Assembly: GCA_013041925.1 (NCBI GenBank)
Contig: JABDRB010000033.1
Location: 62,148 to 126,147 of the forward strand
Length of the DNA: 64,000 nt
Direction of reading: 5' to 3'
Origin: Akkermansiaceae bacterium
Lineage (GTDB): Bacteria; Verrucomicrobiota; Verrucomicrobiia; Verrucomicrobiales; Akkermansiaceae
Shown here: positions 1 through 64,000 of the stretch, in pieces
Layout: the number at the start of each line of letters is the position of its first letter
How positions within the stretch are numbered: the first letter of the stretch is position 1
The notes under the pieces: model-generated
Told to the model about the DNA's origin: nothing
Seen by the model: the letters and a program-made list of their open reading frames with translations, nothing else
The model's database searches: none
Translations under genes and position numbers: made by a program

Positions 1-792
1 GCAGTGCAGGTGGTTACGCCAACCACGGCAGTGCAGGTGGTTGCTCCGGCTGAGGAAGAAGCGCCGGCTGCTTCTGTGATGGATCCAGCGAAGAAATCCA
101 ACAAGAAGGGCTTGGTGATGATTGGCGTGCTCTGTCTGCTGATTGGCATCGTGCTGGTTGTGGGATTGAATCGTGGCGATCAACGTGCAGGCGTGGATGG
201 TCATTACTCGGAGGTTCCCGAGGGTGTTTGGGTGCACTTGCATGAGACCCTGATCGTGAATACGATCGAAAAGAACGATGATCCTGTCGAGGTGAACCTA
301 GATACGGAAAAAACGCTTGATTGGAATGTGTTCACAGCCCCCCGTGCGAAGAAAGAAATGCCCAAGGGTAAGTATATTCGGACAGTTATGGCTTCAGGGA
401 AATTTAAAGGCGTAACAGGGAAAGAAAGCGGGATTCATTTTGCGACGGGAGGGGGAAAGGCCATACCGCTGGATGTGACGAATGCAGCGAAGGCGGGTGA
501 TGGATGGCAGATTCTTTTGTTGGTGCCTAAAGCTCACAGAGGGTCGATGATCGTGACTTTTTATATGCTACAGAGTCAATGTGACTTTCATATTGAGGTA
601 ACGGGTAAGTCTGGAGATAAGCCGCTGAGCAAAGACGTGAAGGCCACTGAGTCGGGGGTGGTCAAGATTCCCTTGGAGCTTCCCAAACCCAAGGGGGGGC
701 AGGGATACAATATAAAGATCACCGCTCAATCGATAGGTTCGAAGGAGGGTTTTGCCATGGGTCTGAATGCGATCCATGTCGGGCGTCGTTAG
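1..792 (+). CDS. Membrane-anchored hypothetical protein, 5' end outside window
   Basis: The frame is already open at base 1, so the true start lies to the left. The first visible residues carry a near-duplicated AVQVV-x-P segment followed by a Glu/Ala/Pro-rich linker, which suggests a repetitive low-complexity cytoplasmic N-terminus. One strong membrane helix follows at about residues 37-56 of the visible part. The remaining ~200 residues look like a soluble, probably exported beta-rich domain. I do not recognise the family. It converges on the heme dehydrogenase at 858-3317 with a 65-base gap. Confidence 0.6.
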   Translation, partial: AVQVVTPTTAVQVVAPAEEEAPAASVMDPAKKSNKKGLVMIGVLCLLIGIVLVVGLNRGDQRAGVDGHYSEVPEGVWVHLHETLIVNTIEKNDDPVEVNLDTEKTLDWNVFTAPRAKKEMPKGKYIRTVMASGKFKGVTGKESGIHFATGGGKAIPLDVTNAAKAGDGWQILLLVPKAHRGSMIVTFYMLQSQCDFHIEVTGKSGDKPLSKDVKATESGVVKIPLELPKPKGGQGYNIKITAQSIGSKEGFAMGLNAIHVGRR

Positions 793-857
793 TGTGGGGG
801 CTGCCTTGTCCTTCTGAGCGTGACGGTGTGCGTCCATTCTCGGGAGCGCGGGATGAT

Positions 858-3317
858 TTATTGGCCGACGAGAAAGAGCATGAGGTCGCGTAGTTCGTCG
901 GGGTTAAGGGCGTTGATGAGGGATGGGGGCATCGGTGAGAGTGGGGATGGGGTGCGTTTGACGATTTTGGCTTTCTCAATGGGTGTTTGGAGATTGAGGT
1001 TGAAGGCACTGCTGGCAACAAAGACGTGGGTGTCATCTTCCTTCATGATTTTGCCTTGGATCTGGCTCTTGTCGTTGAGGTGGAGCGTGCTGAAGTTGTA
1101 TTGATCTGAGATAATCTCAGAGGGGTTGATAATGGCGGTGAGGATGTCTTTTTTGCTGAAGCGGGTGCCGAGGGCGCTGAGCTCTGGACCAGAGTCGCCG
1201 CCACTGCCCGAGTGCGCGTGGCAGCGTGAGCAGAGCGTCGCCTGATACATTTTTTCACCCTTGGCGGCGTTAGCCTGAGTGAGGTCGGCGACGGCGGCAA
1301 CGGCCGCCTCGAGCGTCCAGTTCCGGCCCGGGCCTTGGGCGATGGGTGTGGGGGTGATGGGAGGTGTGTAGGTGGGTGCTTTTTGAGCGATGAGTTTCAG
1401 CGGGTCGGGGAGGTTGTTGAGGGCCTCCTTGCGGATGTTGTTGATAAAGCCACGGTAGCTGTGGCCACCGCTTTTGGAGGCGGCTTTGCTGAACCAAGTG
1501 AAGTAGGCGGTAACGGATTCTGGGGACCAACCGACTTGGGCATTTTTGAGCATGAGTGCGTAATGCAGTGCCTGAGTGTCGGGTTGATTGTTGAGCATGC
1601 GGAGGAAGGCTTTGCCATAGCTTTCGTTACCGGTGAGGACGTCTGTGGGGATGTCATTTTTGACAGCGAGGGAGCTTTGCATCAGAAATACCGTGCGGGA
1701 GACGGCATCGGGTGAATCGAGGTAGATGAGGAGGCGGCAGAGTTCTCTGTTGAGAAAGACGTCTGGGGCAGGAAACGATGCATCAAGTTGTTTGATGAAC
1801 TGGGCTTGGGTGCTGGCGCCGGGCTTGCCGAGGCGGATGAAGACGAGTGAGACGGCACGCAGGTATTCGAGTTTTTGGGTGGGCGTGAGGTTGGGGAAAT
1901 CGATGCCGAGCAGTTGTTGAGAAGCAAGTTGGCGGTCGCCATTTTTACGTGCCATCGCGATGGTCGCGGTGATGATGGTTTGCGGGTCGGTGGTCGATTG
2001 GTATCGGCTTGTCCATTGATCGATCGGGAGTGTTTCTAGCGAGACGCGTGCGGCGTAGCGCAGGGTGCGATCGGTGCTGGCTAGGGCGGGCCAGAGTTGG
2101 TTGAGATCACGGGATTGTTGGATGTGGCGGAGTTGTTTCTGAGCTTGGCTTGGGGTGCTGCTGATGGTGCCGAGCGTGGATTCTTTACCGGTGTAACTGA
2201 CTCGGTAGAGGCCAGACTGGAGCTGGCGGCCACCGGTGATGAAGTAGAGGGCTCCATCGGGTCCGATCGCGGCATCGGTGAGCGGAAGGGGTTTTCCCGA
2301 GATGAATGTCTCGCGTTGGGCGCGATAGCTGGTGCCATCGGGTTGGAGGTGGAGGGCGTAGATACGGCCGAATGTCCAATCGAGGATGTAGAGTGCTTTA
2401 CGGTACTTGAGCGGGAACTTGGCATCGGTTCCAAAGAGCATGCCGGTGGGGCTTCCAGGGCCGATGTCGTCGACGGATCCAAGGCTGTCGGCGTAGTAGT
2501 CCGGCCACTTGGAGGTGCCAGTGCGCCAGCCGTATTCGCCACCCTCGATGAGGTGGATGACGCGGGTGGGTCGGTACCAAGGGGTGCCGAGGTCCCATTC
2601 CATGTCGGCATCGTAGCCGAAGAGGTCGCCGGTCGGGCTCAGGGCGATGTCGTAGGTGTTACGCATCCCGGTGGAGATGACCTTGCGGTTTTTACCATCG
2701 GGGGAGAACCGGATCAGGGTGCCGCCGGGAGCTTTGATGTTGCGTGCGTGGCCTCGGGCATCGGCTTGGTGTGGGTGCAGGGTGTCCTCGGCCCAGTTGC
2801 CCTGAGAGATGGAGGTGGCACCCTTGGGTAAGGGGGTGTGGTTTCCCATGACGAGGTAGAGGTCTTTGCCATCGGCGGTTTTGACGAGTCCGTGCGGGCC
2901 GTGTTCACCTTTCTCGTTGAGAGGGAGGACATGATCGGACTGGTCGAATGTGCCATCGTTGTTGGTGTCGGTGAGGCGGATGACGCCGTTTTGTTTTCCG
3001 AGGGATGAGATGTAGAGGCTGCCGTAGGCCCAGAGTAATCCGTTGGCATGACCGGGGCTGGTGACCGCTTCCTTGGTGGCGACTTGGCCATTTTTCAGAG
3101 TGATTCGGAACAGGGCGCCGTGTTGGTCGCAGACGTAGAGGTGACCTTGATCATCGAAGCACATACAGACCCATGACCCCTCGGTTTTTTGATCTACGTT
3201 GTGAATTTTTTCGGCCTGAAAGTCAGGGAGCGTTGTGAGTGTGTTTGCGGCTTCGGCGTGGAGGAGGGAGGTGCCGGTGAGCATGATAAATGTGATGATG
3301 AGAGCGTGTGACTTCAT
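858..3317 (-). CDS. PVC-type secreted dehydrogenase: beta-propeller plus C-terminal heme c domain
   Basis: An 819-residue protein with a signal peptide (about residues 1-22). A six-bladed propeller of the PQQ-sugar-dehydrogenase/membrane-bound-dehydrogenase type follows (about 25-375), with calcium-loop-like DTNNDGTFD and the GEYGW motif. A helical HEAT-like middle leads to a C-terminal cytochrome domain with CSRCH near residue 696. This order is typical of PVC-specific heme-binding dehydrogenases. By family it should oxidise a sugar or alcohol in the periplasm and pass electrons to heme; the substrate is unknown. A second member lies at 6594-9161. A short frame ends six bases upstream of its ATG, which suggests translational coupling. 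Confidence 0.85.
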   Translation of the reverse strand: MKSHALIITFIMLTGTSLLHAEAANTLTTLPDFQAEKIHNVDQKTEGSWVCMCFDDQGHLYVCDQHGALFRITLKNGQVATKEAVTSPGHANGLLWAYGSLYISSLGKQNGVIRLTDTNNDGTFDQSDHVLPLNEKGEHGPHGLVKTADGKDLYLVMGNHTPLPKGATSISQGNWAEDTLHPHQADARGHARNIKAPGGTLIRFSPDGKNRKVISTGMRNTYDIALSPTGDLFGYDADMEWDLGTPWYRPTRVIHLIEGGEYGWRTGTSKWPDYYADSLGSVDDIGPGSPTGMLFGTDAKFPLKYRKALYILDWTFGRIYALHLQPDGTSYRAQRETFISGKPLPLTDAAIGPDGALYFITGGRQLQSGLYRVSYTGKESTLGTISSTPSQAQKQLRHIQQSRDLNQLWPALASTDRTLRYAARVSLETLPIDQWTSRYQSTTDPQTIITATIAMARKNGDRQLASQQLLGIDFPNLTPTQKLEYLRAVSLVFIRLGKPGASTQAQFIKQLDASFPAPDVFLNRELCRLLIYLDSPDAVSRTVFLMQSSLAVKNDIPTDVLTGNESYGKAFLRMLNNQPDTQALHYALMLKNAQVGWSPESVTAYFTWFSKAASKSGGHSYRGFINNIRKEALNNLPDPLKLIAQKAPTYTPPITPTPIAQGPGRNWTLEAAVAAVADLTQANAAKGEKMYQATLCSRCHAHSGSGGDSGPELSALGTRFSKKDILTAIINPSEIISDQYNFSTLHLNDKSQIQGKIMKEDDTHVFVASSAFNLNLQTPIEKAKIVKRTPSPLSPMPPSLINALNPDELRDLMLFLVGQ

Positions 3318-3323
3318 GATGGA

Positions 3324-3461
3324 TTAGTTTTGAGTGATGTCGTTTTGGTCGACGAAATCGGCCATGGTTTTGAGGATGATGGACACTGAGGTGGCGTCTG
3401 CATCGGGGAGCCTTAGGGTTTTCTCTCCCAGGGTCATGGCGCGTCCCATCGTGGCAATCAT
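3324..3461 (-). CDS. Small ORF (45 aa) or 3' remnant of a larger gene
   Basis: This frame runs from ATG at 3461 to TAA at 3324-3326, six bases before the heme dehydrogenase start. The reading frame stays open upstream to a TAG at 3576-3578, about 84 codons in all, without another good start. The peptide ends in an amphipathic stretch (TMADFVDQNDITQN). Close spacing and protein-like composition suggest real translation or the decayed end of a longer gene. No family is recognised, and chance cannot be excluded for so short a frame. Confidence 0.3.
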   Translation of the reverse strand: MIATMGRAMTLGEKTLRLPDADATSVSIILKTMADFVDQNDITQN

Positions 3462-3634
3462 TTGGCATGACGCTTGTTTTCTGGAATCATATTTTTGACG
3501 ATAGAGGGTGTGCCGACCTTGTCGGCATTGGCCGTGGATAAGTGGTTCTATCCTAGCGATGATGGGCTGGAGCGTCTAGGATGGAGTAACCCTAATTTTG
3601 AATAAATTCGGCGTTTAGGGCCTATTTGTTTGGC

Positions 3635-4423
3635 TTACCTAGCTCGATAAGACTTACGGTAAGTGAGTGGAGTTTTTTTCATGATGCGTGAGAATTCGCG
3701 AGATAGGTGGCTTTGGTCTGAGTAGCCGCATTGAGCGGCGATCTCGACTAACTGATGGGAGCTGTGGCTCAGTAAGTAACAGGCTTCGTGGACGCGAAGG
3801 TGGCGGATGTAGGCGCGCGGTGTCATATGGAACACTTTTTTAAATTTGCGTTCGAATGCGCTGAGTGACAGTCCGGCTTGTTGGGCTAATTGGGGGATTT
3901 TGATGAGGCCGGCGAAGTTGCGTTTCATTTCTTTGAGTGCGGGGCCGAGTTCTCGGTCGATATCGATTCCGGAGGTGCCGGATGCGAATGGTCGGGTGGC
4001 GCCGGCGATGGCTTTGATGGAACCGTCGGGGCTTTTTAGGGGGATTTTTGTGGTGGTTGACCAGTCGACAAACCCGCCGCTACGCGGCACGAGTTCGACT
4101 TTGTTTAAAAGAGGCCGGCCTGTTTCAAGAATGGCACGGTCGTCTTTGGCGTAGGCGTCTGCCATACTGGGAGGAAAGAAGTCGTAGTCTGTTTTTCCGA
4201 TGGCCTCTTGGGCGTGTTGACAGCCAAGCTGATCAACGAGTCGTTGGTTGAGTGCGACAAAACGGAACTGGGTATCTTTGACGAAGTAGAGGAACCCTTC
4301 GATGTGCTCGAAGAGTCCTTCACCGTGGTCGGCGAGGTCGTTTTGGGTGAAAAAATCGTGAGAGGGCATCGTCGATGGGGGGTCGATGATGCGTGAAAAA
4401 TCAGGGTCATCAAACGCTTTCAA
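3635..4423 (-). CDS. AraC-family transcriptional regulator with N-terminal PAS domain
   Basis: A 262-residue regulator. Residues ~35-150 form a PAS/PAC sensor (LFEHIEGFLYFVKD, then IGKTDYDFFPPSMADAYAKDD). Residues ~165-262 hold two helix-turn-helix units of the AraC/XylS type, with LSLSAFERKFKKVFHMTP and the signature around CGYSDQSHLSREFSR. It lies 16 bases downstream of the Gfo/Idh/MocA gene on the same strand, so it may control that gene or the neighbouring heme dehydrogenase; this is inference. PAS-AraC proteins of this kind are frequent in Verrucomicrobia and Planctomycetes. The ligand is unknown. Confidence 0.9.
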   Translation of the reverse strand: MKAFDDPDFSRIIDPPSTMPSHDFFTQNDLADHGEGLFEHIEGFLYFVKDTQFRFVALNQRLVDQLGCQHAQEAIGKTDYDFFPPSMADAYAKDDRAILETGRPLLNKVELVPRSGGFVDWSTTTKIPLKSPDGSIKAIAGATRPFASGTSGIDIDRELGPALKEMKRNFAGLIKIPQLAQQAGLSLSAFERKFKKVFHMTPRAYIRHLRVHEACYLLSHSSHQLVEIAAQCGYSDQSHLSREFSRIMKKTPLTYRKSYRAR

Positions 4424-4439
4424 TGGGAGTGGGGAGGAA

Positions 4440-5486
4440 TCAGAGTGAGATCCATTGCCCGTCGTTTCTGCAGCTTTCGTAGATCGCGCAGATCAGGGCG
4501 ACGGCTTTGCGGGCTTCGTGGGCATCGGTGGTTGGCGGGGTATGGTTTTGAATGGCGTGCATCACGTGTTCAACGTTTTTTTGGTGACCGGAGAAGTTCA
4601 TCGCGTTTGGGTCATTGGCGCCGATACCTGAGGATCCTGCGGTGGCCATGAGGTTTTTTTTGACGTATGCGTCATCGTCTGTGGGTTTGAGAAAGTCCCA
4701 GACGCGGAACGATTCGTCACTGAGGATGGCGCTGCCTTGGGTGCCGCAGATGTGGAGTTCGGCGGGGTGTCCCGTGGTTGACCAGCATGCGGTGGAGGCT
4801 TGGATGGTGCCGAGCGCGCCATGTTCAAATTCGATGATCGCGACGGCCGTGTCCTCGACCTCGATGTGGTGGTGGGCGAGGCAGCTCATGGTTGCGGAGA
4901 CGCGTTTGACGGGTCCGACGGCGGAGATGAGCTGATCGATGGTGTGGATGGCTTGATTCATCAGTGCCCCGCCACCATCGAATTTCCATGTGCCGCGCCA
5001 CGCTGCGGAATCGTAGTATGCCTGACTGCGGAACCAGGGGATGGATGCTTGGCAGAGTGTGATGCGGCCGAACCTTCCTTGGTCGACCGCTTGTTTGAGT
5101 AGGCTGAAGGGTTGGTTGAAGCGGCGGTTGAGGATGGCCGAGAGGGTGACGTTCTTTTTTTGGGCGGCGGCGATGAGGAGGTCGATGCGCTCGGGGGTGA
5201 TTTCCAGGGGTTTTTCGCAGATGACATGCTTGCCTGCGTTGAGAGCGGCGAGGGTGGGTTCCCTGTGGCTGCCCGACGGTGTGGCGATGGTCACGATTTC
5301 GAGATCTGGATCGGCGAGGAATGCCTCGAGGGTGGAGGCGTTTTGGCAGTGATGGGTGGATGCAAACTCGGCAGCGCGTTGGGGGGTATGGCTGAAGACG
5401 GAATGGAGTGACGCGTTCTCGATGGATTGGATGGCTCTGGCGTGGAAATGGGCAATCATGCCGGTGCCGATGATTCCGAATTTCAT
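4440..5486 (-). CDS. Gfo/Idh/MocA family NAD(P)-dependent oxidoreductase
   Basis: A 348-residue protein with an N-terminal Rossmann fold (GIIGTGMIAHFHA, residues 4-16) and the family EKP motif at residues 91-93. The C-terminal alpha/beta domain carries GGGALMNQAIHTIDQL with the usual catalytic-region His. Members oxidise or epimerise sugars, inositols or sugar acids in the cytoplasm. No secretion signal is seen. It sits between the Minf_1886-type gene (36 bases upstream) and the PAS-AraC gene, probably one transcript. The substrate cannot be read from sequence. Confidence 0.9.
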   Translation of the reverse strand: MKFGIIGTGMIAHFHARAIQSIENASLHSVFSHTPQRAAEFASTHHCQNASTLEAFLADPDLEIVTIATPSGSHREPTLAALNAGKHVICEKPLEITPERIDLLIAAAQKKNVTLSAILNRRFNQPFSLLKQAVDQGRFGRITLCQASIPWFRSQAYYDSAAWRGTWKFDGGGALMNQAIHTIDQLISAVGPVKRVSATMSCLAHHHIEVEDTAVAIIEFEHGALGTIQASTACWSTTGHPAELHICGTQGSAILSDESFRVWDFLKPTDDDAYVKKNLMATAGSSGIGANDPNAMNFSGHQKNVEHVMHAIQNHTPPTTDAHEARKAVALICAIYESCRNDGQWISL

Positions 5487-5522
5487 AGTGGGTAGGGCAA
5501 TTACCCTGCAGGGTGGGGTGAG

Positions 5523-6011
5523 CTAGGAGGAGACTCCGAACGGCAGGGATTCCGAGCTGCGACGGCTGGCGATGTTTTTGGGTAAAAACGGAGCGTCCAG
5601 CGTTTTATGTAAGGGGAAGAGCTCGGCAAAATCTTCCATGGTGTCGGAGTCCTGCTTTCCAAAGACGCCCTCGTCGATGAGTTGGAATACCATGGTGCCG
5701 ATATCGGTGCACGAGAGCAGTCGCCATTCTTTCATCATGGTGCTGGCCATGGGGCCAAATTCTTGCAGTGCCAGATCGCGGAAACCGATGAGTAGTTCGC
5801 TGGCGGCAACGTGTCGGTGTTCTCCGGCGTTGTTTTCCATGACCCGCTTGACGGTGAAGTCCAAGGCGTCTTTGAGGAAGTAGTAGGCGCCAACATCGTA
5901 GCTTGGGTCACGTTTGATGACGGCGTGAACGGCATCCATAAACTGGGTCGGCTGCATAGGCGGTGCACCTTGAAGAGTGAATCGGCCGATGTCAAGAATC
6001 GGATCAGCCAT
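5523..6011 (-). CDS. Minf_1886-type PVC-restricted protein, function unknown
   Basis: About 162 residues. The core RDPSYDVGAYYFLKDALDFT resembles the Verrucomicrobia/Planctomycetes-restricted Minf_1886 family, which has no assigned function. The frame can be extended to a GTG at 6077, but that codon lies directly at the T-tract of the terminator of the upstream RRM gene. I therefore chose the ATG at 6011 (protein starts MADPILDIGRF); a start at the MQPTQF methionine is also possible. No membrane segment is visible. It appears to lead a minus-strand unit with the Gfo/Idh/MocA and PAS-AraC genes. Confidence 0.7.
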   Translation of the reverse strand: MADPILDIGRFTLQGAPPMQPTQFMDAVHAVIKRDPSYDVGAYYFLKDALDFTVKRVMENNAGEHRHVAASELLIGFRDLALQEFGPMASTMMKEWRLLSCTDIGTMVFQLIDEGVFGKQDSDTMEDFAELFPLHKTLDAPFLPKNIASRRSSESLPFGVSS

Positions 6012-6063
6012 GGGGTTTCCACCGCGAGGGGGAAGCGTGCGGGGGTGGCGGAGGGCTTGGAGA

Positions 6064-6115
6064 TAAAAAAAGGCCACCTCCGCATGGGCGTAATGCCATA
6101 AGCGGGAGGTGACCT
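6064..6115 (-). terminator. Rho-independent terminator of the RRM protein gene
   Basis: On the minus strand AGGTCACCTCCCGC (6115-6102) pairs with GCGGAGGTGGCCT (6083-6071), with two mismatched positions, and is followed at once by a run of T (6070-6065). It lies 32 bases after the RRM stop codon. The loop contains a further small inverted repeat. Confidence 0.8.
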
Positions 6116-6146
6116 TACTAAAAGGTGTGTATCTACTTTACAGAGA

Positions 6147-6425
6147 TTACCATCTGTTGTTGTCGCGACGCGGTGGGCGTTCTTCACGTGGACGTGCTTC
6201 GTTGACGGTCAGGTTTCTGCCGTCGACTTCTTGTCCGTTGAGTCCTTCGACAGCTTTGCCGCCATCTTCGTCGCTGGGCATTTCGACAAAACCGAAGCCT
6301 TTGGAGCGTCCAGTGTCTCTGTCTTGGATGATTTTGGCACTGGCGACAGGGCCGTATTCAGCAAAAAGTTGCTGGAGATCGTTATCGTTGAGACCATAAG
6401 ACAGGTTTCCTACATATATGTTCAT
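6147..6425 (-). CDS. RRM-domain RNA-binding protein
   Basis: A 92-residue single RNA-recognition-motif protein. RNP2 is IYVGNL (residues 3-8) and RNP1 is KGFGFVEM (about 42-49), followed by a short Arg/Pro-rich basic tail. Such glycine/arginine-tailed RRM proteins of bacteria bind RNA and are often cold-induced; that role is family knowledge, not shown here. It has its own terminator at 6064-6115. A 168-base upstream region without genes contains a perfect inverted repeat (6501-6516). The start ATG is clear, as the RRM begins at once. Confidence 0.93.
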   Translation of the reverse strand: MNIYVGNLSYGLNDNDLQQLFAEYGPVASAKIIQDRDTGRSKGFGFVEMPSDEDGGKAVEGLNGQEVDGRNLTVNEARPREERPPRRDNNRW

Positions 6426-6500
6426 TTGCTTTTCTAATAAATGCGCAGTTCAACTGAAGCTAAGGATGGGCCTACGCACAAACAAATCCTTAGATTATTG

Positions 6501-6516
6501 CCATTGTTGACAATGG
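6501..6516. promoter_or_regulatory. 16-bp perfect inverted repeat upstream of the RRM gene
   Basis: CCATTGT-TG-ACAATGG, two 7-base arms with a 2-base centre, in the 168-base gap between the second heme dehydrogenase gene and the RRM gene, 76 bases before the RRM start codon. On the minus strand it includes TTGTCA, a possible -35 element, but no convincing -10 follows. It may be an operator; no protein can be named. Confidence 0.3.
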
Positions 6517-6593
6517 TGGCGATTGCCGTTTCCGGACAATGAACCACGCCCTGCCTACAGTGGGATTGGGGGTGGGGCAAGTTTATATTTTTC

Positions 6594-9161
6594 TTATTTT
6601 AATGCGTGCAGGTATTCGACGAGGTCGGCGAACTGCTTCAGTGACAGATCGTTGGCGAGGCCGGGCCCCATGATGGTGGATGATTGGCGGGTGATGTTTT
6701 TGACATCTGATGGTTTTAAACGGGTGGAGATGCCGGCGATGTTGTTGATGACGACTTGGGAGGGGGTTTGGGAAACGAGGGTGCCTTGGTGGGAGTTGCC
6801 GTTGTGCAGGGTCACGGTGACCCAGGAGTCGGAGATGGTGGCGGCAGGTTTGAGGATGGCTTCGGCAATTTGCTCCTTGGTCAGCCGGCTGCCTATTTTA
6901 TTAAAGTCGGGGCCTTTGATGGGGTCGGTCGGGTTGATGTTGTGGCAGGCGACGCAGGCGAGCTTGGCGAGGACCTTTTTTCCAGAGCGTTTGTTTGCCT
7001 TGATTTTATCGAGCGAGAGCATGACATCCTCGATGGAAGTTTTGCCGATCTGTCCGTGATTTTTAGGTTTTTTGGGTTTTTGAGAGGATTCGGATTGGCC
7101 GATGCCCGGGAGGTTCATGCGGTGATGAGTGGCGATCGAAGCGAGGATGGCTTGGGTGGAGGCATCGGTGTTGGTCCACTCCGAGCGGAAAACTTTTTCG
7201 ATTTTATCCGACTCTGACCATTTAACGGGTTTGTAATAGGGGCCGCGAGTATCGGGGCGGGTGCCCCACCACCATGAGCCATGGTATGCGGCCTCTTTCT
7301 GATAGAGGCGGGCGAGTGCGGTGTAGAGTTTCTTTTTGAGTGACGGGTCAGTGGTCTGATGTAGCTTGGCGATGAGTCCTCTGACGGCGTCGGCATCGTG
7401 CATGAGGCGCAGTGCCCAGAGCGCTCCGTCTTGGCTGGGGCCATCGAGAGCGGCTAGGCATAGGGCGGTGGCGTGGAGTTTCACCAGAGATTGGACGGCG
7501 ACATGGGGGAGGATGACGGCGGCGTGTGGGGTGGCGTGGGGTCCGCCCTGGTGGTCTTTTTGGGTGGAGGCCTTCATGGCTTGGGGCGGGTTGGCGACGG
7601 CGAGTAGCTGGTCGGCGGTTTTCATCTTGCCGATGCGGCCGAGTCCGACGGCGGCGGCGACTTGCACACGGGGGTCGCTGTCTTGCAGTCCGGCGATAAA
7701 GGGGGCCGTGGGGATTTGGGTGCAGATCGGTTTGCGGTCGGCGAGCGCACGCAGAGCAAATTCGCGCACGGTTGGGTCCTTGGCGAGGTCAGTGAGGCTG
7801 CTGATGGCATTGACGCCGAGCAATTGGGCGTAGGTGAAGATGGCGGCGACGCGGGATTCTTTGGAGTGGACGGGGTTTTGGGCGATGGCGAGGATGGCGG
7901 GGCCGAGTTGGCGGCTGCGGGTGAGGATTTCTTGTTGGGTGTGGAGTCGGGTGGTGGCACTTTGGGAGGTGAGCCCGTTAACAAGATCCTCGTTTGAGGT
8001 GTCCTTCAGTTTCGGGAAGGGGGTGTATTTCCAATTTTTGGGGACGATGCGATTGATGTATCCTTTGGCGGGGTTGCCTCGGTAGCCTGCGCCGTCCCAA
8101 GCGGCGATGTACATGCGGCCTGAGCCATCGACATCGACATCGGTGAACTGAGAAATGCCAATGAAGTTTTCTTGTTGTTGGGTGAAGGAGGCACCGTCTG
8201 GGGTGATCCTGTGGATAAAGAGTTGGCTGCGTCCCCAGTCGCCCATCAGCGGGACGTTGTTGTATGCACTGGGCCAGCCTGGTTCTTGAAAAAACAGGGC
8301 ACCGGTGCCGGAGCCCCCCCCGAGATCGACGAGGGCGGGGATGATTTCATCGGTGAAATTTTTAAACAGGGTGGGGTAACCGTATTCACCGGATTGGATA
8401 TGGTGGATGAATCGGATATTCCAGCCGCCGCCGTCGTTGGTATTGCCACGGGTGAAGATGTTCATAAATGGGTCGATGGCGACGTCGTAGATATTGCGCA
8501 GTCCGTGGGTGTAGACCTCCATTTCCGAGCCATCGGGTCGGACGCGAAGGATGCCGCCGCCGAGTTGGGTGAGTTCGGTGCCATCGGTGCCTTTTGCTCC
8601 GACAAAGCCGAAATCGCCTACGGCGATATAGATCCATCCGTCGATGCCCATGCGGATGCCATTGGTGGTGTGGTCGGCGCCGCGTTTTTGGTTAGGAAGC
8701 AGGGTGGAGATATTTTTGACGAGAGGTTTTGCTGGGCCATCGGCCTTACCATCGTGGTTGGCATCGGTGAGGAGGCTCAGGTGCATGCCACTGATGACAC
8801 CGGTGTTCTTGGGGATGACGGTGTGCAGGACATAGAGTTTGTTGCCTACTGCGATGAGCCCCCGTGGGTTGTCTATTTCTGCAAAGACGGAGGATTGGTC
8901 TGCGGTGCCATCATTGTTGGTGTCGGCAAGTTGCATAATGCGGCCGTTGCTGGCCCCTTTTCCGAGGGATCCGTTGAGGTCGATGCCGACGAAGACGTTG
9001 CCATTGGGTGCGGCGCAGAGGCAGGCGGGCGACGGGGTGATGTCCTTGCCGCTGAAGCGCGTTGAAGTGAGTTCTGCGGGAACTTCAGCGAAGGTGAGGC
9101 TGGTTGTGGCAGCGAGCATGCTTAGTAGGGCGGCTAAGCGGGCGGAGGTAGAAAAAATCAT
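6594..9161 (-). CDS. Second PVC-type dehydrogenase: propeller, HEAT repeats and heme c domain
   Basis: About 855 residues from the ATG at 9161, which begins a clean signal peptide (MIFSTSARLAALLSMLAATT). The frame extends to 9263 but would add a Pro/His-rich stretch ahead of the signal, so I reject that start. A propeller domain with calcium-like DTNNDGTADQS and GEYGYP motifs leads into HEAT-like repeats (about 420-640). The C-terminal cytochrome domain has CVACH near residue 735. Same family as 858-3317 but only moderately similar. It diverges from the DUF1549/DUF1501 operon. Likely a periplasmic oxidation enzyme; substrate unknown. Confidence 0.85.
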   Translation of the reverse strand: MIFSTSARLAALLSMLAATTSLTFAEVPAELTSTRFSGKDITPSPACLCAAPNGNVFVGIDLNGSLGKGASNGRIMQLADTNNDGTADQSSVFAEIDNPRGLIAVGNKLYVLHTVIPKNTGVISGMHLSLLTDANHDGKADGPAKPLVKNISTLLPNQKRGADHTTNGIRMGIDGWIYIAVGDFGFVGAKGTDGTELTQLGGGILRVRPDGSEMEVYTHGLRNIYDVAIDPFMNIFTRGNTNDGGGWNIRFIHHIQSGEYGYPTLFKNFTDEIIPALVDLGGGSGTGALFFQEPGWPSAYNNVPLMGDWGRSQLFIHRITPDGASFTQQQENFIGISQFTDVDVDGSGRMYIAAWDGAGYRGNPAKGYINRIVPKNWKYTPFPKLKDTSNEDLVNGLTSQSATTRLHTQQEILTRSRQLGPAILAIAQNPVHSKESRVAAIFTYAQLLGVNAISSLTDLAKDPTVREFALRALADRKPICTQIPTAPFIAGLQDSDPRVQVAAAVGLGRIGKMKTADQLLAVANPPQAMKASTQKDHQGGPHATPHAAVILPHVAVQSLVKLHATALCLAALDGPSQDGALWALRLMHDADAVRGLIAKLHQTTDPSLKKKLYTALARLYQKEAAYHGSWWWGTRPDTRGPYYKPVKWSESDKIEKVFRSEWTNTDASTQAILASIATHHRMNLPGIGQSESSQKPKKPKNHGQIGKTSIEDVMLSLDKIKANKRSGKKVLAKLACVACHNINPTDPIKGPDFNKIGSRLTKEQIAEAILKPAATISDSWVTVTLHNGNSHQGTLVSQTPSQVVINNIAGISTRLKPSDVKNITRQSSTIMGPGLANDLSLKQFADLVEYLHALK

Positions 9162-9336
9162 GGGGTGATGGCGGGTGGGGGGCGGATGTAGGATGCGCTG
9201 GTAATACGGGTCCGGTGGATCGGATCTTTCGGGAATTGAATGGGGGGTAATTTCCGAAAACATTTTCTTTTTATTTGCAACTTTTGGTATCGTGGAGTGT
9301 TAATCTTACTCGAGGTTAACGTCCTCGGATTTGGTG

Positions 9337-10995
9337 ATGAACATCTCGGATAACCTGAGAATTTGCCGACAGTCATTTCGACTGCCTTGGGTCTTTATTG
9401 TCGTGATGCTGGGTCTGGGCGTCTGTGATGCGGAGCAAGGTGGGGGGAAGGCGGAGGTGAAAAAAGTGACGGTCAAGAAGGTGGAGGTGCCACTTCTTCT
9501 CCCCTATGAAAGTGATCAATTACCTGTGGCGGAGAAGGAGATAGACCGGAGGGTTCAAGAGGTTTTAAAGAAGCAGGGGGTGACCGCGGCGCGCACCTGT
9601 AGCGATGAGGTCTTTATCCGTCGTGTTTTTCTGGATGTGATTGGCACCTTGCCGACAGAAAGGGAGGTGCTTTATTTTATCAACAGTGATGATGCGGAGA
9701 GGCGCGCCAAGCTCATTGATGTGCTGCTTGAGCGTGAGGAATTTGTTGATTACTGGACATTGAAGTGGTGTGATTTGTTACGGGTGAAATCGGAGTTTCC
9801 TGTGAATCTCTGGCCCAATGGCGTGCAGGCGTATCATCGTTGGATCAGGGATGCGGTGAGCGAAAACCGTTCCTATGATGTTTTTGTCCGTCAGTTGCTT
9901 ACCTCCAGCGGCAGCAACTTCCGAGTGCCTGCCGTGAACTTTTACCGAGCTGTGCAAGGGACTGAGCCGGAAGCTATTGCTGAGATGGTTGCCCTTACCT
10001 TTATGGGGGTGCGCACTGAATACTGGTCGGATACAAACCGTAAGGAGCTCGCTGGTTTTTTCTCACAGATCGCCTATAAAAAAACGGTCGAGTGGAAGGA
10101 GGAAATCGTTTATCTAAACCCTGGGTCATCTCGCCCGCTTGCGCTGGTATTTCCGGATCGCAAGAAAGTGATTATTCCGGCGGGGGATGATCCACGCAAG
10201 GTTTTTGCCGACTGGTTGATCCGTGCGGACAATCCATGGTTCAGCCAGAGTATCTCGAACCGTGTTTGGTATTGGTTGATGGGGCGTGGGGTTATTCATG
10301 AGCCGGATGATATCCGTCCTAACAACCCTATTTCCAATCCAGCGTTGTTGCAGTATCTTCAGGGTGAGTTGGTGGCGTCTGGCTACGACCTGAAGCATTT
10401 GTTTCGACTGATCCTCAACTCGAGGACCTACCAGCAATCGTGTATCCCTCGGAGTGATCATCCATATGCGGCGGCATATTTTGCTCATTACACGATGCGG
10501 CGGCTTGATGCTGAAGTGCTTGTTGATGCCTTGAATGGTTTTGGTAACACACGAGAGAAGTATTGGAGTCCGATCCCTGAGCCGTTCACGTTTATCCCAG
10601 AAGACAAGCGGACGATCACGCTGTCTGATGGAAGTATCACCAGCCAGTTTCTTGAAATGTTTGGTCGGCCTAGTAGGGATAAGGGGTATGAGTCGGAGCG
10701 AGAGACAAACCCGACGGAGTTTCAGCGTCTCTATATGCTAAATTCGAAAGACATGCATGGTCGTATCGGCAGGAGTCCGATGTTACGCGACATCATATCC
10801 CGGGCAACGAAGGATCGAAAAGCGACGATTCGCATGGTCTATCTGGGTATCCTCTCGCGTCGGCCGACGGACCAGGAAACGGCGATGGTGCTGGCGCACT
10901 TCCGCGGGGCAGCGGGGAAGGCGGGGCTCAGGTCGGCGGTGCAAGATCTCGCCTGGGCCTTACTCAATACCAAGGAATTTCTCTATAAACATTAG
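9337..10995 (+). CDS. DUF1549/DUF1553 protein without heme domain
   Basis: About 552 residues. The N-terminal hydrophobic segment (LPWVFIVVMLGLGVCDAE) looks like a signal peptide. A DUF1549 region follows (DEVFIRRVFLDVIGTLPTE). A DUF1553 region holds DNPWFSQSISNRVWYWLMGRG and the C-terminal LAWALLNTKEFLY. Many PVC members carry an N-terminal cytochrome c domain; no CxxCH occurs here. The ATG at 9337 is chosen over TTG at 9331. It heads an operon with the DUF1501 and PPC genes; DUF1549/1553 and DUF1501 genes commonly adjoin in Planctomycetes and Verrucomicrobia. The biochemical role is not known. Confidence 0.85.
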   Translation: MNISDNLRICRQSFRLPWVFIVVMLGLGVCDAEQGGGKAEVKKVTVKKVEVPLLLPYESDQLPVAEKEIDRRVQEVLKKQGVTAARTCSDEVFIRRVFLDVIGTLPTEREVLYFINSDDAERRAKLIDVLLEREEFVDYWTLKWCDLLRVKSEFPVNLWPNGVQAYHRWIRDAVSENRSYDVFVRQLLTSSGSNFRVPAVNFYRAVQGTEPEAIAEMVALTFMGVRTEYWSDTNRKELAGFFSQIAYKKTVEWKEEIVYLNPGSSRPLALVFPDRKKVIIPAGDDPRKVFADWLIRADNPWFSQSISNRVWYWLMGRGVIHEPDDIRPNNPISNPALLQYLQGELVASGYDLKHLFRLILNSRTYQQSCIPRSDHPYAAAYFAHYTMRRLDAEVLVDALNGFGNTREKYWSPIPEPFTFIPEDKRTITLSDGSITSQFLEMFGRPSRDKGYESERETNPTEFQRLYMLNSKDMHGRIGRSPMLRDIISRATKDRKATIRMVYLGILSRRPTDQETAMVLAHFRGAAGKAGLRSAVQDLAWALLNTKEFLYKH

Positions 10996-11015
10996 ATGCA
11001 CCCTCACTCAAAAAC

Positions 11016-12365
11016 ATGGCTATGAAAGATACAAGCATGCGCTCACATATGTCCCGGCGTCATCTGTTAAAGACCGGAGCCGCTGCCGCCATCGGTGTGC
11101 CATTTCTTAACTCGGTGAACTTTGCAGGTGCCGCTGAGGAGCAAGCGAAGCCACGCCGAAGCGCTGCGGGTCCAGCCAAGGCTGTGATTGAAATTTGGAT
11201 GTGGGGTGGGCCATCGCATTTGGATACCTTTGATCCTAAACCAGGTGCTGGCTCCGACTACTGTGGCCCTTATGATGAGGTGGTGAATACGGTGGCCGAT
11301 GGGATGCAGATCAATGCACGGCTGCCGATGATGGCGAAGCAAGCGGGCAAGTTCTCGCTTGTGCGCAGCATGACCCACGGGGTGAATGCTCATGAGACGG
11401 CATCCTATCTGATGCAGACGGGGCGGTCGCCTGGGGACGGTCAGGTCTACCCGAGTATTGGCTCGGTTGTTTCCAAGTTCAGAGGATATGATGCTGGCTA
11501 CAAGGGATTGTTGCCACCCTACGTCGTGCTCACGCAGTCGCATGGAAGGTTTACCGAGGAGGGTTTTCTGGGTCCGAAGTATAAGCCATTTGCCACTGGG
11601 GGGGACCCGAATAGAGATCCGTTTACAGTGCAGGGGATTATTGCTCAAGGGATCACGGACGCTAGGCAGCAGAGTCGGCGTGAGTTGCTGCACTCGCTGG
11701 ACACCCTGGGTAAGGCGAACCCACATTCGCGTGACTTCAAAAAACTCGATGCGTGTGAGGAGAAGGCCTACACGATGATTCTCGGAGATGCCCGTAAGGT
11801 GTTTGATTTATCGAGTGAACCCGATGCCCTGCGTGATCGTTATGGTCGACACAGCTTTGGGCAGTCCTGTATGATGGCGCGGAGGTTGGTGGAAAATGGC
11901 GTGCGCTACATCACGATCAACTACAAGGGTTGGGATACGCATAAGATGCATTTCAACTCGATGAACCAGAAATTGCCGCAGATGGATCAGGGGATGGCGA
12001 CCTTGTTTGAGGATTTGGCTGAGCGTGGTCTTTTGGATAGCACCATCGTTTGGTGCTCGGGTGAGTTTGGTCGGACGCCTAAAGTGTTATGGAAAGAACC
12101 ATGGAAAGGTGGCAGGGGGCATTTTGGTGCGTGTTTTTCCTCGTTGGTCGGCGGTGGTGGATTTGCCGGCGGTCATGTTGTAGGATCAACAAATAAAAAA
12201 GGCATGGAGGTGGAGGATCGGCCTGTTTACCCGCAGGATTTTCTGGGGAGTATTTATGAAAAACTCGGGATTGATCCTGAAGGAACGCTTGATAATGGGC
12301 GTGGTGAAAAGGTGCCAATCACGATCGCCAGTGAGGGTAAGGGGCGATTGAAGGAAATCATGTAA
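11016..12365 (+). CDS. DUF1501 protein, Tat-exported, sulfatase/alkaline-phosphatase-like fold
   Basis: A 449-residue protein. The N-terminus has a twin-arginine-type signal (MSRRHLLKTGAAAAIGVPFL), implying export in folded form. The mature part shows DUF1501 hallmarks: EIWMWGGPSHLDTFDPKPGA, VRSMTHGVNAHE, TINYKGWDTHKMHFN and WCSGEFGRTP. The family is related to the alkaline phosphatase/sulfatase superfamily by its metal-ligand pattern; the reaction is not established. It lies 20 bases after the DUF1549/1553 gene and 11 bases before the PPC protein gene. Confidence 0.9.
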   Translation: MAMKDTSMRSHMSRRHLLKTGAAAAIGVPFLNSVNFAGAAEEQAKPRRSAAGPAKAVIEIWMWGGPSHLDTFDPKPGAGSDYCGPYDEVVNTVADGMQINARLPMMAKQAGKFSLVRSMTHGVNAHETASYLMQTGRSPGDGQVYPSIGSVVSKFRGYDAGYKGLLPPYVVLTQSHGRFTEEGFLGPKYKPFATGGDPNRDPFTVQGIIAQGITDARQQSRRELLHSLDTLGKANPHSRDFKKLDACEEKAYTMILGDARKVFDLSSEPDALRDRYGRHSFGQSCMMARRLVENGVRYITINYKGWDTHKMHFNSMNQKLPQMDQGMATLFEDLAERGLLDSTIVWCSGEFGRTPKVLWKEPWKGGRGHFGACFSSLVGGGGFAGGHVVGSTNKKGMEVEDRPVYPQDFLGSIYEKLGIDPEGTLDNGRGEKVPITIASEGKGRLKEIM

Positions 12366-12376
12366 TACCTGAACAG

Positions 12377-14602
12377 ATGAAACGTTGGATGTTATTGATA
12401 GGGTTGGCGCTTGCTGGACCGGTAGGCGCTGAGCCAGGGCAAGCGCAGGCACGTATTGGCTACATTTACCCAGCAGGTGCGCAGCAGGGGGCAAGTTTGG
12501 AAGTGACGGCGGGTGGTCGGAGTCTAGGCGGAGTCAAGGAGGTGATAGTCAGTGGTGAAGGAGTGAAGGCGAGTTATGTGCTCAGCGTTAAAAACTTCAA
12601 GAAAACCTACGGTGATTACCTTCGGCAGATGCAGAAAGAGATCCGGATACGCGAGGCGAAAAAAACACGCAAAGGGAGGCGTGCCGCTCAAAAGAAAAAG
12701 CCGGAGGGTGAGAAGATTGTGCCGCCAGATCATCCTCTGTTTCGAGAATTAGAGCATTGCACCCAGCAGGAGCTCGCGGCTCTTCTCAAGAGGTATTATA
12801 AGGAGAGTAAACAAAAGAACCGAGAGATTGACGAACTTTGTTTGATCAAAGTGACGGTGGATGCGGATGCCGAGCCAGGGATGCGTGAGGTGAGGCTCCG
12901 GACCAACGGAGGGATCAGTAATCCGGTCCGATTTTTTGTGGGGGGGAAACCTGAATGTCTTGAAGTTGAGCCGAACGACAAGGTGGCGATCAACCCTCCA
13001 CTGACCACGCCCTTTCTCATCAATGGCCAGATTACAGCGGGTGATATTGACCGTTTTCAATTTCATGCGAAAGCTGGTCAACAACTGCTTATCCAAGGGC
13101 ATGCAAGGTCGGTGATTCCCTACATTGCCGATGCGGTTCCAGGTTGGTTTCAAGCGACCTTGGCGATTTATGATGCGACGGGAAAGGAGTTGGCCTATGC
13201 GGATGACTATCGATTTAGCCCGGACCCCGTGCTGTTTTATGAAATCCCAGCGGATGCGATCTATCAGCTGGCAATACGTGACTCGATTTACCGAGGACGG
13301 GAGGATTTTGTCTATCGAATTTCTGTTGGTGAAGACCCCTTTGTGACACACATTTTCCCGCTTGGTGGGAGTCACGGCCGCAGGACCGAAGTGGCGCTTT
13401 CGGGGTGGAACCTTCCCTCCCGACACGCAGAGTTGGATACGCAAAAAGATCCGAGGACATTTCATGAACTAACGATCGCGCATTCCAATCCAATCCCCTA
13501 TGCGGTGGATGAGCTTCCAGAAATCTTTGAAGCAGCGAACAATGATACCAACAAGGGGGCCACGGCGATTTCTCTGCCCGTCATCATGAATGGGAGGATT
13601 GAACGTTCTGGGGATAAGGATATCTATCAGTTTGATGCTCGAGCGGGGGACAGGGTGATTGCGGAGGTGATGGCGCGCCGACTGCAGTCGCCGCTGGACT
13701 CGATGCTTCGCCTGACCGATGCTGCGGGCCATGTGATTACGTGGAATGATGATGCCGAGCAGCTCAATCTCGGCATGCTGACCCACCATGCAGATTCAAA
13801 ATTGAGTGCGCGCTTGCCACGGGAAGGTCGCTATTTGATTCATCTATCAGATGCGCAAGGTCGGGGTGGTCGTGCGTATGGTTACCGGCTTCGTGTGAGC
13901 AAGCCGATTCCTGATTTTGCGGTGAGCGCCACGCCCTCGAGTATTTCGGTGAGGCAGGGGTGCTCGGTGCCGATTGCGGTGCATGCGGTGAGGAAAGATG
14001 GTTTTGATGGGGAAATTAACCTTGTGCTTAAGGATGCTCCCAAGGGGTTTAAACTCAGTGGCGCGACAATCCCCGCAGGATGTGATTTTGTCCGCATGAC
14101 ACTCACCGCCCCCATGGATGTTAAGAACGAGCTTTTTGAGATTCGTTTGCAGGCGAGGGCGAAGCTTGTGAACCGATTGGTGACACGTGATGTGACTCCT
14201 GGTGAAGCCATGACACAGGCATTTATCACGCATCACATCATGCCTGTGGAGCAGATCATGGTCTATGTCGGAGGTCGGGGAGTGGCACCTGAGTTGATCC
14301 TCTCTAAGAGTGGCCGTGTGTCTATCCTTCGAGGAGGAGAAACCACTCTGCGACTCAAAAAAACCAGGTTGACGGGCAATCTCCAGTTAAAACTCTATCA
14401 GGCGCCCGAGGGGATTAGCCTCGAGCTGAAGCGGTCTGGGAACAATGCCCTTAGCGTGTCGTTGAAGGCGGATGAGGAAATGAAGTCTGGGGTGGCGGGC
14501 AATCTGATGATCGAGGTCTTCCGTGAACAACAAACGAAAAATAAAAAAGTGAGGCTCATGTCCATGGGGGTGATGCCTGCCGTGCCTTTTACCGTGAAAT
14601 GA
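12377..14602 (+). CDS. Secreted protein with pre-peptidase C-terminal (PPC) domains
   Basis: A 741-residue protein with a signal peptide (MKRWMLLIGLALAGPVGA). An Ig-like opening domain (YIYPAGAQQGASLEVTAGG) leads to a Lys/Arg-rich insert at about residues 90-120. Two PPC-type beta domains follow, recognisable by INGQITAGDIDRFQFHAKAG and MNGRIERSGDKDIYQFDARAG. PPC domains are beta-jellyroll modules on secreted enzymes; no catalytic domain is visible here. It is the third gene of the DUF1549-DUF1501 operon and probably acts at the cell surface or periplasm with those products. Confidence 0.8.
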   Translation: MKRWMLLIGLALAGPVGAEPGQAQARIGYIYPAGAQQGASLEVTAGGRSLGGVKEVIVSGEGVKASYVLSVKNFKKTYGDYLRQMQKEIRIREAKKTRKGRRAAQKKKPEGEKIVPPDHPLFRELEHCTQQELAALLKRYYKESKQKNREIDELCLIKVTVDADAEPGMREVRLRTNGGISNPVRFFVGGKPECLEVEPNDKVAINPPLTTPFLINGQITAGDIDRFQFHAKAGQQLLIQGHARSVIPYIADAVPGWFQATLAIYDATGKELAYADDYRFSPDPVLFYEIPADAIYQLAIRDSIYRGREDFVYRISVGEDPFVTHIFPLGGSHGRRTEVALSGWNLPSRHAELDTQKDPRTFHELTIAHSNPIPYAVDELPEIFEAANNDTNKGATAISLPVIMNGRIERSGDKDIYQFDARAGDRVIAEVMARRLQSPLDSMLRLTDAAGHVITWNDDAEQLNLGMLTHHADSKLSARLPREGRYLIHLSDAQGRGGRAYGYRLRVSKPIPDFAVSATPSSISVRQGCSVPIAVHAVRKDGFDGEINLVLKDAPKGFKLSGATIPAGCDFVRMTLTAPMDVKNELFEIRLQARAKLVNRLVTRDVTPGEAMTQAFITHHIMPVEQIMVYVGGRGVAPELILSKSGRVSILRGGETTLRLKKTRLTGNLQLKLYQAPEGISLELKRSGNNALSVSLKADEEMKSGVAGNLMIEVFREQQTKNKKVRLMSMGVMPAVPFTVK

Positions 14603-14650
14603 TGTAAGATAGAGCCTTTTGAATTCGTTAATAACTTATCACCTCCTCCG

Positions 14651-15871
14651 ATGTATCAAGAAACTGATTATCCTATGCCGATGCCGCACGCTCAACCTTC
14701 CGAGAAATGTTTTCTGGGGGATCTCCCTGTCTCGGTGCAGTGCTCCCGATTTTGTGGTGCCGAGGGTGTGGATGAGGTGCAATGGATGATTCGCCCGACG
14801 AGTTACGCGACGTTTGAAACCCAGCTTGAGTGGGTGCGTCTTGCTTACGAGCGGGCGCTGGCCGAGGCGGGTATGTCGATGGATACCGCTGTCTGGCGTA
14901 GGTTCCTCTGTAGTGACCTGCTTAATCAGGTTGATTGGCTAAAAAACAGCGCCTTTTCCCAGCCTGATGATCCATCAAACCCGTGTGCTATTTCCTGGGT
15001 TTGTCAGCCGCCTGCCGCACCATCGAAGGTGACGCTTTGGGTGCAGCATGTGGATGATCCATCGGGCAGCCTTCAAAAAACGAAGCACGGGAACACGCTC
15101 AGTCTCAATCGCGGTGAGTTGATCCATCATTGGACCACGGGCGTGAGCTCACCACATGTGGACGGGGCGTATCTACAAACGTTGGGAATCTTTGCGCAGT
15201 ATGACAAGGTGCTCGTGGATAAGGGTCTATGCTTGGCTGATGACGTTGTGCGGACGTGGTTTTTTGCCCAGAATGTGGATGCCAACTACGCGGGATTGGT
15301 GACGGCGCGCAATGAGGTATTTGCGCAGCAGGGGCTTACAGATAAGACTCATTATATTGCCAGCACTGGCATCGAAGGTGGGTCATCGGAAGTTTCCGCG
15401 AGGACGATGATGGATGCTTACGCGATTTCCGGCGTGAAGCCCGAGCAAATCACCCACCTGCATGCGCAGGATTATCTGAGCCCAACTCACATCTATGGCG
15501 TGGCTTTCGAGCGTGGCACTTCCATTGCTTATAGGGACCGCAAACATATCTTGATCTCGGGGACCGCGAGCATCGACTCCCATGGCGAGATTCTTTTCCC
15601 TGGCGATGTGATCCAGCAGCTTGACCGGACATTGGTGAATATCGAAGCGTTGCTCAATGAGGCGGGTGCGAGTCTGGGTGATATGCAGGTGATGTTGGTT
15701 TACCTGCGTGACCCGAACGATCACGGTCCGGTGATGGAGGTGCTTGTTGAGCGTTTTCCCGACACGCCGTTTGAATGTGTGACCGCGCCTGTTTGCCGAC
15801 CTGGTTGGTTGATTGAAATTGAGGGTTTGGCGGTGGTTGGAAATGACGCGCCGGAGTTACCCGCCTTTTAG
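14651..15871 (+). CDS. Rid-superfamily protein with chorismatase-like architecture
   Basis: A 406-residue cytoplasmic protein. The C-terminal part (about residues 285-395) is a YjgF/Rid-like domain: HILISGTASIDSHGEILFPG, then VMLVYLRDPNDH and CRPGWLIEIEGLAVV. The middle (about 175-285) looks like a second Rid-like unit with DVVRTWFFAQNV and STGIEGGSSE. The GTASI motif and tandem layout resemble chorismatases of the FkbO/Hyg5/XanB2 group, which cleave chorismate to hydroxybenzoate-type products. That activity is only inferred, and an uncharacterised imine deaminase is the alternative. It precedes hemL by 98 bases. Confidence 0.6.
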   Translation: MYQETDYPMPMPHAQPSEKCFLGDLPVSVQCSRFCGAEGVDEVQWMIRPTSYATFETQLEWVRLAYERALAEAGMSMDTAVWRRFLCSDLLNQVDWLKNSAFSQPDDPSNPCAISWVCQPPAAPSKVTLWVQHVDDPSGSLQKTKHGNTLSLNRGELIHHWTTGVSSPHVDGAYLQTLGIFAQYDKVLVDKGLCLADDVVRTWFFAQNVDANYAGLVTARNEVFAQQGLTDKTHYIASTGIEGGSSEVSARTMMDAYAISGVKPEQITHLHAQDYLSPTHIYGVAFERGTSIAYRDRKHILISGTASIDSHGEILFPGDVIQQLDRTLVNIEALLNEAGASLGDMQVMLVYLRDPNDHGPVMEVLVERFPDTPFECVTAPVCRPGWLIEIEGLAVVGNDAPELPAF

Positions 15872-15969
15872 CCACTGGGTAGGGAGCATTGGGATGTCTG
15901 TTTTGGAGTCTTGCCAAGGGGTGATCGAGGTCGCAGGATGAGCGCGACCAGAGATCTGGTGTAATCACG

Positions 15970-17253
15970 ATGAAAACAGATATTTCCAGTAAGTTATTCA
16001 AGGCCGCCAAGGAACTTATCCCCGGCGGGGTGAATTCTCCTGTGCGTGCATTCCGCAATGTCGACGGGGAGCCGTTTTTTGTCCGCCGTGCCAAAGGCTG
16101 CAGAATCGAGGATGTGGATGGAAATAAGCTCATCGATTATGTCGGCACCTGGGGGCCCGCGATCCTCGGACACGCGCCGCAGTGCGTCATTGAGGCCGTG
16201 CATCTCGCCGCCAAGGAGGGCGTGTCTTTTGGTATCCCCAACCCCTATGAGATCGAGATGGCCCAGCTGATTGTCGATTGGGTGCCGTCGGTAGAAAAAG
16301 TCAGAATGGTCAACTCTGGGACGGAGGCAACAATGAGTGCCATCCGTCTGGCACGTGGGTTTACGGGGCGGGATAAAATCATCAAATTCGAGGGCTGTTA
16401 CCACGGTCATGTCGATAGCTTATTGGTTGCGGCAGGTTCGGGTGCGCTCACCCACGGGAAGCCAGATTCCGCTGGTGTGCCGTCGGCTTTTGCGGCAGAA
16501 ACCATCACGCTGCCCTATAATGATCTTGAAAAAGTGCGGGAGGTTTTTGCGGCGATGGGCGACCAGATTGCGGCGGTGATAGTGGAGAGCTATCCCGCAA
16601 ATGCAGGGCTTATTTTTCCCAAGGAGGGGTATTTGCAAGGGCTTCGAGATGTCACAGCCGAGTATGGCACGGTGTTTATTTTTGACGAAGTCATGACGGG
16701 TTTCCGTGTGGCCAAAGGGGGGGTGCAGCAGTTGGAGGGGATCACCCCCGACCTCACCGCCATGGGGAAGGTGATTGGCGGAGGATTGCCTGTGGGTGCC
16801 TTTGGTGGCAGGGCCGAGATCATGGATTACCTCGCCCCCGATGGCCCCGTTTATCAAGCGGGCACGCTGAGCGGAAATCCACTTGCCATGGCCGCCGGGA
16901 TCGCCCAGCTGCGCGAGATGGAGAAACAGGACGGATACACCCGGCTCGAGCAGCTTGGGGCTCGACTCGAAGCCGGTGTGAGGAGTTTGCTGGCAGCGAA
17001 GGGGATGGACTACGGATTCAACCGTATCGGCTCCATGTTCTGCTTGTTTTTCACAGGCGAAGAGATCGTGAACCTCGACTCCGTGATGACGGCCGACACG
17101 GCGGCCTTTAGAAAATTTTTCACCTCGATGTTAGATCAGGGGGTTTACATGGCACCCAGCCCCTACGAAACGGGTTTCATCAGTATGGCGCACGGCTACG
17201 ATGAAATCGACGCAACACTCGATGCCATGGAGCTGGCGCTTTCGTTGGTTTAA
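15970..17253 (+). CDS. hemL: Glutamate-1-semialdehyde 2,1-aminomutase
   Basis: A 427-residue PLP enzyme that converts glutamate-1-semialdehyde to 5-aminolevulinate, the C5-route entry to heme. Seen: [39 protein letters not shown] and the PLP-lysine motif [12 protein letters not shown] with Lys at about residue 267. Length and the start ([21 protein letters not shown]) match the family. It is followed after 119 bases by tRNA-Leu. Heme demand is consistent with the two c-type heme proteins in this window. Confidence 0.97.
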
Positions 17254-17331
17254 ATACACCAGTGACCACGTCTTGACGGACGGCTGAAAGAGGGGTGATC
17301 GCCAATCGGGGTATTTCTGAAAAAATTCCCG

Positions 17332-17359
17332 TTGCTATCACCCATGGATTAACTATAGT
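17332..17359 (+). promoter_or_regulatory. Candidate sigma-70 promoter of tRNA-Leu
   Basis: TTGCTA (17332-17337), a 16-base spacer, then TATAGT (17354-17359), ending 13 bases before the mature tRNA 5' end. Both hexamers are close to consensus and the distance suits a tRNA transcript. Confidence 0.55.
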
Positions 17360-17372
17360 GATTTCGTTCCGA

Positions 17373-17455
17373 GCCGGGATGGTGGAATTGGTAGACACGC
17401 TAGATTTAGGATCTAGTGCCCTTTGGGCGTGCAGGTTCGACCCCTGTTCCCGGTA
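17373..17455 (+). tRNA. tRNA-Leu (anticodon UAG)
   Basis: Acceptor arms GCCGGGA and TCCCGGT pair with one G-U at the first position. The anticodon stem CTAGA/TCTAG closes a loop TTTAGGA with anticodon TAG. There is a class II variable arm (TGCCCTTTGGGCGT), and the T-arm CAGG-TTCGACC-CCTG is intact. CCA is not encoded. Confidence 0.95.
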
Positions 17456-17495
17456 CTTCCCCCCTTAATAAACTTAATAAAAAACAACGAGAATC

Positions 17496-17696
17496 ATGGA
17501 TGAACTCAAAAAACAATTGATGGAAAAACTGGGCCTTGATGAGGCGATCAGTCAGCAGGCGATCGATATGGTCCTCGGATTTGTGAAGGACAAGTTGCCC
17601 GAAAATGTGCAAGGGCTTGTTGATTCTGCAGCTTCTGGCGAATTGCCAGACACGGGTGGTCTGCTTGACCAAGCCAAAGGCCTTTTTGGGGGTTAG
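17496..17696 (+). CDS. Small helical protein, 66 aa, unknown
   Basis: Begins 40 bases after tRNA-Leu. It is an acidic, all-helical-looking peptide with two halves of similar rhythm (LKKQLMEKLGLDEAISQQAI and MVLGFVKDKLPENVQGLVDS) and a Gly-rich end (GGLLDQAKGLFGG). The pattern recalls the DUF2267/DUF2780-type small proteins, but the match is not secure. No signal or membrane segment is seen. A weak GC-rich hairpin (about 17700-17720) follows the stop codon. Confidence 0.6.
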   Translation: MDELKKQLMEKLGLDEAISQQAIDMVLGFVKDKLPENVQGLVDSAASGELPDTGGLLDQAKGLFGG

Positions 17697-17803
17697 TCCA
17701 GCTGAGCCGTTCGGTTCAGCTTGATCGGCCCTTGGCCAAATCCTTTCTCCTCGCACGGTTCGATCTGAGCCGAGGCGGGTGATACACACTGTGATACAAC
17801 AGA

Positions 17804-18076
17804 ATGCGTAGGTCAAAACAGATTGCTCTAGGCTCGGCAGGGGTCGCTTTCTTTTTTCTGATGATGGGAGGGATCGCAGGCACCGCCTACTTGCCTGGAT
17901 TTGCCGGCGAGTTAGGGCGGATGTGTCTAGCTCTTGTGACCAGCCCATTCCTCATGGAGACGGCGATTTTCTTTCTCGCCTTGGCGCTCTTGTTTGCCGT
18001 CAATGGCTGGCGCCGTAATCGTGAGGGGGATGATTGGGTGACCTTGGATGAAAAAGGCTTACCGAAGAAGAGGTGA
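17804..18076 (+). CDS. Small two-helix membrane protein, unknown
   Basis: 90 residues with two hydrophobic helices (about 8-30 and 48-67) and a charged C-terminal tail (GWRRNREGDDWVTLDEKGLP). It lies 58 bases upstream of the VKOR-thioredoxin gene on the same strand, but a hairpin followed by T-rich sequence separates them. I do not recognise a family. Confidence 0.55.
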   Translation: MRRSKQIALGSAGVAFFFLMMGGIAGTAYLPGFAGELGRMCLALVTSPFLMETAIFFLALALLFAVNGWRRNREGDDWVTLDEKGLPKKR

Positions 18077-18106
18077 TCGTTTTTTGATCTCCCAGCCTCT
18101 TTTTTA
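18067..18106 (+). terminator. Possible terminator after the small membrane protein
   Basis: AAGAGG (18068-18073) can pair with CCTCTT (18096-18101), with an inner GGTGATC/GATCTCC pairing, followed by a run of seven T. It overlaps the stop codon of the 17804-18076 gene. The stem is interrupted, so termination may be partial. Confidence 0.4.
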
Positions 18107-18134
18107 TACATTCTGGCTCGTCATCGAGGACGAG

Positions 18135-19355
18135 ATGAAGATGATGTCAGACATGACAAAATCCATGGAGATCAAGCCGTCGCTGCGATGGATCATTGCG
18201 GTTTTGGCCATCGCCGCCGCAGCAATGAGCCTGTGGTTGACTATTGAAAAATGGTCAGGTCGCATCAATACCCTAGCTGGCTGCGGCACGGGCAGTGGTT
18301 GTGCCAATGTGCTAGGAAGTAAGTGGTCGGTTGTCTTCGGGGTGATTCCCGTCAGTGTGTTTTCCTTTTTTCTCTACCTCGCAGTGCTGGTAAGTTTATG
18401 GGTAAGAGGTGAAAACGTCCGATGGTGCAGAATGCTTGTAGCGTGGATGTTTCTTGCCGCCGCGGTATGGTTCACGGGACTGCAACTATTTGTGCTTGAT
18501 GCCATCTGTCCGTATTGCATGACCATGCACGGGTTAGGTGTTGCGTTGGGACTCTTTATCTTATGCGCGGAGCACAAACGTGGGCAGATGGTCCTGAGAT
18601 CGCTCTCATCACTGACGATCGCGGTCGCCATGGTGGCCGCTCTGGCTGTGGTGCAGCATTTTGGCCCCGAGCCGCCAACGCACCGGGTCGATGACCTCTC
18701 CGGACTCGCAACATCTGAGTCGAATGATGTGCACGCGCTTGGTGTGGGTCGTGTGGTTTCTTTTTTGGAGGGAGAAAAATCTTACCGAGTCGAGGAGCTT
18801 CCGCATCTGGGTGACGTGGATGCCTCGTATGTGATTGTGAAGTATTTTGACTACACCTGTGAGGCATGCCGTGACATGCATGACCATCTCGGGGAAATCA
18901 TGATCAAGCACCCGGGCAAGCTTGCGGTGATTGTGTTGCCAGTGCCTCTGAATAGAAAATGCAACCCCAGCATGCCGCCGGGGGTAAAGGGTCATGCCAA
19001 CGCCTGCGAATTGGCCGCCTTGGCTTTGAGGGTTTGGCGCGCCGACCCCGCGAGTTTTGCCGATTTTCACCCGTGGTTGTTTGAATATCATGACCAGCCG
19101 ATCCAGGTGGCCGAAGCCATGGCATACAGCTTGGTGGGCGAGGATAAAATGTCTGCCGTGGATGAATCTTGGGTGACGGCTCAGCTACGGCAGAGTGTGG
19201 AAGATTATAAAATTTTTGCAAAACACACACCGGTCATGCCTAAAATCCTGATTAAAGAGAGCTTGATGATCCAAGGGAAGACAAAGGATCTGAAGGCATT
19301 CGAGTTGATCTTGGAGAAGCATCTGGGAATCAAAGAATCAGGGGCTGCTCGATGA
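18135..19355 (+). CDS. VKOR-like membrane oxidoreductase fused to thioredoxin-like domain
   Basis: About 406 residues. The N-terminal half is a four- to five-helix VKOR domain with paired cysteines in GCGTGSGCANVLGSKW and the active-site CPYC. The C-terminal half is a periplasmic DsbA/thioredoxin-like domain with CEAC in FDYTCEACRDMH. Bacterial VKOR fusions reoxidise the thioredoxin partner with quinone and so make disulfides in exported proteins. The ATG at 18135 has GAGGA just upstream; the ATG at 18141 gives a better spacing and is equally possible. It could support the many exported Cys-containing proteins here (inference). Confidence 0.9.
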   Translation: MKMMSDMTKSMEIKPSLRWIIAVLAIAAAAMSLWLTIEKWSGRINTLAGCGTGSGCANVLGSKWSVVFGVIPVSVFSFFLYLAVLVSLWVRGENVRWCRMLVAWMFLAAAVWFTGLQLFVLDAICPYCMTMHGLGVALGLFILCAEHKRGQMVLRSLSSLTIAVAMVAALAVVQHFGPEPPTHRVDDLSGLATSESNDVHALGVGRVVSFLEGEKSYRVEELPHLGDVDASYVIVKYFDYTCEACRDMHDHLGEIMIKHPGKLAVIVLPVPLNRKCNPSMPPGVKGHANACELAALALRVWRADPASFADFHPWLFEYHDQPIQVAEAMAYSLVGEDKMSAVDESWVTAQLRQSVEDYKIFAKHTPVMPKILIKESLMIQGKTKDLKAFELILEKHLGIKESGAAR

Positions 19356-19403
19356 GGTTCTTTTTACATGGGATTCTTCGGTGGGCGGGCTAGAATGCCA
19401 AGC

Positions 19404-20159
19404 ATGACGAGCTTGCAAGATCTGAAGGGGTTTCTCGACCAAGAACTTAACATCTCCGGCATTCCGGATTATCCAGGGGCCCTGAATGGCTTGCAAATCG
19501 AAAACGGAGGCGAGGTCACCAAGATCGCCGCCGCTGTCGACGCTTCGTCGCCTGTCTTTGAAAAAGCCATCGCTGCAGGCGCAGACCTTCTGCTGGTGCA
19601 CCACGGTATGTTCTGGCAGGGGTCGCAGCCCGTGACCGGGCCAGTTTACAAAAAGTTAAAAATGGCACTGGATGCTGGATTGGCCCTTTACAGTGCGCAT
19701 ATCCCGCTCGACGTCCATGCGCAATGGGGGAACAACATACAACTTGCGACCCAACTCGGCATGCACGCTACCGAACCATTCTTCGACTGGAAGGGTATTC
19801 AACTTGGCCTTTCTCAGGACCTGGATATCGACCGAAGTGAGCTCCACGCCCAATTGGCTGAGATTGTGGCTGGGCCTGTGCATCTGTGCCCTGGCGGGCC
19901 TCGTCAAGTGGGGAAGGTGGGTATTGTAACTGGAGGGGCGGGCTCGGAGGTGGCCGCCATGGCTGAGTGCGGCATTCAGACCTTCATCACTGGCGAGGGC
20001 CCTCACTGGAGTTACCCACTGGCAGAGGAATTGGGCATCAACGTGCTCTATGCCGGACATTATGCCACGGAAACCTTCGGTGTCAGGGCGCTTTGCGCTG
20101 AAATGGGTCGGAAATTCGGACTCGAAACGCTATGGCTCGATCACCCTACGGGCATGTGA
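19404..20159 (+). CDS. Nif3-like dinuclear metal center protein
   Basis: About 251 residues from the ATG at 19404 (MTSLQDLKGFLDQELNI). Motifs of the Nif3/YbgI family: YPGALNGLQIENGG, ADLLLVHHGMFW with metal-ligand His pair, YSAHIPLDVH, and C-terminal GHYATETFGV. These proteins form toroidal hexamers binding two metal ions; the annotated GTP cyclohydrolase role is doubtful and the true substrate unknown. The frame extends to 19368 but the added residues are not family-like. It follows the VKOR gene by 48 bases, perhaps co-transcribed. Confidence 0.9.
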   Translation: MTSLQDLKGFLDQELNISGIPDYPGALNGLQIENGGEVTKIAAAVDASSPVFEKAIAAGADLLLVHHGMFWQGSQPVTGPVYKKLKMALDAGLALYSAHIPLDVHAQWGNNIQLATQLGMHATEPFFDWKGIQLGLSQDLDIDRSELHAQLAEIVAGPVHLCPGGPRQVGKVGIVTGGAGSEVAAMAECGIQTFITGEGPHWSYPLAEELGINVLYAGHYATETFGVRALCAEMGRKFGLETLWLDHPTGM

Positions 20160-20315
20160 AGACCATCTCAAGAGGAAGTAAACGCGGAAAAAAGAACGGC
20201 TCCAGAGTGGTTATTGCTGAGCCCTTGCGCTATCAACGATGAGGCATAATGAGAGCTCCCCCCAACAATCTTTTAAAAAAGTGGGTGAAAAAGAACAAAA
20301 TAACCAACTTAAGGC

Positions 20316-20344
20316 TTGCTCGTTCCCGTATTTACAGGTTAAAT
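20316..20344 (+). promoter_or_regulatory. Candidate promoter of tRNA-Gly
   Basis: TTGCTC (20316-20321), a 17-base spacer, then TTAAAT (20339-20344), ending 12 bases before the tRNA. The arrangement matches the tRNA-Leu promoter in this window. The rest of 20160-20315 holds no gene I can support. Confidence 0.45.
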
Positions 20345-20356
20345 GTATTCACCATT

Positions 20357-20427
20357 GCGGGTATAGCTTAATGGTAAAGCTCCAGCCTTCCAAGCTGATT
20401 ATGCGGGTTCGATTCCCGCTACCCGCT
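20357..20427 (+). tRNA. tRNA-Gly (anticodon UCC)
   Basis: Acceptor arms GCGGGTA and TACCCGC pair perfectly. The D-arm is AGCT-TAATGGTAA-AGCT and the anticodon loop CTTCCAA gives TCC. The T-arm GCGGG-TTCGATT-CCCGC is perfect. The discriminator is T and CCA is not encoded. Confidence 0.95.
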
Positions 20428-20480
20428 TATCTGTGACAGGATAATCCAATAATACCCCCCCCCAGAAAGGATAACAAATT

Positions 20481-21071
20481 ATGAAAACTACTATGAAATA
20501 CGCGCTGTTTGGTGCTGCGCTTGCATTGGTTACACCCATCTATGCAGAAGCGCCTGATTGTTATAAGCTATCATCAGCTGTGAAGCAGGCTGTTGCGGCT
20601 CATCCAGAAAAAGTTCTTGAATTGGTCGCAGCCCAAGTTGCCCAGAACGAGTCCTGTGCCTGTGAAGTCGTCAAGGCTGCCATCGTGGCATCCGGCGCTG
20701 ACAAGCAACTCGTCGCAGGAATCGTTGAGGCCGCTATAGAAGTTGCCCCCAGTAAGGTTCGCATCATTGGCCAGTGCGCCGTTGCGGTCGCCCCCGACGC
20801 TCTCGCAGAAGTGCAAGCTGTTGTCACTCAGTATGGTGCAGCCAGTGGCGATTCCGGTCTCGGCGCCAAAGGCGGTGAGAAAGGTGGTAAGGTTGTTATG
20901 ACCCCTCCTCCTGTTCCCCAAAACCCACTTGATTTCCCTGGACAAGGACCCGTTGGCCCCACACCTGGTGGTCCTGGTGGTTTTCCACTGTTCCCTCCAG
21001 GTCTCCAACCTCCTACCATTACCCCTCCTTCTTCCACGGATGAAGGTAATCCAATTACTTTCACCCGCTGA
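20481..21071 (+). CDS. Secreted helical protein with Pro/Gly-rich tail, linked to polysaccharide export locus
   Basis: 196 residues. A signal peptide (MKYALFGAALALVTPIYA) precedes a helical domain (about 25-125) with four Cys (two in ESCACEVV) and repeated V-x-x-A-x-x-x-AP patterns. A disordered tail rich in Pro and Gly follows (PGQGPVGPTPGGPGGFPLFP). A good ribosome site (AGAAAGGA) precedes the ATG. The next gene is the outer-membrane barrel, 51 bases on, then the Wzc and Wza-like genes, so an envelope role in export is likely. I do not know a named family. Confidence 0.65.
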   Translation: MKTTMKYALFGAALALVTPIYAEAPDCYKLSSAVKQAVAAHPEKVLELVAAQVAQNESCACEVVKAAIVASGADKQLVAGIVEAAIEVAPSKVRIIGQCAVAVAPDALAEVQAVVTQYGAASGDSGLGAKGGEKGGKVVMTPPPVPQNPLDFPGQGPVGPTPGGPGGFPLFPPGLQPPTITPPSSTDEGNPITFTR

Positions 21072-21122
21072 TAGGGCTCAGTAATCAATGGTTAATCCAT
21101 CAAATCTCAACCTAACGAAATC

Positions 21123-22367
21123 ATGAAAAAACAATTTATTGCAGGAACCATGTTGCTCGCCTCATTCGGCGTAGCAGCAGCTCAGGGTCTTTACGATATT
21201 GCGCCTAATGACGATGCCACAGAAAGCTCTCCGATCAAATGGAGTGCCGGTCTGAGCGCAAGTATCGATGATAACGTCTCGCCCACCGTGCTTCCCGGCA
21301 CACCCGGCTTCGAAAATGATGTAACTTCGGTCAACGCCTACGTTGGCGCAGCTCTCGTGAGCATTACCCCACAAACCACATGGGATGTATTTGCTCGTAT
21401 TGGCGGCATCTACTACATTGACCAGCCATCCGCCGTCGGCAGCGATGACATGTTTGGTCAGGGTCGTCTTGGTGTTAACTGGGCACATCGCGTCAGCGAG
21501 CGGCTCCGTTTCAGTAGCCGCAACTACGTTGCGTATGAGCTTGAGCCTGACTACAGCTATGGTTTTTCCACAGACCGTCAAATTGGCGAATACTTGCACT
21601 ACGAGTCCGACAATGCCGTTGGTTACCGTTGGAGTGAGCGTTTTGCTACCTACACCGGGGTTAAAGTTCGCGGTCTTGATTACGGTGCCGTCTCATCGGC
21701 CAATGATCGTTTAATCACCTCTGTTTATAACCAATTCCGCTATCGCGCGTCTGAGCAGACCATCTGGACGCTTGACTATCGTTACAGCGAAACGGATGCA
21801 AGCGGAACAGCTGGTGATTCGACCAATCACTTCACCTCACTCGGTATCGAGCACCGCTTCAGTCCTAATTCTGTTCTTGCTGTCAAGGCAGGTATGCAGA
21901 TGCGTGATGTTGACGGAGGAAAAAGCAGTGACAGCCCGTTTGCTGAAGCCGCCATTCGGACCCGTGTTAACGAGCAGTTCAGCCTCCGCTCATTTGCTCG
22001 CTACAGTTTGGAAGATTACGGCACGAGTTTCCCTGGCTACACCTATGACGCCAACAGCACCTTGCGTGTTGGCGTTTCGGCAGACTACATTGTCTCACCG
22101 CAGCTTACCTTGCACGCGGGTCTTAACGTGATCATGACCGAGATGGAAGACGGCCGAGTTACCTCAGCTTTTGGTCCCGTTCCAGACTTGGACCAAGATC
22201 TTCTTAACCTTTACCTCGGTTTCTCCTACAAGGTGAACGAAGGTGTTTACGTTACCGGTTCTTATAACTGGACGGATAGCGAGGGAAACAATGGCCGTGG
22301 AACAGCTGCTGCCAGCCGCACCTACGAGCGTAACCGCGCATCCCTCGGTGTAAGAGTCGAGTTCTAA
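21123..22367 (+). CDS. Outer-membrane beta-barrel protein (BBP2-like)
   Basis: 414 residues with a signal peptide ending near AAAQG. The body is made of alternating amphipathic strands with aromatic girdles (FRYRASEQTIWTLDYRYSET, YLGFSYKVNEGVYVTGSYNW). The last residue is Phe (GVRVEF), as in many outer-membrane barrels. The pattern fits the putative beta-barrel porin 2 group, often found beside polysaccharide export genes. It ends 28 bases before a strong terminator and lies just upstream of wzc. Inferred job: an outer-membrane conduit for the exported polymer. Confidence 0.8.
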   Translation: MKKQFIAGTMLLASFGVAAAQGLYDIAPNDDATESSPIKWSAGLSASIDDNVSPTVLPGTPGFENDVTSVNAYVGAALVSITPQTTWDVFARIGGIYYIDQPSAVGSDDMFGQGRLGVNWAHRVSERLRFSSRNYVAYELEPDYSYGFSTDRQIGEYLHYESDNAVGYRWSERFATYTGVKVRGLDYGAVSSANDRLITSVYNQFRYRASEQTIWTLDYRYSETDASGTAGDSTNHFTSLGIEHRFSPNSVLAVKAGMQMRDVDGGKSSDSPFAEAAIRTRVNEQFSLRSFARYSLEDYGTSFPGYTYDANSTLRVGVSADYIVSPQLTLHAGLNVIMTEMEDGRVTSAFGPVPDLDQDLLNLYLGFSYKVNEGVYVTGSYNWTDSEGNNGRGTAAASRTYERNRASLGVRVEF

Positions 22368-22394
22368 ATTTCCTGTCAGAAAATCCAAACAGAT

Positions 22395-22434
22395 AAGCCG
22401 TTGTAGTGTCTTACATTGCAACGGCTTTTTTGTT
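22395..22434 (+). terminator. Rho-independent terminator after the beta-barrel gene
   Basis: AAGCCGTTG (22395-22403) pairs perfectly with CAACGGCTT (22419-22427) and is followed by a T-run interrupted by one G. It should separate the secreted-protein/barrel transcript from wzc. Confidence 0.85.
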
Positions 22435-22498
22435 TACATTCCCATCGTTTTTGGGGAAAACAAATCCACTCTGCGCCAAGCCGACCACCTCTGTATAA

Positions 22499-24652
22499 AT
22501 GCAAACTGAAAATACCAATCAAAACGAAGCTTCCCTGCATGCCATCGACTATTGGCAGGTTCTTAAGAACCGCTACGGTGTCATACTCCTCACCTTCCTT
22601 TTGGTCTTCCTCACGGCAGCGGTCATCACCTATGTGATGCCGAAAAAATATGAGAGTATGGCCTTGGTGGAAGTGAAGCCGATTGTGGATGTTGATCCCA
22701 CGCTCAGCAGAGCTGGTGGTGGTATGGGGCCGCAAATGACGAGGCAGTTCATGAACACGCAGTTCGAAATCATCATCGCTTCTGAAACATTGGGGCTTGC
22801 GATCAACCGGATTCAGCTGGAGACGAGATGGGGTAAAGATCGTAGCGATGTCTTGAAAATACTTAAAGGTATTGTGAAGACGAGTCAAAGAAGGGGAACC
22901 GACCTCATTGAGATATCGGTGAGGCACCGAAAGAAAGAGGAGGCGCAAGCTATTGCGAAAGCCGTCTATGAAGCGTACAAGGAGCGTCGATACGATCTTG
23001 AAATGAGTGTGCGTAAGGATCAACTTAAGGCCATTAAGATCGAGCTGCAAAATAAGAGCGACCGTGTTGCCGAGCTTCGCAAGCGCCTGATGGACATTGC
23101 CGAGAAAGTGGGACTGATTTATATTGAAACCGAAAGAGGTGACGAAACCATGGGCGATAGCTTGGGGCTGCGTGAACGTGCAGAAAAAGAGCTCTACGAG
23201 GCAAAGCGTGAGATGGAGCAGGTATCGCTTCACATCAATAAGCTGCTTTCTGTGGATAACGATGATTTGATCAGTGTGGTAGCGGAGCTGCCCGAAGTGG
23301 GATTCAGGGAGGCTTATAACAAGTATGAAGATGCCGTGGCTGAACTCCAAACCATGAAGGCGTCTGGGTTGGGTAATAAGCACCCTGACATAGAAATGCG
23401 AAGAACACGCATCACGGAATTGAAGAAAAACTTGGAGAAGCGCGCCATCAACGTCAGAGATTCCCTCAAACACCGCTTGGTCCTCGTCGAAGGAAAAGTG
23501 GAAAAATTAAAAGCCGTTGTCAACGACTTGCAGGATGAAGGAACGGAGAAGGCTCGCTCGATTCAGGAGTTCAACATTGCACGTAAAGAGTATCAAACCG
23601 CGCGTGGTATCAAGGAGGGCATGGAAGTGCGATACGATATTGAAAAGACAAAAACCGTATTGCCGCCGACCAATATCATTGTGCACCAAATCCCTGAAAT
23701 TAATGGTAACCCTGTGAGCCCTAATGTGCCCCTCAATCTCGCATTGGGTGCCGTAGTCGGCTTGATCTTCGGAGTGGGTATCGCCTTCTGTCTTGAGTAT
23801 CTCGATACCTCAGTGAAGAGCTTGGAGGATGTAGAGCGTTTCCTGAAGGTGCCTGTGCTTGCTGTTATCCCTCGGGATGTGGGTGTGTTGCACAAGCAGA
23901 CCGGCATGAGCCCAGATTCAGAGGCGTATCGGATTCTTCGGACGAATATTGAATTTAACCGAAAAAATCCAGAGGACAACTCGATTACGGTGGTATCTGG
24001 TGGTGCCGGTGAAGGTAAATCCACGACCTTGGTCAACCTCGCATACATTTGTGCCCAAGGCGGATACACGACCTTGATGATTGACGCAGACCTTCGTCGA
24101 CCTCGCTTACACACCTTCTTTGATATCAATAACTCGGTGGGACTGACCAACTACCTGACAACGGATCTGCTGCTCGAGGATGTCATCCTGCAGACGCCTG
24201 TCGACAACCTATACTTTATGCCGTCTGGGATTCTCCCGGCGGATGCGGCAGGGATCTTGAACTCAAGGCGTATGTCCGAGTTGATTCAGGATGTGAAGCA
24301 ACGTTTTGATCTTGTGCTCGTGGACTCCCCGCCGATTCTCGGCGTCAGTGATGCATCGGTGCTCGCCAGTGAAGTCGATTTGACGATGATCGTTGTTCAG
24401 CATCGTAAGTTGCCTCGCAACATGCTGATCCGTGTGAAGCAAGCCGTTGAAAACGTCGGTGGCCATGTGATCGGAGTGGTGCTTAATAACGTCGATGTGC
24501 GTAGCGATAACCAGTATCAATACTACACCAGTTATTACACGTATTATGCTCCTACCACGGGTGATGAGGGTAACACGGCCGCTGATGTGGCTGTCGTTTC
24601 TACCCCAGCTGCCCCCGCAGCCCAAGATCAGAAAGACGAAGACCTTTATTAG
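22499..24652 (+). CDS. Polysaccharide co-polymerase with BY-kinase domain (Wzc-like)
   Basis: 717 residues. An N-terminal Wzz-type region has two membrane helices (about 27-46 and 405-427) flanking a long periplasmic coiled coil (about 180-370). The C-terminal cytoplasmic tyrosine autokinase has Walker A GGAGEGKSTTLVNLA, Walker A' LMIDADLRRP and Walker B LVLVDSPPIL. A Tyr cluster (YQYYTSYYTYY) precedes an Ala/Pro tail ending in Tyr. By family it controls chain length and export of a capsular or exopolysaccharide by cycles of Tyr phosphorylation. It lies between the barrel and Wza-like genes. No glycosyltransferase is nearby. Confidence 0.93.
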   Translation: MQTENTNQNEASLHAIDYWQVLKNRYGVILLTFLLVFLTAAVITYVMPKKYESMALVEVKPIVDVDPTLSRAGGGMGPQMTRQFMNTQFEIIIASETLGLAINRIQLETRWGKDRSDVLKILKGIVKTSQRRGTDLIEISVRHRKKEEAQAIAKAVYEAYKERRYDLEMSVRKDQLKAIKIELQNKSDRVAELRKRLMDIAEKVGLIYIETERGDETMGDSLGLRERAEKELYEAKREMEQVSLHINKLLSVDNDDLISVVAELPEVGFREAYNKYEDAVAELQTMKASGLGNKHPDIEMRRTRITELKKNLEKRAINVRDSLKHRLVLVEGKVEKLKAVVNDLQDEGTEKARSIQEFNIARKEYQTARGIKEGMEVRYDIEKTKTVLPPTNIIVHQIPEINGNPVSPNVPLNLALGAVVGLIFGVGIAFCLEYLDTSVKSLEDVERFLKVPVLAVIPRDVGVLHKQTGMSPDSEAYRILRTNIEFNRKNPEDNSITVVSGGAGEGKSTTLVNLAYICAQGGYTTLMIDADLRRPRLHTFFDINNSVGLTNYLTTDLLLEDVILQTPVDNLYFMPSGILPADAAGILNSRRMSELIQDVKQRFDLVLVDSPPILGVSDASVLASEVDLTMIVVQHRKLPRNMLIRVKQAVENVGGHVIGVVLNNVDVRSDNQYQYYTSYYTYYAPTTGDEGNTAADVAVVSTPAAPAAQDQKDEDLY

Positions 24653-24682
24653 TCATGAAGCCATGGCATGCCTTCAGCCTCG

Positions 24683-24710
24683 TTGACAAAACGTGAGCGT
24701 GTGGTAAGGT
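24683..24710 (+). promoter_or_regulatory. Candidate promoter before the Wza-like gene
   Basis: TTGACA (24683-24688), a 16-base spacer, then TAAGGT (24705-24710), 40 bases before the ATG. The -35 is perfect, the -10 weak. Confidence 0.35.
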
Positions 24711-24750
24711 TACTTTCCTGTCGTCTGTTCTCAATTAAATCCATTCCATC

Positions 24751-25335
24751 ATGAAAACCATATTCAAAACCATCGCACTTGCTTTCGCTGTTGTGGCGGC
24801 CTGTGCGGGCGCTGTTTCTGCGCAATCCATCTCGTCGAACACGACACTCAGTATCGAAATCAAAGGTGTTCCTTCGACCGAGCAACAGCGTATTTCTGGC
24901 CGGTATGTGGTGGATGCATCTGGCTTTGTTTACCTGCCCTTGCTTAAGGGGGGGCTCAAAGCAAGCGGGATGTCCAGCTCATCGTTGGCTCGCAAGATTG
25001 AATCGGCTTATCGGAATTCTGAAATGTATCAGAACCCACGTATCACGGTGATTTCCACCAAGGATACCGCATCCAGTGAGATTGATCGTCAAATTGTGAG
25101 TATCGGTGGATTTGTTAAATCCCCTGGACCCAAGCCCTACATGCGCGGCATGACGCTTTTCCAAGCCATTTCCGCCGCGGGTGGCGAGACCGCCTTTGGC
25201 TCAATCAAAAGAGTGGAACTGCACCGCAACGGGAAAAAATACACCTATAACCTGAAAAGGGCGGAGCATATGAGGGTGAAAGTTTACCCAGGCGACAGCA
25301 TCAATGTGCCTCAAAAAACGGCATTTGGGAATTAG
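24751..25335 (+). CDS. Short polysaccharide export protein (Wza/SLBB-like)
   Basis: 194 residues. A signal peptide (about 1-24, ending VSAQS; no lipobox Cys) leads to a polysaccharide export N-domain (YVVDASGFVYLPLLKGGLKA, then SEMYQNPRITVI). One SLBB-like domain follows (VSIGGFVKSPGPKPYMRGMT, then FQAISAAGGETAFG). E. coli Wza is about twice as long and ends in an amphipathic helix that crosses the outer membrane; that part is absent here. The protein probably works with the barrel at 21123-22367 and the kinase just upstream. Confidence 0.85.
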   Translation: MKTIFKTIALAFAVVAACAGAVSAQSISSNTTLSIEIKGVPSTEQQRISGRYVVDASGFVYLPLLKGGLKASGMSSSSLARKIESAYRNSEMYQNPRITVISTKDTASSEIDRQIVSIGGFVKSPGPKPYMRGMTLFQAISAAGGETAFGSIKRVELHRNGKKYTYNLKRAEHMRVKVYPGDSINVPQKTAFGN

Positions 25336-25370
25336 CCTTGTGCAGCTTGTCCCGCTCAGAATTTTTTCTT

Positions 25371-25418
25371 GATCCCACTGGTGCTGGCAACAAGTAGCCG
25401 GTGGGATGTTATTTGTTT
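25371..25418 (+). terminator. Terminator between the Wza-like and mscS genes
   Basis: ATCCCACTGG (25372-25381) pairs with CCGGTGGGAT (25398-25407) with one mismatch, followed by the T-rich GTTATTTGTTTT. It lies in the 87-base gap between two convergent genes; the T-rich side serves the plus strand. Confidence 0.65.
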
Positions 25419-25422
25419 TAGA

Positions 25423-26325
25423 TTAACCCACCCTGATGGACGGGGATGCGAGGTTGATTTTTTCTTCTTTAAATTCTCGGAGGATATTTTTTAAAACGCG
25501 TGAGCGAATGCGGGTGCGCTCGCGGATGTCGGGGATCCGGTATCGGCCCTCGACGAGGATACCCGAGTTCATGTGGCCGCCATCGTCGTGCCAGAGGGAT
25601 CGGACGACAACCTCTGCGCTGTTTTCGACAACGGGTTCGGTTTCCTGAATCGCTTTGCGGGTGATCTCGCAGGCGTGATCGATATCGACATCGTGGTTGA
25701 GTTGAAAACGAACTCTCACCCGGATCGGCTTGACGTTTTCGCAGGAGAAGTTCGTGATGACGGAATTGGCTAAAATATTGTTGGGGTAGTTGACGGTCAC
25801 ACCATCGGTGTTTCGGACGCAGGTGCGTCGCAGTCCGATATCGAGCACATCGCCCCATGCCCCCCAGTGTTTACCAATCCGCTCGATTTTTACGCGGTCA
25901 CCTATTTTGATGGGCCTGTCGGTGATGAGAAAAATACCCGCAAGGATGTCGGCAAGCGTTTCTTTGGCTGCCAGTCCAAGTGCGATACCTGCAATGCCGG
26001 CGCTGGCGAGCAGGGGGGTCACCTCAATGCCGTGAATCCGGAGAATGACCAGAAAGAGGATAAAAGCCAAAGCCAGCTTGTAGAAGCTCCGCAGGAAATG
26101 AACCAACCGGTCGTCGAGATCATTATCGGTAGCTCCGGCCAGCCGATCGAGCGCCTTGAGGATGAATCCATGGATCAATAGGTGGATGATATAGCAGCCA
26201 ACAACAGCCGCTGATGTCTGCACCCATGGATTGTCCATCATCTTCAACGCTTCAGGCGCCATGGCCCATGAGGCCAACAATATGGGTTCCGCCTGTTTCT
26301 GCGAAGCGGCAATGAGCTGAATCAT
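25423..26325 (-). CDS. MscS-family mechanosensitive channel
   Basis: 300 residues, near the E. coli MscS size. Three membrane helices lie at about 35-55, 75-100 and 108-130. The third carries the MscS pore pattern LLASAGIAGIALGLAAKETL. It continues into the beta domain (ITDRPIKIGDRVKIERIGKH and NYPNNILANSVITNFS). These channels open under membrane tension to release solutes on osmotic downshift. The N-terminus lacks a cleavable signal. It is a single gene, converging on the export locus. Confidence 0.93.
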   Translation of the reverse strand: MIQLIAASQKQAEPILLASWAMAPEALKMMDNPWVQTSAAVVGCYIIHLLIHGFILKALDRLAGATDNDLDDRLVHFLRSFYKLALAFILFLVILRIHGIEVTPLLASAGIAGIALGLAAKETLADILAGIFLITDRPIKIGDRVKIERIGKHWGAWGDVLDIGLRRTCVRNTDGVTVNYPNNILANSVITNFSCENVKPIRVRVRFQLNHDVDIDHACEITRKAIQETEPVVENSAEVVVRSLWHDDGGHMNSGILVEGRYRIPDIRERTRIRSRVLKNILREFKEEKINLASPSIRVG

Positions 26326-26397
26326 GAAACAAGCGATAACACAAAATGACCTGTCCGATCAAGGTTTATCAGGCTTTGCCTGACGCATCGATCGTGG

Positions 26398-26505
26398 CTA
26401 GACCCAGCCGATCATTCCCGCTACGCCGTAGACGGAGTAGAGAAAGAGGATAAAGAGGACGATGACAAAAGCTTTGGCGCAGGCTTCGATGGTTGTGCGG
26501 GTCAT
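26398..26505 (-). CDS. Candidate 35-aa single-helix membrane protein
   Basis: ATG at 26505 to the stop at 26398. The peptide MTRTTIEACAKAFVIVLFIL runs into one hydrophobic helix and ends GVAGMIGWV. The positive-then-hydrophobic plan is that of a small membrane protein. The frame extends upstream but through low-quality sequence. It lies 72 bases upstream of mscS on the same strand and diverges from rlpA. No ribosome site is clear. Confidence 0.4.
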   Translation of the reverse strand: MTRTTIEACAKAFVIVLFILFLYSVYGVAGMIGWV

Positions 26506-26623
26506 GATTTGATGAGGTTTTTGGGTGCAGTGTGGGATGGAGTGGGGCTTATAATGAGAAGAATCAGGTAGGTCAAGTGCGGGGCATCGGGTGCTTTTCG
26601 ATTTGTTCTCGAGCGCTATCGAA

Positions 26624-26629
26624 TATAAT
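26624..26629 (+). promoter_or_regulatory. -10 element (TATAAT) very close to the rlpA-like start codon
   Basis: A perfect TATAAT ends eight bases before the ATG at 26638, so initiation would fall at or within a base or two of the ATG. A -35 is poor (TTTGTT at 26602-26607). A leaderless mRNA would follow if this is the promoter. Confidence 0.4.
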
Positions 26630-26637
26630 CCTTTTTC

Positions 26638-27138
26638 ATGCACATCGTCACACGCCTCTTGATGCTCGCTCTGTTGCCCCTCATCCTTGTTTCCTGCGGT
26701 GGTGGGTATAAGGGGTATATGACCCGATCTTATACCGTGCGGGGTGCCCATTATCAGCCACTTTCTGTGGGGCAGGCACTTGGCTACAAAGAAGTGGGCA
26801 TCGGTTCATGGTATAATGAGAGTAAGTTTTTTGGTTTGAAAAGAGGAAACACATCACTGGGCGAAAAGGTGATGGCGTGGGATATTTCAGCAGCCCACAA
26901 GACGCTGCCGCTACCTTGTGTGGTCAAGGTGACAAATCTCTCAAACGGCAAATCTTTAAAAATGCGGGTGAATGATCGCGGCCCGTTCATTCCCGGACGT
27001 ATTATTGATGTGACCCCGAGGGCGGCAGGAAAACTCGGCTTTAAGAAAAAGGGGCTGACACGAGTCCGAGTAGAGGTGCTCAGTGTGGGCGATGGAAAAT
27101 ACAAACGCAAAGCGAGGCGCCGTTGGTTTGGCTGGTGA
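26638..27138 (+). CDS. rlpA: RlpA-like lipoprotein with double-psi beta-barrel
   Basis: 166 residues. A lipoprotein signal (MLALLPLILVSC, Cys at residue 20) precedes a DPBB domain: GIGSWYNESKFFGLKRGNTS, LPLPCVVKVTNLSNGKSLKM, VNDRGPFIPGRIIDVT. RlpA proteins are outer-membrane lipoproteins, some with lytic transglycosylase activity on denuded glycan. The SPOR domain of longer members is absent and the C-terminus is a short basic tail. The cysteine desulfurase gene begins 41 bases downstream. Catalytic competence is not certain. Confidence 0.88.
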   Translation: MHIVTRLLMLALLPLILVSCGGGYKGYMTRSYTVRGAHYQPLSVGQALGYKEVGIGSWYNESKFFGLKRGNTSLGEKVMAWDISAAHKTLPLPCVVKVTNLSNGKSLKMRVNDRGPFIPGRIIDVTPRAAGKLGFKKKGLTRVRVEVLSVGDGKYKRKARRRWFGW

Positions 27139-27179
27139 TGACGGCTTGCGAGAATCGCTTTCTCAGGTTACATAGCGGC

Positions 27180-28361
27180 ATGATTTATCTCGATTCCAAT
27201 GCAACGACTCGGATCCATCCTGAGGTGTTGGAGGCGATGATGCCCTTCCTGACCGATCACTGGTATAACCCGTCCAGCGGTTACCGTGCTGCAAGGATGG
27301 TGCGGGAGGCGCTTGAATGCGCCCACGCGCAGGTCGCTGCGTTGATCCATGCCAAGCCAGAGGAAATTGTGTTTACCGGCTGCGGGACGGAGTCGAACAA
27401 TGCCGTGATCGCATTCCTAGCTTCCCAGTCCGACCATCGAAAAAAAATAATCACCAGCGCGATCGAACATAGCGCGATTTTGCGTTACTGTGATTCGTTG
27501 GCGGATGTTTATGGTTTGGTGACCGAAAAAATAGGCGTGGATGCAGGCGGGCGGCTGCTTCTGGATGATTTTTCCGAGGCGATGGATGCAGGTGATGCTG
27601 CGATGGCGAGTATCATGTGGGCCAATAACGAAACGGGTATGATTCAACCGATCGCAGAAGCTGTTGAGTTGGCGCACCGAGCTGGTGTGCCCTTTCACAC
27701 CGATGCGATTCAAGCGGTGGGGAAAACGGTGGTGGATGTCCGAGAAGTTCCTGTCGATTACCTGTCGATTTCAGGGCATAAATTTCATGCGCCCAAGGGG
27801 GTCGGGGCACTCTACATCCGTGAGGGATTACGCTTTGAGCCATTGCTCCGCGGTGGTGGTCAGGAATCCGGCAGAAGGAGTGGCACGGAAAATGTGGCCT
27901 CCATCATCGGCATGGGGAAAGCCGCTGAGATCATGAAAAAGCGTCTCGATACCCATGCCAACGATGGCGTGGCAGAACTCCGTGACCACTTTGAGCGTCG
28001 TCTCATCACCGAGATCGATGGCGTGCGGGTGAATGGAGCGCTTGCATATCGCACGGCCAATACGAGCCACCTTTCTTTTGAGGGCTGTGAGGCAGCGGGC
28101 CTGCTTATTTTACTGGATGAATACGGTGTGCAATGTTCTGCGGGTAGCGCGTGTATGACAGGGAAGCAACAGCCATCGCACGTGCAAACCGCGATGGGGA
28201 TTTCAGCCAGCCAAGCCAAAAGCAGCCTGCGTCTTTCGTTTTCCCTGTTTTCCACCCGTGCGGAAACCGACGCCGCTGCCGAAGCGGTGAAGAAGGCGGT
28301 CAATAAGCTCCGCAGCGTGCAGGGTGGCCCTGGAGTAGGACCCGTTCAGGTCTTTACCTGA
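27180..28361 (+). CDS. Cysteine desulfurase (NifS/IscS-like)
   Basis: About 393 residues from the ATG at 27180 (MIYLDSNATTRIHPEVLEAM). PLP-enzyme motifs: FTGCGTESNNAVI, SAIEHSAI, WANNETGMIQPI, the PLP-lysine motif SISGHKFHAPKGVGALY (Lys near 200), GGGQESGRRSGTENV, and the persulfide Cys in CSAGSACMTG. It moves sulfur from cysteine to an acceptor for Fe-S clusters or thio-cofactors. No iscU or sufE lies nearby. The frame opens earlier, overlapping rlpA, but the family N-terminus starts at 27180. Confidence 0.95.
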   Translation: MIYLDSNATTRIHPEVLEAMMPFLTDHWYNPSSGYRAARMVREALECAHAQVAALIHAKPEEIVFTGCGTESNNAVIAFLASQSDHRKKIITSAIEHSAILRYCDSLADVYGLVTEKIGVDAGGRLLLDDFSEAMDAGDAAMASIMWANNETGMIQPIAEAVELAHRAGVPFHTDAIQAVGKTVVDVREVPVDYLSISGHKFHAPKGVGALYIREGLRFEPLLRGGGQESGRRSGTENVASIIGMGKAAEIMKKRLDTHANDGVAELRDHFERRLITEIDGVRVNGALAYRTANTSHLSFEGCEAAGLLILLDEYGVQCSAGSACMTGKQQPSHVQTAMGISASQAKSSLRLSFSLFSTRAETDAAAEAVKKAVNKLRSVQGGPGVGPVQVFT

Positions 28362-28376
28362 ATGGATACGAGTTTA

Positions 28377-29681
28377 TCAGAGATTTTCAATTCTGAATAC
28401 GACGGGGCGTGAGTTGACACACCCGAGTTGCTCGATTTTTTTCAGCGTTTCCTTCAGGAGTCCAAACCGGCAGGTGTGGAGTTGGAAAACCATATCAACA
28501 AAGTCGGCATCTGGGTTGTCTGGATTGACGGGTGAATGTGTCCCGGAAATGCCAATACCCGCATCTGCCAGAGCATGGGCGATCTTGGCGATGACTCCGG
28601 GTTCATCATTGACGTCAAACCTTACATAGTAGGGGGTTTCTGTATCCTCGATACACATCAGCTTACCCCCTTTTTGATAGGGGAGAAATCCACGGTGGCC
28701 ACCTTCATGACCCAGTCCCAGTGCGGCTTCGACGATGTCGGCAACAACCGACGAGGCGGTTGGGTCTTTGCCTGCGCCTCTGCCGTAGAACAGGGATTCT
28801 CCTGCCGCATCACCTTGCACCGCCACCGCATTGAAGACGCCATTGACGCTGGAGAGCACGTGGCTTCCTGGGATAAATGAGGGCTGCGTGCGGATTTCAA
28901 TGTCGCCATTGTCATGCTCGCGAACAACACAGAGGAGCTTCACGACAAATCCGAGACGCTTCGCAAAATCGATATCGATCCCTCGAACCATTTCAATGCC
29001 ACGAACATAAACGTCTTCAGGGTCGATGGTGAAACCATAGGCAAGTGTCGCAAGGAGAATCGCCTTGTGGGCGGCATCCCAGCCGTTGACATCGAGTGTC
29101 GGGTCCGCTTCCGCATACCCCAGCTGCTGAGCTTCCCCAAGTGCCTCTTCGTATGCGAGGCCCGCGTCGGTCATCCGCTCAAGGATGTAGTTGGAAGTGC
29201 CATTGATGATGCCGACCATGGACTGGATGCGGTTGCCGACAAACGAGTCCTGCATCGTTTTGATAATGGGGATGCCGCCAGCGACAGCGGCTTCAAAGTG
29301 GATGGGGGTATCAAATTCCAGGGAGAGAGCGAAGAGCTCTTTGCCGCGTTCGGCAAGGAGGGCTTTGTTGCCTGTCACAACAGGTTTGCCGGCACGCAGA
29401 GAGGCGGCAACAATGTCAAAGGCGGTGGTCGTCCCCCCGATGAGTTCAACGACAATATCGACCTGCGCATCATGGACTACCTCGCTCCAATCCGTGGTGA
29501 GTCGGTCATTCGGTGCTCCCTCGGGGCGGGACTTATTGATATCACGCACGGCAATACGCATAATCTCAACCTGGACACTGCTCCGGTCTGAAATAAGTTT
29601 AAAATTGCGATTCAGCGTTTCCCACACGCCGGTGCCGACGGTTCCAAATCCTACAAGTCCTATGCCGAGTTTTTTACTCAT
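28377..29681 (-). CDS. hom: Homoserine dehydrogenase
   Basis: 434 residues, the usual length for the ACT-containing form. The N-terminal NAD(P) domain has IGLVGFGTVGTGVWETL. The catalytic part shows ELIGGTTTAFDIV, GNKALLAERGKEL, GIINGTSNYILERMTD and ADPTLDVNGWDAAHKAILLA. A C-terminal ACT domain begins around YVRFDVNDEPGVIAKIAHAL, implying feedback control by threonine. It reduces aspartate semialdehyde to homoserine. It diverges from aroD across 172 bases containing a 12-bp palindrome, and converges on the cysteine desulfurase gene. Confidence 0.97.
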   Translation of the reverse strand: MSKKLGIGLVGFGTVGTGVWETLNRNFKLISDRSSVQVEIMRIAVRDINKSRPEGAPNDRLTTDWSEVVHDAQVDIVVELIGGTTTAFDIVAASLRAGKPVVTGNKALLAERGKELFALSLEFDTPIHFEAAVAGGIPIIKTMQDSFVGNRIQSMVGIINGTSNYILERMTDAGLAYEEALGEAQQLGYAEADPTLDVNGWDAAHKAILLATLAYGFTIDPEDVYVRGIEMVRGIDIDFAKRLGFVVKLLCVVREHDNGDIEIRTQPSFIPGSHVLSSVNGVFNAVAVQGDAAGESLFYGRGAGKDPTASSVVADIVEAALGLGHEGGHRGFLPYQKGGKLMCIEDTETPYYVRFDVNDEPGVIAKIAHALADAGIGISGTHSPVNPDNPDADFVDMVFQLHTCRFGLLKETLKKIEQLGCVNSRPVVFRIENL

Positions 29682-29751
29682 GTTGATGTTTGTTCGAGTT
29701 ACGGCAGCCCTTTTGAATCATTAACGAGTTATTGAAAGAGCAAAGTGTCAC

Positions 29752-29763
29752 ATATCGCGATAT
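29752..29763. promoter_or_regulatory. 12-bp palindrome between hom and aroD
   Basis: ATATCGCGATAT, perfect on both strands, in the divergent intergenic region 70 bases from the hom start and 90 bases from the aroD start. Flanks CAC and GTG give an imperfect extension. TTGACA at 29815-29820 may be the aroD -35. The palindrome could be an operator; no regulator can be named. Confidence 0.3.
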
Positions 29764-29853
29764 TCGTGTTGTCGTGCCAGTTGATACGATGAGGGAAACC
29801 GATCAACACGCGCATTGACAAGGCTGCGCCAGTTATGTGACTACTAGGTAGCC

Positions 29854-30552
29854 ATGATCGAGACTAATGTGACCATTCCTCAAACTCCCCTCGTAGTCGG
29901 CTCTGTCGCCACCCTCAACCACCTCGCCTGCTTGCAGCCGGTCGAGCTGCCATCGCTGTGCGACATTTTGGAAATCCGCCTCGATGGGATGGCGGGGCAT
30001 ATGGAGGCACTGGAAATTGAGCTCGACCGCTTTAAAGATTTTCCTCTTCTCTTTACCGCGCGTTGCGTTGCAGAAGGTGGGCTTACGGCACTGAGTGCCA
30101 AGGATCGATCTGACCTCTTACTCGCGGTTGCGGATCGTGCCAGCTGGATCGATGTCGAGTTGGCATCATTCGATGACATGACCGAGGCCATTCACCGTAT
30201 TCGGTGTCACGATGTCGGGTTGATCCTATCCTACCACAATTTTGAAAAAACGCCGGCGGAGTTTGAAATGCAGCGTTTGGTCGACCTGAGCGAAGAGGCG
30301 GATATTATCAAATTGGCCGTGCGCCATCACAGTGTGGATGACTTTGCCCGTTGCACCCGTCTGCTCCAGCGCAATGATCACCCCATGTCAATCATGGGGA
30401 TGGGTGAGCTGGCTCCCGTTTCCCGGCTGCTTTATGCTCAGCATGGATCGCTTCTCAATTACGGCTATCTGGGGGATGAACCCACCGCTCCTGGCCAGTG
30501 GCCCGCGAAGTTATTGAAAGACGCAATCGCGGCGCTGGATCCGATCCGTTAG
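29854..30552 (+). CDS. aroD: 3-Dehydroquinate dehydratase, type I
   Basis: 232 residues. Type I (Schiff-base) enzyme motifs: EIRLDGM (Arg 42), ILSYHNFEKTP with the catalytic His at 128, and DIIKLAV with the Schiff-base Lys at 153. The C-terminal MGMGELAPVSRLL and GQWPAKLLKDA are also typical. It dehydrates 3-dehydroquinate in the shikimate pathway. It ends one base from the convergent helicase gene. Confidence 0.93.
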   Translation: MIETNVTIPQTPLVVGSVATLNHLACLQPVELPSLCDILEIRLDGMAGHMEALEIELDRFKDFPLLFTARCVAEGGLTALSAKDRSDLLLAVADRASWIDVELASFDDMTEAIHRIRCHDVGLILSYHNFEKTPAEFEMQRLVDLSEEADIIKLAVRHHSVDDFARCTRLLQRNDHPMSIMGMGELAPVSRLLYAQHGSLLNYGYLGDEPTAPGQWPAKLLKDAIAALDPIR

Positions 30553-30553
30553 G

Positions 30554-32572
30554 TCACGACGAAGATTCATCTGCCTTCTGGTTCACCACCTTGATCGGGG
30601 CGTCGGGGAGAGCATTGAGAAATGTTTTTCCGTAGGGTTTGGTCACAACGCGATTATCTAATAGAACAACCATGCCCTTGTCCTTGGCGGTGCGGATGAG
30701 TCGGCCTACACCCTGACGTAATTTGAGCACCGCCTCGGGGACGGAGTATTCGACAAACGGGTTGCCTCCATCGGCTTCAATCGCCTCAAGCCTCGATGCC
30801 ACCAGCGGGTGGTCAGGGACGGCAAAGGGAAGCCTTGTGACAATGACGTTGGAAAGTGCTTCGCCTGGGACATCCACACCCGCCCAGAAACTATCGGTTC
30901 CAAACAGCACGCTGTGAATGTCTTTACGGAAAATTTCGACCATTTTATGGCGTGCCATACCATCGCCCTGAAGGAGCAATCTCCAGTCGTTATCATAAAA
31001 GAAATCCTCCATGGCTTCCGCCACATTACGCATCAGTCGGTAGCTGGTGAAGAGGACAAATGCCTTACCTTCGGTGTATTTCAGGACGCGTCCGATCCAG
31101 TGGGCCAGCGCATCTTCATATTGCTCGCTGGTGGGGTCGGGCATGGATTTGATCACGTAGATCTCCATCTGTTTTTTGTAGTTGAAGGGGCTACCAATTT
31201 TGACGGATACGGCATTTTCCGCGCCGATGCGTTTGCGGAAGTAATTTAAGTCATCGTCACCCGTGCCGAGGGTGGCGCTGGTCATGATGCAGGTGCGTCC
31301 GGGTCCAAACATCATACGCCTGAGGAGTTCCGCCACATTGATCGGTGCCGAGTGAATACTGAGCATATCACCCTCACGTCCCCCTTTTTCCACCCAGTAG
31401 ACGCTTTCCTCTTCATCCTGATCGAGGAAAATTCTGACACCTGCATGGATTTCACGGATGCGTCGTGCGCCGTCCATGAGCTCGGCTTTGGTGGTTGAGT
31501 CTTTTTCTAAAGCATCGGCGGCATGTTCGATTTCTTGCCAGAGTTGGCGGAGTGGTTCGGCCAGCGTGTTCTCGACAAAGTCGGGCGTGCGGACACGGAA
31601 TTCTTTGCTGAATGGCCCAAAGTTCACCTCCTGCTGGATGCTGTCGTAAAATTCATCGGCGGCATCCAGCACCTGTTCCGCGGCTTTCATCGACCCTGCA
31701 TGCCGAAGTGCGCGCAGGAGTCCCTTGCGGTTTTTCGGGTTGTATAGCCGCTGCACCTCGAACTTCAACCCCGCGTGGCTCTGTCTTAGCCCGAGCTGCG
31801 TTGCGGCGACTTGTTCCAGCGTGTGGGCCTCGTCAAAAATGACAAAATCATCGGGGAAAAGATAGCCCACGTCATCGTCCGCCAGTTCTCCCAAGGCGAA
31901 TAGGGAGAAAAACAGCGTGTGGTTTAAGACCACGATGTTGGCATCCTCCATCTGCTTGCGCGCCTTTTGATAAAAACAATGGCCATTGCGGCCACAAGTG
32001 CGGGCCGTACAGACACTGCCGTCACTACACACCTGGGCCCAAACTTTCGGGCTTGGGGTGAAGTCCATATCCGACCTCGTGCCATCTTGAGTTCCTTCTG
32101 CCCAATCCCAGATCGCTTTAAGCTCTTCTCCCTCGCTGGTGCTAAAAAGATCTCCGGTTTGCTGCATTGCGCGTTTGAGGCGAAGGGGGCAGACGTAGTT
32201 GCCACGCCCTTTGAGGAGCGCGGCACTCAGGCCTCCACCGAGAATTTGATTGGCGAGCGGAATATCCTTGCTGATCAACTGCTCCTGCAAGTTGATGGTA
32301 TGCGTGGAGATCACAGCCTTGCGGCCTGACGCTAGAGCATATTGTGCAGCGGGAAGCAGGTAGGCGAGCGACTTGCCCACCCCAGTTCCGGCTTCGGCGC
32401 AGAGGATATGTCGGTCTTCGATCGCCTCGGCCACCGCCATTGCCATATGCTGTTGTTCAGGGCGAAATTCAAAATCGGGTGACGCCGAGAGGCCGCCGTC
32501 CGTTGAGAACATATCCTCCATGTCCCGCACCAGCGCACCCAGGCCAGCTCCATCATCTGCAAATCCAATCAT
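30554..32572 (-). CDS. XPD/DinG-family Fe-S ATP-dependent DNA helicase
   Basis: 672 residues. Superfamily 2 motifs: Walker A AEAGTGVGKSLAYLLP, motif Ia STHTINLQEQLI, DEAH box VIFDEAHTLEQVA, and motif VI LRQGVGRLIRTAKDKG. Between I and II lie Cys residues (NYVCPLRLK, VCSDGSVCTARTCGRNGHCF) placed for the 4Fe-4S cluster of XPD/DinG helicases. These 5'-3' helicases unwind DNA or R-loops in repair. DinG or YoaA type cannot be told apart from sequence alone. It diverges from ppc. Confidence 0.93.
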   Translation of the reverse strand: MIGFADDGAGLGALVRDMEDMFSTDGGLSASPDFEFRPEQQHMAMAVAEAIEDRHILCAEAGTGVGKSLAYLLPAAQYALASGRKAVISTHTINLQEQLISKDIPLANQILGGGLSAALLKGRGNYVCPLRLKRAMQQTGDLFSTSEGEELKAIWDWAEGTQDGTRSDMDFTPSPKVWAQVCSDGSVCTARTCGRNGHCFYQKARKQMEDANIVVLNHTLFFSLFALGELADDDVGYLFPDDFVIFDEAHTLEQVAATQLGLRQSHAGLKFEVQRLYNPKNRKGLLRALRHAGSMKAAEQVLDAADEFYDSIQQEVNFGPFSKEFRVRTPDFVENTLAEPLRQLWQEIEHAADALEKDSTTKAELMDGARRIREIHAGVRIFLDQDEEESVYWVEKGGREGDMLSIHSAPINVAELLRRMMFGPGRTCIMTSATLGTGDDDLNYFRKRIGAENAVSVKIGSPFNYKKQMEIYVIKSMPDPTSEQYEDALAHWIGRVLKYTEGKAFVLFTSYRLMRNVAEAMEDFFYDNDWRLLLQGDGMARHKMVEIFRKDIHSVLFGTDSFWAGVDVPGEALSNVIVTRLPFAVPDHPLVASRLEAIEADGGNPFVEYSVPEAVLKLRQGVGRLIRTAKDKGMVVLLDNRVVTKPYGKTFLNALPDAPIKVVNQKADESSS

Positions 32573-32736
32573 CGTTTGAACAGTCCTAACCTATCCACCT
32601 GCATCCGACAACCCCCAAGAGTTCGCCTGACCACAAAAACTGGATGCCCGACCGATGACGCAAGCTCTTTTCATATGGGCTCGACTCCACCGTCCGAACT
32701 TGGAATAATCTCAAGCTCCCAATCACCTCAGCCACT

Positions 32737-35514
32737 GTGAAAACGTCACCCACTCCAAAATCTGCCCAGCAAACCCGTCGTGCCAACCAAGACTATCGTC
32801 GCGTCGGTTTTGAGGAGCTTGAAGATCGATTAAAAACCCTGATGGAGATGCTGGCCGATGTGCTCGAGTCAGAAGGTGACCTTACCGAGAGTATTCCATG
32901 GCGTGGGATGCCGGTTCAGCAACCGTCGAAAACGCCAGAGGATGCCGCCGCCATGGCGCAACTTCAGGCGATCTGTTTTGAAATCCTCAATATGGTGGAG
33001 GAGCGCACCTCACTTAAGATCCGCCACCGACGCCGAAAGGACCTCGGGATGGATGCCGAACAAGGAATGTGGGGAAGGGTCATCAATCAACTCAAGGCGC
33101 AGGGGGTTACCGAAACGGAAGTCCTTGAGGCGTTACCTGATGTCAACGTAACTCCCGTGCTGACGGCTCACCCCACCGAGGCCAAACGACCAACCGTCCG
33201 TGAGCGCCACCTCGCCATCTATAAAGATCTCGTCCGATGGGATCGTAATAAAGAGGACCCCGTCACCTTGGTCGATGTGTTGGACTCGATCAAGGCCGAC
33301 CTAGAAACGCTCTGGTACACGGGCGAGATCCATGCATCACGACCCAGCATCTCTGGCGAGCTGCGGCACACGATTTATTACCTGCGTGAAGTTTTCCCCA
33401 AGGTGATCAAAAAGCTCGATGTCTCGCTCGAATCCGCATGGGAAGCCGTGGGCTGGGATGTCAAGCGACTCCGAGACTCCGCAGCCTACCCGAGCCTGAA
33501 CTTTGGAACCTGGGTCGGGGGCGACCGTGATGGCCACCCACTCGTCACCGCCGATGTCACGGCCAATACCTTGGCTCGGCTCCGCAAGCACAGCCTGCGT
33601 ATTTACCAGCGGGAGCTCAAAGAGGCGGCCAAGGTGTTGACGCACTCACCCTGTGCGGATGATGTTCCAGCCGATCTCACACGCCGAGTTTTGGAGCTAA
33701 GAAAAGAGCTCGGTGTTTGCGGGCGTGAAATTGCCGCGACCAATGCGCGTGAGCCATGGCGATGTTTAGCCTACCTCATGCGCGAGAAACTTGAGCACCC
33801 CGATGTGGGATACACCCGAGTCGATGAGTATGGTGCCGACCTCGATCTCATGGACGCCACCTTGCGCCGTATCGGAGCCGATACCAGTGCGCGTAATGTG
33901 GTGCACCCCCTGCGCCGACTCGTTGAGATTTTCGGTTTCCATCTTGCCACACTCGACATCCGCCAAAATTCACCCTTCCACGATCAGGCAGCCTCCCAGA
34001 TGCTTGCCATTGCCGGAGTTGAAGATGCGGAAAACTTTGCCGATTGGCCCGAGGAAAGACGTGTCGAATTCCTTCTCAAGGAGCTTCAGACCGAGCGGCC
34101 ATGGCGGCCGTGGACAGCAGATGCCGACACCGAGGCGGGCAAAGTCATGGCTTGCCTGCAAGTCCTCCGCGAGCATACCAAGAAGTATGGCAGCGACTGC
34201 CTTGGCCTCTACGTCGTGAGCATGACCCGTCAGGTGTCCGATATGTTGCTCGTTCACCTCTTCGCCCGCGAAGGACGGATGGCCGACTGGAAAGACGGTC
34301 TATGGGTGAGCCGAATCCCCGTCTGCCCGCTTTTTGAAACGGGTGACGACCTGAACCGTGGTGGTGATGTTGTCCGGTCTTACCTCTCGGTCCCTTCCGG
34401 GAAACATTTTTTGCGCAACACCCCTACGGATGTGAAATACATGCCAGTGATGGTCGGATACAGCGATAGCAATAAGGACAGCGGCCTGCTTTCTGGCCAG
34501 TGGTCGTTGCAAAAAGCCCAAGCGCAGATCACCACCGCATGCCAAGATGCGGGTGCGCGGTGCGAATTTTTTCACGGCAGGGGCGGAACAATCAGTCGGG
34601 GGGCTGGCCCGGTCCAGTGGTTTCTCCGTTCACTCCCGTCGGGTAGTCTCAGCGGCGCGATGCGCGTCACCGAGCAGGGCGAGGTGATTCCTCGGAAGTA
34701 TGCCCACCGGTCGAATGCTGCCTATAATCTCGAATTACTGCTTGCTGGGGTGACCAGCGTCACGGTCGCCAATAAGAGAAGTCAAGCGGGGTCGAACCTC
34801 GGTGGCGCTCGCTACCAAGAGACGATGGAATGGCTATCCGTAGAAAGCCGCGCGAGCTATCGACGCTTGTTGGAAGAACCTGGTTTTATGTCGTTTTTCC
34901 GTCAAGCGACCCCGATCGATGCCCTCGAACGCGGTTGCTTCGGGTCACGTCCTGCCAGCCGAACGGGCACGGCGACGCTTGATGATCTACGCGCTATTCC
35001 TTGGGTGTTTAGTTGGACGCAGGCACGTTACTACATGCCGGGATGGTTTGGTGTCGGGTCTTCCCTTGAAAAGCTCAAAAACGACAACCCCGACGCCTTT
35101 GTAGCGTTGTCATCCATGGTCCACGAAGAGCCATTTCTCAGATACCTGTTGACCAACGTCGAGACCAACCTCGTGAGTGCCGATGTCGAGCTGATGGCGT
35201 CTTATGCCAAGTTGGTCGAGGATGAGGAACTACGCGCACGCTTTCAAGGGATCATCGAAGCTGAATTCTTCCGCACGGGCGAAATGATCGATCAAATTTT
35301 TGGCTCGAGCTTCGCCGAGCGCCGTCCACGGATGCTGCGCACCTTAAAGATGAGGGAGCTTCCTCTTCGCCTTCTGCATGAGCAGCAGGTGGTGCTACTC
35401 GCCGACTGGAGAGCGTCCCAGAAATCGGGAGACGCTGCCAAGGAATCCGAGCTTCTCAATGCCCTGCAGTATTCCGTTAATGCCATCGCCAGTGGCCTGC
35501 GCACGACTGGTTGA
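32737..35514 (+). CDS. ppc: Phosphoenolpyruvate carboxylase
   Basis: 925 residues starting at GTG. Catalytic motifs: VLTAHPTEAKR (His 145), WVGGDRDGHPLVTADVT, MVGYSDSNKDSGLLSGQW, and FHGRGGTISRGAGPVQ near residue 612. It carboxylates PEP to oxaloacetate to refill the TCA cycle, feeding aspartate and so the hom pathway. Length matches bacterial enzymes. The N-terminus up to about residue 20 is unusual, basic and poorly conserved-looking, so the start could be later. Confidence 0.96.
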   Translation: MKTSPTPKSAQQTRRANQDYRRVGFEELEDRLKTLMEMLADVLESEGDLTESIPWRGMPVQQPSKTPEDAAAMAQLQAICFEILNMVEERTSLKIRHRRRKDLGMDAEQGMWGRVINQLKAQGVTETEVLEALPDVNVTPVLTAHPTEAKRPTVRERHLAIYKDLVRWDRNKEDPVTLVDVLDSIKADLETLWYTGEIHASRPSISGELRHTIYYLREVFPKVIKKLDVSLESAWEAVGWDVKRLRDSAAYPSLNFGTWVGGDRDGHPLVTADVTANTLARLRKHSLRIYQRELKEAAKVLTHSPCADDVPADLTRRVLELRKELGVCGREIAATNAREPWRCLAYLMREKLEHPDVGYTRVDEYGADLDLMDATLRRIGADTSARNVVHPLRRLVEIFGFHLATLDIRQNSPFHDQAASQMLAIAGVEDAENFADWPEERRVEFLLKELQTERPWRPWTADADTEAGKVMACLQVLREHTKKYGSDCLGLYVVSMTRQVSDMLLVHLFAREGRMADWKDGLWVSRIPVCPLFETGDDLNRGGDVVRSYLSVPSGKHFLRNTPTDVKYMPVMVGYSDSNKDSGLLSGQWSLQKAQAQITTACQDAGARCEFFHGRGGTISRGAGPVQWFLRSLPSGSLSGAMRVTEQGEVIPRKYAHRSNAAYNLELLLAGVTSVTVANKRSQAGSNLGGARYQETMEWLSVESRASYRRLLEEPGFMSFFRQATPIDALERGCFGSRPASRTGTATLDDLRAIPWVFSWTQARYYMPGWFGVGSSLEKLKNDNPDAFVALSSMVHEEPFLRYLLTNVETNLVSADVELMASYAKLVEDEELRARFQGIIEAEFFRTGEMIDQIFGSSFAERRPRMLRTLKMRELPLRLLHEQQVVLLADWRASQKSGDAAKESELLNALQYSVNAIASGLRTTG

Positions 35515-35569
35515 TGGTGCTAGCCCGCATCCATCACCCGCCTCGCCTCCACGTTGGTGATCGTATGGG

Positions 35570-36199
35570 CTAGCCGTAAACCTCGAGTGACTCGGCCGTC
35601 CAGTTGGCCCGACTAAAATCGAGCACGCGGGTCAGTCGATTCGGCACCGCGACGACCTTCATCCCCGCTTGGTGTGCGGAGAGCAGGCCGTTCATTGAGT
35701 CTTCGATCACGAGGCAATCACGAGGATCGATACCGAGTTGTCTGGCGGCTTCCAGAAAGAGGTCGGGGGCGGGCTTGATCTTGGGTGCATCTCCTCGGCA
35801 GACGGTGGTGTCGAAATACGGCATCAATTCGAGCTTTTCGAGCCATCCATCCACCCATCGATGTGATGAGCTGGAAACAACCGCTGTGGGTTTTTCTGAC
35901 AATTCCTGAGCCAATCTAGCCACACCGGGCATCGGCTCTGCATGTTCCAGATCGCGGATGATTTGCTCCTGCCGCTGTGAGTTTTCCCTATCCCAGTCAA
36001 AGGTCCGACCACTGAGTTCTTCCAGATAGTTGGGCGGCGACCATGTATCAAAATCACTGCCAATGCATTGGACGTAATCGTCTTGTTTAAGCTCAAACCC
36101 CTCCCGCTCGAACAAACGTTTCCACGATTGATAAATCGGCCACTCGCTATCGAGGATCACCCCGTCAAAATCGAATAATACCGCCTTGGCTTGTGCCAT
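35570..36199 (-). CDS. HAD-superfamily phosphatase, beta-phosphoglucomutase/GPP-like
   Basis: About 209 residues from the ATG at 36199 (MAQAKAVLFDFDGVILDSEW). Motif I DFDGVILDSE, motif II VVSSSSHRWVDGWLEKL, Lys in APKIKPAPDLFLEAARQLG, and motif IV LVIEDSMNGLLSAHQAGM. The helical cap lies between motifs I and II (about 18-85). Members dephosphorylate or isomerise small sugar phosphates. The exact substrate is unknown. An AGAGAG stretch precedes the ATG; the longer frame to 36286 looks non-coding. Confidence 0.9.
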   Translation of the reverse strand: MAQAKAVLFDFDGVILDSEWPIYQSWKRLFEREGFELKQDDYVQCIGSDFDTWSPPNYLEELSGRTFDWDRENSQRQEQIIRDLEHAEPMPGVARLAQELSEKPTAVVSSSSHRWVDGWLEKLELMPYFDTTVCRGDAPKIKPAPDLFLEAARQLGIDPRDCLVIEDSMNGLLSAHQAGMKVVAVPNRLTRVLDFSRANWTAESLEVYG

Positions 36200-36404
36200 G
36201 ATCTCTCTGACTTCCTTGTGCATGATTCTGGTGAGACTTGATGCTGATCGTCGATTTGGCAAGCCCGCATCGCGATGGCCCGTCACACGGTGGGTTTCTG
36301 GATTTTTTTCTTTAATGATGTCGGGGGGGCGCCACTGGATGTTAGTGGGGGGGCGTGTGTGAACTTGCGCTTGCCGTCTGTGCGATCCTACGTAAGATCC
36401 GCCT

Positions 36405-37595
36405 ATGCCCTTACCCGATTACTTGCAAAAAGAAATACTGAGTGACCCCGCAAAGCGTCAATTTGGAGCGTTTGATTTGGCGCGCTTGTTGGGAGATGTA
36501 TTTGATCCCACCACAGGGTGTCGTGTGTGTATTCTAACGGACTTTGATGATCCTGCTGCGATGATGAAAAATCATGCCTATCTCGATGCGGAAGGTTTTC
36601 CTGTGCAAAAGAATGCGCACAAGCATTTTTACGAGGCGTTGCATGGCGGGGTGATGGAGGAGTTGGGAATGCATGGAGGTGAGATGTTTGCGTATCTCTG
36701 CACCCATGGATCAAACTTGGATATGCAAGACCCCTGTTGGAATGTGCAGGGTCAACAGCTTTCGCTAGAGAAGGATATTTATAGCCAATATGATATTATC
36801 CTGTGTATCACCGATTGGAGTGCCACGGCCCCCCTGACGGAGAAATGCAAGGAGTTTGGCTTCCGTGGTGCGACGTTGCATGGCGTCAATGACGTGATCT
36901 TAAACTCAGGATTGGCTGTGAGTTATGATGAGGTGTCCGCGGATGCCGAGCGTGTCCGTTTGGCGATGAATCATGCAGACGAAGTCGAGATTGATTTTGC
37001 CTTGGAAGATGGGCGTGTGCTGACAGCGTGGCTTGGCCTCGGTGGTCAGGAGGCGCAGAAGAGCCACGGACTATGCCGTGGGGATGCCCCTGATGTGGCA
37101 AACTTACCAGCGGGTGAAGTTTATTTTGTCCCTGAGAATGCCCGCGGTCAGTTTCCCATGAAGTATGAGGACGGCACCTTGGGCGTGCTGGATGTGGTGG
37201 ATCGAAGTATCACGAACTCAACGTTGATCGAGGGGAATCAGGCGACGATTGATGAGCATAACGAGCGGTTGGCCAACGATCCCATGACGGGGACATTGGG
37301 CGAGCTCGGCTTTGGAACGCAGGTGCTGCCCGTCTCATATTCCGATATTCAGGATGAAAAAATTCTTGGAACATGCCACCTAGCGACGGGCCGTGATGAT
37401 CATCTCGGCGGGGATATCGTGCCCGGAATGTTTAAAAAACACGAGAATAGCACGCATGATGATATTTTGTTTGCCCCGCATAAAACGCCGAATTTCAATA
37501 TCAGCGAGGTGAGAATGAAGTGGGCCGACCGTGAGGAGGTCTTGATCCAGAATTTTATGCCATCACCCTTTATTTTAAAGGCCTTAGAGAGATAA
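36405..37595 (+). CDS. Peptidase M29 (aminopeptidase T)-like protein
   Basis: 396 residues, no signal. The C-terminal half carries the metal-ligand pattern of the M29 family: GELGFGTQV (Glu near 299), DEKILGTCHLATG (Glu and His, about 318-326) and HENSTHDDILF (His/Asp, about 346-353). GEVYFVPENARGQF matches the family's GE-x-F-x-xP strand. The N-terminal ~150 residues look divergent. M29 enzymes are cobalt/zinc aminopeptidases; the related NicX fold gives dioxygenases, so the reaction is uncertain. Single gene. Confidence 0.7.
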   Translation: MPLPDYLQKEILSDPAKRQFGAFDLARLLGDVFDPTTGCRVCILTDFDDPAAMMKNHAYLDAEGFPVQKNAHKHFYEALHGGVMEELGMHGGEMFAYLCTHGSNLDMQDPCWNVQGQQLSLEKDIYSQYDIILCITDWSATAPLTEKCKEFGFRGATLHGVNDVILNSGLAVSYDEVSADAERVRLAMNHADEVEIDFALEDGRVLTAWLGLGGQEAQKSHGLCRGDAPDVANLPAGEVYFVPENARGQFPMKYEDGTLGVLDVVDRSITNSTLIEGNQATIDEHNERLANDPMTGTLGELGFGTQVLPVSYSDIQDEKILGTCHLATGRDDHLGGDIVPGMFKKHENSTHDDILFAPHKTPNFNISEVRMKWADREEVLIQNFMPSPFILKALER

Positions 37596-37649
37596 ATCCT
37601 CTTTATCGGTGTCGACGCTGGCGGATTTGGTGTTATATTCAACCCTACA

Positions 37650-38552
37650 ATGATGAAAGATGTTTGGTGGGTATGCGGGTTGGCGAGTTGGCTGATGGTC
37701 ACGGGAGCGATGGCGGCTCCAGTGATGGTGGATGATGCTGCCGTCGCCAAGGAATTGACCAAGGGATTGCATGCGCTTGCGGATAAGGGAGAAGTGGTTT
37801 CGTCGAAGGTTTTGAATTCCCAGCTTGGGCGGACGACGTGTAAGATTAAGTTGCCAGTGAGTGTGCAAAAACCGCTCGCCAACCTCTACTCGAACTGTGC
37901 GGATAGCGTGGTCGTGATCGGGACAGTTTTTAAATGTGGGCATTGTGATAAATGGCACAATAGGAGCAGTGCGACCGGTTGGGTGTTAACAGAAAAGGGT
38001 GTGATGGTGACAAATTACCATGTGTTTGAAGGTAAGGATGTGGCAGGGTTTGGCATCCGGACCCGCGATGGAAAGGTGGCCGCGGTGACTGAGATTCTCG
38101 CTGCAAGCAAGCGGGATGATGTGGTCATTTTCAAGGTTTCAGGGACGGGCTTCAACCCCCTTGCCTTGGCTCCCGATGCTGCTGTCGGCAGTGAACTCCA
38201 CGTGATCGCCCACCCAGCCGGTCGCTATTATACCTATACTTCGGGACGGGTGTCTCGTTATTATCGAAAACGTATCGCCTCGGGTGACGGCCCAACGTTG
38301 ATGGCGGTGACGGCCGAGTTCGCCCGTGGCTCGAGTGGTGGACCCGTGATGAATTCCGCCGGAAATGTCATCGGAATGGTCTCCAGCACCCAGAGTATCT
38401 ACACATCGGGAGCTGCACAGACAAAGCCGGCCAAGGAGCGGGGTAAATCGGGGAAGAAATCCGAGAAGTCAGACAGGAGTAAAGTTTTTCAGATGATCAT
38501 CCGCAATTGTGTCCCCGTCAGCGCGATTCGTGCCCTGATTCATCGCCCGTAG
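37650..38552 (+). CDS. Secreted trypsin-like serine protease (HtrA-type catalytic domain)
   Basis: 300 residues. A signal peptide (about 1-23, ending AMAA) precedes a short unknown region, then a chymotrypsin-fold domain. The triad is visible as VTNYHVFEG (His near 124), KRDDVVIFKV (Asp near 155) and FARGSSGGPVMN (Ser near 229). A CGHCDKWH element sits just before the catalytic His strand, unusual for the family. There is no PDZ domain; the end is a Lys/Ser-rich linker and a short helix. Presumably a periplasmic protease. It begins 54 bases after the M29-like gene. Confidence 0.85.
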   Translation: MMKDVWWVCGLASWLMVTGAMAAPVMVDDAAVAKELTKGLHALADKGEVVSSKVLNSQLGRTTCKIKLPVSVQKPLANLYSNCADSVVVIGTVFKCGHCDKWHNRSSATGWVLTEKGVMVTNYHVFEGKDVAGFGIRTRDGKVAAVTEILAASKRDDVVIFKVSGTGFNPLALAPDAAVGSELHVIAHPAGRYYTYTSGRVSRYYRKRIASGDGPTLMAVTAEFARGSSGGPVMNSAGNVIGMVSSTQSIYTSGAAQTKPAKERGKSGKKSEKSDRSKVFQMIIRNCVPVSAIRALIHRP

Positions 38553-38574
38553 GTGACATTGAACCCACGCGTTC

Positions 38575-39288
38575 TTACTTGAATCGCTTCAGTTGAATAT
38601 TTCTGAAGTCAACCACCATCGGTTCACCCGCATGGAGCTGCAGGCCGATTTTTCCTTTTTTGATCCGCCCCTTAAAATCGTCGGTCAGGTCAATGGCGAT
38701 TTTTCCATTCAGTTTGTGTATGATGTGATTGCCTTTACAGATGATTTCATACGTCTGCCATTGGGCGATATCGACTTTTTCCGGCCTTTCCGATGAAAGC
38801 ACTGTTTTTTGTCCCTCCTTATTGATGGTCATTTTTTGACCGCGAGTGATAATGATGCCACGTTCTTTTTCACCGTAAATCATCGCGAGGTAGGGTGGTT
38901 TCGGGTGAAGATCACACTGGTATCCTTTCATCACAAACGTTTTTTGATCGAGCACGAGGCTACGGTACATCACGCCAGAGTTGTTACCTTGGCAGCGGGC
39001 TTCGTAGACGAGATGGAAGTCCTCCACATCATCAGCATCTAAAATCAGGAAGGTGTTGCCTTTGATCTTATGGCCGTGTGTGCTGCCATGAATCACGCCA
39101 TCTTTAACGGACCAGAGATCGGTGTTTCCTTTCCAGCCACTTAAATCCTTACCGTTAAAGAGTTTTTCAGCACCTTCGATTTTGACTGGATGTGTCTTGT
39201 GATTTTCAGCCGCATCGGGCGTTGCCAACAGAGCGGGAGATGCCAGTAGGACGGAGAGATGGGCGAGGAGTGAAAATGGTTTGATCAT
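38575..39288 (-). CDS. DUF1080 family secreted protein (3-keto-disaccharide hydrolase-like)
   Basis: About 237 residues from the ATG at 39288 (MIKPFSLLAHLSVLLASPAL, a signal peptide). The mature domain is a concanavalin-like jelly roll with the DUF1080 signature LFNGKDLSGWKGN, then SGVMYRSL, YQCDLHP and IGLQLHAGEPMVVDFRNIQL. Some DUF1080 proteins hydrolyse 3-keto-glycosides made by Gfo/Idh/MocA-type oxidoreductases; this is family knowledge and only suggestive here. It diverges from the ECF sigma gene across 170 bases. Confidence 0.9.
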   Translation of the reverse strand: MIKPFSLLAHLSVLLASPALLATPDAAENHKTHPVKIEGAEKLFNGKDLSGWKGNTDLWSVKDGVIHGSTHGHKIKGNTFLILDADDVEDFHLVYEARCQGNNSGVMYRSLVLDQKTFVMKGYQCDLHPKPPYLAMIYGEKERGIIITRGQKMTINKEGQKTVLSSERPEKVDIAQWQTYEIICKGNHIIHKLNGKIAIDLTDDFKGRIKKGKIGLQLHAGEPMVVDFRNIQLKRFK

Positions 39289-39458
39289 CGTTTTTGTCGT
39301 TGGAGCGGGTTCATGTTTATACGCCAAGTCTGGGTGGGTTCTTACGGGCATTTTGCCGTTCGGTTGAACCCGCCCACCCTTGGCTTGGAGCGCGGGTCAT
39401 CGGGCGAGGGATTAATTTTGTCGGAATAAACGAGGGGTTGCGCCATCTTATCCCCGTG

Positions 39459-40001
39459 ATGCCTGAATTTGAAGAATTAGTGGATGCCCACTACAAGCCG
39501 CTTTACCGCTTTGCCTACTCGCTGGCAAAGAACCCCGATGGTGCAGCGGATCTGGTTCAGCAAACTTTCTGTATCTGGGGTCAAAAAGGCCATCAACTTA
39601 AGGACCGAAGTAAGGCAAAAACTTGGCTGTTTACCACGCTGTTCCGAGAGCACCTCGCTTTGTCGCGCCGACAGCAACGTTATTCTGACAGCGATATCGA
39701 CGAAATTGAATATCAACTTCCGGCGCACGAGGAGGACAGTGGCAGGACGCTCGACGGCAAACGGGCCGTGCGCCTACTCGGTCAGCTTGACGAGAATTTC
39801 CGTGCCCCTCTCGCCCTTTTTTATATGCAACAACACAGCTACAAGGAGATTGCAGCGATCCTCGATGTGCCGATCGGCACGGTGATGTCGCGTATTTCTC
39901 GGGGCAAAGAACAGCTGCGCAAGAACATGCATGCCGAGCCGTCCAGTGCTCCTCAGAAAATCATCCAACTTAACCCAGAAACCTTTAAAAATCATGGATA
40001 A
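39459..40001 (+). CDS. ECF-type RNA polymerase sigma factor
   Basis: About 180 residues from the ATG at 39459 (MPEFEELVDAHYKPLYRFAY). Region 2 (about 8-75) has AADLVQQTFCIWGQKG and KTWLFTTLFREHL. Region 4 (about 110-165) has LLGQLDENFRAPLALFYMQQ and HSYKEIAAILDVPIGTVMSR. Region 3 is absent, as in ECF sigma factors. The C-terminal tail overlaps the next gene by eight bases (ATGGATAA). It should direct polymerase to its own regulon, released by the membrane protein encoded next. Confidence 0.93.
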   Translation: MPEFEELVDAHYKPLYRFAYSLAKNPDGAADLVQQTFCIWGQKGHQLKDRSKAKTWLFTTLFREHLALSRRQQRYSDSDIDEIEYQLPAHEEDSGRTLDGKRAVRLLGQLDENFRAPLALFYMQQHSYKEIAAILDVPIGTVMSRISRGKEQLRKNMHAEPSSAPQKIIQLNPETFKNHG

Positions 40002-40926
40002 GGAACAGGCTAGATTTATTTTACAAAGCTTTCGCCCAGACGGAGCTGATGCCACGGACGCTTCTTTTGCGGAAGCCCTGCAGATGGCGGTCGAGGACCG
40101 ATCCCTTGGCGAGTGGCTTGCGGGTGAGCGTGCCGCCGATGCCGCCTTTGCGGCCGCGCTCAGCCAGGTGAAAATCCCCGAGGAGCTAAGGCAGCACATC
40201 TTAGCGGTGATGCATGGAGAAAAACCTGACGATCCTGAGGAAGATGTCGCGATGGATCACCTGTTTCACGACGCCCTCGACGAGGTGCACCCTCCCGATG
40301 GTTTGCGTGATCAAATCATTGCTGCGATGGAAATGCAGCAGGATCAACCGAGTGGGGAAATCACCCAGATGCCGGTCAATGAGGAGAGTCGAATCAGCTG
40401 GGGCAAGCTGGCTGCTATTGCGGCTGCCGTTGTGCTGGGTGTTTTTTCTGCTCTCCAAATGACATCTGGTGATGGTGAGGATGTCAGGCTAGCGAGTCAT
40501 GAGATCCAACAGCAGGCGGGCCAAATACTCAATGCCAGCTTCGATCTGGATATGAAAAATGACGACCCGCAAACGATCAATACTTGGCTCGTCAGTCATG
40601 AGCTGCCCGCCGCTTCAAGTATCCCCGTCAACCTGCAACAGATGAAAAGCCTAGGTTGTAAAAAAATCATCCTCCCAGGTGACCGGGAGGCATCGTTGGT
40701 TTGTTTTGTTGCTGGTTCCGAGGGGATGATCCACCTGATCGTTGTCAAAAATGATGACGTCAAGGATCGGGATCTGCCCACCCTCGATCAGGTGAAAAAG
40801 AAGGATTGTTACCACTGTCGCAAGACAAATTGGAATGTCGCCCGCTGGCAGGATAAAAAAAATACGTTTATCTTGCTCGCGAAGAATGACGCCAAACACA
40901 AAAATAGACTGCTCCAATATTTTTAG
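39994..40926 (+). CDS. Probable anti-sigma factor with one membrane helix
   Basis: About 310 residues; the ATG lies inside the end of the sigma gene, so translation is coupled. The N-terminal ~135 residues are acidic and helical. A single membrane helix follows (LAAIAAAVVLGVFSALQM, about 145-162) and then an extracytoplasmic domain. That domain contains LGCKKIILPGDREASLVCF and a CYHC motif near residue 270. Topology and position fit an anti-sigma factor; a classical zinc ZAS motif (H-x3-C-x2-C) is not visible. The Cys pair may sense redox or metal (inference). Confidence 0.7.
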   Translation: MDKEQARFILQSFRPDGADATDASFAEALQMAVEDRSLGEWLAGERAADAAFAAALSQVKIPEELRQHILAVMHGEKPDDPEEDVAMDHLFHDALDEVHPPDGLRDQIIAAMEMQQDQPSGEITQMPVNEESRISWGKLAAIAAAVVLGVFSALQMTSGDGEDVRLASHEIQQQAGQILNASFDLDMKNDDPQTINTWLVSHELPAASSIPVNLQQMKSLGCKKIILPGDREASLVCFVAGSEGMIHLIVVKNDDVKDRDLPTLDQVKKKDCYHCRKTNWNVARWQDKKNTFILLAKNDAKHKNRLLQYF

Positions 40927-41075
40927 CGCATCCGATGCTCCTTGATCGGCTCTCACCCGTATGGGAGGGAAAAAATGTCGGTTCTCGGTAGGTAACGACT
41001 TGACACCTCGCGTAAATAATGCATTTTCCCCGTCCCGTCGCGCTGGAAACGTGGCGGTTGTAACCTAAACTAATT

Positions 41076-41348
41076 ATGAAAACAGATTTTCATCCCGAGT
41101 ATCATCCCGTTGCCTTTCAGGACATGACCACTGGAACCCGCTTCATCACTCGCTCTACGGCCAAGTCCGCCAAGGTTGAGCAAATTGATGGCGTCGACCA
41201 CTACATCATCTCGATGGGTGTCACCTCCGACTCTCATCCGTTCTTTACCGGTCAGAAGCAGTTTGTGGACACCGCAGGCCGTATCGACAAATTCCAGAAG
41301 CGTTTCGGATCAGTCCGCCGCGCTGGCAAGCCAAAGCTCAACGCTTAA
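41076..41348 (+). CDS. rpmE2: 50S ribosomal protein L31, type B
   Basis: 90 residues. MKTDFHPEYHPVAFQDMTTG and the C-terminal SHPFFTGQKQFVDTAGRIDK are L31 signatures; HPFFTG and KFQKRFG are strongly conserved. The zinc-binding Cys residues of the A form are missing, so this is the Zn-free type B (C-minus) protein. A strong terminator follows at 41385-41419. The 149-base upstream region contains TTGACA at 41000-41005 but no good -10. Confidence 0.96.
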   Translation: MKTDFHPEYHPVAFQDMTTGTRFITRSTAKSAKVEQIDGVDHYIISMGVTSDSHPFFTGQKQFVDTAGRIDKFQKRFGSVRRAGKPKLNA

Positions 41349-41365
41349 TAGCTCCTCAGATTTTT

Positions 41366-41419
41366 CTGGGTTTAACCCAGTTTCAATAACCCTCCCTCTA
41401 CACGGGAGGGTTATTTTTT
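41366..41419 (+). terminator. Rho-independent terminator of rpmE2, with a preceding small hairpin
   Basis: AATAACCCTCCC (41385-41396) pairs perfectly with GGGAGGGTTATT (41404-41415) and runs into TTTTTT. Just before it CTGGGTTTAACCCAG (41366-41380) is a second perfect inverted repeat. Confidence 0.9.
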
Positions 41420-41493
41420 GCCCTTGATTAGCCATCTATCAGATTTGTTGAATTCGTATTTGGAATTTTGACTTTAACGCATACTCTGGTGGT

Positions 41494-42594
41494 ATGACTT
41501 CCCGCGAAGCGCTCGTCGCCCTGAATATGCTGCCGAAGATTGGTCCGGTGCGCGTGCGTAGGCTGATTGACCACTTTGGCAGCGCCGAGGCCATTTTGAC
41601 CGCGGATAGGCAGCGCCTCACTGGTGTGCAGGGGGTGGGTGGCGAAACGGCCGATGCCATCCGGAGCTGGCAGGACACGATCGATTTGTCGGCTGAGCTG
41701 CAGAGTGTCAGCGACCGTGGGTTGTCGATCGTCACGCAAGAGGATGCCGAGTATCCAGATGCGCTGAAGCAGAGTTACGATCCCCCCTTGGTGCTCTACG
41801 TCTGGGGGGCGATTGAGGAGATCGACCGCCATGCGCTGGCGATTGTAGGGTCGCGGAAAACGTCGCATTATGGGACTCAGACGTCACGTCAGTTTGCCTT
41901 TCAGCTTGCGACGAGTGGGATGACCATTGTTTCTGGTCTCGCGCGAGGTATTGATACACATGCCCACGAAGGGGCAATTGCCGCCAAAGGGCGAACGATT
42001 GCCGTGATCGGCTCGGGGCTTGGCCAGATCTACCCGCCAGAAAATATGGCGCTCGCCGAGAAAATTGCCGACGGTCACGGTGCGGTCGTTTCCGAATTTC
42101 CGCTCAATACCACGCCCAGTAAAAAAACGTTCCCGATGCGCAACCGAATCGTGGCCGCTTGGGCCAAGGCGGTGCTCGTGGTTGAGTGCCCCGAGTGGTC
42201 GGGCGCGCGGATCACGGCGAATCTAGCGGGCGAATTGGGGAAAACCGTCTATGCTGTGCCGGGGCAGATTGACCGGCCTACATCCGCTGGATGTCATTCC
42301 CTCATCCGTGAGGGAGCGACTCTCGTTACCGGCGGGCAGGATATTCTCGACGATATATCCCTTTTACCCTTGAAAGATGGGACTGTTCAGGGTGGGATGC
42401 CTTCATGCGCTCATCCTGAGATTACTGGTGCGGATCGAAGCATTGTGGATGCCCTCGACGGGGAAACCCTGCGTATCGATGAACTTCTTTCCGCCACCCG
42501 CTTGGCTCTGCCCGAGGTGAATGCCACCTTGCTCAAGTTGGAAATCCAAGGCCTGGTAAGACAGTTACCAGGGGGGCGATTTACTCGAAAATAA
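41494..42594 (+). CDS. dprA: DNA processing protein DprA
   Basis: 366 residues. An N-terminal HhH-like region (LNMLPKIGPVRVRRLIDHFG and LTGVQGVGGETADAI) precedes the Rossmann-like DprA core: ALAIVGSRKTSHYG, SGLARGIDTHAHEGAI, GSGLGQIYPPEN and MRNRIVAAWA. A C-terminal winged-helix domain follows (about 305-366). DprA loads RecA on incoming single-stranded DNA in natural transformation; here it is the only competence gene seen. Length and order match the family. Confidence 0.96.
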   Translation: MTSREALVALNMLPKIGPVRVRRLIDHFGSAEAILTADRQRLTGVQGVGGETADAIRSWQDTIDLSAELQSVSDRGLSIVTQEDAEYPDALKQSYDPPLVLYVWGAIEEIDRHALAIVGSRKTSHYGTQTSRQFAFQLATSGMTIVSGLARGIDTHAHEGAIAAKGRTIAVIGSGLGQIYPPENMALAEKIADGHGAVVSEFPLNTTPSKKTFPMRNRIVAAWAKAVLVVECPEWSGARITANLAGELGKTVYAVPGQIDRPTSAGCHSLIREGATLVTGGQDILDDISLLPLKDGTVQGGMPSCAHPEITGADRSIVDALDGETLRIDELLSATRLALPEVNATLLKLEIQGLVRQLPGGRFTRK

Positions 42595-42642
42595 AGGAAT
42601 CTTAAGCAAATGAGAGGCGTGTTTTCCAGAACAAGTGAAAAT

Positions 42643-42658
42643 TGGCACGATGCTTGCT
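42643..42658 (+). promoter_or_regulatory. Sigma-54 (RpoN) promoter of glnB
   Basis: TGGCACG-ATGC-TTGCT matches the -24/-12 consensus TGGCACG-N4-TTGC[A/T] exactly, with GG (42644-42645) and GC (42656-42657) ten bases apart. Transcription would start near 42669, about 34 bases before the glnB ATG. Nitrogen control through NtrC is the expected regulation. Confidence 0.85.
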
Positions 42659-42666
42659 TGCCATGA

Positions 42667-43050
<384 letters not shown>

Positions 43051-43090
43051 CCTCGTGGCTGGTTAAGTCATTCACCATTGTATTTGAGAA

Positions 43091-43133
43091 CAGCGCACGG
43101 GCAGTGAATTACTTGCCCGTGACGCTGTTTTTT
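43091..43133 (+). terminator. Rho-independent terminator of glnB
   Basis: CAGCG-c-ACGGGCA (43091-43103) pairs with TGCCCGT-ga-CGCTG, followed by a T-run (43128-43133). It lies about 40 bases after the glnB stop. Confidence 0.85.
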
Positions 43134-43168
43134 GATGCCCCGGCTGGGCGATCGCGCCCGGCGATCCC

Positions 43169-44302
43169 ATGATGGGTTTAACCCTTTTCAAAGTTGTCGT
43201 CGTCGTGATGCTCTCCGCGATGCCTGCTTGGGGGCATGTGGTTGAGCAAATTTTCTTTTCCTTTAAAAATGACGGTCGGTCATGGGAGCTGACGGCCACC
43301 TTTGACGCGGCGTATTCCCTTCCTGAGCTACGCGATGACCCCGGAACTCCCCAGCCACAGCGACAATGGCTGCTAGGGAAGACGATGGTTGAGCATCAAA
43401 GGATGCAGCAGGGAGCCGAAGCCTACCTGCGGCAATCGCTCATGTTGAGCTATGCAGGAAAGGTGGTTCCCTACAGGGTTTCATTTCCTGATTACGATGC
43501 ATCTCCCCCTCAATTTCCAAGGTTGCTTAACGGAGGGGCGTATTTCACGGTCAACTTATCGGGAGAAATCCAAGAAGCAACGGCGGGAAAATTAAGGTTG
43601 ATCAGTTTGCCTGGGACAAGGCCCGACTTGATTGTGGCCTTGAAATCAGTGGGGGAAACCCATTATTTGGTCGTCTCTCCCGGTGGTGAGGAAGTGCTTT
43701 ACAGCCTAGACGCATCAGGGAAGTCGACTTCAGAGGATCATGGAATGCGCGGGGTTTTGTGGTTGGGGTATCGGCATGTTCTCCCTGACGGGTTCGATCA
43801 CGTTTTGTTTATCCTTGCGCTTTTTCTGATGGCGAGGAAATGGCGCCCACTGGTGTCTCAATCCCTCGCCTTTACCTTGGCACACAGTATCAGCCTTGGT
43901 TGGGTCGTGTCAGGTGGATTACAGATTCAGCAGTGGCCAGTGGCATGGTTGATAGAGCCGTTCATTGCCGCGAGTATTGCCATCGTCGCCATAGAAAATA
44001 TGTTTGTCCAGCATGTGGGGGGGCGTCGACTGACCCTTGTCTTTGTATTGGGTCTTGTTCACGGCTTGGGGTTTGCTGGGAGTCTTGGCGTCGCTCTTGT
44101 TCACCAGGACGGGTGGCTTATGCTGGTTTTAGCCAATCTCGGCGTTGAATTGGCCCAAATCACACTTTTGGCGGGGGCTTGGTGCATGACCCTCGGCTGG
44201 TGGAGTTCGGTGTATTACCCGAAGTTTTGTCGGGCCGCGTCGATGATGATTGCGGTGGTGGGTGTCTGCTGGGCCTGTCAGCGATTGTTTATTGGAATGT
44301 GA
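43169..44302 (+). CDS. HupE/UreJ-like membrane protein
   Basis: 377 residues. A signal-like helix (about 5-20) and a ~190-residue periplasmic domain lead to a C-terminal membrane part of six or seven helices. That part has HupE/UreJ motifs: GYRHVLPDGFDHVLFILALF, FTLAHSISL, LIEPFIAASIAIVAIENMF and LGLVHGLGFAGSLG. The conserved His, Asp and Glu residues suggest metal transport; HupE and UreJ are linked to nickel in hydrogenase and urease systems. Neither enzyme is in this window, so the metal is unknown. It is preceded by the glnB terminator. Confidence 0.8.
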   Translation: MMGLTLFKVVVVVMLSAMPAWGHVVEQIFFSFKNDGRSWELTATFDAAYSLPELRDDPGTPQPQRQWLLGKTMVEHQRMQQGAEAYLRQSLMLSYAGKVVPYRVSFPDYDASPPQFPRLLNGGAYFTVNLSGEIQEATAGKLRLISLPGTRPDLIVALKSVGETHYLVVSPGGEEVLYSLDASGKSTSEDHGMRGVLWLGYRHVLPDGFDHVLFILALFLMARKWRPLVSQSLAFTLAHSISLGWVVSGGLQIQQWPVAWLIEPFIAASIAIVAIENMFVQHVGGRRLTLVFVLGLVHGLGFAGSLGVALVHQDGWLMLVLANLGVELAQITLLAGAWCMTLGWWSSVYYPKFCRAASMMIAVVGVCWACQRLFIGM

Positions 44303-45476
44303 TCCGGACCCCCCGTGACCTCCATGCTTTGGTGATCTGTTTTTCAAGTTCATCCCATGACCTCCCGTTGAGTAGGACCTGCAATGCCACCTCTCCTTTT
44401 TTTCCTTCTTTTAATGCCTTGAGGAAGCTCGTGATATTCGATCGGTCGTCTTCCATGTGGAAAAAATAGTAGGTAAGGAGCATACCGAGTCCGTAATTGA
44501 AGTTGGCATTAGCGGTGAACTGATTGTAGGGCTGGAGCATATAGTCCTTCAGGTTGGGCGCGTTAAAGGCCGTGCCTAGAGCGCGGCCCCCCTTTCCCTT
44601 TTTGCCGTATCCTGTGGCGTAGGCCTTGATGGCGGACAAATTACTTCGGACCATAAATTTTCCTGACCGGTAGGGGGTGCTGGCGACGTATTCGGCCAAT
44701 CCCTCTGAAAACCACCCGCGGGCGCCCACTTGAAAATATGCGTTATCGGTGAGTTGGTGTGTCAGTTCATGAGGCAGGGTTTCGTTGCTTCCCTTGTAGT
44801 CATACATATAACTGCTGCCGACCTTTTTTAATCCTAGGCTGGTCAGGGGTGCCATAATAACGCCCTTGCCGCCTCGAGAGATAAATACGCCTGCTGAGGA
44901 AGGTGGGCCACCATTTTGAACATAGGCCGATTTGCTTTCAAATAAGAGGATCTTATGCCTGAACTGAGCCCCAGGAACATGGGCTTTCATGCTGGAGATC
45001 GGAAGCAATCGACAGTAATCTCGGGTCGCTTCAAAAAGAACCGCAAACTTTTTAACCACATTCTTCGAAAGCCCAACGTCACAAATAAAGGCGTAGTTCG
45101 GGCTGTGGTAAACAAAGCGTTTGGACTCCTTGCTTTCTTCGACGATCTCGATCTCAATATCGATATCAATGGAAACAAGCTTCGGCCACGGGGCGTCGAA
45201 ATTTTGTTTGGCTGCGGCTTGGGTGTCGGCGTCACGACCTTTCTTGGATGTTTCATGCCACGCTTGGATGTATTCACGGTCTGCGGGTGAGAGTGAGGTG
45301 AGCGGGACATGGTAGGATTTGCCATTTTGATCGAGGAGGAGTTTGACTTGATGGGCTTCGACGGATTGCACCGTTGCTTCAATTTTCTGTCCCTTGATAT
45401 TGGTGAACGTGCGCGCCACAAGGAGTTGAGGGGATAGCGATAAACACAGAATGAGGATGACAAGATGTCGTATCAT
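44289..45476 (-). CDS. Secreted SHD1-like plus HExxH metalloprotease-like protein
   Basis: 395 residues. A signal peptide (about 1-22) is followed by an SHD1-like SH3 module (FTNIKGQKIEATVQSVEAHQ, then LTSLSPADREYIQAW), a feature common in PVC exported proteins. An acidic alternating tract (IDIDIEIEIVEE) leads to a gluzincin-type domain with LPHELTHQLTD and the downstream Glu in WFSEGLAEYVAS. This fits a zinc peptidase related to DUF1570-type families. The substrate is unknown. Its 3' end overlaps the convergent HupE-like gene by 14 bases. Confidence 0.75.
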   Translation of the reverse strand: MIRHLVILILCLSLSPQLLVARTFTNIKGQKIEATVQSVEAHQVKLLLDQNGKSYHVPLTSLSPADREYIQAWHETSKKGRDADTQAAAKQNFDAPWPKLVSIDIDIEIEIVEESKESKRFVYHSPNYAFICDVGLSKNVVKKFAVLFEATRDYCRLLPISSMKAHVPGAQFRHKILLFESKSAYVQNGGPPSSAGVFISRGGKGVIMAPLTSLGLKKVGSSYMYDYKGSNETLPHELTHQLTDNAYFQVGARGWFSEGLAEYVASTPYRSGKFMVRSNLSAIKAYATGYGKKGKGGRALGTAFNAPNLKDYMLQPYNQFTANANFNYGLGMLLTYYFFHMEDDRSNITSFLKALKEGKKGEVALQVLLNGRSWDELEKQITKAWRSRGVRITFQ

Positions 45477-45609
45477 AGTGAATAGCTTCCTCCTTGAATG
45501 TTAGCGTGTCAAGGCCGAGTGAGGGTGGATCGACCCTCTGGATTTTAGATCGGTGTGCGGGTAAAGATCCCCTTGCTCGTGACGCTGTTTCTTCTATGAT
45601 GCGCGGGCG

Positions 45610-46032
45610 ATGATCTCCATCGATCCCATAAACATCCACTTTTGTATTCCCGCCACGGATCCTTTGGGTCGACAAGAGGTGCTCGGGAAAGTTCGTTTTT
45701 TGCCTGATCATGTTGCACTCAGCTGGCGGATGAAAGGCAGCGTTTTTCGTGGTGGTAAGGGTGAAATGACCACGATTGAACTATCATACGGCGAAATCGA
45801 ACACGTCGAGCTCGTTAAGCAGTGGTTTAGAATTCGCCGACTCATCCTCCGTATTTCCAACCCTGAGGTGGTCAAGGATATCCCTGGCGTGGATATGGGG
45901 AAAATGATCCTCCATATCGATGACCGATCACGCGCGGAGGCTGGCAAATTGACGGACCTGATCGATTTTAAGCGATCTCAGTTTATCCTGGATGATCACG
46001 AGCAGCGATTGAAGGCCATGCGGGGCGAGTAA
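45610..46032 (+). CDS. Hypothetical cytoplasmic protein, 140 aa
   Basis: No signal or membrane segment. The composition is mixed alpha/beta, with a strand-rich part (VRFLPDHVALSWRMKG, then TTIELSYGEIEHVELVKQWF) that reads like a PH-type barrel, and a helical Arg/Glu-rich end. No catalytic motif is visible. It diverges from the SHD1/HExxH gene and converges on uvrB. I do not recognise the family. Confidence 0.6.
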   Translation: MISIDPINIHFCIPATDPLGRQEVLGKVRFLPDHVALSWRMKGSVFRGGKGEMTTIELSYGEIEHVELVKQWFRIRRLILRISNPEVVKDIPGVDMGKMILHIDDRSRAEAGKLTDLIDFKRSQFILDDHEQRLKAMRGE

Positions 46033-46062
46033 GACGGTCGCTCCGGCTGCGTGGTGGGTTTT

Positions 46063-48177
46063 CTACGAGCGCTTGAGCTGTTTGATCTGATCTCTGAGGT
46101 GAGCAGCCCGCTCAAATTCTAATTTGGCGGCGGCCTCACGCATTTCCTCCTCAAGTTCAGAGATGACCTGCACGGCATTGTAGCTGGCTTGATCCTCGGC
46201 CACCATCCCTTGATTAAAGTCCTCAGAGGACTCCTTGTTGGCCTCGTAGTGACTCAGGCTTTCCTGAACGGCACGGACGACGCTTTGAGGTGTGATGCCG
46301 TGCGTTTCATTGTGGGCCAGCTGACGGCTACGGCGGTGCTCGGTGATATTGAGCAAGGCTTGGATCGAGTCGGTGACTACGTCACAGAAAAGCACACACT
46401 CGCCGTTAATGTGGCGGGCGGCGCGGCCGGCGGTCTGGATGAGCGAGGTTTCATTGCGAAGAAACCCTTCTTTATCGGCGTCGAGGATACAGACGAGAGA
46501 TACTTCCGGGAGGTCGAGCCCTTCACGCAGGAGGTTGATGCCAACCAATACGTCCACCTCGGCATTGCGCAGTGCGCGCAGGATTTCCACCCGTTCAATG
46601 GCGCTGACGTCGGCATGGATATAGCGCACCTTAAGGCCAGTTTCTTGGATGTATTCGGACAGGTCCTCAGCGGTTTTTTTGGTCAGTGTGGTGATCAGGA
46701 CACGTTCACAACGATCGACTCGATCCCGGCACATGTCGATGGTTTCATCGATCTGTCCCTTGAGGGGTTTTAGCGTGATCACGGGGTCGATCAGCCCAGT
46801 CGGACGGATGATTTGTTCGACGATCAGGTGGGCTCCAGCGGTGTGTACATCGAAGTCGTCGATGCCCTGATCGGCACCGCTCGGGGTGATGCCTTGGCGG
46901 ATTTTTTTCAGCGCTTGGGCGGCGGAGAGTTCGCCACGTTTCCACGGGATGAATTTTTTGTTATCCGGGCGTGAGTTGATAAACTCAAACGGTCCGGGTG
47001 TGGCGGAGATGTAGACCCGCTGGCGGGTCATCTGCATAAATTCATTAAACTTGAGCGGTCGGTTATCGAGCGCGCTGGGGAGTCGGAATCCGTGATCGAC
47101 CAGCGTGGTCTTACGGCTTTTGTCACCTTCATACATGCCGCCGACTTGGGGCACGCTGACGTGGCTCTCGTCCATGAGCAGAAGGTAGTCGTCGGGGAAG
47201 AAATCGAGCAGCGTGTATGGTCGGGCGCCCGGTTCACGACCGGTGAGGTGGCGCGAGTAGTTCTCGATACCTTGGCAGAACCCCATTTCCTGCATCATCT
47301 CGATATCAAAGTCGGTGCGCATACGGATACGCTGCGCCTCGATGAGCTTGTCGTTTTTTTCAAACCATGCAACCCGCTCGGTCGCCTCTTTCTTGATCGC
47401 GCGGATCGCCGTGTTGAGTTTATTTTTATCGGTGACAAATTGCTTGGCGGGAAAAAAGGTATGGCTGTCGAGCGTATCCATCCTCGTTCCTGTGAGCGCG
47501 TTGATTTGCGAGATCCGTTCGATTTCATCCCCAAAGAACTCCACGCGAATGGCGGTGTCTTCAAGGTAGGCGGGGTGCACTTCTACCACATCACCACGGA
47601 CACGGAACTGACCGCGCGAAAAGGCGATGTCGTTGCGCTCAAACATCAGGCTAACGAGCCCGGTGAGGAAGTCTTCACGATCCAATTCGTCACCCACTTT
47701 CACTGGGAGCATCATGTTCTGGTAGTCCTCAGGTGACCCGAGTCCATAGATGCAGGAGACGGAGGCGACCACGATCACGTCTTCGCGCGTGATCAACGAT
47801 CCCATGGTGCTGAGTCGGAGTCTCTCGATTTCTTCATTGATCGAGCTATCTTTTTCGATGTAGGTGTCGGATCGCGGGATGTAGGCTTCGGGTTGGTAAT
47901 AATCGAAATAGGACACAAAGTATTCGACGGCATGGTCGGGGAAGAAATTTTTCAGTTCCGAGTAGAGTTGCGCGGCCAGGGTTTTGTTATGGCTCATCAC
48001 CAGCGTTGGTTTACCGACACGTTCGATGATGTTGGCCGCGGTAAAGGTTTTGCCTGAGCCGGTGACGCCGAGGAGGGTTTGGTGGGGGTTGCCTGCCTCG
48101 ATCGACTTCACCAATTTTTCGATGGCAGGACCTTGGTCGCCGGACGGGGAGTAATCGCTGTGGAGTGTAAATGGCAA
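46063..48177 (-). CDS. uvrB: Excinuclease ABC subunit B
   Basis: About 704 residues from TTG at 48177, which gives the family-like N-terminus PFTLHSDYSPSGDQGPAIEK. The frame extends to 48258 but the extra residues are not UvrB-like; GTG at 48219 is another option. Motifs: Walker A GVTGSGKTFTAANI, the beta-hairpin EYFVSYFDYYQPEAYIPRSD, LLMDESHVSVPQ, and a C-terminal UVR coiled coil (LEFERAAHLRDQI). UvrB verifies damage handed over by UvrA in nucleotide excision repair. The C-terminus is slightly longer than in E. coli. Confidence 0.96.
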   Translation of the reverse strand: MPFTLHSDYSPSGDQGPAIEKLVKSIEAGNPHQTLLGVTGSGKTFTAANIIERVGKPTLVMSHNKTLAAQLYSELKNFFPDHAVEYFVSYFDYYQPEAYIPRSDTYIEKDSSINEEIERLRLSTMGSLITREDVIVVASVSCIYGLGSPEDYQNMMLPVKVGDELDREDFLTGLVSLMFERNDIAFSRGQFRVRGDVVEVHPAYLEDTAIRVEFFGDEIERISQINALTGTRMDTLDSHTFFPAKQFVTDKNKLNTAIRAIKKEATERVAWFEKNDKLIEAQRIRMRTDFDIEMMQEMGFCQGIENYSRHLTGREPGARPYTLLDFFPDDYLLLMDESHVSVPQVGGMYEGDKSRKTTLVDHGFRLPSALDNRPLKFNEFMQMTRQRVYISATPGPFEFINSRPDNKKFIPWKRGELSAAQALKKIRQGITPSGADQGIDDFDVHTAGAHLIVEQIIRPTGLIDPVITLKPLKGQIDETIDMCRDRVDRCERVLITTLTKKTAEDLSEYIQETGLKVRYIHADVSAIERVEILRALRNAEVDVLVGINLLREGLDLPEVSLVCILDADKEGFLRNETSLIQTAGRAARHINGECVLFCDVVTDSIQALLNITEHRRSRQLAHNETHGITPQSVVRAVQESLSHYEANKESSEDFNQGMVAEDQASYNAVQVISELEEEMREAAAKLEFERAAHLRDQIKQLKRS

Positions 48178-48270
48178 AAGATGGAGGGGACGGGTGACTT
48201 GTGAATCTTGCCTTAGCACAGGATCGGTGATTGAACAAATGCGGAGATCGGGACACAAAGGGCAAGCGTG

Positions 48271-48804
48271 ATGGAGAAAGGAAAAAATCCAAGAGAAAAA
48301 GTCCGTGCCGCCCTGCTGCCGCGCGGGCCGATGGCACTGGCGGAGCCCGAGAAGGAGTTGCGATTTACGCGTGCGGCTCAGGCGCCTATTTTTTTTGCGG
48401 CGGCTGTGTTGTTGTTTGCGGCGAGTATGGCGGTGTTTATTTTATCGACTCAAGATTGGGGGATGGCTGGACCGATGTTGGACGGCTGGTTGTGGCTTTG
48501 TCTTCCTGGTGGGCTGCTGTGTTACGCGATGCTTCGGCTCGGGCTACGCTGCACCCGTCACGCCTACATCATCCTCAACCCGCTGGGTATCGAGATCTTT
48601 CCCTTTTTTAAGGCGCGTCAAAACTTGCAAGTGATTTACTGGAGTCAGGTGGCCGAGGCTGAGGTGAAAGCCGGAAGTCTGGTTATTCATTTTTCCGAGG
48701 AAAAAACAAGTGGTGTTATGGCCACGCTGAAGCCGATCCCACGGCGGCGCAGACCGCTGCTTGAAAGCGCCGTGGAAGGCGTGATGAAAAAGCGGCGGAA
48801 TTAA
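48271..48804 (+). CDS. Hypothetical two-helix membrane protein
   Basis: About 177 residues. A basic N-terminus is followed by two membrane helices (about 36-58 and 68-90) and a soluble beta-rich domain beginning ITRHAY-like (CTRHAYIILNPLGIEIFPFF). That layout resembles small bacterial PH-domain membrane proteins. It diverges from uvrB. The start could also be at the internal MALAEPEK methionine. Function unknown. Confidence 0.6.
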   Translation: MEKGKNPREKVRAALLPRGPMALAEPEKELRFTRAAQAPIFFAAAVLLFAASMAVFILSTQDWGMAGPMLDGWLWLCLPGGLLCYAMLRLGLRCTRHAYIILNPLGIEIFPFFKARQNLQVIYWSQVAEAEVKAGSLVIHFSEEKTSGVMATLKPIPRRRRPLLESAVEGVMKKRRN

Positions 48805-48845
48805 GGGTTGGAATTTAGTGTTTAACCCTTAATACGTGGGCACGC

Positions 48846-49358
48846 ATGCGCCCGATATCAATCCAAATCCAGTCCGTGATGGACGCCTTCGGCCAGCAAG
48901 GTTGGCAGTTCGAACACCTTGAGGGGAAGGACGTGATCCGCACCGCTTTTGAGGCATACCACACCCAGGTGCAACTCCATGCCCAGGCCTTTCCTCAGCT
49001 GAATGCCGTATCCGTGGTCGGGGAGACCCCGATGGAGCTCGAGGTCGAGCAGGAACCGCTCGTGCTCGAACTCCTCGCCCGCGCCAATAAAAGAATCACG
49101 CTGGGCAGCTTGGAATACGATCTTGACCGATCCCAAGTGATGTTCCGGATCACCAACCTGTTTGAGCGAGATAAATACGATGCCGATATTATTTCCTCGA
49201 TGGTCCATTCCGCCATTGCCGAGGTCGACCGAATCACGCCATACGTCGGGGTGGTGCAACAAACACCTGAGGATTTGTTGGATGATCTTTCTGTTGAGCG
49301 TTTGCTCTTGCGTGACGACCTGATCCCGCCGGTGCCAGCGGATGATGAGCTGGAGTGA
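48846..49358 (+). CDS. YbjN-like domain protein
   Basis: 170 residues, cytoplasmic. The sequence runs VMDAFGQQGWQFEHLEGKDV, then FPQLNAVSVVGETPMELEVE, ITLGSLEYDLDRSQVMFRIT, and a helical end with MVHSAIAEVDRITPYVGVV. This order of strands and final helix matches the YbjN/sensory-transduction-regulator fold. The family is related to type III secretion chaperone folds and has no defined enzyme activity. It lies 41 bases after the membrane protein gene. Confidence 0.6.
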   Translation: MRPISIQIQSVMDAFGQQGWQFEHLEGKDVIRTAFEAYHTQVQLHAQAFPQLNAVSVVGETPMELEVEQEPLVLELLARANKRITLGSLEYDLDRSQVMFRITNLFERDKYDADIISSMVHSAIAEVDRITPYVGVVQQTPEDLLDDLSVERLLLRDDLIPPVPADDELE

Positions 49359-49393
49359 TGACGCCACAAGAGACGGGCTCGAGAAAAACGCGC

Positions 49394-50116
49394 CTATGGC
49401 CTTGCGGTCAGTCCGCTTTCAAGGGTCTTGAGGAGGAAGATTTTTAAATACCCCCACGAATCCATAAATTCGTTTGCCCAGTGGTGCCATGTCAGGTTGC
49501 CAGGTGCGAGGCAGAGGATGACCGAGAGCACAACGACATTGGCGAGATAGATGATGACGAGGGAAAAGAAAATACCATTTTCCTTCAGGTCGGGTTGATC
49601 GCGGGGGATCATCCAGAGGGTCCAGAGCAGGTGGAACACCCAGCTAAAACCGATCAGCATGTAGAGTGCTTCGTTGTGGTAGGGGATCTGAAAAAATACC
49701 CCGAGGAGCGTGGAGCTCGCTAGGATCACAACCGACCAGAAGGGGACGAAGTAAGGGGAGAGCGCGATCAGCACGTTACTCTTATTGGTCATTACGTATC
49801 CGCCATCGGCGGTGACACGAATCCCCGCGACCCTGCCACCGCAGGCGTAGACAAAGATAGCATGGGTGAGTTCATGCCCGAGCACATAGAAGTAGAGAAA
49901 CATCCGCTGAAGTAGTCCGGTGAAAAACCATCCCGCCATCAGAAACATACCGACCCCAAAAAAGAGAAAGTGCCGCGTGGCAAGGAGATCGGTCCAGAAG
50001 GTCCCGTTGTCGCCGCTGACATTAAACAGGGCACGGGTGGTGATGATGCAGAATGGAAGTAGCGCCAGCGCCAGTAGCCAGCGCCAGAGACGCTGCGATA
50101 GGTTCAGGTGAATCAT
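49394..50116 (-). CDS. Integral membrane metalloprotease-like protein (HExxH in membrane)
   Basis: About 240 residues from the ATG at 50116. Six or so hydrophobic helices; LYFYVLGHELTHAIFVYACG holds an HExxH zinc motif inside or beside a helix, as in M50/site-2 or related membrane peptidases. GGRVAGIRVTADGGYVMT follows, as in M50 proteins where a glycine-rich strand follows. The frame continues upstream to 50422 through a very Arg-rich stretch; a start at 50179 (MGRREGLTSIQAAIAETAGD) is possible. A second ligand motif (NPxxD) is not obvious, so activity is uncertain. Confidence 0.65.
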   Translation of the reverse strand: MIHLNLSQRLWRWLLALALLPFCIITTRALFNVSGDNGTFWTDLLATRHFLFFGVGMFLMAGWFFTGLLQRMFLYFYVLGHELTHAIFVYACGGRVAGIRVTADGGYVMTNKSNVLIALSPYFVPFWSVVILASSTLLGVFFQIPYHNEALYMLIGFSWVFHLLWTLWMIPRDQPDLKENGIFFSLVIIYLANVVVLSVILCLAPGNLTWHHWANEFMDSWGYLKIFLLKTLESGLTARP

Positions 50117-50550
50117 GCCGTCGCCCGCCGTCTCCGCTATCGCGGCTTGGATCGAGGTCAGCCCCTCGCGCCTTCCCATGCGGCGGTTGGCGCGCTGCTT
50201 CGCCCGCACGTTGGCATCGTGGAATGCCTGCCGTAGGCTCGGTCGTCCCGCCCGGCGGACGTTGTTCGCCCTTGCACTCCGGGCTCCCCGCCGTCTGCGG
50301 TGCAATGGTTTCCTGCTCGATCTCATAGGGGGAGGACGTGGTGATCTGGCGCAGGGTGATGTGTTTCTTCCCCTCGCGCGATGTTTAAGATGACTTAAAT
50401 AATGCCCGACTGCAATACGCAAATTGAGGCGTAGAAGCCATGAAACATCATCGCCTGAGTCGTACAGAGAACGCTGAGAGCCATCTGCAAGGCTTTTTTT
50501 TTGATTCCGTGATTGGTGTTTTGTTTTCTAACTGATAGGGGTGGGTCGTC
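50117..50550. other. 434-base gap: Arg-rich upstream frame and a hairpin with long T-run
   Basis: The minus strand is open from the membrane protease up to 50422 and would encode an Arg/Ala-rich, low-complexity peptide, possibly an N-terminal extension. On the plus strand, AGCC-ATCTGCAA-GGCT (50483-50498) precedes nine T, and AGGCG/CGCCT (about 50432-50465) can pair upstream. This could be a small RNA or leader ahead of the DUF2851 gene. Nothing else is recognised. Confidence 0.3.
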
Positions 50551-51921
50551 ATGTCTGCCTACTTGGAGTTATTGGAACGTGTTTGTGTGTCGGGTGACGT
50601 GGTGTGTGAGGACATGGCGCTTGTCCTTCCCGATGAGTTACAGCTTCAGGCACTTTGGTTTGCGGGGCAGATGGGGCGTGACTTTGTGACCGTGGACGGT
50701 CGGTCGGTGAGGGTCGTGCAGTTTGGTCACTGGAATCATGCTGCGGGGCCTGATTTTTTGCACACCTCGGTGGTGGTTGATGGTGAGTTGCTGGCGGGGC
50801 CGTTGGAGTTGGATCACACGGCGTCTGACTGGGAGGCGCATGGACATTCGGTGAACGAGGCCTTTAATGAGGTGGTGTTGCATGTGGTGTTTACCGAAGG
50901 GGATCGGGCGTATTTTACGCGGACGGCGGAGCACCGTGAAGTGCCTCGGGTGGTGGTGCCGGAGGATCTTTGTCGTGAGGCATTAAACATGCCACGGGTT
51001 GATGTGGCGGCGGCCCACCCTGGCCGTTGTTTTTTTCCGTTGGCAGATATGCCAGAGCGAGATATCCGCGCGCTCATGCTTGAGTCGGCAACGCACCGAG
51101 CACGCACCAAAGCGCGGCGGAGGGCGCGAACCGTGGATGTGCTCGGCGAGGACGAGTGGCTCTGGCAGGCCGTTGCGGAGACCCTCGGATACCGTCCGAA
51201 CAAGTTGGCGATGACTCTTCTGGCTCAGCGTTTACCCATCGGTGATTTGATCAAAAAGGCTGATTCGGTGGAGGCCATGATGTTTGGTGCAGCTGGATTT
51301 TTATCGGCTGAGATTTACGAGCAGGCGGCTGGGGAGAGCCGGGATTACCTACGCGGGCTTTGGGAGGCGTGGTGGCGTGTGCGCTCCGACCACGAGCCGG
51401 CGCCTGAGCGGAAGATTCCTTGGAAACTCTCGGGGATCCGACCGGTTAACCACCCACAGCGGAGGCTAGCGGGGTTGGCGCAGATCGCAGGACGATGGAA
51501 GGCGTTTTCAAAAGCCTGCCAATCGGTGGGTGGTGTGGTTGAGTGGGTGGAGCAGCTTGAAGACGACTACTGGAGTCATCACTACACGTTGAAGTCGAGA
51601 CGCAGTGACCGGAGGCTGGCACTGATGGGGGTCGATCGCGTCAGAGATTTTCAAATCAATCACCTCCTGCCAGTGAAGCTTGCTGCCGGTGACCGGTCGG
51701 CGTGGGAGTTTTATCAGAAAGCCCCAGCTCCAGCATTGAGTGAAAAGGTGGACAAGGCATCGGTGCGTTTGTTTGGAAATACACGCGATAGAAAAAAATA
51801 CCTCCGCAAGGCGTGGCAACATCAGGCGTTGCTGCAAATTTACCAAGACTTCTGCCTGCGTGATGTCAGCGACTGCGCCGAGTGCCCATTCCCTGAACAG
51901 CTCGCGCAGTGGCGCGGGTGA
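50551..51921 (+). CDS. DUF2851 family protein
   Basis: 456 residues, cytoplasmic. The family core is clear: VQFGHWNHAAGPDFLHTSVV, then LELDHTASDWEAHGHSVNEA and NEVVLHVVF. The C-terminal half is helical with a closing cluster of four Cys (FCLRDVSDCAECPFPEQL), a possible metal site. The N-terminal core resembles a nuclease-like fold by its D/E/H pattern, but no function is established. It starts shortly after a hairpin/T-run. Its order and size match family members in Bacteroidetes and Verrucomicrobia. Confidence 0.88.
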   Translation: MSAYLELLERVCVSGDVVCEDMALVLPDELQLQALWFAGQMGRDFVTVDGRSVRVVQFGHWNHAAGPDFLHTSVVVDGELLAGPLELDHTASDWEAHGHSVNEAFNEVVLHVVFTEGDRAYFTRTAEHREVPRVVVPEDLCREALNMPRVDVAAAHPGRCFFPLADMPERDIRALMLESATHRARTKARRRARTVDVLGEDEWLWQAVAETLGYRPNKLAMTLLAQRLPIGDLIKKADSVEAMMFGAAGFLSAEIYEQAAGESRDYLRGLWEAWWRVRSDHEPAPERKIPWKLSGIRPVNHPQRRLAGLAQIAGRWKAFSKACQSVGGVVEWVEQLEDDYWSHHYTLKSRRSDRRLALMGVDRVRDFQINHLLPVKLAAGDRSAWEFYQKAPAPALSEKVDKASVRLFGNTRDRKKYLRKAWQHQALLQIYQDFCLRDVSDCAECPFPEQLAQWRG

Positions 51922-52031
51922 TGGGCGTGATCAGCATGATTTTTTAGTGTCACAATGCATTTCAGGCTGGTGGTTGGTGGTCGGTAGGCTATGCAATGAT
52001 CCGCAGCAAGAAGTGTGAACACCCAAGAAAC

Positions 52032-53222
52032 ATGATCGAGCATAACCACGAGGCTTATCTGAAACAGAAAAAGGCGGTTGTCGAAGAATTCGAGGAGCAA
52101 TTCGGATTGGCCCCGTTTTGGCTTGTTGCCGCACCATCGAGGGTGAACCTGATTGGTGAGCACATTGATTATTGTGATGGCTTTGTGCTGCCATTGGCGA
52201 TCAACCGTTATATCATGATTGCCGCGGCACCCAACGGGACGTCGCAGGCCAATCTCATCTCCACCCTCTTTCCCGACGAACCAGCAATGGTGATGTTAGA
52301 TGAAAACCCTGAAGCCGGTGCCCCCCACTGGGCGAACTACATCCGAGGCGTGCTGGATGGTTTTCGCAAAAAAGGATTCTGGCCATTGCCAGGGTTTGAC
52401 GCGCTGATTCATTCGACCATCCCACTCGGGGCTGGTTTATCAAGCTCGGCAGCCATTGAGGTGGCGGCAGCGACCATGGTGGAGGGGTTGTTGGGGATTG
52501 ATATCAACCCTAAAAATAAGGCACTCCTCTGTCAGCGAGCCGAGCATAAGTTTGCGGGTGTACCATGTGGAATCATGGACCAGTTCGCGTCGGTTTTTGG
52601 TAAAAAGGATCATTTGATCCTGATCGATTGTCGCTCCGAAGAGGCTCAGGCGATTCCCTTTGCCGATGACTCGGTTGAGGTCATCATTGCGGATACCAAA
52701 GTCCAGCACGAGTTGAGCGATGGCAGTTACTCCAACCGGAGGAAACAAACAGAAATTGCCCTTTCCATACTGGGTAAAAAATCTTGGCGTGAGGTGAGCA
52801 TGGCAGAACTTGAGGCACAACAGGATCATATGAGTGACGTGGTTTACCGTCGTGCCCGCCACGTGGTGACAGAAATCGATCGCACTCAGAAAGCGGCGAT
52901 GGCCTTGGCTCGAGGTAAAACCCATGAGGTGGGTGAGTTGATGGCAGCGAGCCATAAGTCACTGCGGGATGATTTTGAAGTATCTTGTAAGGAGCTCGAT
53001 ATCATGGTGGAGGCGGCATGGGCCATTGGTCAATCGGGCGGGGTCTTAGGGAGTCGAATGACAGGGGGTGGCTTTGGGGGGTCCACGGTCACCATTGCCC
53101 TAGCTGACCAGGCGGAGGCCGTTATGGATGAGATGAGGCGTCGCTACCAGGAGGAGACGGGGATTGAGCCTTATATTTTTGCGACCCGTGCCGTGGGTGG
53201 AGTTCGTCTGGAGGAACTTTAA
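52032..53222 (+). CDS. galK: Galactokinase
   Basis: About 396 residues from the ATG at 52032 (MIEHNHEAYLKQKKAVVEEF); an ATG at 52008-region or 51996 is less likely. GHMP kinase motifs: APSRVNLIGEHIDYCDGFVL (galactokinase signature), PLGAGLSSSAAIEVAAA (ATP site), and GSRMTGGGFGGSTV. It phosphorylates galactose for the Leloir pathway. No galT or galE is adjacent. Its stop overlaps that of the convergent SpoIIE phosphatase by four bases. Confidence 0.95.
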   Translation: MIEHNHEAYLKQKKAVVEEFEEQFGLAPFWLVAAPSRVNLIGEHIDYCDGFVLPLAINRYIMIAAAPNGTSQANLISTLFPDEPAMVMLDENPEAGAPHWANYIRGVLDGFRKKGFWPLPGFDALIHSTIPLGAGLSSSAAIEVAAATMVEGLLGIDINPKNKALLCQRAEHKFAGVPCGIMDQFASVFGKKDHLILIDCRSEEAQAIPFADDSVEVIIADTKVQHELSDGSYSNRRKQTEIALSILGKKSWREVSMAELEAQQDHMSDVVYRRARHVVTEIDRTQKAAMALARGKTHEVGELMAASHKSLRDDFEVSCKELDIMVEAAWAIGQSGGVLGSRMTGGGFGGSTVTIALADQAEAVMDEMRRRYQEETGIEPYIFATRAVGGVRLEEL

Positions 53223-54805
53223 GCTCGGGCATTCACATCCATAGCAAACAGGCAGACGTCATCCTCGAACTTGCCATCTGCGGCGTGGCGGCGTGCTTGA
53301 TCAATCAGCGTATCGAGGCTTATTTCGAGGTCGTCGTTGATGCTGTTTTGCATGGTCGAGGTGATGTGCTCGATCCCCATTTGTTCAGCCGAGGTATTTT
53401 CGACCTCATGTAAACCATCCGTAAAGAGGAGCATGCGATCGATCTCATTGAGGGAGACGGATTCTACGCTGTATGTGGCATGCGGAATAAGCCCGAGGGC
53501 TGGGCTGGGTTTGCCGTTGTTGGGAGTGAGCTGCGCACTTTTCTTGGTATGCACAACGATGGGTGCAGGGTGGCCGGCGCAGGAGTAGCTCAACGTGCCT
53601 TCTTTGTTATTGATCACACAGTAGATCGCGGTGGCAAACAGGGTGACGCTCGCGCGCTCGAGAATCGAGACAAGCCCTTCGTTGATGCCGTGGAGAAACC
53701 AATCGGGGTTGGTGGCGGAGTCCCGTTCTTTTTCCATTAGTCCGCGGAGCATCGATACGATCAGGGATGCCCGCACGCCGTGACCCATGACATCACAGAG
53801 GAAAATGCCGATGCTGTCTTCGGATAGCGGCATGATCTCGAAAAAGTCGCCCGCCATCTCCGATGCGGGGGAGTATCGGCTGCTGAAGGTGATTTCACGC
53901 TCGTGGTTTTGTAATGCAATTCCGGCCACAGCTCGGGGTAACAAGGCGTGTTGAATCTCACGTGCGAGATGAAGTTCCTCCTCGAATGCCACATTGCGGG
54001 TATGAAGCTCCTCGGCCACAGTGGAGAGCTTACGCTGGGTTTTGACTAAATTGGTGATGTCACTGGTGATGCCAAAGGTTCCGAGCAGTTTGCCCTTGCG
54101 ATCCAACCATGGGAGTTTGGTGATTTCCACCCATGTGTCATCCTTGCCCTCCCAGTTCTCACGTTGGATGGTGTTGATCTGGGGTTCGCGTGACTGCATG
54201 ATACGGATCTCATCGGATCGTGCCATATCGGCATGGGCTTGGCCAAAAAAGTGGTGATCGGTCTTCCCTAGGAGGTCTTGCTCGGTCTCAGCACCGAGTC
54301 TCTTGGCGATGGATGCGTTAGCGATGACAAATCGGGATTCCTTGTCTTTGTAATAGACGTTGACGGGGATGTTTTCGATGAGTTCCCGAAGTCGGTATCT
54401 TTCCTCATCAAGTGCGACTTCCGCGGCTTTTCGTTGGGAGATATCAATGATGGTCCCGACCATACGGACCGCTTTCCCTTGGGGGTCGCGGGTTGCGATT
54501 CCGCGGATGCGTAGCCAGTGCCATGATCCGTCTGGGTGTCGGTAACGACACTCGCAAGCGAGGATATCCTGTCCGTTATCAGCGAGCGCGTTGTTCAGGG
54601 TTTGATGGAAATGTGGGAGATCGTCCTCGTGAAGGAGATCTTGGGCGTGGGTGATGATGTTTGGCGCCCTAGCGGCCTCGTGTCCCAAGATTTTTAACGC
54701 ATGTTCCGAGTAGTCGATGTCATCCTCACCCACATACCAGTCCCAGACACCTTCGTTGGATGCTTTCAGTGCGAGTTCGAGTCGATCTTGAGAATGGGTT
54801 GCCAT
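53219..54805 (-). CDS. PAS-domain SpoIIE/PP2C-type serine phosphatase
   Basis: About 528 residues from the ATG at 54805 (MATHSQDRLELALKASNEGV). Two PAS/PAC sensors: the first about 10-125 (WDWYVGEDDIDYSEHALKIL, PDGSWHWLRIRG), the second about 135-255 (VYYKDKESRFVIANASIAKR). A short coiled linker leads to a SpoIIE-type PP2C domain with LAREIQHALLP, SEMAGDFFEI, FLCDVMGHGVRASLI and DRMLLFTDGLHE. Such proteins dephosphorylate anti-anti-sigma factors in partner-switching or act as response outputs. No STAS or anti-sigma gene is adjacent. Confidence 0.93.
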   Translation of the reverse strand: MATHSQDRLELALKASNEGVWDWYVGEDDIDYSEHALKILGHEAARAPNIITHAQDLLHEDDLPHFHQTLNNALADNGQDILACECRYRHPDGSWHWLRIRGIATRDPQGKAVRMVGTIIDISQRKAAEVALDEERYRLRELIENIPVNVYYKDKESRFVIANASIAKRLGAETEQDLLGKTDHHFFGQAHADMARSDEIRIMQSREPQINTIQRENWEGKDDTWVEITKLPWLDRKGKLLGTFGITSDITNLVKTQRKLSTVAEELHTRNVAFEEELHLAREIQHALLPRAVAGIALQNHEREITFSSRYSPASEMAGDFFEIMPLSEDSIGIFLCDVMGHGVRASLIVSMLRGLMEKERDSATNPDWFLHGINEGLVSILERASVTLFATAIYCVINNKEGTLSYSCAGHPAPIVVHTKKSAQLTPNNGKPSPALGLIPHATYSVESVSLNEIDRMLLFTDGLHEVENTSAEQMGIEHITSTMQNSINDDLEISLDTLIDQARRHAADGKFEDDVCLFAMDVNARA

Positions 54806-54852
54806 TTGCCCACCAATGAAGCCACAGAAAGCCAAAGAATCAACCTGGAATG

Positions 54853-55470
54853 TTATGCGTTGTCGTGAAATGTCAGTCCGCCGTCGTGGATCTTGACCTG
54901 CGAAAAAACATCGGGACGATGGAAATCAGGTTCTCCGTCCACGCCCGGCGCGGCGGTGAGGAACTTTTGATCGGGGGAGTCGACGATGAAGCAGACGTTC
55001 ATGCGGGTTTCGGGGCCAAAGTCGAAGCGTGCCTTGAGCACATCCAGGGGAATGGATGCTGCGGCGACCCACGTCCCGTCCGGCGCGAGATCGGAGAATG
55101 TTTTTACCCCTGGTATTTGGACGTCATCTGGATCAGCTCGGACGCGTGGCGCGGTGAACTCGGAGCTCCACCACGCACCGTTGGGTGCGAGATTGAACTC
55201 AAGATAGCGGCCCGAGCGTGGGTGGCTCAGGAAAAACTCAGCAACATCATATTCCCAGAGTTTTGGGGTGAATTCGCCAGGCCGGGACTGGGGTGCCATG
55301 CTGGCTGGCTGTCGGCGTGTAGCGACAAACCAGAGGCTGGCGTGGTCGATGGCGAGGCCAAAGGCGGCGGGTACCTCGAGTGGGTTTCCATACCAGTCTT
55401 TTTCGAGGCCAAACAGGGCGAGGTCGAGCGCGCCCCATCGGAGTGGGGATTTTTTGTGTTCGATCAGCAT
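54853..55470 (-). CDS. CBM9/DOMON-like hypothetical protein
   Basis: About 205 residues from the ATG at 55470 (MLIEHKKSPLRWGALDLALF). Beta-rich, with the spacing DLAPDGTWVAAASIPLDVLK and RYLEFNLAPNGAWWSSEFTA that recalls family 9 carbohydrate-binding modules. No signal peptide is visible, so a cytoplasmic role or missed start is possible. It is co-oriented with, and 47 bases upstream of, the SpoIIE phosphatase gene. The family call is tentative. Confidence 0.6.
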   Translation of the reverse strand: MLIEHKKSPLRWGALDLALFGLEKDWYGNPLEVPAAFGLAIDHASLWFVATRRQPASMAPQSRPGEFTPKLWEYDVAEFFLSHPRSGRYLEFNLAPNGAWWSSEFTAPRVRADPDDVQIPGVKTFSDLAPDGTWVAAASIPLDVLKARFDFGPETRMNVCFIVDSPDQKFLTAAPGVDGEPDFHRPDVFSQVKIHDGGLTFHDNA

Positions 55471-55685
55471 AATGGTGCGGTGATTCTGGATATCGGATCG
55501 CCATTGCCAAAGACAAAAATACGCCAATATCCTTAGGTTCTCCTGTGATGCCGATCGGCATGGTCAGAGAATGTGACATTTTTTCATGATTTGTGAAATA
55601 TGCTGGTAAATTGGGGTAGTATGTGATGTTGATAAGTCGTTCACAAGAACAACGACCCAGCCCCAATTTTCAGCGATCTGAGATC

Positions 55686-56417
55686 ATGGATACCATCGAA
55701 TACATCGGCCCACGCCCTAAAAAACCTGCCAGCAAGTCATGGGGGGGAGGATGGTTGATGATCCTCTTTGTGGTGGTCGGAGTGGGGATTGTGGCCAAGC
55801 CGTATATCTCCCAAGCGCTGGCTCGGAACGCCTCGGTGACCGAGCTCAAGGTGGAAGAAACGGTGTCTTGGCTCAATCAAAAGGGTGCCTTTGGCAATCA
55901 GTTGGCTGCAGCCGCGCTAAAACGGACGAAAAAGGAGGTCGTCTATGACCCCGCTTATTATCAAATCCCTTACCCGAATGGCGATGTTCCCGCTGGGAAG
56001 GGCGTATGCACGGATGTGGTGGTGCGTAGCTATCGCGCATTGGGGGTCGACCTCCAGCAGCTCGTGCATGATGATATGACGCAAAATTTCCGCATTTACC
56101 CACAGCTATGGAATCTGAAGGGGCCAGACACCAATATCGACCACCGTCGGGTGCCGAACCTGCAGCGCTTTTTTACGCGATCGGGTCGGGAAATTGAGCT
56201 TCCAGAAACGTCTTCGGCGGAAAATTTCAGTTTTGGTGATGTTGTGGCATGGAGGTTACCGCATGGTGCCACCCATATCGGGGTGGTGGTTCCTGGGCCT
56301 GGTGACCGAAGGGATGAAAAGTGGATCGTGCATAACATTGGCTCTGGCCCACAATGGGAGGATAAATTGTTGGAATACCAGGTGATCGGCCACTACCGCT
56401 ACGCGGGATCGAAGTAG
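55686..56417 (+). CDS. DUF1287 protein with N-terminal membrane anchor
   Basis: About 243 residues from the ATG at 55686 (MDTIEYIGPRPKKPASKSWG). One membrane helix (about 20-38) anchors an exported DUF1287 domain: YDPAYYQIPYPNGDVPAGKG, CTDVVVRSYRALGVDLQQLV, HDDMTQNF, FGDVVAWRLPHGATHIGVVV. The conserved Cys, His and Asp suggest an NlpC/P60-like cysteine-peptidase fold, not proven for the family. It is followed by holA after 110 bases. Confidence 0.88.
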   Translation: MDTIEYIGPRPKKPASKSWGGGWLMILFVVVGVGIVAKPYISQALARNASVTELKVEETVSWLNQKGAFGNQLAAAALKRTKKEVVYDPAYYQIPYPNGDVPAGKGVCTDVVVRSYRALGVDLQQLVHDDMTQNFRIYPQLWNLKGPDTNIDHRRVPNLQRFFTRSGREIELPETSSAENFSFGDVVAWRLPHGATHIGVVVPGPGDRRDEKWIVHNIGSGPQWEDKLLEYQVIGHYRYAGSK

Positions 56418-56527
56418 GGAGCGACCGCTGCTGCTGCCCCTCCCGTGCGGAAAAACTCGTTACGCGACGTTGTTTTAGCCTTTTTTAGCTCTTGCTTCTT
56501 GCGGCTTCCTTCATGATTCTTTGTTGC

Positions 56528-57616
56528 GTGAGTCAGATCTATGTCATTACGGGGAGCGATGAGGGCACGGTGTCTGAGGAGGCCCTGAAGATTTACAATA
56601 AGCTGAAGCCTGTGGGCGGTGATGATTTTTCCCAGGAAGTGATTGATGGCACGGCGGCCAATGCCGATGAGGCGCACACAGCGTGTAGCCGCGCCATCCA
56701 ATCCTTACAAACGTTGCCGTTTTTTGGTGGGGGGAAGACGGTTTGGCTGAAGCAGGTTAATTTTCTCGGCAGCGACCGCACCAGTATGGCTGAGGCGACC
56801 AAAATGGGGGCGGAGGCACTGCTGGACTGCCTAAAGGCGGGGCTGCCCGAGGATGTGCAGTTTGTCATCAGTGGTTCCACATTCAATAAAAGTCGTTTGC
56901 TAAGCAAATACCTCCATGCCGAAGCCAAGGTGCAGACATACAATAAGCCGGATGTTTCGCGTGAAGGTTGGCAGGAGCAGGTGGCGGGTAACGTCCGTGC
57001 GCGTGCTGGGAAGCTTGATCTGACCTTTGATGCGGAGGCGTTGGAGTTGTTTGTCATGCTCGCCGGTGAAGATACCCGCCAGATCGCCAGTGAGTTGGAA
57101 AAAATGGACATCTACCTTGGAGATCGTCGTGACGTGAGCGTGGACGACGTGCGACTGCTCGTGCCGCTGAGCCGTGCTGGGGTTGTTTTTGAAATCGGGA
57201 ATGCCTTGCAGAAAAGGAATGCGGCACGCGCCTTTGAATTAATCGACCAGCAACTCGCCCGTAAGGAGAGCGCGATTGGTATTCTACGAGCTTCAATCAT
57301 CCCCACCGTGCGCAACCTTTTTATGTCGGTGGCTGCCAGTGATGGACGTAATATACCGAACGGAAACTACAACCAGTTTGCCGCAGCGCTTGACGCCTTG
57401 CCGGAAAACGAGCGTGCGTGGTTGCCTCAGAAGAAGGCGGGGGGCGTGAATGCCTACCCACTTTTTCTCGCCAGCAAAAACGCAAAAGGTTTTGGCTTAA
57501 AAAAACTGCGTAAAGCGATGCTCGCCTGCCTTGACGCGGATAAGTGCCTTGTCACCACGGGGCTTGACCACCGGACGGTTTTGCACCGACTGATTGCCAC
57601 CATCTGCACCCCGTAA
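56528..57616 (+). CDS. holA: DNA polymerase III delta subunit
   Basis: About 362 residues from GTG at 56528, which gives the typical start SQIYVITGSDEGTVSEEALK. The clamp-loader delta pattern is visible: TLPFFGGGKTVWLKQVNFLG, LPEDVQFVISGSTFNKSRLL, GEDTRQIASELEKMDIYLGD, and the C-terminal collar region ending CLVTTGLDHRTVLHRLIATI. Delta opens the beta clamp for loading. An upstream ATG at 56513 would add five residues. It is followed by the TauE/SafE gene after 11 bases. Confidence 0.85.
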   Translation: MSQIYVITGSDEGTVSEEALKIYNKLKPVGGDDFSQEVIDGTAANADEAHTACSRAIQSLQTLPFFGGGKTVWLKQVNFLGSDRTSMAEATKMGAEALLDCLKAGLPEDVQFVISGSTFNKSRLLSKYLHAEAKVQTYNKPDVSREGWQEQVAGNVRARAGKLDLTFDAEALELFVMLAGEDTRQIASELEKMDIYLGDRRDVSVDDVRLLVPLSRAGVVFEIGNALQKRNAARAFELIDQQLARKESAIGILRASIIPTVRNLFMSVAASDGRNIPNGNYNQFAAALDALPENERAWLPQKKAGGVNAYPLFLASKNAKGFGLKKLRKAMLACLDADKCLVTTGLDHRTVLHRLIATICTP

Positions 57617-57627
57617 TCCATGAGACG

Positions 57628-57996
57628 ATGAAAACGTTTGTCATTGTTAGTATCATTGGGGTCGCTGCAGGATTGCTTGGTGCGCTTTGTGGTATCGGTG
57701 GAGGGATTGTGATGGTGCCTGCCTTTGTCACCGCATTGGGATTTGAGCAGAAAAAGGCGGTGGCCACATCTCTCGCTGTGATTGTCATTGTCTCTCTCGT
57801 CTCCACGTTGAATCATACCCTGAGAAAAGGGGAGTCGTTGATCGATTGGAGGATCGTGGCACTTGCCGCCGTGGCCGCCGCGCTGGCCGCTTGGTTCGGG
57901 ACGGATCTGATGCACAAACTCAGCAATCAGCACCTGACTCGTCTGTTTGGCATCGTCCTGCTCGTCTTTGGAGCAAAGATGCTGTTGGGGAAATAA
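57628..57996 (+). CDS. Half-size TauE/SafE-family membrane permease
   Basis: 122 residues with four predicted helices. The family motif LLGALCGIGGGIVMVPAF is at about 16-33, with VATSLAVIVIVSLVSTLNH next and IVLLVFGAKMLLG at the end. Full TSUP proteins are about twice as long with two such repeats, so this one would have to dimerise. Members export sulfite, sulfoacetate or related organic anions. It starts 11 bases after holA and converges on the HAD gene. Confidence 0.85.
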   Translation: MKTFVIVSIIGVAAGLLGALCGIGGGIVMVPAFVTALGFEQKKAVATSLAVIVIVSLVSTLNHTLRKGESLIDWRIVALAAVAAALAAWFGTDLMHKLSNQHLTRLFGIVLLVFGAKMLLGK

Positions 57997-58005
57997 TACA
58001 CGTGA

Positions 58006-58638
58006 TCAGCTCATCAGTGCCATCATCAGCTCATCGGGTGTATCGCAGAAGTGGTCGGGGTGGGATGCCTGAAGCGCCTCTGTGGCATTAAAGCCCCAAC
58101 CGACAGCCGCCGCTGCGACTCCCGCCTTACGCGCCGCTTTGATGTCACGGATCTCATCGCCGATGTAGATGAGTTCTTCGGGGGCCAAGGCGTATCGTTT
58201 GAGGATGTCGCGGAGGTATTTTGATTTTCCGGTCAGCTTGGAAGTTGATGAAACAAAGGTGAACACGCCAGCCAACTGGTGTGTTTCGAGAAATAGACCG
58301 GCATTTTCAACGGAATTGGAGGTGAGGATACCAAAGTGATCGGCTCCCTTGCGCAGCTTCGGTAAGGCCTCCGCCATGCCCTTGATGAGTGGTAACGATG
58401 GGATCTTCGCCTTGAGCATTCGCGTGCCTCGGTAGAGAAGTCGGGGGACTAATCGCTTCGGGATACCGAGGTGGTCAATGAAATCGGTGATCGTCATCGT
58501 CCTTAGGTAGGTGATTTCCTCATCGTCGATGGGTCGTAGATCGAGATCCTCGGCCATGGTATTATATATCCGTAACCCCTCGTCGAAGGTGTCGGCGATA
58601 GTACCATCAAAATCAAAGACGAGGGCGCGGTATTTCAT
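58006..58638 (-). CDS. HAD-superfamily phosphoglycolate-phosphatase-like hydrolase
   Basis: About 210 residues from the ATG at 58638 (MKYRALVFDFDGTIADTFDE). Motif I DFDGTIADT, motif II FGILTSNSVENAGLFLET, Lys in STSKLTGKSKYLRDIL, and motif IV LIYIGDEIRDIKAARKAGV. The cap is helical. It is likely a small-molecule phosphatase (Gph/PpaX-like); substrate not determined. It converges on the TauE/SafE gene with a 9-base gap. Confidence 0.9.
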   Translation of the reverse strand: MKYRALVFDFDGTIADTFDEGLRIYNTMAEDLDLRPIDDEEITYLRTMTITDFIDHLGIPKRLVPRLLYRGTRMLKAKIPSLPLIKGMAEALPKLRKGADHFGILTSNSVENAGLFLETHQLAGVFTFVSSTSKLTGKSKYLRDILKRYALAPEELIYIGDEIRDIKAARKAGVAAAAVGWGFNATEALQASHPDHFCDTPDELMMALMS

Positions 58639-58871
58639 CATACCTATCAACATAGGCACGGATGGGTGAAATTCAAAATGGAAAATGACAGATCACCCGA
58701 TCTGGATTGTGGACAGGCAATTGGACACTTGGGGTGAAAGGTGCATGGCCCAGCAACCGCATTATCTCTTGCTCAACCTGGCCATTGGTGGATCAGCTTG
58801 GTTTTGCGCGGGAATCAACATCAAGAGCATATTTTTGTAAAAACCCGCCCTCACGATGCGTAATGTTCACC

Positions 58872-61268
58872 ATGATGCGCACGACTCTTTTATTGTCTCT
58901 CTCCACGTTGATCCCACTCATGCAGATGGATTCAGCGGATGCGGCTCGGCGGGTGAATATGAAACATGTTGACCTTACGATGGGTGAAGTGATTCCTAAA
59001 GAAGCCACGCACGATTGGAACTTGGGGGCGACGGGAGCTCGTGGCTGGATTTACAGTGTGCGGCTCGAGACATCGAAAGCTCGGCAAATTGGTGTGACAA
59101 AGGTGGCTAAGGGCAGCCCTGCTGATGGGGTTTTGAAAATGGGGGATGTGATTTTGGGCGTTGCGGGAAAACCCTTTGCCTATGATCCACGAGTAGAATT
59201 TGGAAAAGCGCTGACCTCAGCCGAGGCGAAGTCCGGTAAGCTGTCGGTGATCCGCTGGCGTGGTGGTGAAAAATCAGCGGTGGATATTACCTTGCCAGTG
59301 CTCGGCACCTATAGCGCGACGGCTCCCTACGACTGTCCAAAGTCGAAGCGCATTCTTGAGGAAGGGTGCAAGGCATTGGCCCAGCGCATGGAGCAGCCGA
59401 ATTACAAAGTAGGCAATATTCCTCGATGTTGGAATGCCTTGGCCCTATTGGCATCGGGTAATGAGAGTTACCTGCCGTTGGTGAAGCGTGAAGCCGAATG
59501 GGCATCGCAATTTTCAGCCCGTAGCATGGCCACCTGGTATTATGGTTATGTGATCACCTTATTGGCCGAGTATCAAATGGCGACGGGTGATGATGCGTAT
59601 GAGGCGGGTATGAAGCGTCTGGCACTTGAGGCCGCGAGGGGCCAAAGCATCGTCGGGTCATGGGGGCACAAGTTTGCTGGTGATGATGGGCGATTGGTGG
59701 GCTATGGAATGATGAATGCCCCAGGGTTAACATTAACCACTGCGTTGGTGTTGGCGCGAATGGCGGGAGTGCAGGATCCTGATTTGGATTTAGCGATTGA
59801 TCGCAGCGCGAAGATGTTGCGCTTTTATCAAGGGAAAGGCGCGGTCCCGTATGGCGATCATGCGCCATGGATTCAAACGCATGAAGACAATGGCAAGTGC
59901 GGGATGGCGGCCATGCTCTTTAATTTGTTGGAAGAGAAAGAGACGTCGCCATACTTTGCACGGATGTCGCTGGCCTCGCACGGTTCTGAGAGGGATACAG
60001 GTCACACGGGTAACTACTGGAACATCAGTTGGGCCTTGCCGGCCGTGTCATTGTCGGGTCCCGAAGCGACGGGTGCTTGGATGAAAGAATTTGGTGCGTG
60101 GTATTTTGATTTTGGTCGTCAAGTCGATTGGAATTTTCGTCACCAAGGGCCTCCGAATGCTCGTCCAGATAAAACCGGCAAGTGGGATGCGACAGGGCAT
60201 TATTTGTTGGCGTATGCATTGCCGCTGAAGCAGCTGATGATTACTGGCAGGAAACCTCCGGTCGTGCCTCAGCTCACAGCCAATGAGGCTCAGAGCATTG
60301 TGGAAGATGGTCGTGGTTGGAGTAATATTGAACGCACGAGTTTCTATGATGTTTTGGATAGCAAAGAGCTGTTTAAGCGATTGGGGAGTTGGTCGCCAGT
60401 TGTGCGTGAGAGGGCGGCCATGGCCTTGGTGCGCCGCAAGGACACCAAGGTGGAAGATGTGATTGAGCGATTAAAAATGAACCAGCTTGAATGTGCGTTG
60501 GGTGCTTGTCAGACCTTGGCGGGTATGGGCGGAAAAGCCGCGCCTGCAGTTCCAGCGTTGCAGGAAACACTGAAGTCGAACAACTTGTGGTTGCGCATCA
60601 AAGCCGCCGAGGCGTTGGCGTCGATAGGTAAACCCGCGATGCCGGCTTTGCCTCAATTGTTAGAGATGATTGATCGTAGGCCATCGAAATCGGATCCGCG
60701 TGGGATGGAGCAGCGCTATTTGAGTTCGGCGGTGTTTGGGAAGATGCTCAAGAACTCGATTGAGGGTGTCGACCGCGAGCTGTTGCGCAAGGCGGTGATT
60801 GCGGGTCTTCAAAACCAAGACGGTCGATCACGTAGCACGATTGGTCGCATTTATAACCAACTCAGCTACGAAGAACTTCGTCCCTTGTTGCCAGCGATTC
60901 GTGATGCGATTGCCAAGCCAGCGCCGAGTGGTATTATGTTTGCCGATGGGATTCGGATGCAGGGTTTAAATCTTCTTGCCAAGCACCGTGTGAAGGAGGG
61001 GATTCCCTTGTGCCTGTCCTTTGTCGATACCGACCGGTGGAATAAGAAGAGAAGGATCCTAGGTTGCCTTGATGCTCTCGCCAAGTATGGGTCTGCCGCA
61101 AAACCGGAGATGGAGAATTTAAAGCAACTTGAAAAAGTGCTCGGTAAGCATCGTGAGAAAAAGAACTTTACTGAGCATTTTACTAAAATCAAAAGTATCA
61201 TCGAGACGATTGAAAGCGGTCAGGCGCCGCCCAAGTTGAGAAGCCTGGAAGAATCAGATCATGATTGA
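58872..61268 (+). CDS. Secreted PDZ/HEAT protein, DUF6288-like
   Basis: About 798 residues from the ATG at 58872, which begins a signal peptide (MMRTTLLLSLSTLIPLMQM). A PDZ domain (about 50-140) has VTKVAKGSPADGVLKMGDVI and GVAGKPF. A large alpha-helical toroid-like domain follows (about 150-510), with YYGYVITLLAEYQMATGDDA and GHTGNYWNISWALPAVSL. A C-terminal region has HEAT repeats (about 540-700). This order fits the Verrucomicrobia-enriched DUF6288 group. No catalytic motif is clear; it may bind or process envelope polymers (inference). Confidence 0.75.
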   Translation: MMRTTLLLSLSTLIPLMQMDSADAARRVNMKHVDLTMGEVIPKEATHDWNLGATGARGWIYSVRLETSKARQIGVTKVAKGSPADGVLKMGDVILGVAGKPFAYDPRVEFGKALTSAEAKSGKLSVIRWRGGEKSAVDITLPVLGTYSATAPYDCPKSKRILEEGCKALAQRMEQPNYKVGNIPRCWNALALLASGNESYLPLVKREAEWASQFSARSMATWYYGYVITLLAEYQMATGDDAYEAGMKRLALEAARGQSIVGSWGHKFAGDDGRLVGYGMMNAPGLTLTTALVLARMAGVQDPDLDLAIDRSAKMLRFYQGKGAVPYGDHAPWIQTHEDNGKCGMAAMLFNLLEEKETSPYFARMSLASHGSERDTGHTGNYWNISWALPAVSLSGPEATGAWMKEFGAWYFDFGRQVDWNFRHQGPPNARPDKTGKWDATGHYLLAYALPLKQLMITGRKPPVVPQLTANEAQSIVEDGRGWSNIERTSFYDVLDSKELFKRLGSWSPVVRERAAMALVRRKDTKVEDVIERLKMNQLECALGACQTLAGMGGKAAPAVPALQETLKSNNLWLRIKAAEALASIGKPAMPALPQLLEMIDRRPSKSDPRGMEQRYLSSAVFGKMLKNSIEGVDRELLRKAVIAGLQNQDGRSRSTIGRIYNQLSYEELRPLLPAIRDAIAKPAPSGIMFADGIRMQGLNLLAKHRVKEGIPLCLSFVDTDRWNKKRRILGCLDALAKYGSAAKPEMENLKQLEKVLGKHREKKNFTEHFTKIKSIIETIESGQAPPKLRSLEESDHD

Positions 61269-61336
61269 TAGTTTCGCGAGCGCTTATCGATTTTTCCGAT
61301 GACGCACTGGCCGTGCCGCAAGAACGTGTCGCCCGC

Positions 61337-62032
61337 CTATGCCAAGCCCGCGGCCTCACAGGAGACAATGAGCGCGCGTTGATCAACAACCGTCCAGCGC
61401 ACATTGTATCCATCGATCAGGCAGCCGTATTCACGCCCATGATCCTCATGTTGGTATGCAGGGCGCGGGTCGGCCGCTAATGTCGCTTCGATTAACCGCC
61501 TCGTAGCGTCGGTCAGGTTTTCTCCAATACCATGATTCCAGCAGACAACGAGCACGTCTGGGGCGTGATGTGCAAATCCACCATCGGCATCGGGGGGGGA
61601 ATCCGAGTAGGGGACGTAAGGTTTGATATCGAGGATCGGGGTGCCATCGACGAGGTCAACGCCGCGTAACTTGAGCACCGGTGCCTCGGGGTGGGTGAGG
61701 TCGATACTTTCCAGCCTGACACACGACAATCCAATGGGGTTGGGCCGGAATGGTGAGCGGCTGGCAAAAACCCCCAGCTTTTTATTTCCCCCTAGTCTGG
61801 GTGGTCTGACGGTTGGTTTCCACGTGCTTCGTATCGCTTGGTGGAACATAAAGACGAGCCAGATGTGCGAGAACCCATCGAGTCCACGCACGGCATCCAC
61901 CGTGCGATATTCGGGTTCAAAAATCAACTCGCCCCACGCCTCATCGACGATCCCTGGTTGACGAGGGACACCAAATTTTTCCCCGTAACAGGTCTTGATG
62001 TGTGCGATGGCTTCTACATTCATGGTTCTCAA
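61337..62032 (-). CDS. trmO: tRNA (N6-threonylcarbamoyladenosine37-N6)-methyltransferase TrmO
   Basis: 231 residues. The TsaA/YaeB signature is present: AIAHIKTCYGEKFGVPRQPG, GLDGFSHIWLVFMFH, LGVFASRSPFRPNPIGLSCV and GVDLVDGTPILDIKPYVPYS. The enzyme uses SAM to methylate t6A37 in some tRNAs. A GGGAGG lies five bases before TTG at 62032, so TTG is favoured over the ATG at 62023. It starts 20 bases after the stop of the outer-membrane protein gene, on the same strand. Confidence 0.93.
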   Translation of the reverse strand: MRTMNVEAIAHIKTCYGEKFGVPRQPGIVDEAWGELIFEPEYRTVDAVRGLDGFSHIWLVFMFHQAIRSTWKPTVRPPRLGGNKKLGVFASRSPFRPNPIGLSCVRLESIDLTHPEAPVLKLRGVDLVDGTPILDIKPYVPYSDSPPDADGGFAHHAPDVLVVCWNHGIGENLTDATRRLIEATLAADPRPAYQHEDHGREYGCLIDGYNVRWTVVDQRALIVSCEAAGLA

Positions 62033-62052
62033 TTCATCCTCCCGTGAGGCAG

Positions 62053-63234
62053 CTAATGGACATGGTCGTCACCATCACCCCAGTCGAATCCAAACATCAG
62101 CCATAGGCTGTGGTCGTCGCCACCTTCTTTGTTGTGATCATAGTTGTACTGGATGCGTGCCATGGCTTCGAGACCCTTGCCAATAGGGAAATAGCGTGTC
62201 AGGGCGGGGGAGATACGGTGTCGCTCAGGAAGCTCGGGGTCAGCCACACCTTCCAAGTAGTCATACCTCAGCCCCGCTTCCCATTCAGGAAGAAACCGCC
62301 AGATAACACGTGAAGAGAATGCCCATTCGTCGAACGCTCCTTCTTCCGTATTTACGTCTCGCAGCATCGCTTCGTGGGTCCAAGTCAATTTCTGGCCGTG
62401 ATCACCATCCTGAAGCCATCGATAGGTGAGGTCGGCACCGTAGAGCTTCGCATTTTTGCCCATGAAGTGGGTGCCTTGCATGTAGCTGGCGCCGTAGGTG
62501 AACCCACACGTATCCGCAGGCCAGAACGTCGCCTCGTATCGTAGAGTGAAAATGTCCCGATTCCAGAGTGCCTCCTCAGCTTCCTCGGCATGTCCGTGCC
62601 CGGTGCCGCCAGCGTCATTTTCCTCCTCGTGGGCGTGTTCGACGGCGGTGCCATAGCTCAGCGTTAGTTGGTCATCCCAGTGTGTCGGAGGAGTCCAGAT
62701 CATTTCGGCACCTTCCAGCGCGAGAGAATCATCGCCAAGAAAGCGGAAGTTCATCATGCTGGTATCGACAAATTTCCATTCGTGGTTGTGGCCTGTGTTC
62801 AGCGTGCCGACAGAGGCAAAGAAGCGTCCGCCCTTGAGGGAGAATCCACCGGGGAGGTTAAGCCATTTGAAATAGAGTTCTTCCAGTTCACCTTCCCAAC
62901 CATCCTCTTTGTCCCATGCAAAAATGGCCTCGGTGAAGGCAAAAAAATGCTCTCCTCGGTGGACGTCAATGCCGACCGATAAACCAGGGACGCTGAATCC
63001 GTCGGAGCTTGGATCATGACCGCCGCCGGCAAGCCCGGCATCCTCAAGGTCAGTTTCACCATAGACCGCGCGTAAGTGGAGGTTGGGGCTAATGGATAGG
63101 ACGGCTTCGTTAGGGTGATCGCAGTCTTCTCCTCCTAGAGGCACGAGCGTATCGTTCCCCTCATTGGCGGCAAGCGAAGAGCAGAGGAAGGATGTTGTCA
63201 TCACGATGACGTGATGGATGGGTGAGGTGTCCAT
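62053..63234 (-). CDS. Outer-membrane barrel protein, zinc-associated receptor/porin type, copy 1
   Basis: About 393 residues from the ATG at 63234 (signal peptide MDTSPIHHVIVMTTSFLCSS). The barrel pattern includes LPGGFSLKGGRFFASVGTLN, GHNHEWKFVDTSMMNFRFLG, and C-terminal strands ending in FGFDWG. A His/acid-rich loop (EHAHEEENDAGGTGHGHAEE) and a His at the extreme end suggest metal binding. The plan fits outer-membrane proteins annotated as zinc-regulated. The frame extends to 63270, but that lies inside the terminator of the upstream paralogue. Tandem with 63331-64000. Confidence 0.75.
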   Translation of the reverse strand: MDTSPIHHVIVMTTSFLCSSLAANEGNDTLVPLGGEDCDHPNEAVLSISPNLHLRAVYGETDLEDAGLAGGGHDPSSDGFSVPGLSVGIDVHRGEHFFAFTEAIFAWDKEDGWEGELEELYFKWLNLPGGFSLKGGRFFASVGTLNTGHNHEWKFVDTSMMNFRFLGDDSLALEGAEMIWTPPTHWDDQLTLSYGTAVEHAHEEENDAGGTGHGHAEEAEEALWNRDIFTLRYEATFWPADTCGFTYGASYMQGTHFMGKNAKLYGADLTYRWLQDGDHGQKLTWTHEAMLRDVNTEEGAFDEWAFSSRVIWRFLPEWEAGLRYDYLEGVADPELPERHRISPALTRYFPIGKGLEAMARIQYNYDHNKEGGDDHSLWLMFGFDWGDGDDHVH

Positions 63235-63243
63235 AGGGCTCGA

Positions 63244-63276
63244 TAAAAAAGGGGACGATGGATAGACCATCGTCCC
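63244..63276 (-). terminator. Terminator between the tandem outer-membrane protein genes
   Basis: On the minus strand GGGACGATGG (63276-63267) and CCATCGTCCC (63261-63252) pair perfectly around a five-base loop, then C and six T (63250-63245). It should end or attenuate transcription from the upstream copy. Confidence 0.9.
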
Positions 63277-63330
63277 GATATATTAGCCGTTGAGGGGTCT
63301 TTGGGGCAACCCTAAATGCGAATGGGCGGA

Positions 63331-64000
63331 TCAACGAACTTCACCAGGGCCCCAATCAAATCCAAACTGGAGCCAGATACTGTCTTCACCTCCGTGCCCC
63401 CTGATGTCATCATGATTGTACTGGAGGCGAACTAATCCAGTGATGTCATTTCCCAAATCGATTTTTCGGGCGAGTGATAAGGACGTGCGATGACGTTCCG
63501 CCAACTCAGGGTCGGCAACACCTTCAACATATCCATAGCGCAAGCCTGCTTCCCAGTTTTCAATAAACTCCCAGAGCAGGGCGCTGTTGAATCCACTGTC
63601 ATCGAAGCCGCCTTCATCATTTTCAACATCGCGCATGAGCCACTCGGTGCGCCAGCGGAACTGCTTGCCGCCGGGCTCAAGACCATGTTGCCGCCAAGTG
63701 TAAGTGAAATCGGCACCGTAGATTTGCGTGGTCATATCAAAACCGTTATCGCCTTCTAGGTAGCTTCCGCCTGCCTGAAAACGGTGGAAGTCATTGGGCC
63801 CGAACTGTGTTTGGTAGCGAACGACGATGATGTTTTTTTCAGGACGTGCCATCTCGGCTTCTTCACCATGATCGTGGCCACCCCCACCCCCAGCATGCGC
63901 TTCCTCCTCTTCATGGGTATGCGCAACGGCTGAGCCAAAGCCGATGCTCAGAGCATCGGCAAATGGTGTGGGCACAAGCCAGGTGATTTCTCCTCCATCG
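63331..64000 (-). CDS. Outer-membrane barrel protein, zinc-associated type, copy 2 (5' end outside window)
   Basis: The frame is open to base 64000, so only the C-terminal ~223 residues are visible. It is parallel to copy 1 throughout: AVAHTHEEEEAHAGGG then GHDHGEEAEMA (His/acid loop), YGADFTYTWRQHG, WEAGLRYGYVEGVADPELAE and the final IWLQFGFDWGPGEVR. A terminator follows its stop at 63276-63244. The tandem copies are clear paralogues. Probable role: outer-membrane passage or binding of a metal such as zinc (inference). Confidence 0.8.
   Translation of the reverse strand, partial: DGGEITWLVPTPFADALSIGFGSAVAHTHEEEEAHAGGGGGHDHGEEAEMARPEKNIIVVRYQTQFGPNDFHRFQAGGSYLEGDNGFDMTTQIYGADFTYTWRQHGLEPGGKQFRWRTEWLMRDVENDEGGFDDSGFNSALLWEFIENWEAGLRYGYVEGVADPELAERHRTSLSLARKIDLGNDITGLVRLQYNHDDIRGHGGEDSIWLQFGFDWGPGEVR

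Follow-up and report, generated by a model that had tools for sequence, protein, structure and literature searches.

Within the window analysed here, a 64,000-nucleotide stretch of an Akkermansiaceae genome, four neighbouring genes encode a machine by which Verrucomicrobia probably move a long sugar chain across their outer membrane. They encode a short OPX (Wza-like) protein, an outer-membrane beta-barrel, a polysaccharide co-polymerase fused to a BY-kinase and a small secreted protein of 196 amino acids (S196), which is a conserved extra part of the locus. On balance, we favour reading the locus as a detached outer-membrane export module of the Wzx/Wzy type, in which the 196-aa protein would be a dedicated periplasmic part; we infer the complex, the polymer path and this role from directly observed gene content, gene order, conservation, predicted folds and co-occurrence. 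The combination of OPX, barrel and kinase is not new in kind, since the OPX/barrel logic has been published for other bacteria. Three features are new: a conserved fourth protein, the co-occurrence of the module with exosortase, and the module's detachment from any glycosyltransferase cluster.

Organization of the export locus

The ORF list places the four genes on the same strand between positions 20481 and 25335, separated by gaps of 51, 131 and 98 nt. The first (20481-21071, forward strand) encodes the 196-aa protein. A tRNA-Gly(TCC) gene identified with ARAGORN (20357-20427, forward strand) ends 53 nt 5' of it, and 59 of the 67 loci examined for it, including the window and four from Akkermansia, have a same-strand tRNA-Gly(TCC) 17-261 nt 5' of the gene for the fourth protein. 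This tRNA is a conserved marker upstream of the export locus.

The original prediction of a short Wza-like protein lacking the C-terminal helix was borne out. The D1D2 OPX protein (194 aa; 24751-25335, forward strand) matched Poly_export (37.5 bits) and a single SLBB domain (30.8 bits), both above the Pfam cut-offs, with no Wza_C match listed at E up to 10. By sequence it also matched the PslD chain 9v6l (E 8e-5). Its best NCBIfam match was the XrtA-associated export protein TIGR03027 (47.7 bits, below the cut-off of 180), and its score against EpsY (NF041843) was 32.8 bits, below the curated cut-off of 320. A loose lipobox pattern occurred in 4 of 89 OPX sequences, including that of the window, and was not matched in the two nearest relatives listed. 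Because this OPX has no recognisable membrane-spanning part, a separate outer-membrane exit is required.

An adjacent beta-barrel and BY-kinase co-polymerase had likewise been anticipated, and both were confirmed. The barrel (414 aa; 21123-22367, forward strand) was modelled by AlphaFold2 with 18 strands (pLDDT 88.4, pTM 0.84) and ends in a C-terminal Phe shared by 71 of the 72 sequences compared. In structural comparison AlgE ranked among its closest matches, with a Z of 19.4 and an rmsd of 4.9 for 305 residues, level with Occ/Opd porins. The Wzc-type co-polymerase (717 aa; 22499-24652, forward strand) exceeded the cut-offs for Wzz (28.5 bits, cut-off 25.5), AAA_31 (55.1 bits, cut-off 27) and TIGR01007 (172.6 bits, cut-off 108), and scored 112 bits against the Wzc equivalog model, below its cut-off of 1068. 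With a Walker A motif at residue 501, a DSPP motif and eight Tyr in its tail, it combines the Wzz domain, Walker motifs and Tyr cluster by which Wzc-type BY-kinases are recognised. Between the barrel and co-polymerase genes, a consensus scan placed a terminator-like hairpin (22395-22427, forward strand); the region holds 8 such sites, and shuffling gave 5.5 on average. A more stringent custom scan identified hairpins at this position in 38 of 71 loci and none in the window itself. Nine proteins around the locus were scanned, and none was a glycosyltransferase.

Conservation of the module

The sample of 189 genomes from the order includes 137 with the barrel, 135 with the 196-aa family and 114 with both, and since these genomes are related, Fisher p-values for co-occurrence overstate their independence. 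The conservation foreseen for the secreted helical, Pro/Gly-containing protein was found. In at least 103 of the 114 genomes with both, the barrel gene is preceded within 1.3 kb by the 196-aa gene on the same strand; the distance is at most 203 nt in 83 genomes and at most 80 nt in 50 of the 103. With the Akkermansia-like genus set aside, 118 genomes of the order have the barrel, and 114 of them also have the family. All four genes were recovered in 57 of 73 fetched loci, and contig ends cut six of the other 16. The neighbourhood survey proposed with the original prediction found the four families co-occurring, in synteny across the order, rather than seldom together.

When the window's 196-aa protein was the only query, matches came from its own and five further genomes in a set of 141 from the class; in each of the five, the top match starts 4.1-4.2 kb before that genome's OPX match on the same strand (4.3 kb in the window), which argues that the linkage is not due to chance. 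Neither is it obligatory, since the 196-aa gene and the barrel are on different contigs in 8 of the 114 genomes. In three of these eight (L091, L097 and L103, family f49), barrel, co-polymerase and OPX genes lie together and the 196-aa gene is not beside them. A further 21 genomes carry the 196-aa family without the barrel, many with weak scores.

In 20 loci outside the order, the barrel adjoins the co-polymerase in 19 and the order barrel-kinase-OPX is kept in 14; there the barrel remains recognisable by sequence and S196 does not. In three loci of other orders (families f10 and f25), a small secreted protein was located by means of the tRNA-Gly(TCC), and all three have a gene judged Wzy-like by eye ahead of the barrel. 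Homology to the 196-aa family was unsupported for the small proteins of Akkermansia (224 aa), of other classes and of one f25 locus (hhalign probabilities of 17, 18 and 27 percent, in a comparison that took in one f25 protein and left out the two f10 proteins). On sequence grounds, the small proteins of Akkermansia, other orders and other classes therefore appear to be positional counterparts only. An S-layer-homology-like appearance noted by eye in the other-class proteins was dropped because no such Pfam match was found.

Co-occurrence with exosortase

The window's genome (33 contigs, 98 percent complete) encodes only two Poly_export proteins. The second, of 271-273 aa, has two SLBB domains and no listed Wza_C, and is clustered with a separate barrel and co-polymerase, so that no second full-length Wza, the alternative raised with the original prediction, serves the locus. 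An XrtA-like exosortase is also encoded. Cluster C19 combines an exosortase with a flippase-like protein, two Wzy_C proteins and a phosphoglycosyl transferase; neither an OPX nor a Wzz protein was found in it, and it is the one of the genome's two phosphoglycosyl-transferase clusters that is without export genes. The module's export genes and the C19 exosortase are on different contigs. As C19 lacks export genes and carries an exosortase, elimination and co-occurrence make it the likely partner cluster, and the exported polymer is most likely an exosortase-linked polysaccharide from C19.

Counting matches over cut-off in the 189 genomes, barrel and exosortase were both present in 123, the barrel only in 14, exosortase only in 10 and neither in 42. 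In the Akkermansia-like genus, all seven barrel-less genomes also lacked exosortase; five of these have no OPX at all, so that only the two that keep other OPX proteins speak for a specific joint loss.

It is a serious possibility, though short of an even chance, that the module exports the polymer of another cluster. The link to C19 was reached by co-occurrence and by elimination within an assembly of 33 contigs; no exosortase scored over the cut-off in 14 of the 137 barrel genomes, of which six lack even a weaker match; and cluster C15, equipped with an OPX, a co-polymerase and a barrel of its own, also carries an exosortase. Against this stand the missing OPX and Wzz proteins of C19, as opposed to the other phosphoglycosyl-transferase cluster, and the joint absence of barrel and exosortase in the Akkermansia-like genus, where two genomes keep other OPX proteins. 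The co-occurrence of barrel and exosortase offers a handle on where exosortase-linked polysaccharide leaves the cell.

The counterpart locus in Akkermansia

The gene order of tRNA-Gly(TCC), small secreted protein, barrel, kinase and OPX persists in Akkermansia. In Akkermansia muciniphila MucT the counterpart, Amuc_1411-1414 (PMC13343947, PMC13055324, PMC3048395), comprises the tRNA-Gly(TCC), a 224-aa secreted protein, a 404-aa barrel with Gln134, a 735-aa kinase with a nine-G tract and an OPX, and differs from the window in its 224-aa protein, for which no homology to the 196-aa family could be demonstrated. The accessible text of PMC13343947 already names Amuc_1411-1414 as a predicted EPS locus and describes a transposon library for A. 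muciniphila. According to the sections available of PMC13055324, strains with a frameshift in the kinase gene Amuc_1413 bind mucin poorly; these strains also bear a barrel change, and one bears a further change. As far as the accessible portions go, the Akkermansia papers treat Amuc_1412 as porin-like, without discussing a composite translocon.

The fourth protein and its possible roles

The N-terminus of the 196-aa protein looks by eye like a signal peptide. AlphaFold2 predicted a six-helix repeat-like domain (residues 27-122; pLDDT 93-98 in ten-residue blocks over residues 31-120) followed by a low-confidence Pro/Gly-rich tail. Four Cys are conserved, at positions 27, 59, 61 and 99 (in 51, 53, 49 and 49 of 56 sequences, respectively), and the helical domain is probably held by two disulfides. 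At E 0.1, the window protein had no Pfam match and the 56 family members yielded scattered matches only, to a glycine-rich model (one member, E 2e-4) and to Rv0428c_C (four members, best 0.013); no sequence match to the family was found among solved structures or in PHROGs. Designed repeats and TPR domains led the Foldseek list, none below E 0.57, and the best VIA Z of 10.5, to a designed protein, is within the range of unrelated helical bundles.

The idea that S196 evolves fast was dropped, as its mean pairwise identity over 57 loci (36%) resembles that of the barrel (37%) and OPX (38%), with the kinase at 50%. Partial correlations of S196 distances with those of barrel, OPX and kinase were about equal (0.32, 0.28 and 0.29), so that no preferred partner is seen. 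A Ser/Thr-Pro motif occurs within the last 20 residues of 42 of 63 tails (67 rows minus one spurious frame and three paralogs), whereas shuffled tails gave 19.5 on average and 33 at most. It was also found in 7 of 7 Akkermansia-type small proteins (mean 2.4, maximum 6) and 8 of 11 from other classes (mean 2.7, maximum 7); the shuffles ignore kinship, and a further subset chosen on the motif itself was disregarded.

In the export module that we favour, the BY-kinase co-polymerase would set chain length at the inner membrane and pass the polymer to a periplasmic ring of the D1D2 OPX. This ring, presumably unable to cross the outer membrane, would hand the chain to the 18-stranded barrel. With its helical domain and flexible Pro/Gly tail, the 196-aa protein would most likely act at the periplasmic opening of the barrel, as an adaptor or a gate, in a role comparable to that of the TPR-type periplasmic partners of synthase-dependent export barrels, of which AlgK is an example.

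The 196-aa protein might instead be cargo, a protein of the matrix or cell surface that is secreted along with the polymer and aids surface adhesion, which we regard as possible but improbable. Its low-confidence tail, its relatives that occur stand-alone, without the module (three of these paralogs with a Pro-rich tail), the sequence-unrelated secreted proteins holding the same position in other lineages and the poor mucin binding of kinase-broken Akkermansia strains (PMC13055324, available sections) would all suit cargo, whereas the recurrent same-strand position just upstream of the barrel, the four conserved Cys and a small helical domain predicted with confidence fit a permanent periplasmic component. 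An assembly helper, chaperoning or stabilising the barrel with no part in export itself, is unlikely: the gene's close upstream position and a hairpin after the barrel, which would make the 196-aa/barrel pair its own unit, are set against the eight genomes with the 196-aa gene on another contig and the genome's second export barrel, beside which no 196-aa relative was found. That the barrel is an ordinary uptake porin, unrelated to export and beside the other genes by chance, is very improbable, because despite its structural tie with Occ/Opd substrate porins and a porin-like Amuc_1412 in which Q134P alone had no growth, mucus-binding or metabolite effect (PMC13055324, in part), barrel and co-polymerase stay adjacent outside the order and the OPX needs an exit.

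If correct, the favoured reading would give Verrucomicrobiota a widespread exit route for polysaccharide, point to a component missing from current models of the OPX/barrel exporter and explain the published A. muciniphila mucin-binding locus as a composite exporter. More speculatively, and rather doubtfully as a whole, verrucomicrobial export may be a four-part outer-membrane machine that needs a small disulfide-stapled helical periplasmic protein. Its lineage versions (order, Akkermansia, other-order and other-class types) would hold the same position, mutually unrecognisable by sequence and many with a Ser/Thr-Pro motif near the end, and the module would be the exit of the exosortase-linked polysaccharide despite their genomic separation, and the basis of mucin binding in Akkermansia.

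Comparison with known systems

The 18-stranded barrel and the adjoining gene for a helical repeat-like secreted protein recall synthase-dependent export, in which a TPR protein is paired with a 16- to 18-stranded barrel (AlgE, PgaA, BcsC; PMC9601211, accessible text). No homology was detected, the helical domain of the 196-aa protein is small and the pathway here is inferred to be of the Wzx/Wzy type. With the E. coli class 1 OPX Wza, the window protein shares Poly_export and SLBB domains and a partner BY-kinase, but has a single SLBB domain and no C-terminal helix (Wza_C). The exosortase/PEP-CTERM EPS system (PMC1569441, in the part available; TIGR03027, TIGR03018, TIGR03007) provides the best NCBIfam match of the OPX and the exosortase co-occurrence; however, the OPX score is far under the TIGR03027 cut-off and the exosortase is on another contig.

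Among the matches listed, in the text available, for literature searches with Akkermansia locus tags and with Verrucomicrobi plus OPX, polysaccharide or export, neither the fourth protein nor a composite translocon in the phylum was described. Short OPX/barrel couples have been reported in 10 phyla, a list that may include Verrucomicrobiota (PMC9601211, in part), and the portions available of the main texts of PMC9601211 and PMC9603273 contain no word beginning verrucomicrob.

The closest likeness is to the D1D2-OPX/beta-barrel translocon of PMC9601211 (as far as its accessible text goes), which also has a two-domain periplasmic OPX, a syntenic 18-stranded AlgE-like barrel and a partner co-polymerase. 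As defined there, such OPX proteins are at most 280 aa long, with periplasmic domains only and no C-terminal helix, and the 194-aa protein is one of them; a barrel gene is sought within five genes, and here lies two genes 5' of the OPX; and the barrel should be structurally close to AlgE, as this one is, with Occ/Opd porins tying. The co-polymerase alone among the nine neighbouring proteins scanned qualifies under that paper's neighbour-gene criterion, and the paper, in the part available, likewise reports OPX/barrel cases with a co-polymerase as the closest qualifying gene. Of the original proposal that a Myxococcus-like logic operates here with the 196-aa protein as a fourth part, the synteny of the four families and the conservation of the extra part stood, while the three-part logic is not new (PMC9601211, accessible text). 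Short myxobacterial OPX proteins are, with one exception, predicted lipoproteins (PMC9601211, in part), whereas few lipobox matches occur here; and unlike the myxobacterial translocon, the present locus has no glycosyltransferase among the proteins scanned nearby and conserves an extra small secreted protein.

A short OPX protein, a barrel and a conserved fourth protein

The window lies on contig C6 of a 3.28-Mb, 33-contig genome (G000), and ORF calling places four genes on one strand at 20481-25335, in the order: a secreted protein of 196 aa (S196), a 414-aa beta-barrel, a 717-aa co-polymerase with a BY-kinase, and a 194-aa Wza-like polysaccharide export (OPX) protein. Upstream of S196 is a tRNA-Gly(TCC) gene, separated from it by 53 nt, and a Pfam scan of nine proteins from the 17.8-27.1 kb interval returned no glycosyltransferase. 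As the original prediction held, the Wza-like protein is short and lacks the outer-membrane helix: Pfam assigns it Poly_export (37.5 bits, cut-off 28) and a single SLBB domain (30.8 bits, cut-off 27), with no Wza_C listed, and the solved structure nearest by sequence is PslD (9v6l, E 8e-5). The separate barrel proposed beside it was likewise borne out, since the model predicted from 65 sequences has 18 strands (pLDDT 88.4, pTM 0.84), with AlgE (Z 19.4, rmsd 4.9, 305 residues), tied with Occ/Opd porins, as best structural matches.

The S196 model (56 sequences) comprises six helices within residues 27-122 (pLDDT 93-98 across 31-120), followed by a low-confidence tail. It loosely resembles helical repeats, designed ones best (Z 10.5), with no significant Foldseek match. 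Cys 27, 59, 61 and 99 are retained in 51, 53, 49 and 49 of the 56 sequences, respectively, and this sequence conservation suggests two disulfides. A VKOR-thioredoxin fusion (disulfide formation) is encoded at 18048-19355, 1.1 kb upstream of the export locus; it may be relevant to the four-cysteine S196, or else be a coincidence.

Several variants of S196 were also observed. Stand-alone relatives of 298-365 aa with an added N-terminal stretch lie away from the export module at L149, L150, L155 and L156 (genomes G194 and G220), three of them retaining a Pro-rich tail. Paralogs carrying the S196 domain in three genomes of family f2 (L019-L021) end in repeated E-x-RRAE-like units, and in L020 and L021 they adjoin a short ORF that is Fic/Doc-like by eye. 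Long fourth proteins (421-481 aa) with a helical unit seemingly repeated, again by eye, are encoded upstream of the barrel at L114 3465-4739, L116 3460-4722 and L067 6710-8152.

Gene order across the order

Queried as a single sequence against 141 genomes of the class, S196 matched five in addition to the one it comes from, the best match in each starting 4.1-4.2 kb before the OPX match on the same strand. Of 189 genomes sampled from the order, 166 gave an OPX match, and 73 loci (L052-L124) were fetched around the best of these matches in 72 of the 166, picked to span genera. All four genes are present in 57 loci; the 16 without the full set comprise six truncated at a contig end, four with a different small protein from g2 (a genus of small genomes, including Akkermansia muciniphila, within the window's own family f1), three from family f49 that lack S196 beside the barrel, and three with no visible barrel. 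HMMs were trained on these loci, which biases their E-values and leaves gene order free of that bias. Of the 189 sampled genomes, 137 have the barrel at E up to 1e-40 and 135 have S196 at E up to 1e-5; the two occur together in 114. In at least 103 of these 114, S196 precedes the barrel with both on one strand, at a match-to-match distance of up to 203 nt in 83 of the 103 and of 1,234 nt at most. For the rest, S196 is on another contig in eight, and three have no S196 among the matches listed, two of which have it adjoining the barrel in fetched loci. Outside g2, 114 of 118 barrel genomes have S196. These counts uphold the expected co-occurrence of the four families in conserved order, and with it the four-part locus as a whole. 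Short OPX genes are duplicated in tandem in L085, L091 and L096.

Positional counterparts beside a tRNA marker

A same-strand tRNA-Gly(TCC) gene lies 17-261 nt upstream of the fourth-protein gene in 59 of the 67 loci with such a gene, and in 56 of these 59 the distance is below 55 nt. Each of the four g2 loci tested (L080-L083) has the marker too, with a secreted protein of 182-225 aa occupying the S196 position. At L182-L184 (families f10 and f25, other orders), the barrel is preceded by a gene for a 615-637 aa protein judged by eye to be a candidate Wzy/O-antigen ligase; the tRNA is farther upstream, beyond this gene, and the interval between them encodes in all three a small secreted protein (186-236 aa) with a Pro/Gly-rich stretch. 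The fourth-position proteins of the two f10 genomes (L182 11170-11862, L183 11094-11804) have a Cys-rich C-terminal stretch including a CxxCH motif. These three loci are among 20 outside the order (L182-L201), taken from among the strongest barrel matches, of which 11, all from other classes, encode a secreted family of 198-252 aa 91-217 nt before the barrel. Homology to S196 was not demonstrable by profile comparison for the small proteins of g2 and of other classes, or for one from f25.

Among 288 genomes of the phylum, the barrel profile matched 146 (E up to 1e-6), and the S196 profile matched within the order only, save one weak match. The co-polymerase adjoins the barrel in 19 of the 20 outside loci, 14 of which have the order barrel-kinase-OPX. 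In family f13 (L189, L193, L194, L198, L200), the barrel, plus the co-polymerase except in L194, stands behind a membrane gene that is ArnT/GT39-like by eye, and no OPX was detected beside the barrel. A second, divergent tRNA-Gly(CCC) on the opposite strand lies upstream of tRNA-Gly(TCC) in L014, L058, L059, L062, L063, L065, L066, L068, L070, L075, L080-L083 and L213.

Candidate polymer

Three components are each present twice in the window's genome: phosphoglycosyl transferases on contigs C15 and C19, Poly_export proteins on C6 and C15, and Wzz matches on C6 (over cut-off) and C15 (under). The C15 export genes encode a barrel, a 180-aa protein, a D1D2D2 OPX and a co-polymerase, accompanied by a Wzy_C protein and an XrtU-like exosortase; the 180-aa protein (L003 16156-16698), between barrel and OPX, is secreted and has no Pfam match. 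On C19, the transferase is accompanied by an XrtA-like exosortase that exceeds the TIGR02602 cut-off, two Wzy_C proteins that also exceed theirs, and a flippase-like protein that falls below its NCBIfam cut-offs; Poly_export and Wzz gave no match there. Because C15 has its own export genes and C19 has neither Poly_export nor Wzz, the window module would, by elimination, serve C19.

When the genomes of the order are compared, 123 have both the barrel and an exosortase over cut-off, 14 the barrel only, 10 the exosortase only and 42 neither, the relatedness of these genomes limiting what such counts prove. Within g2, the exosortase is absent from all seven barrel-less genomes and present in 18 of the 19 with a barrel. 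The one without a match, G100, was searched as an incomplete sequence, and for its organism PMC3048395 reports an A. muciniphila EpsH gene, Amuc_1470. Other OPX proteins persist in two of the barrel-less genomes, G087 and G202; since the remaining five have no OPX, only these two show that joint loss of barrel and exosortase need not equal loss of all such export.

The Akkermansia muciniphila counterpart

In G100, the module consists of a 224-aa secreted protein (1,688,582), a barrel with Gln134 (1,689,282), a 735-aa kinase with a nine-G tract (1,690,589) and an OPX (1,692,853). The Gln134 barrel, kinase length and tract are shared with Amuc_1412/1413 as described in PMC13055324, where Amuc_1413 has 735 aa and a tract of nine Gs and a Gln134Pro change is recorded for the barrel, Amuc_1412; amuc_1411-1414 is a predicted EPS locus in PMC13343947. 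According to PMC13055324, Amuc_1413-frameshift strains, which additionally carry the barrel change, show strongly reduced mucin binding, and binding is normal in a strain that has the barrel change without the frameshift. Its tract positions disagree (codon 55 in the table, first 72 residues unaffected in the text), and the G100 tract agrees with the latter. G100 has two Poly_export matches, one of which (2,526,857-2,527,144) lies inside amuc_2077 as printed in PMC13343947. The barrel of L177 (A. muciniphila) is identical to that of L081.

Role of the fourth protein and comparison with known systems

The original interpretation is supported in part: the assignment of OPX, barrel and kinase to a published kind of system and the conservation of S196 as a fourth part both stand. 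In function, S196 would most likely be an adaptor. That it is instead cargo is less likely, and that it is a helper in assembly less likely again. The window locus differs from the published kind in having a fourth protein that is conserved, in lying apart from its synthesis genes and in occurring alongside an exosortase. The window barrel shares its 18 strands and its likeness to AlgE with EpsX of Myxococcus, which Schwabe et al. (PMC9601211) report to be 18-stranded with AlgE as closest homolog, and OPX, barrel and kinase together are another member of the published D1D2-OPX/barrel kind, in which the OPX is of the short, periplasmic-domain-only type.
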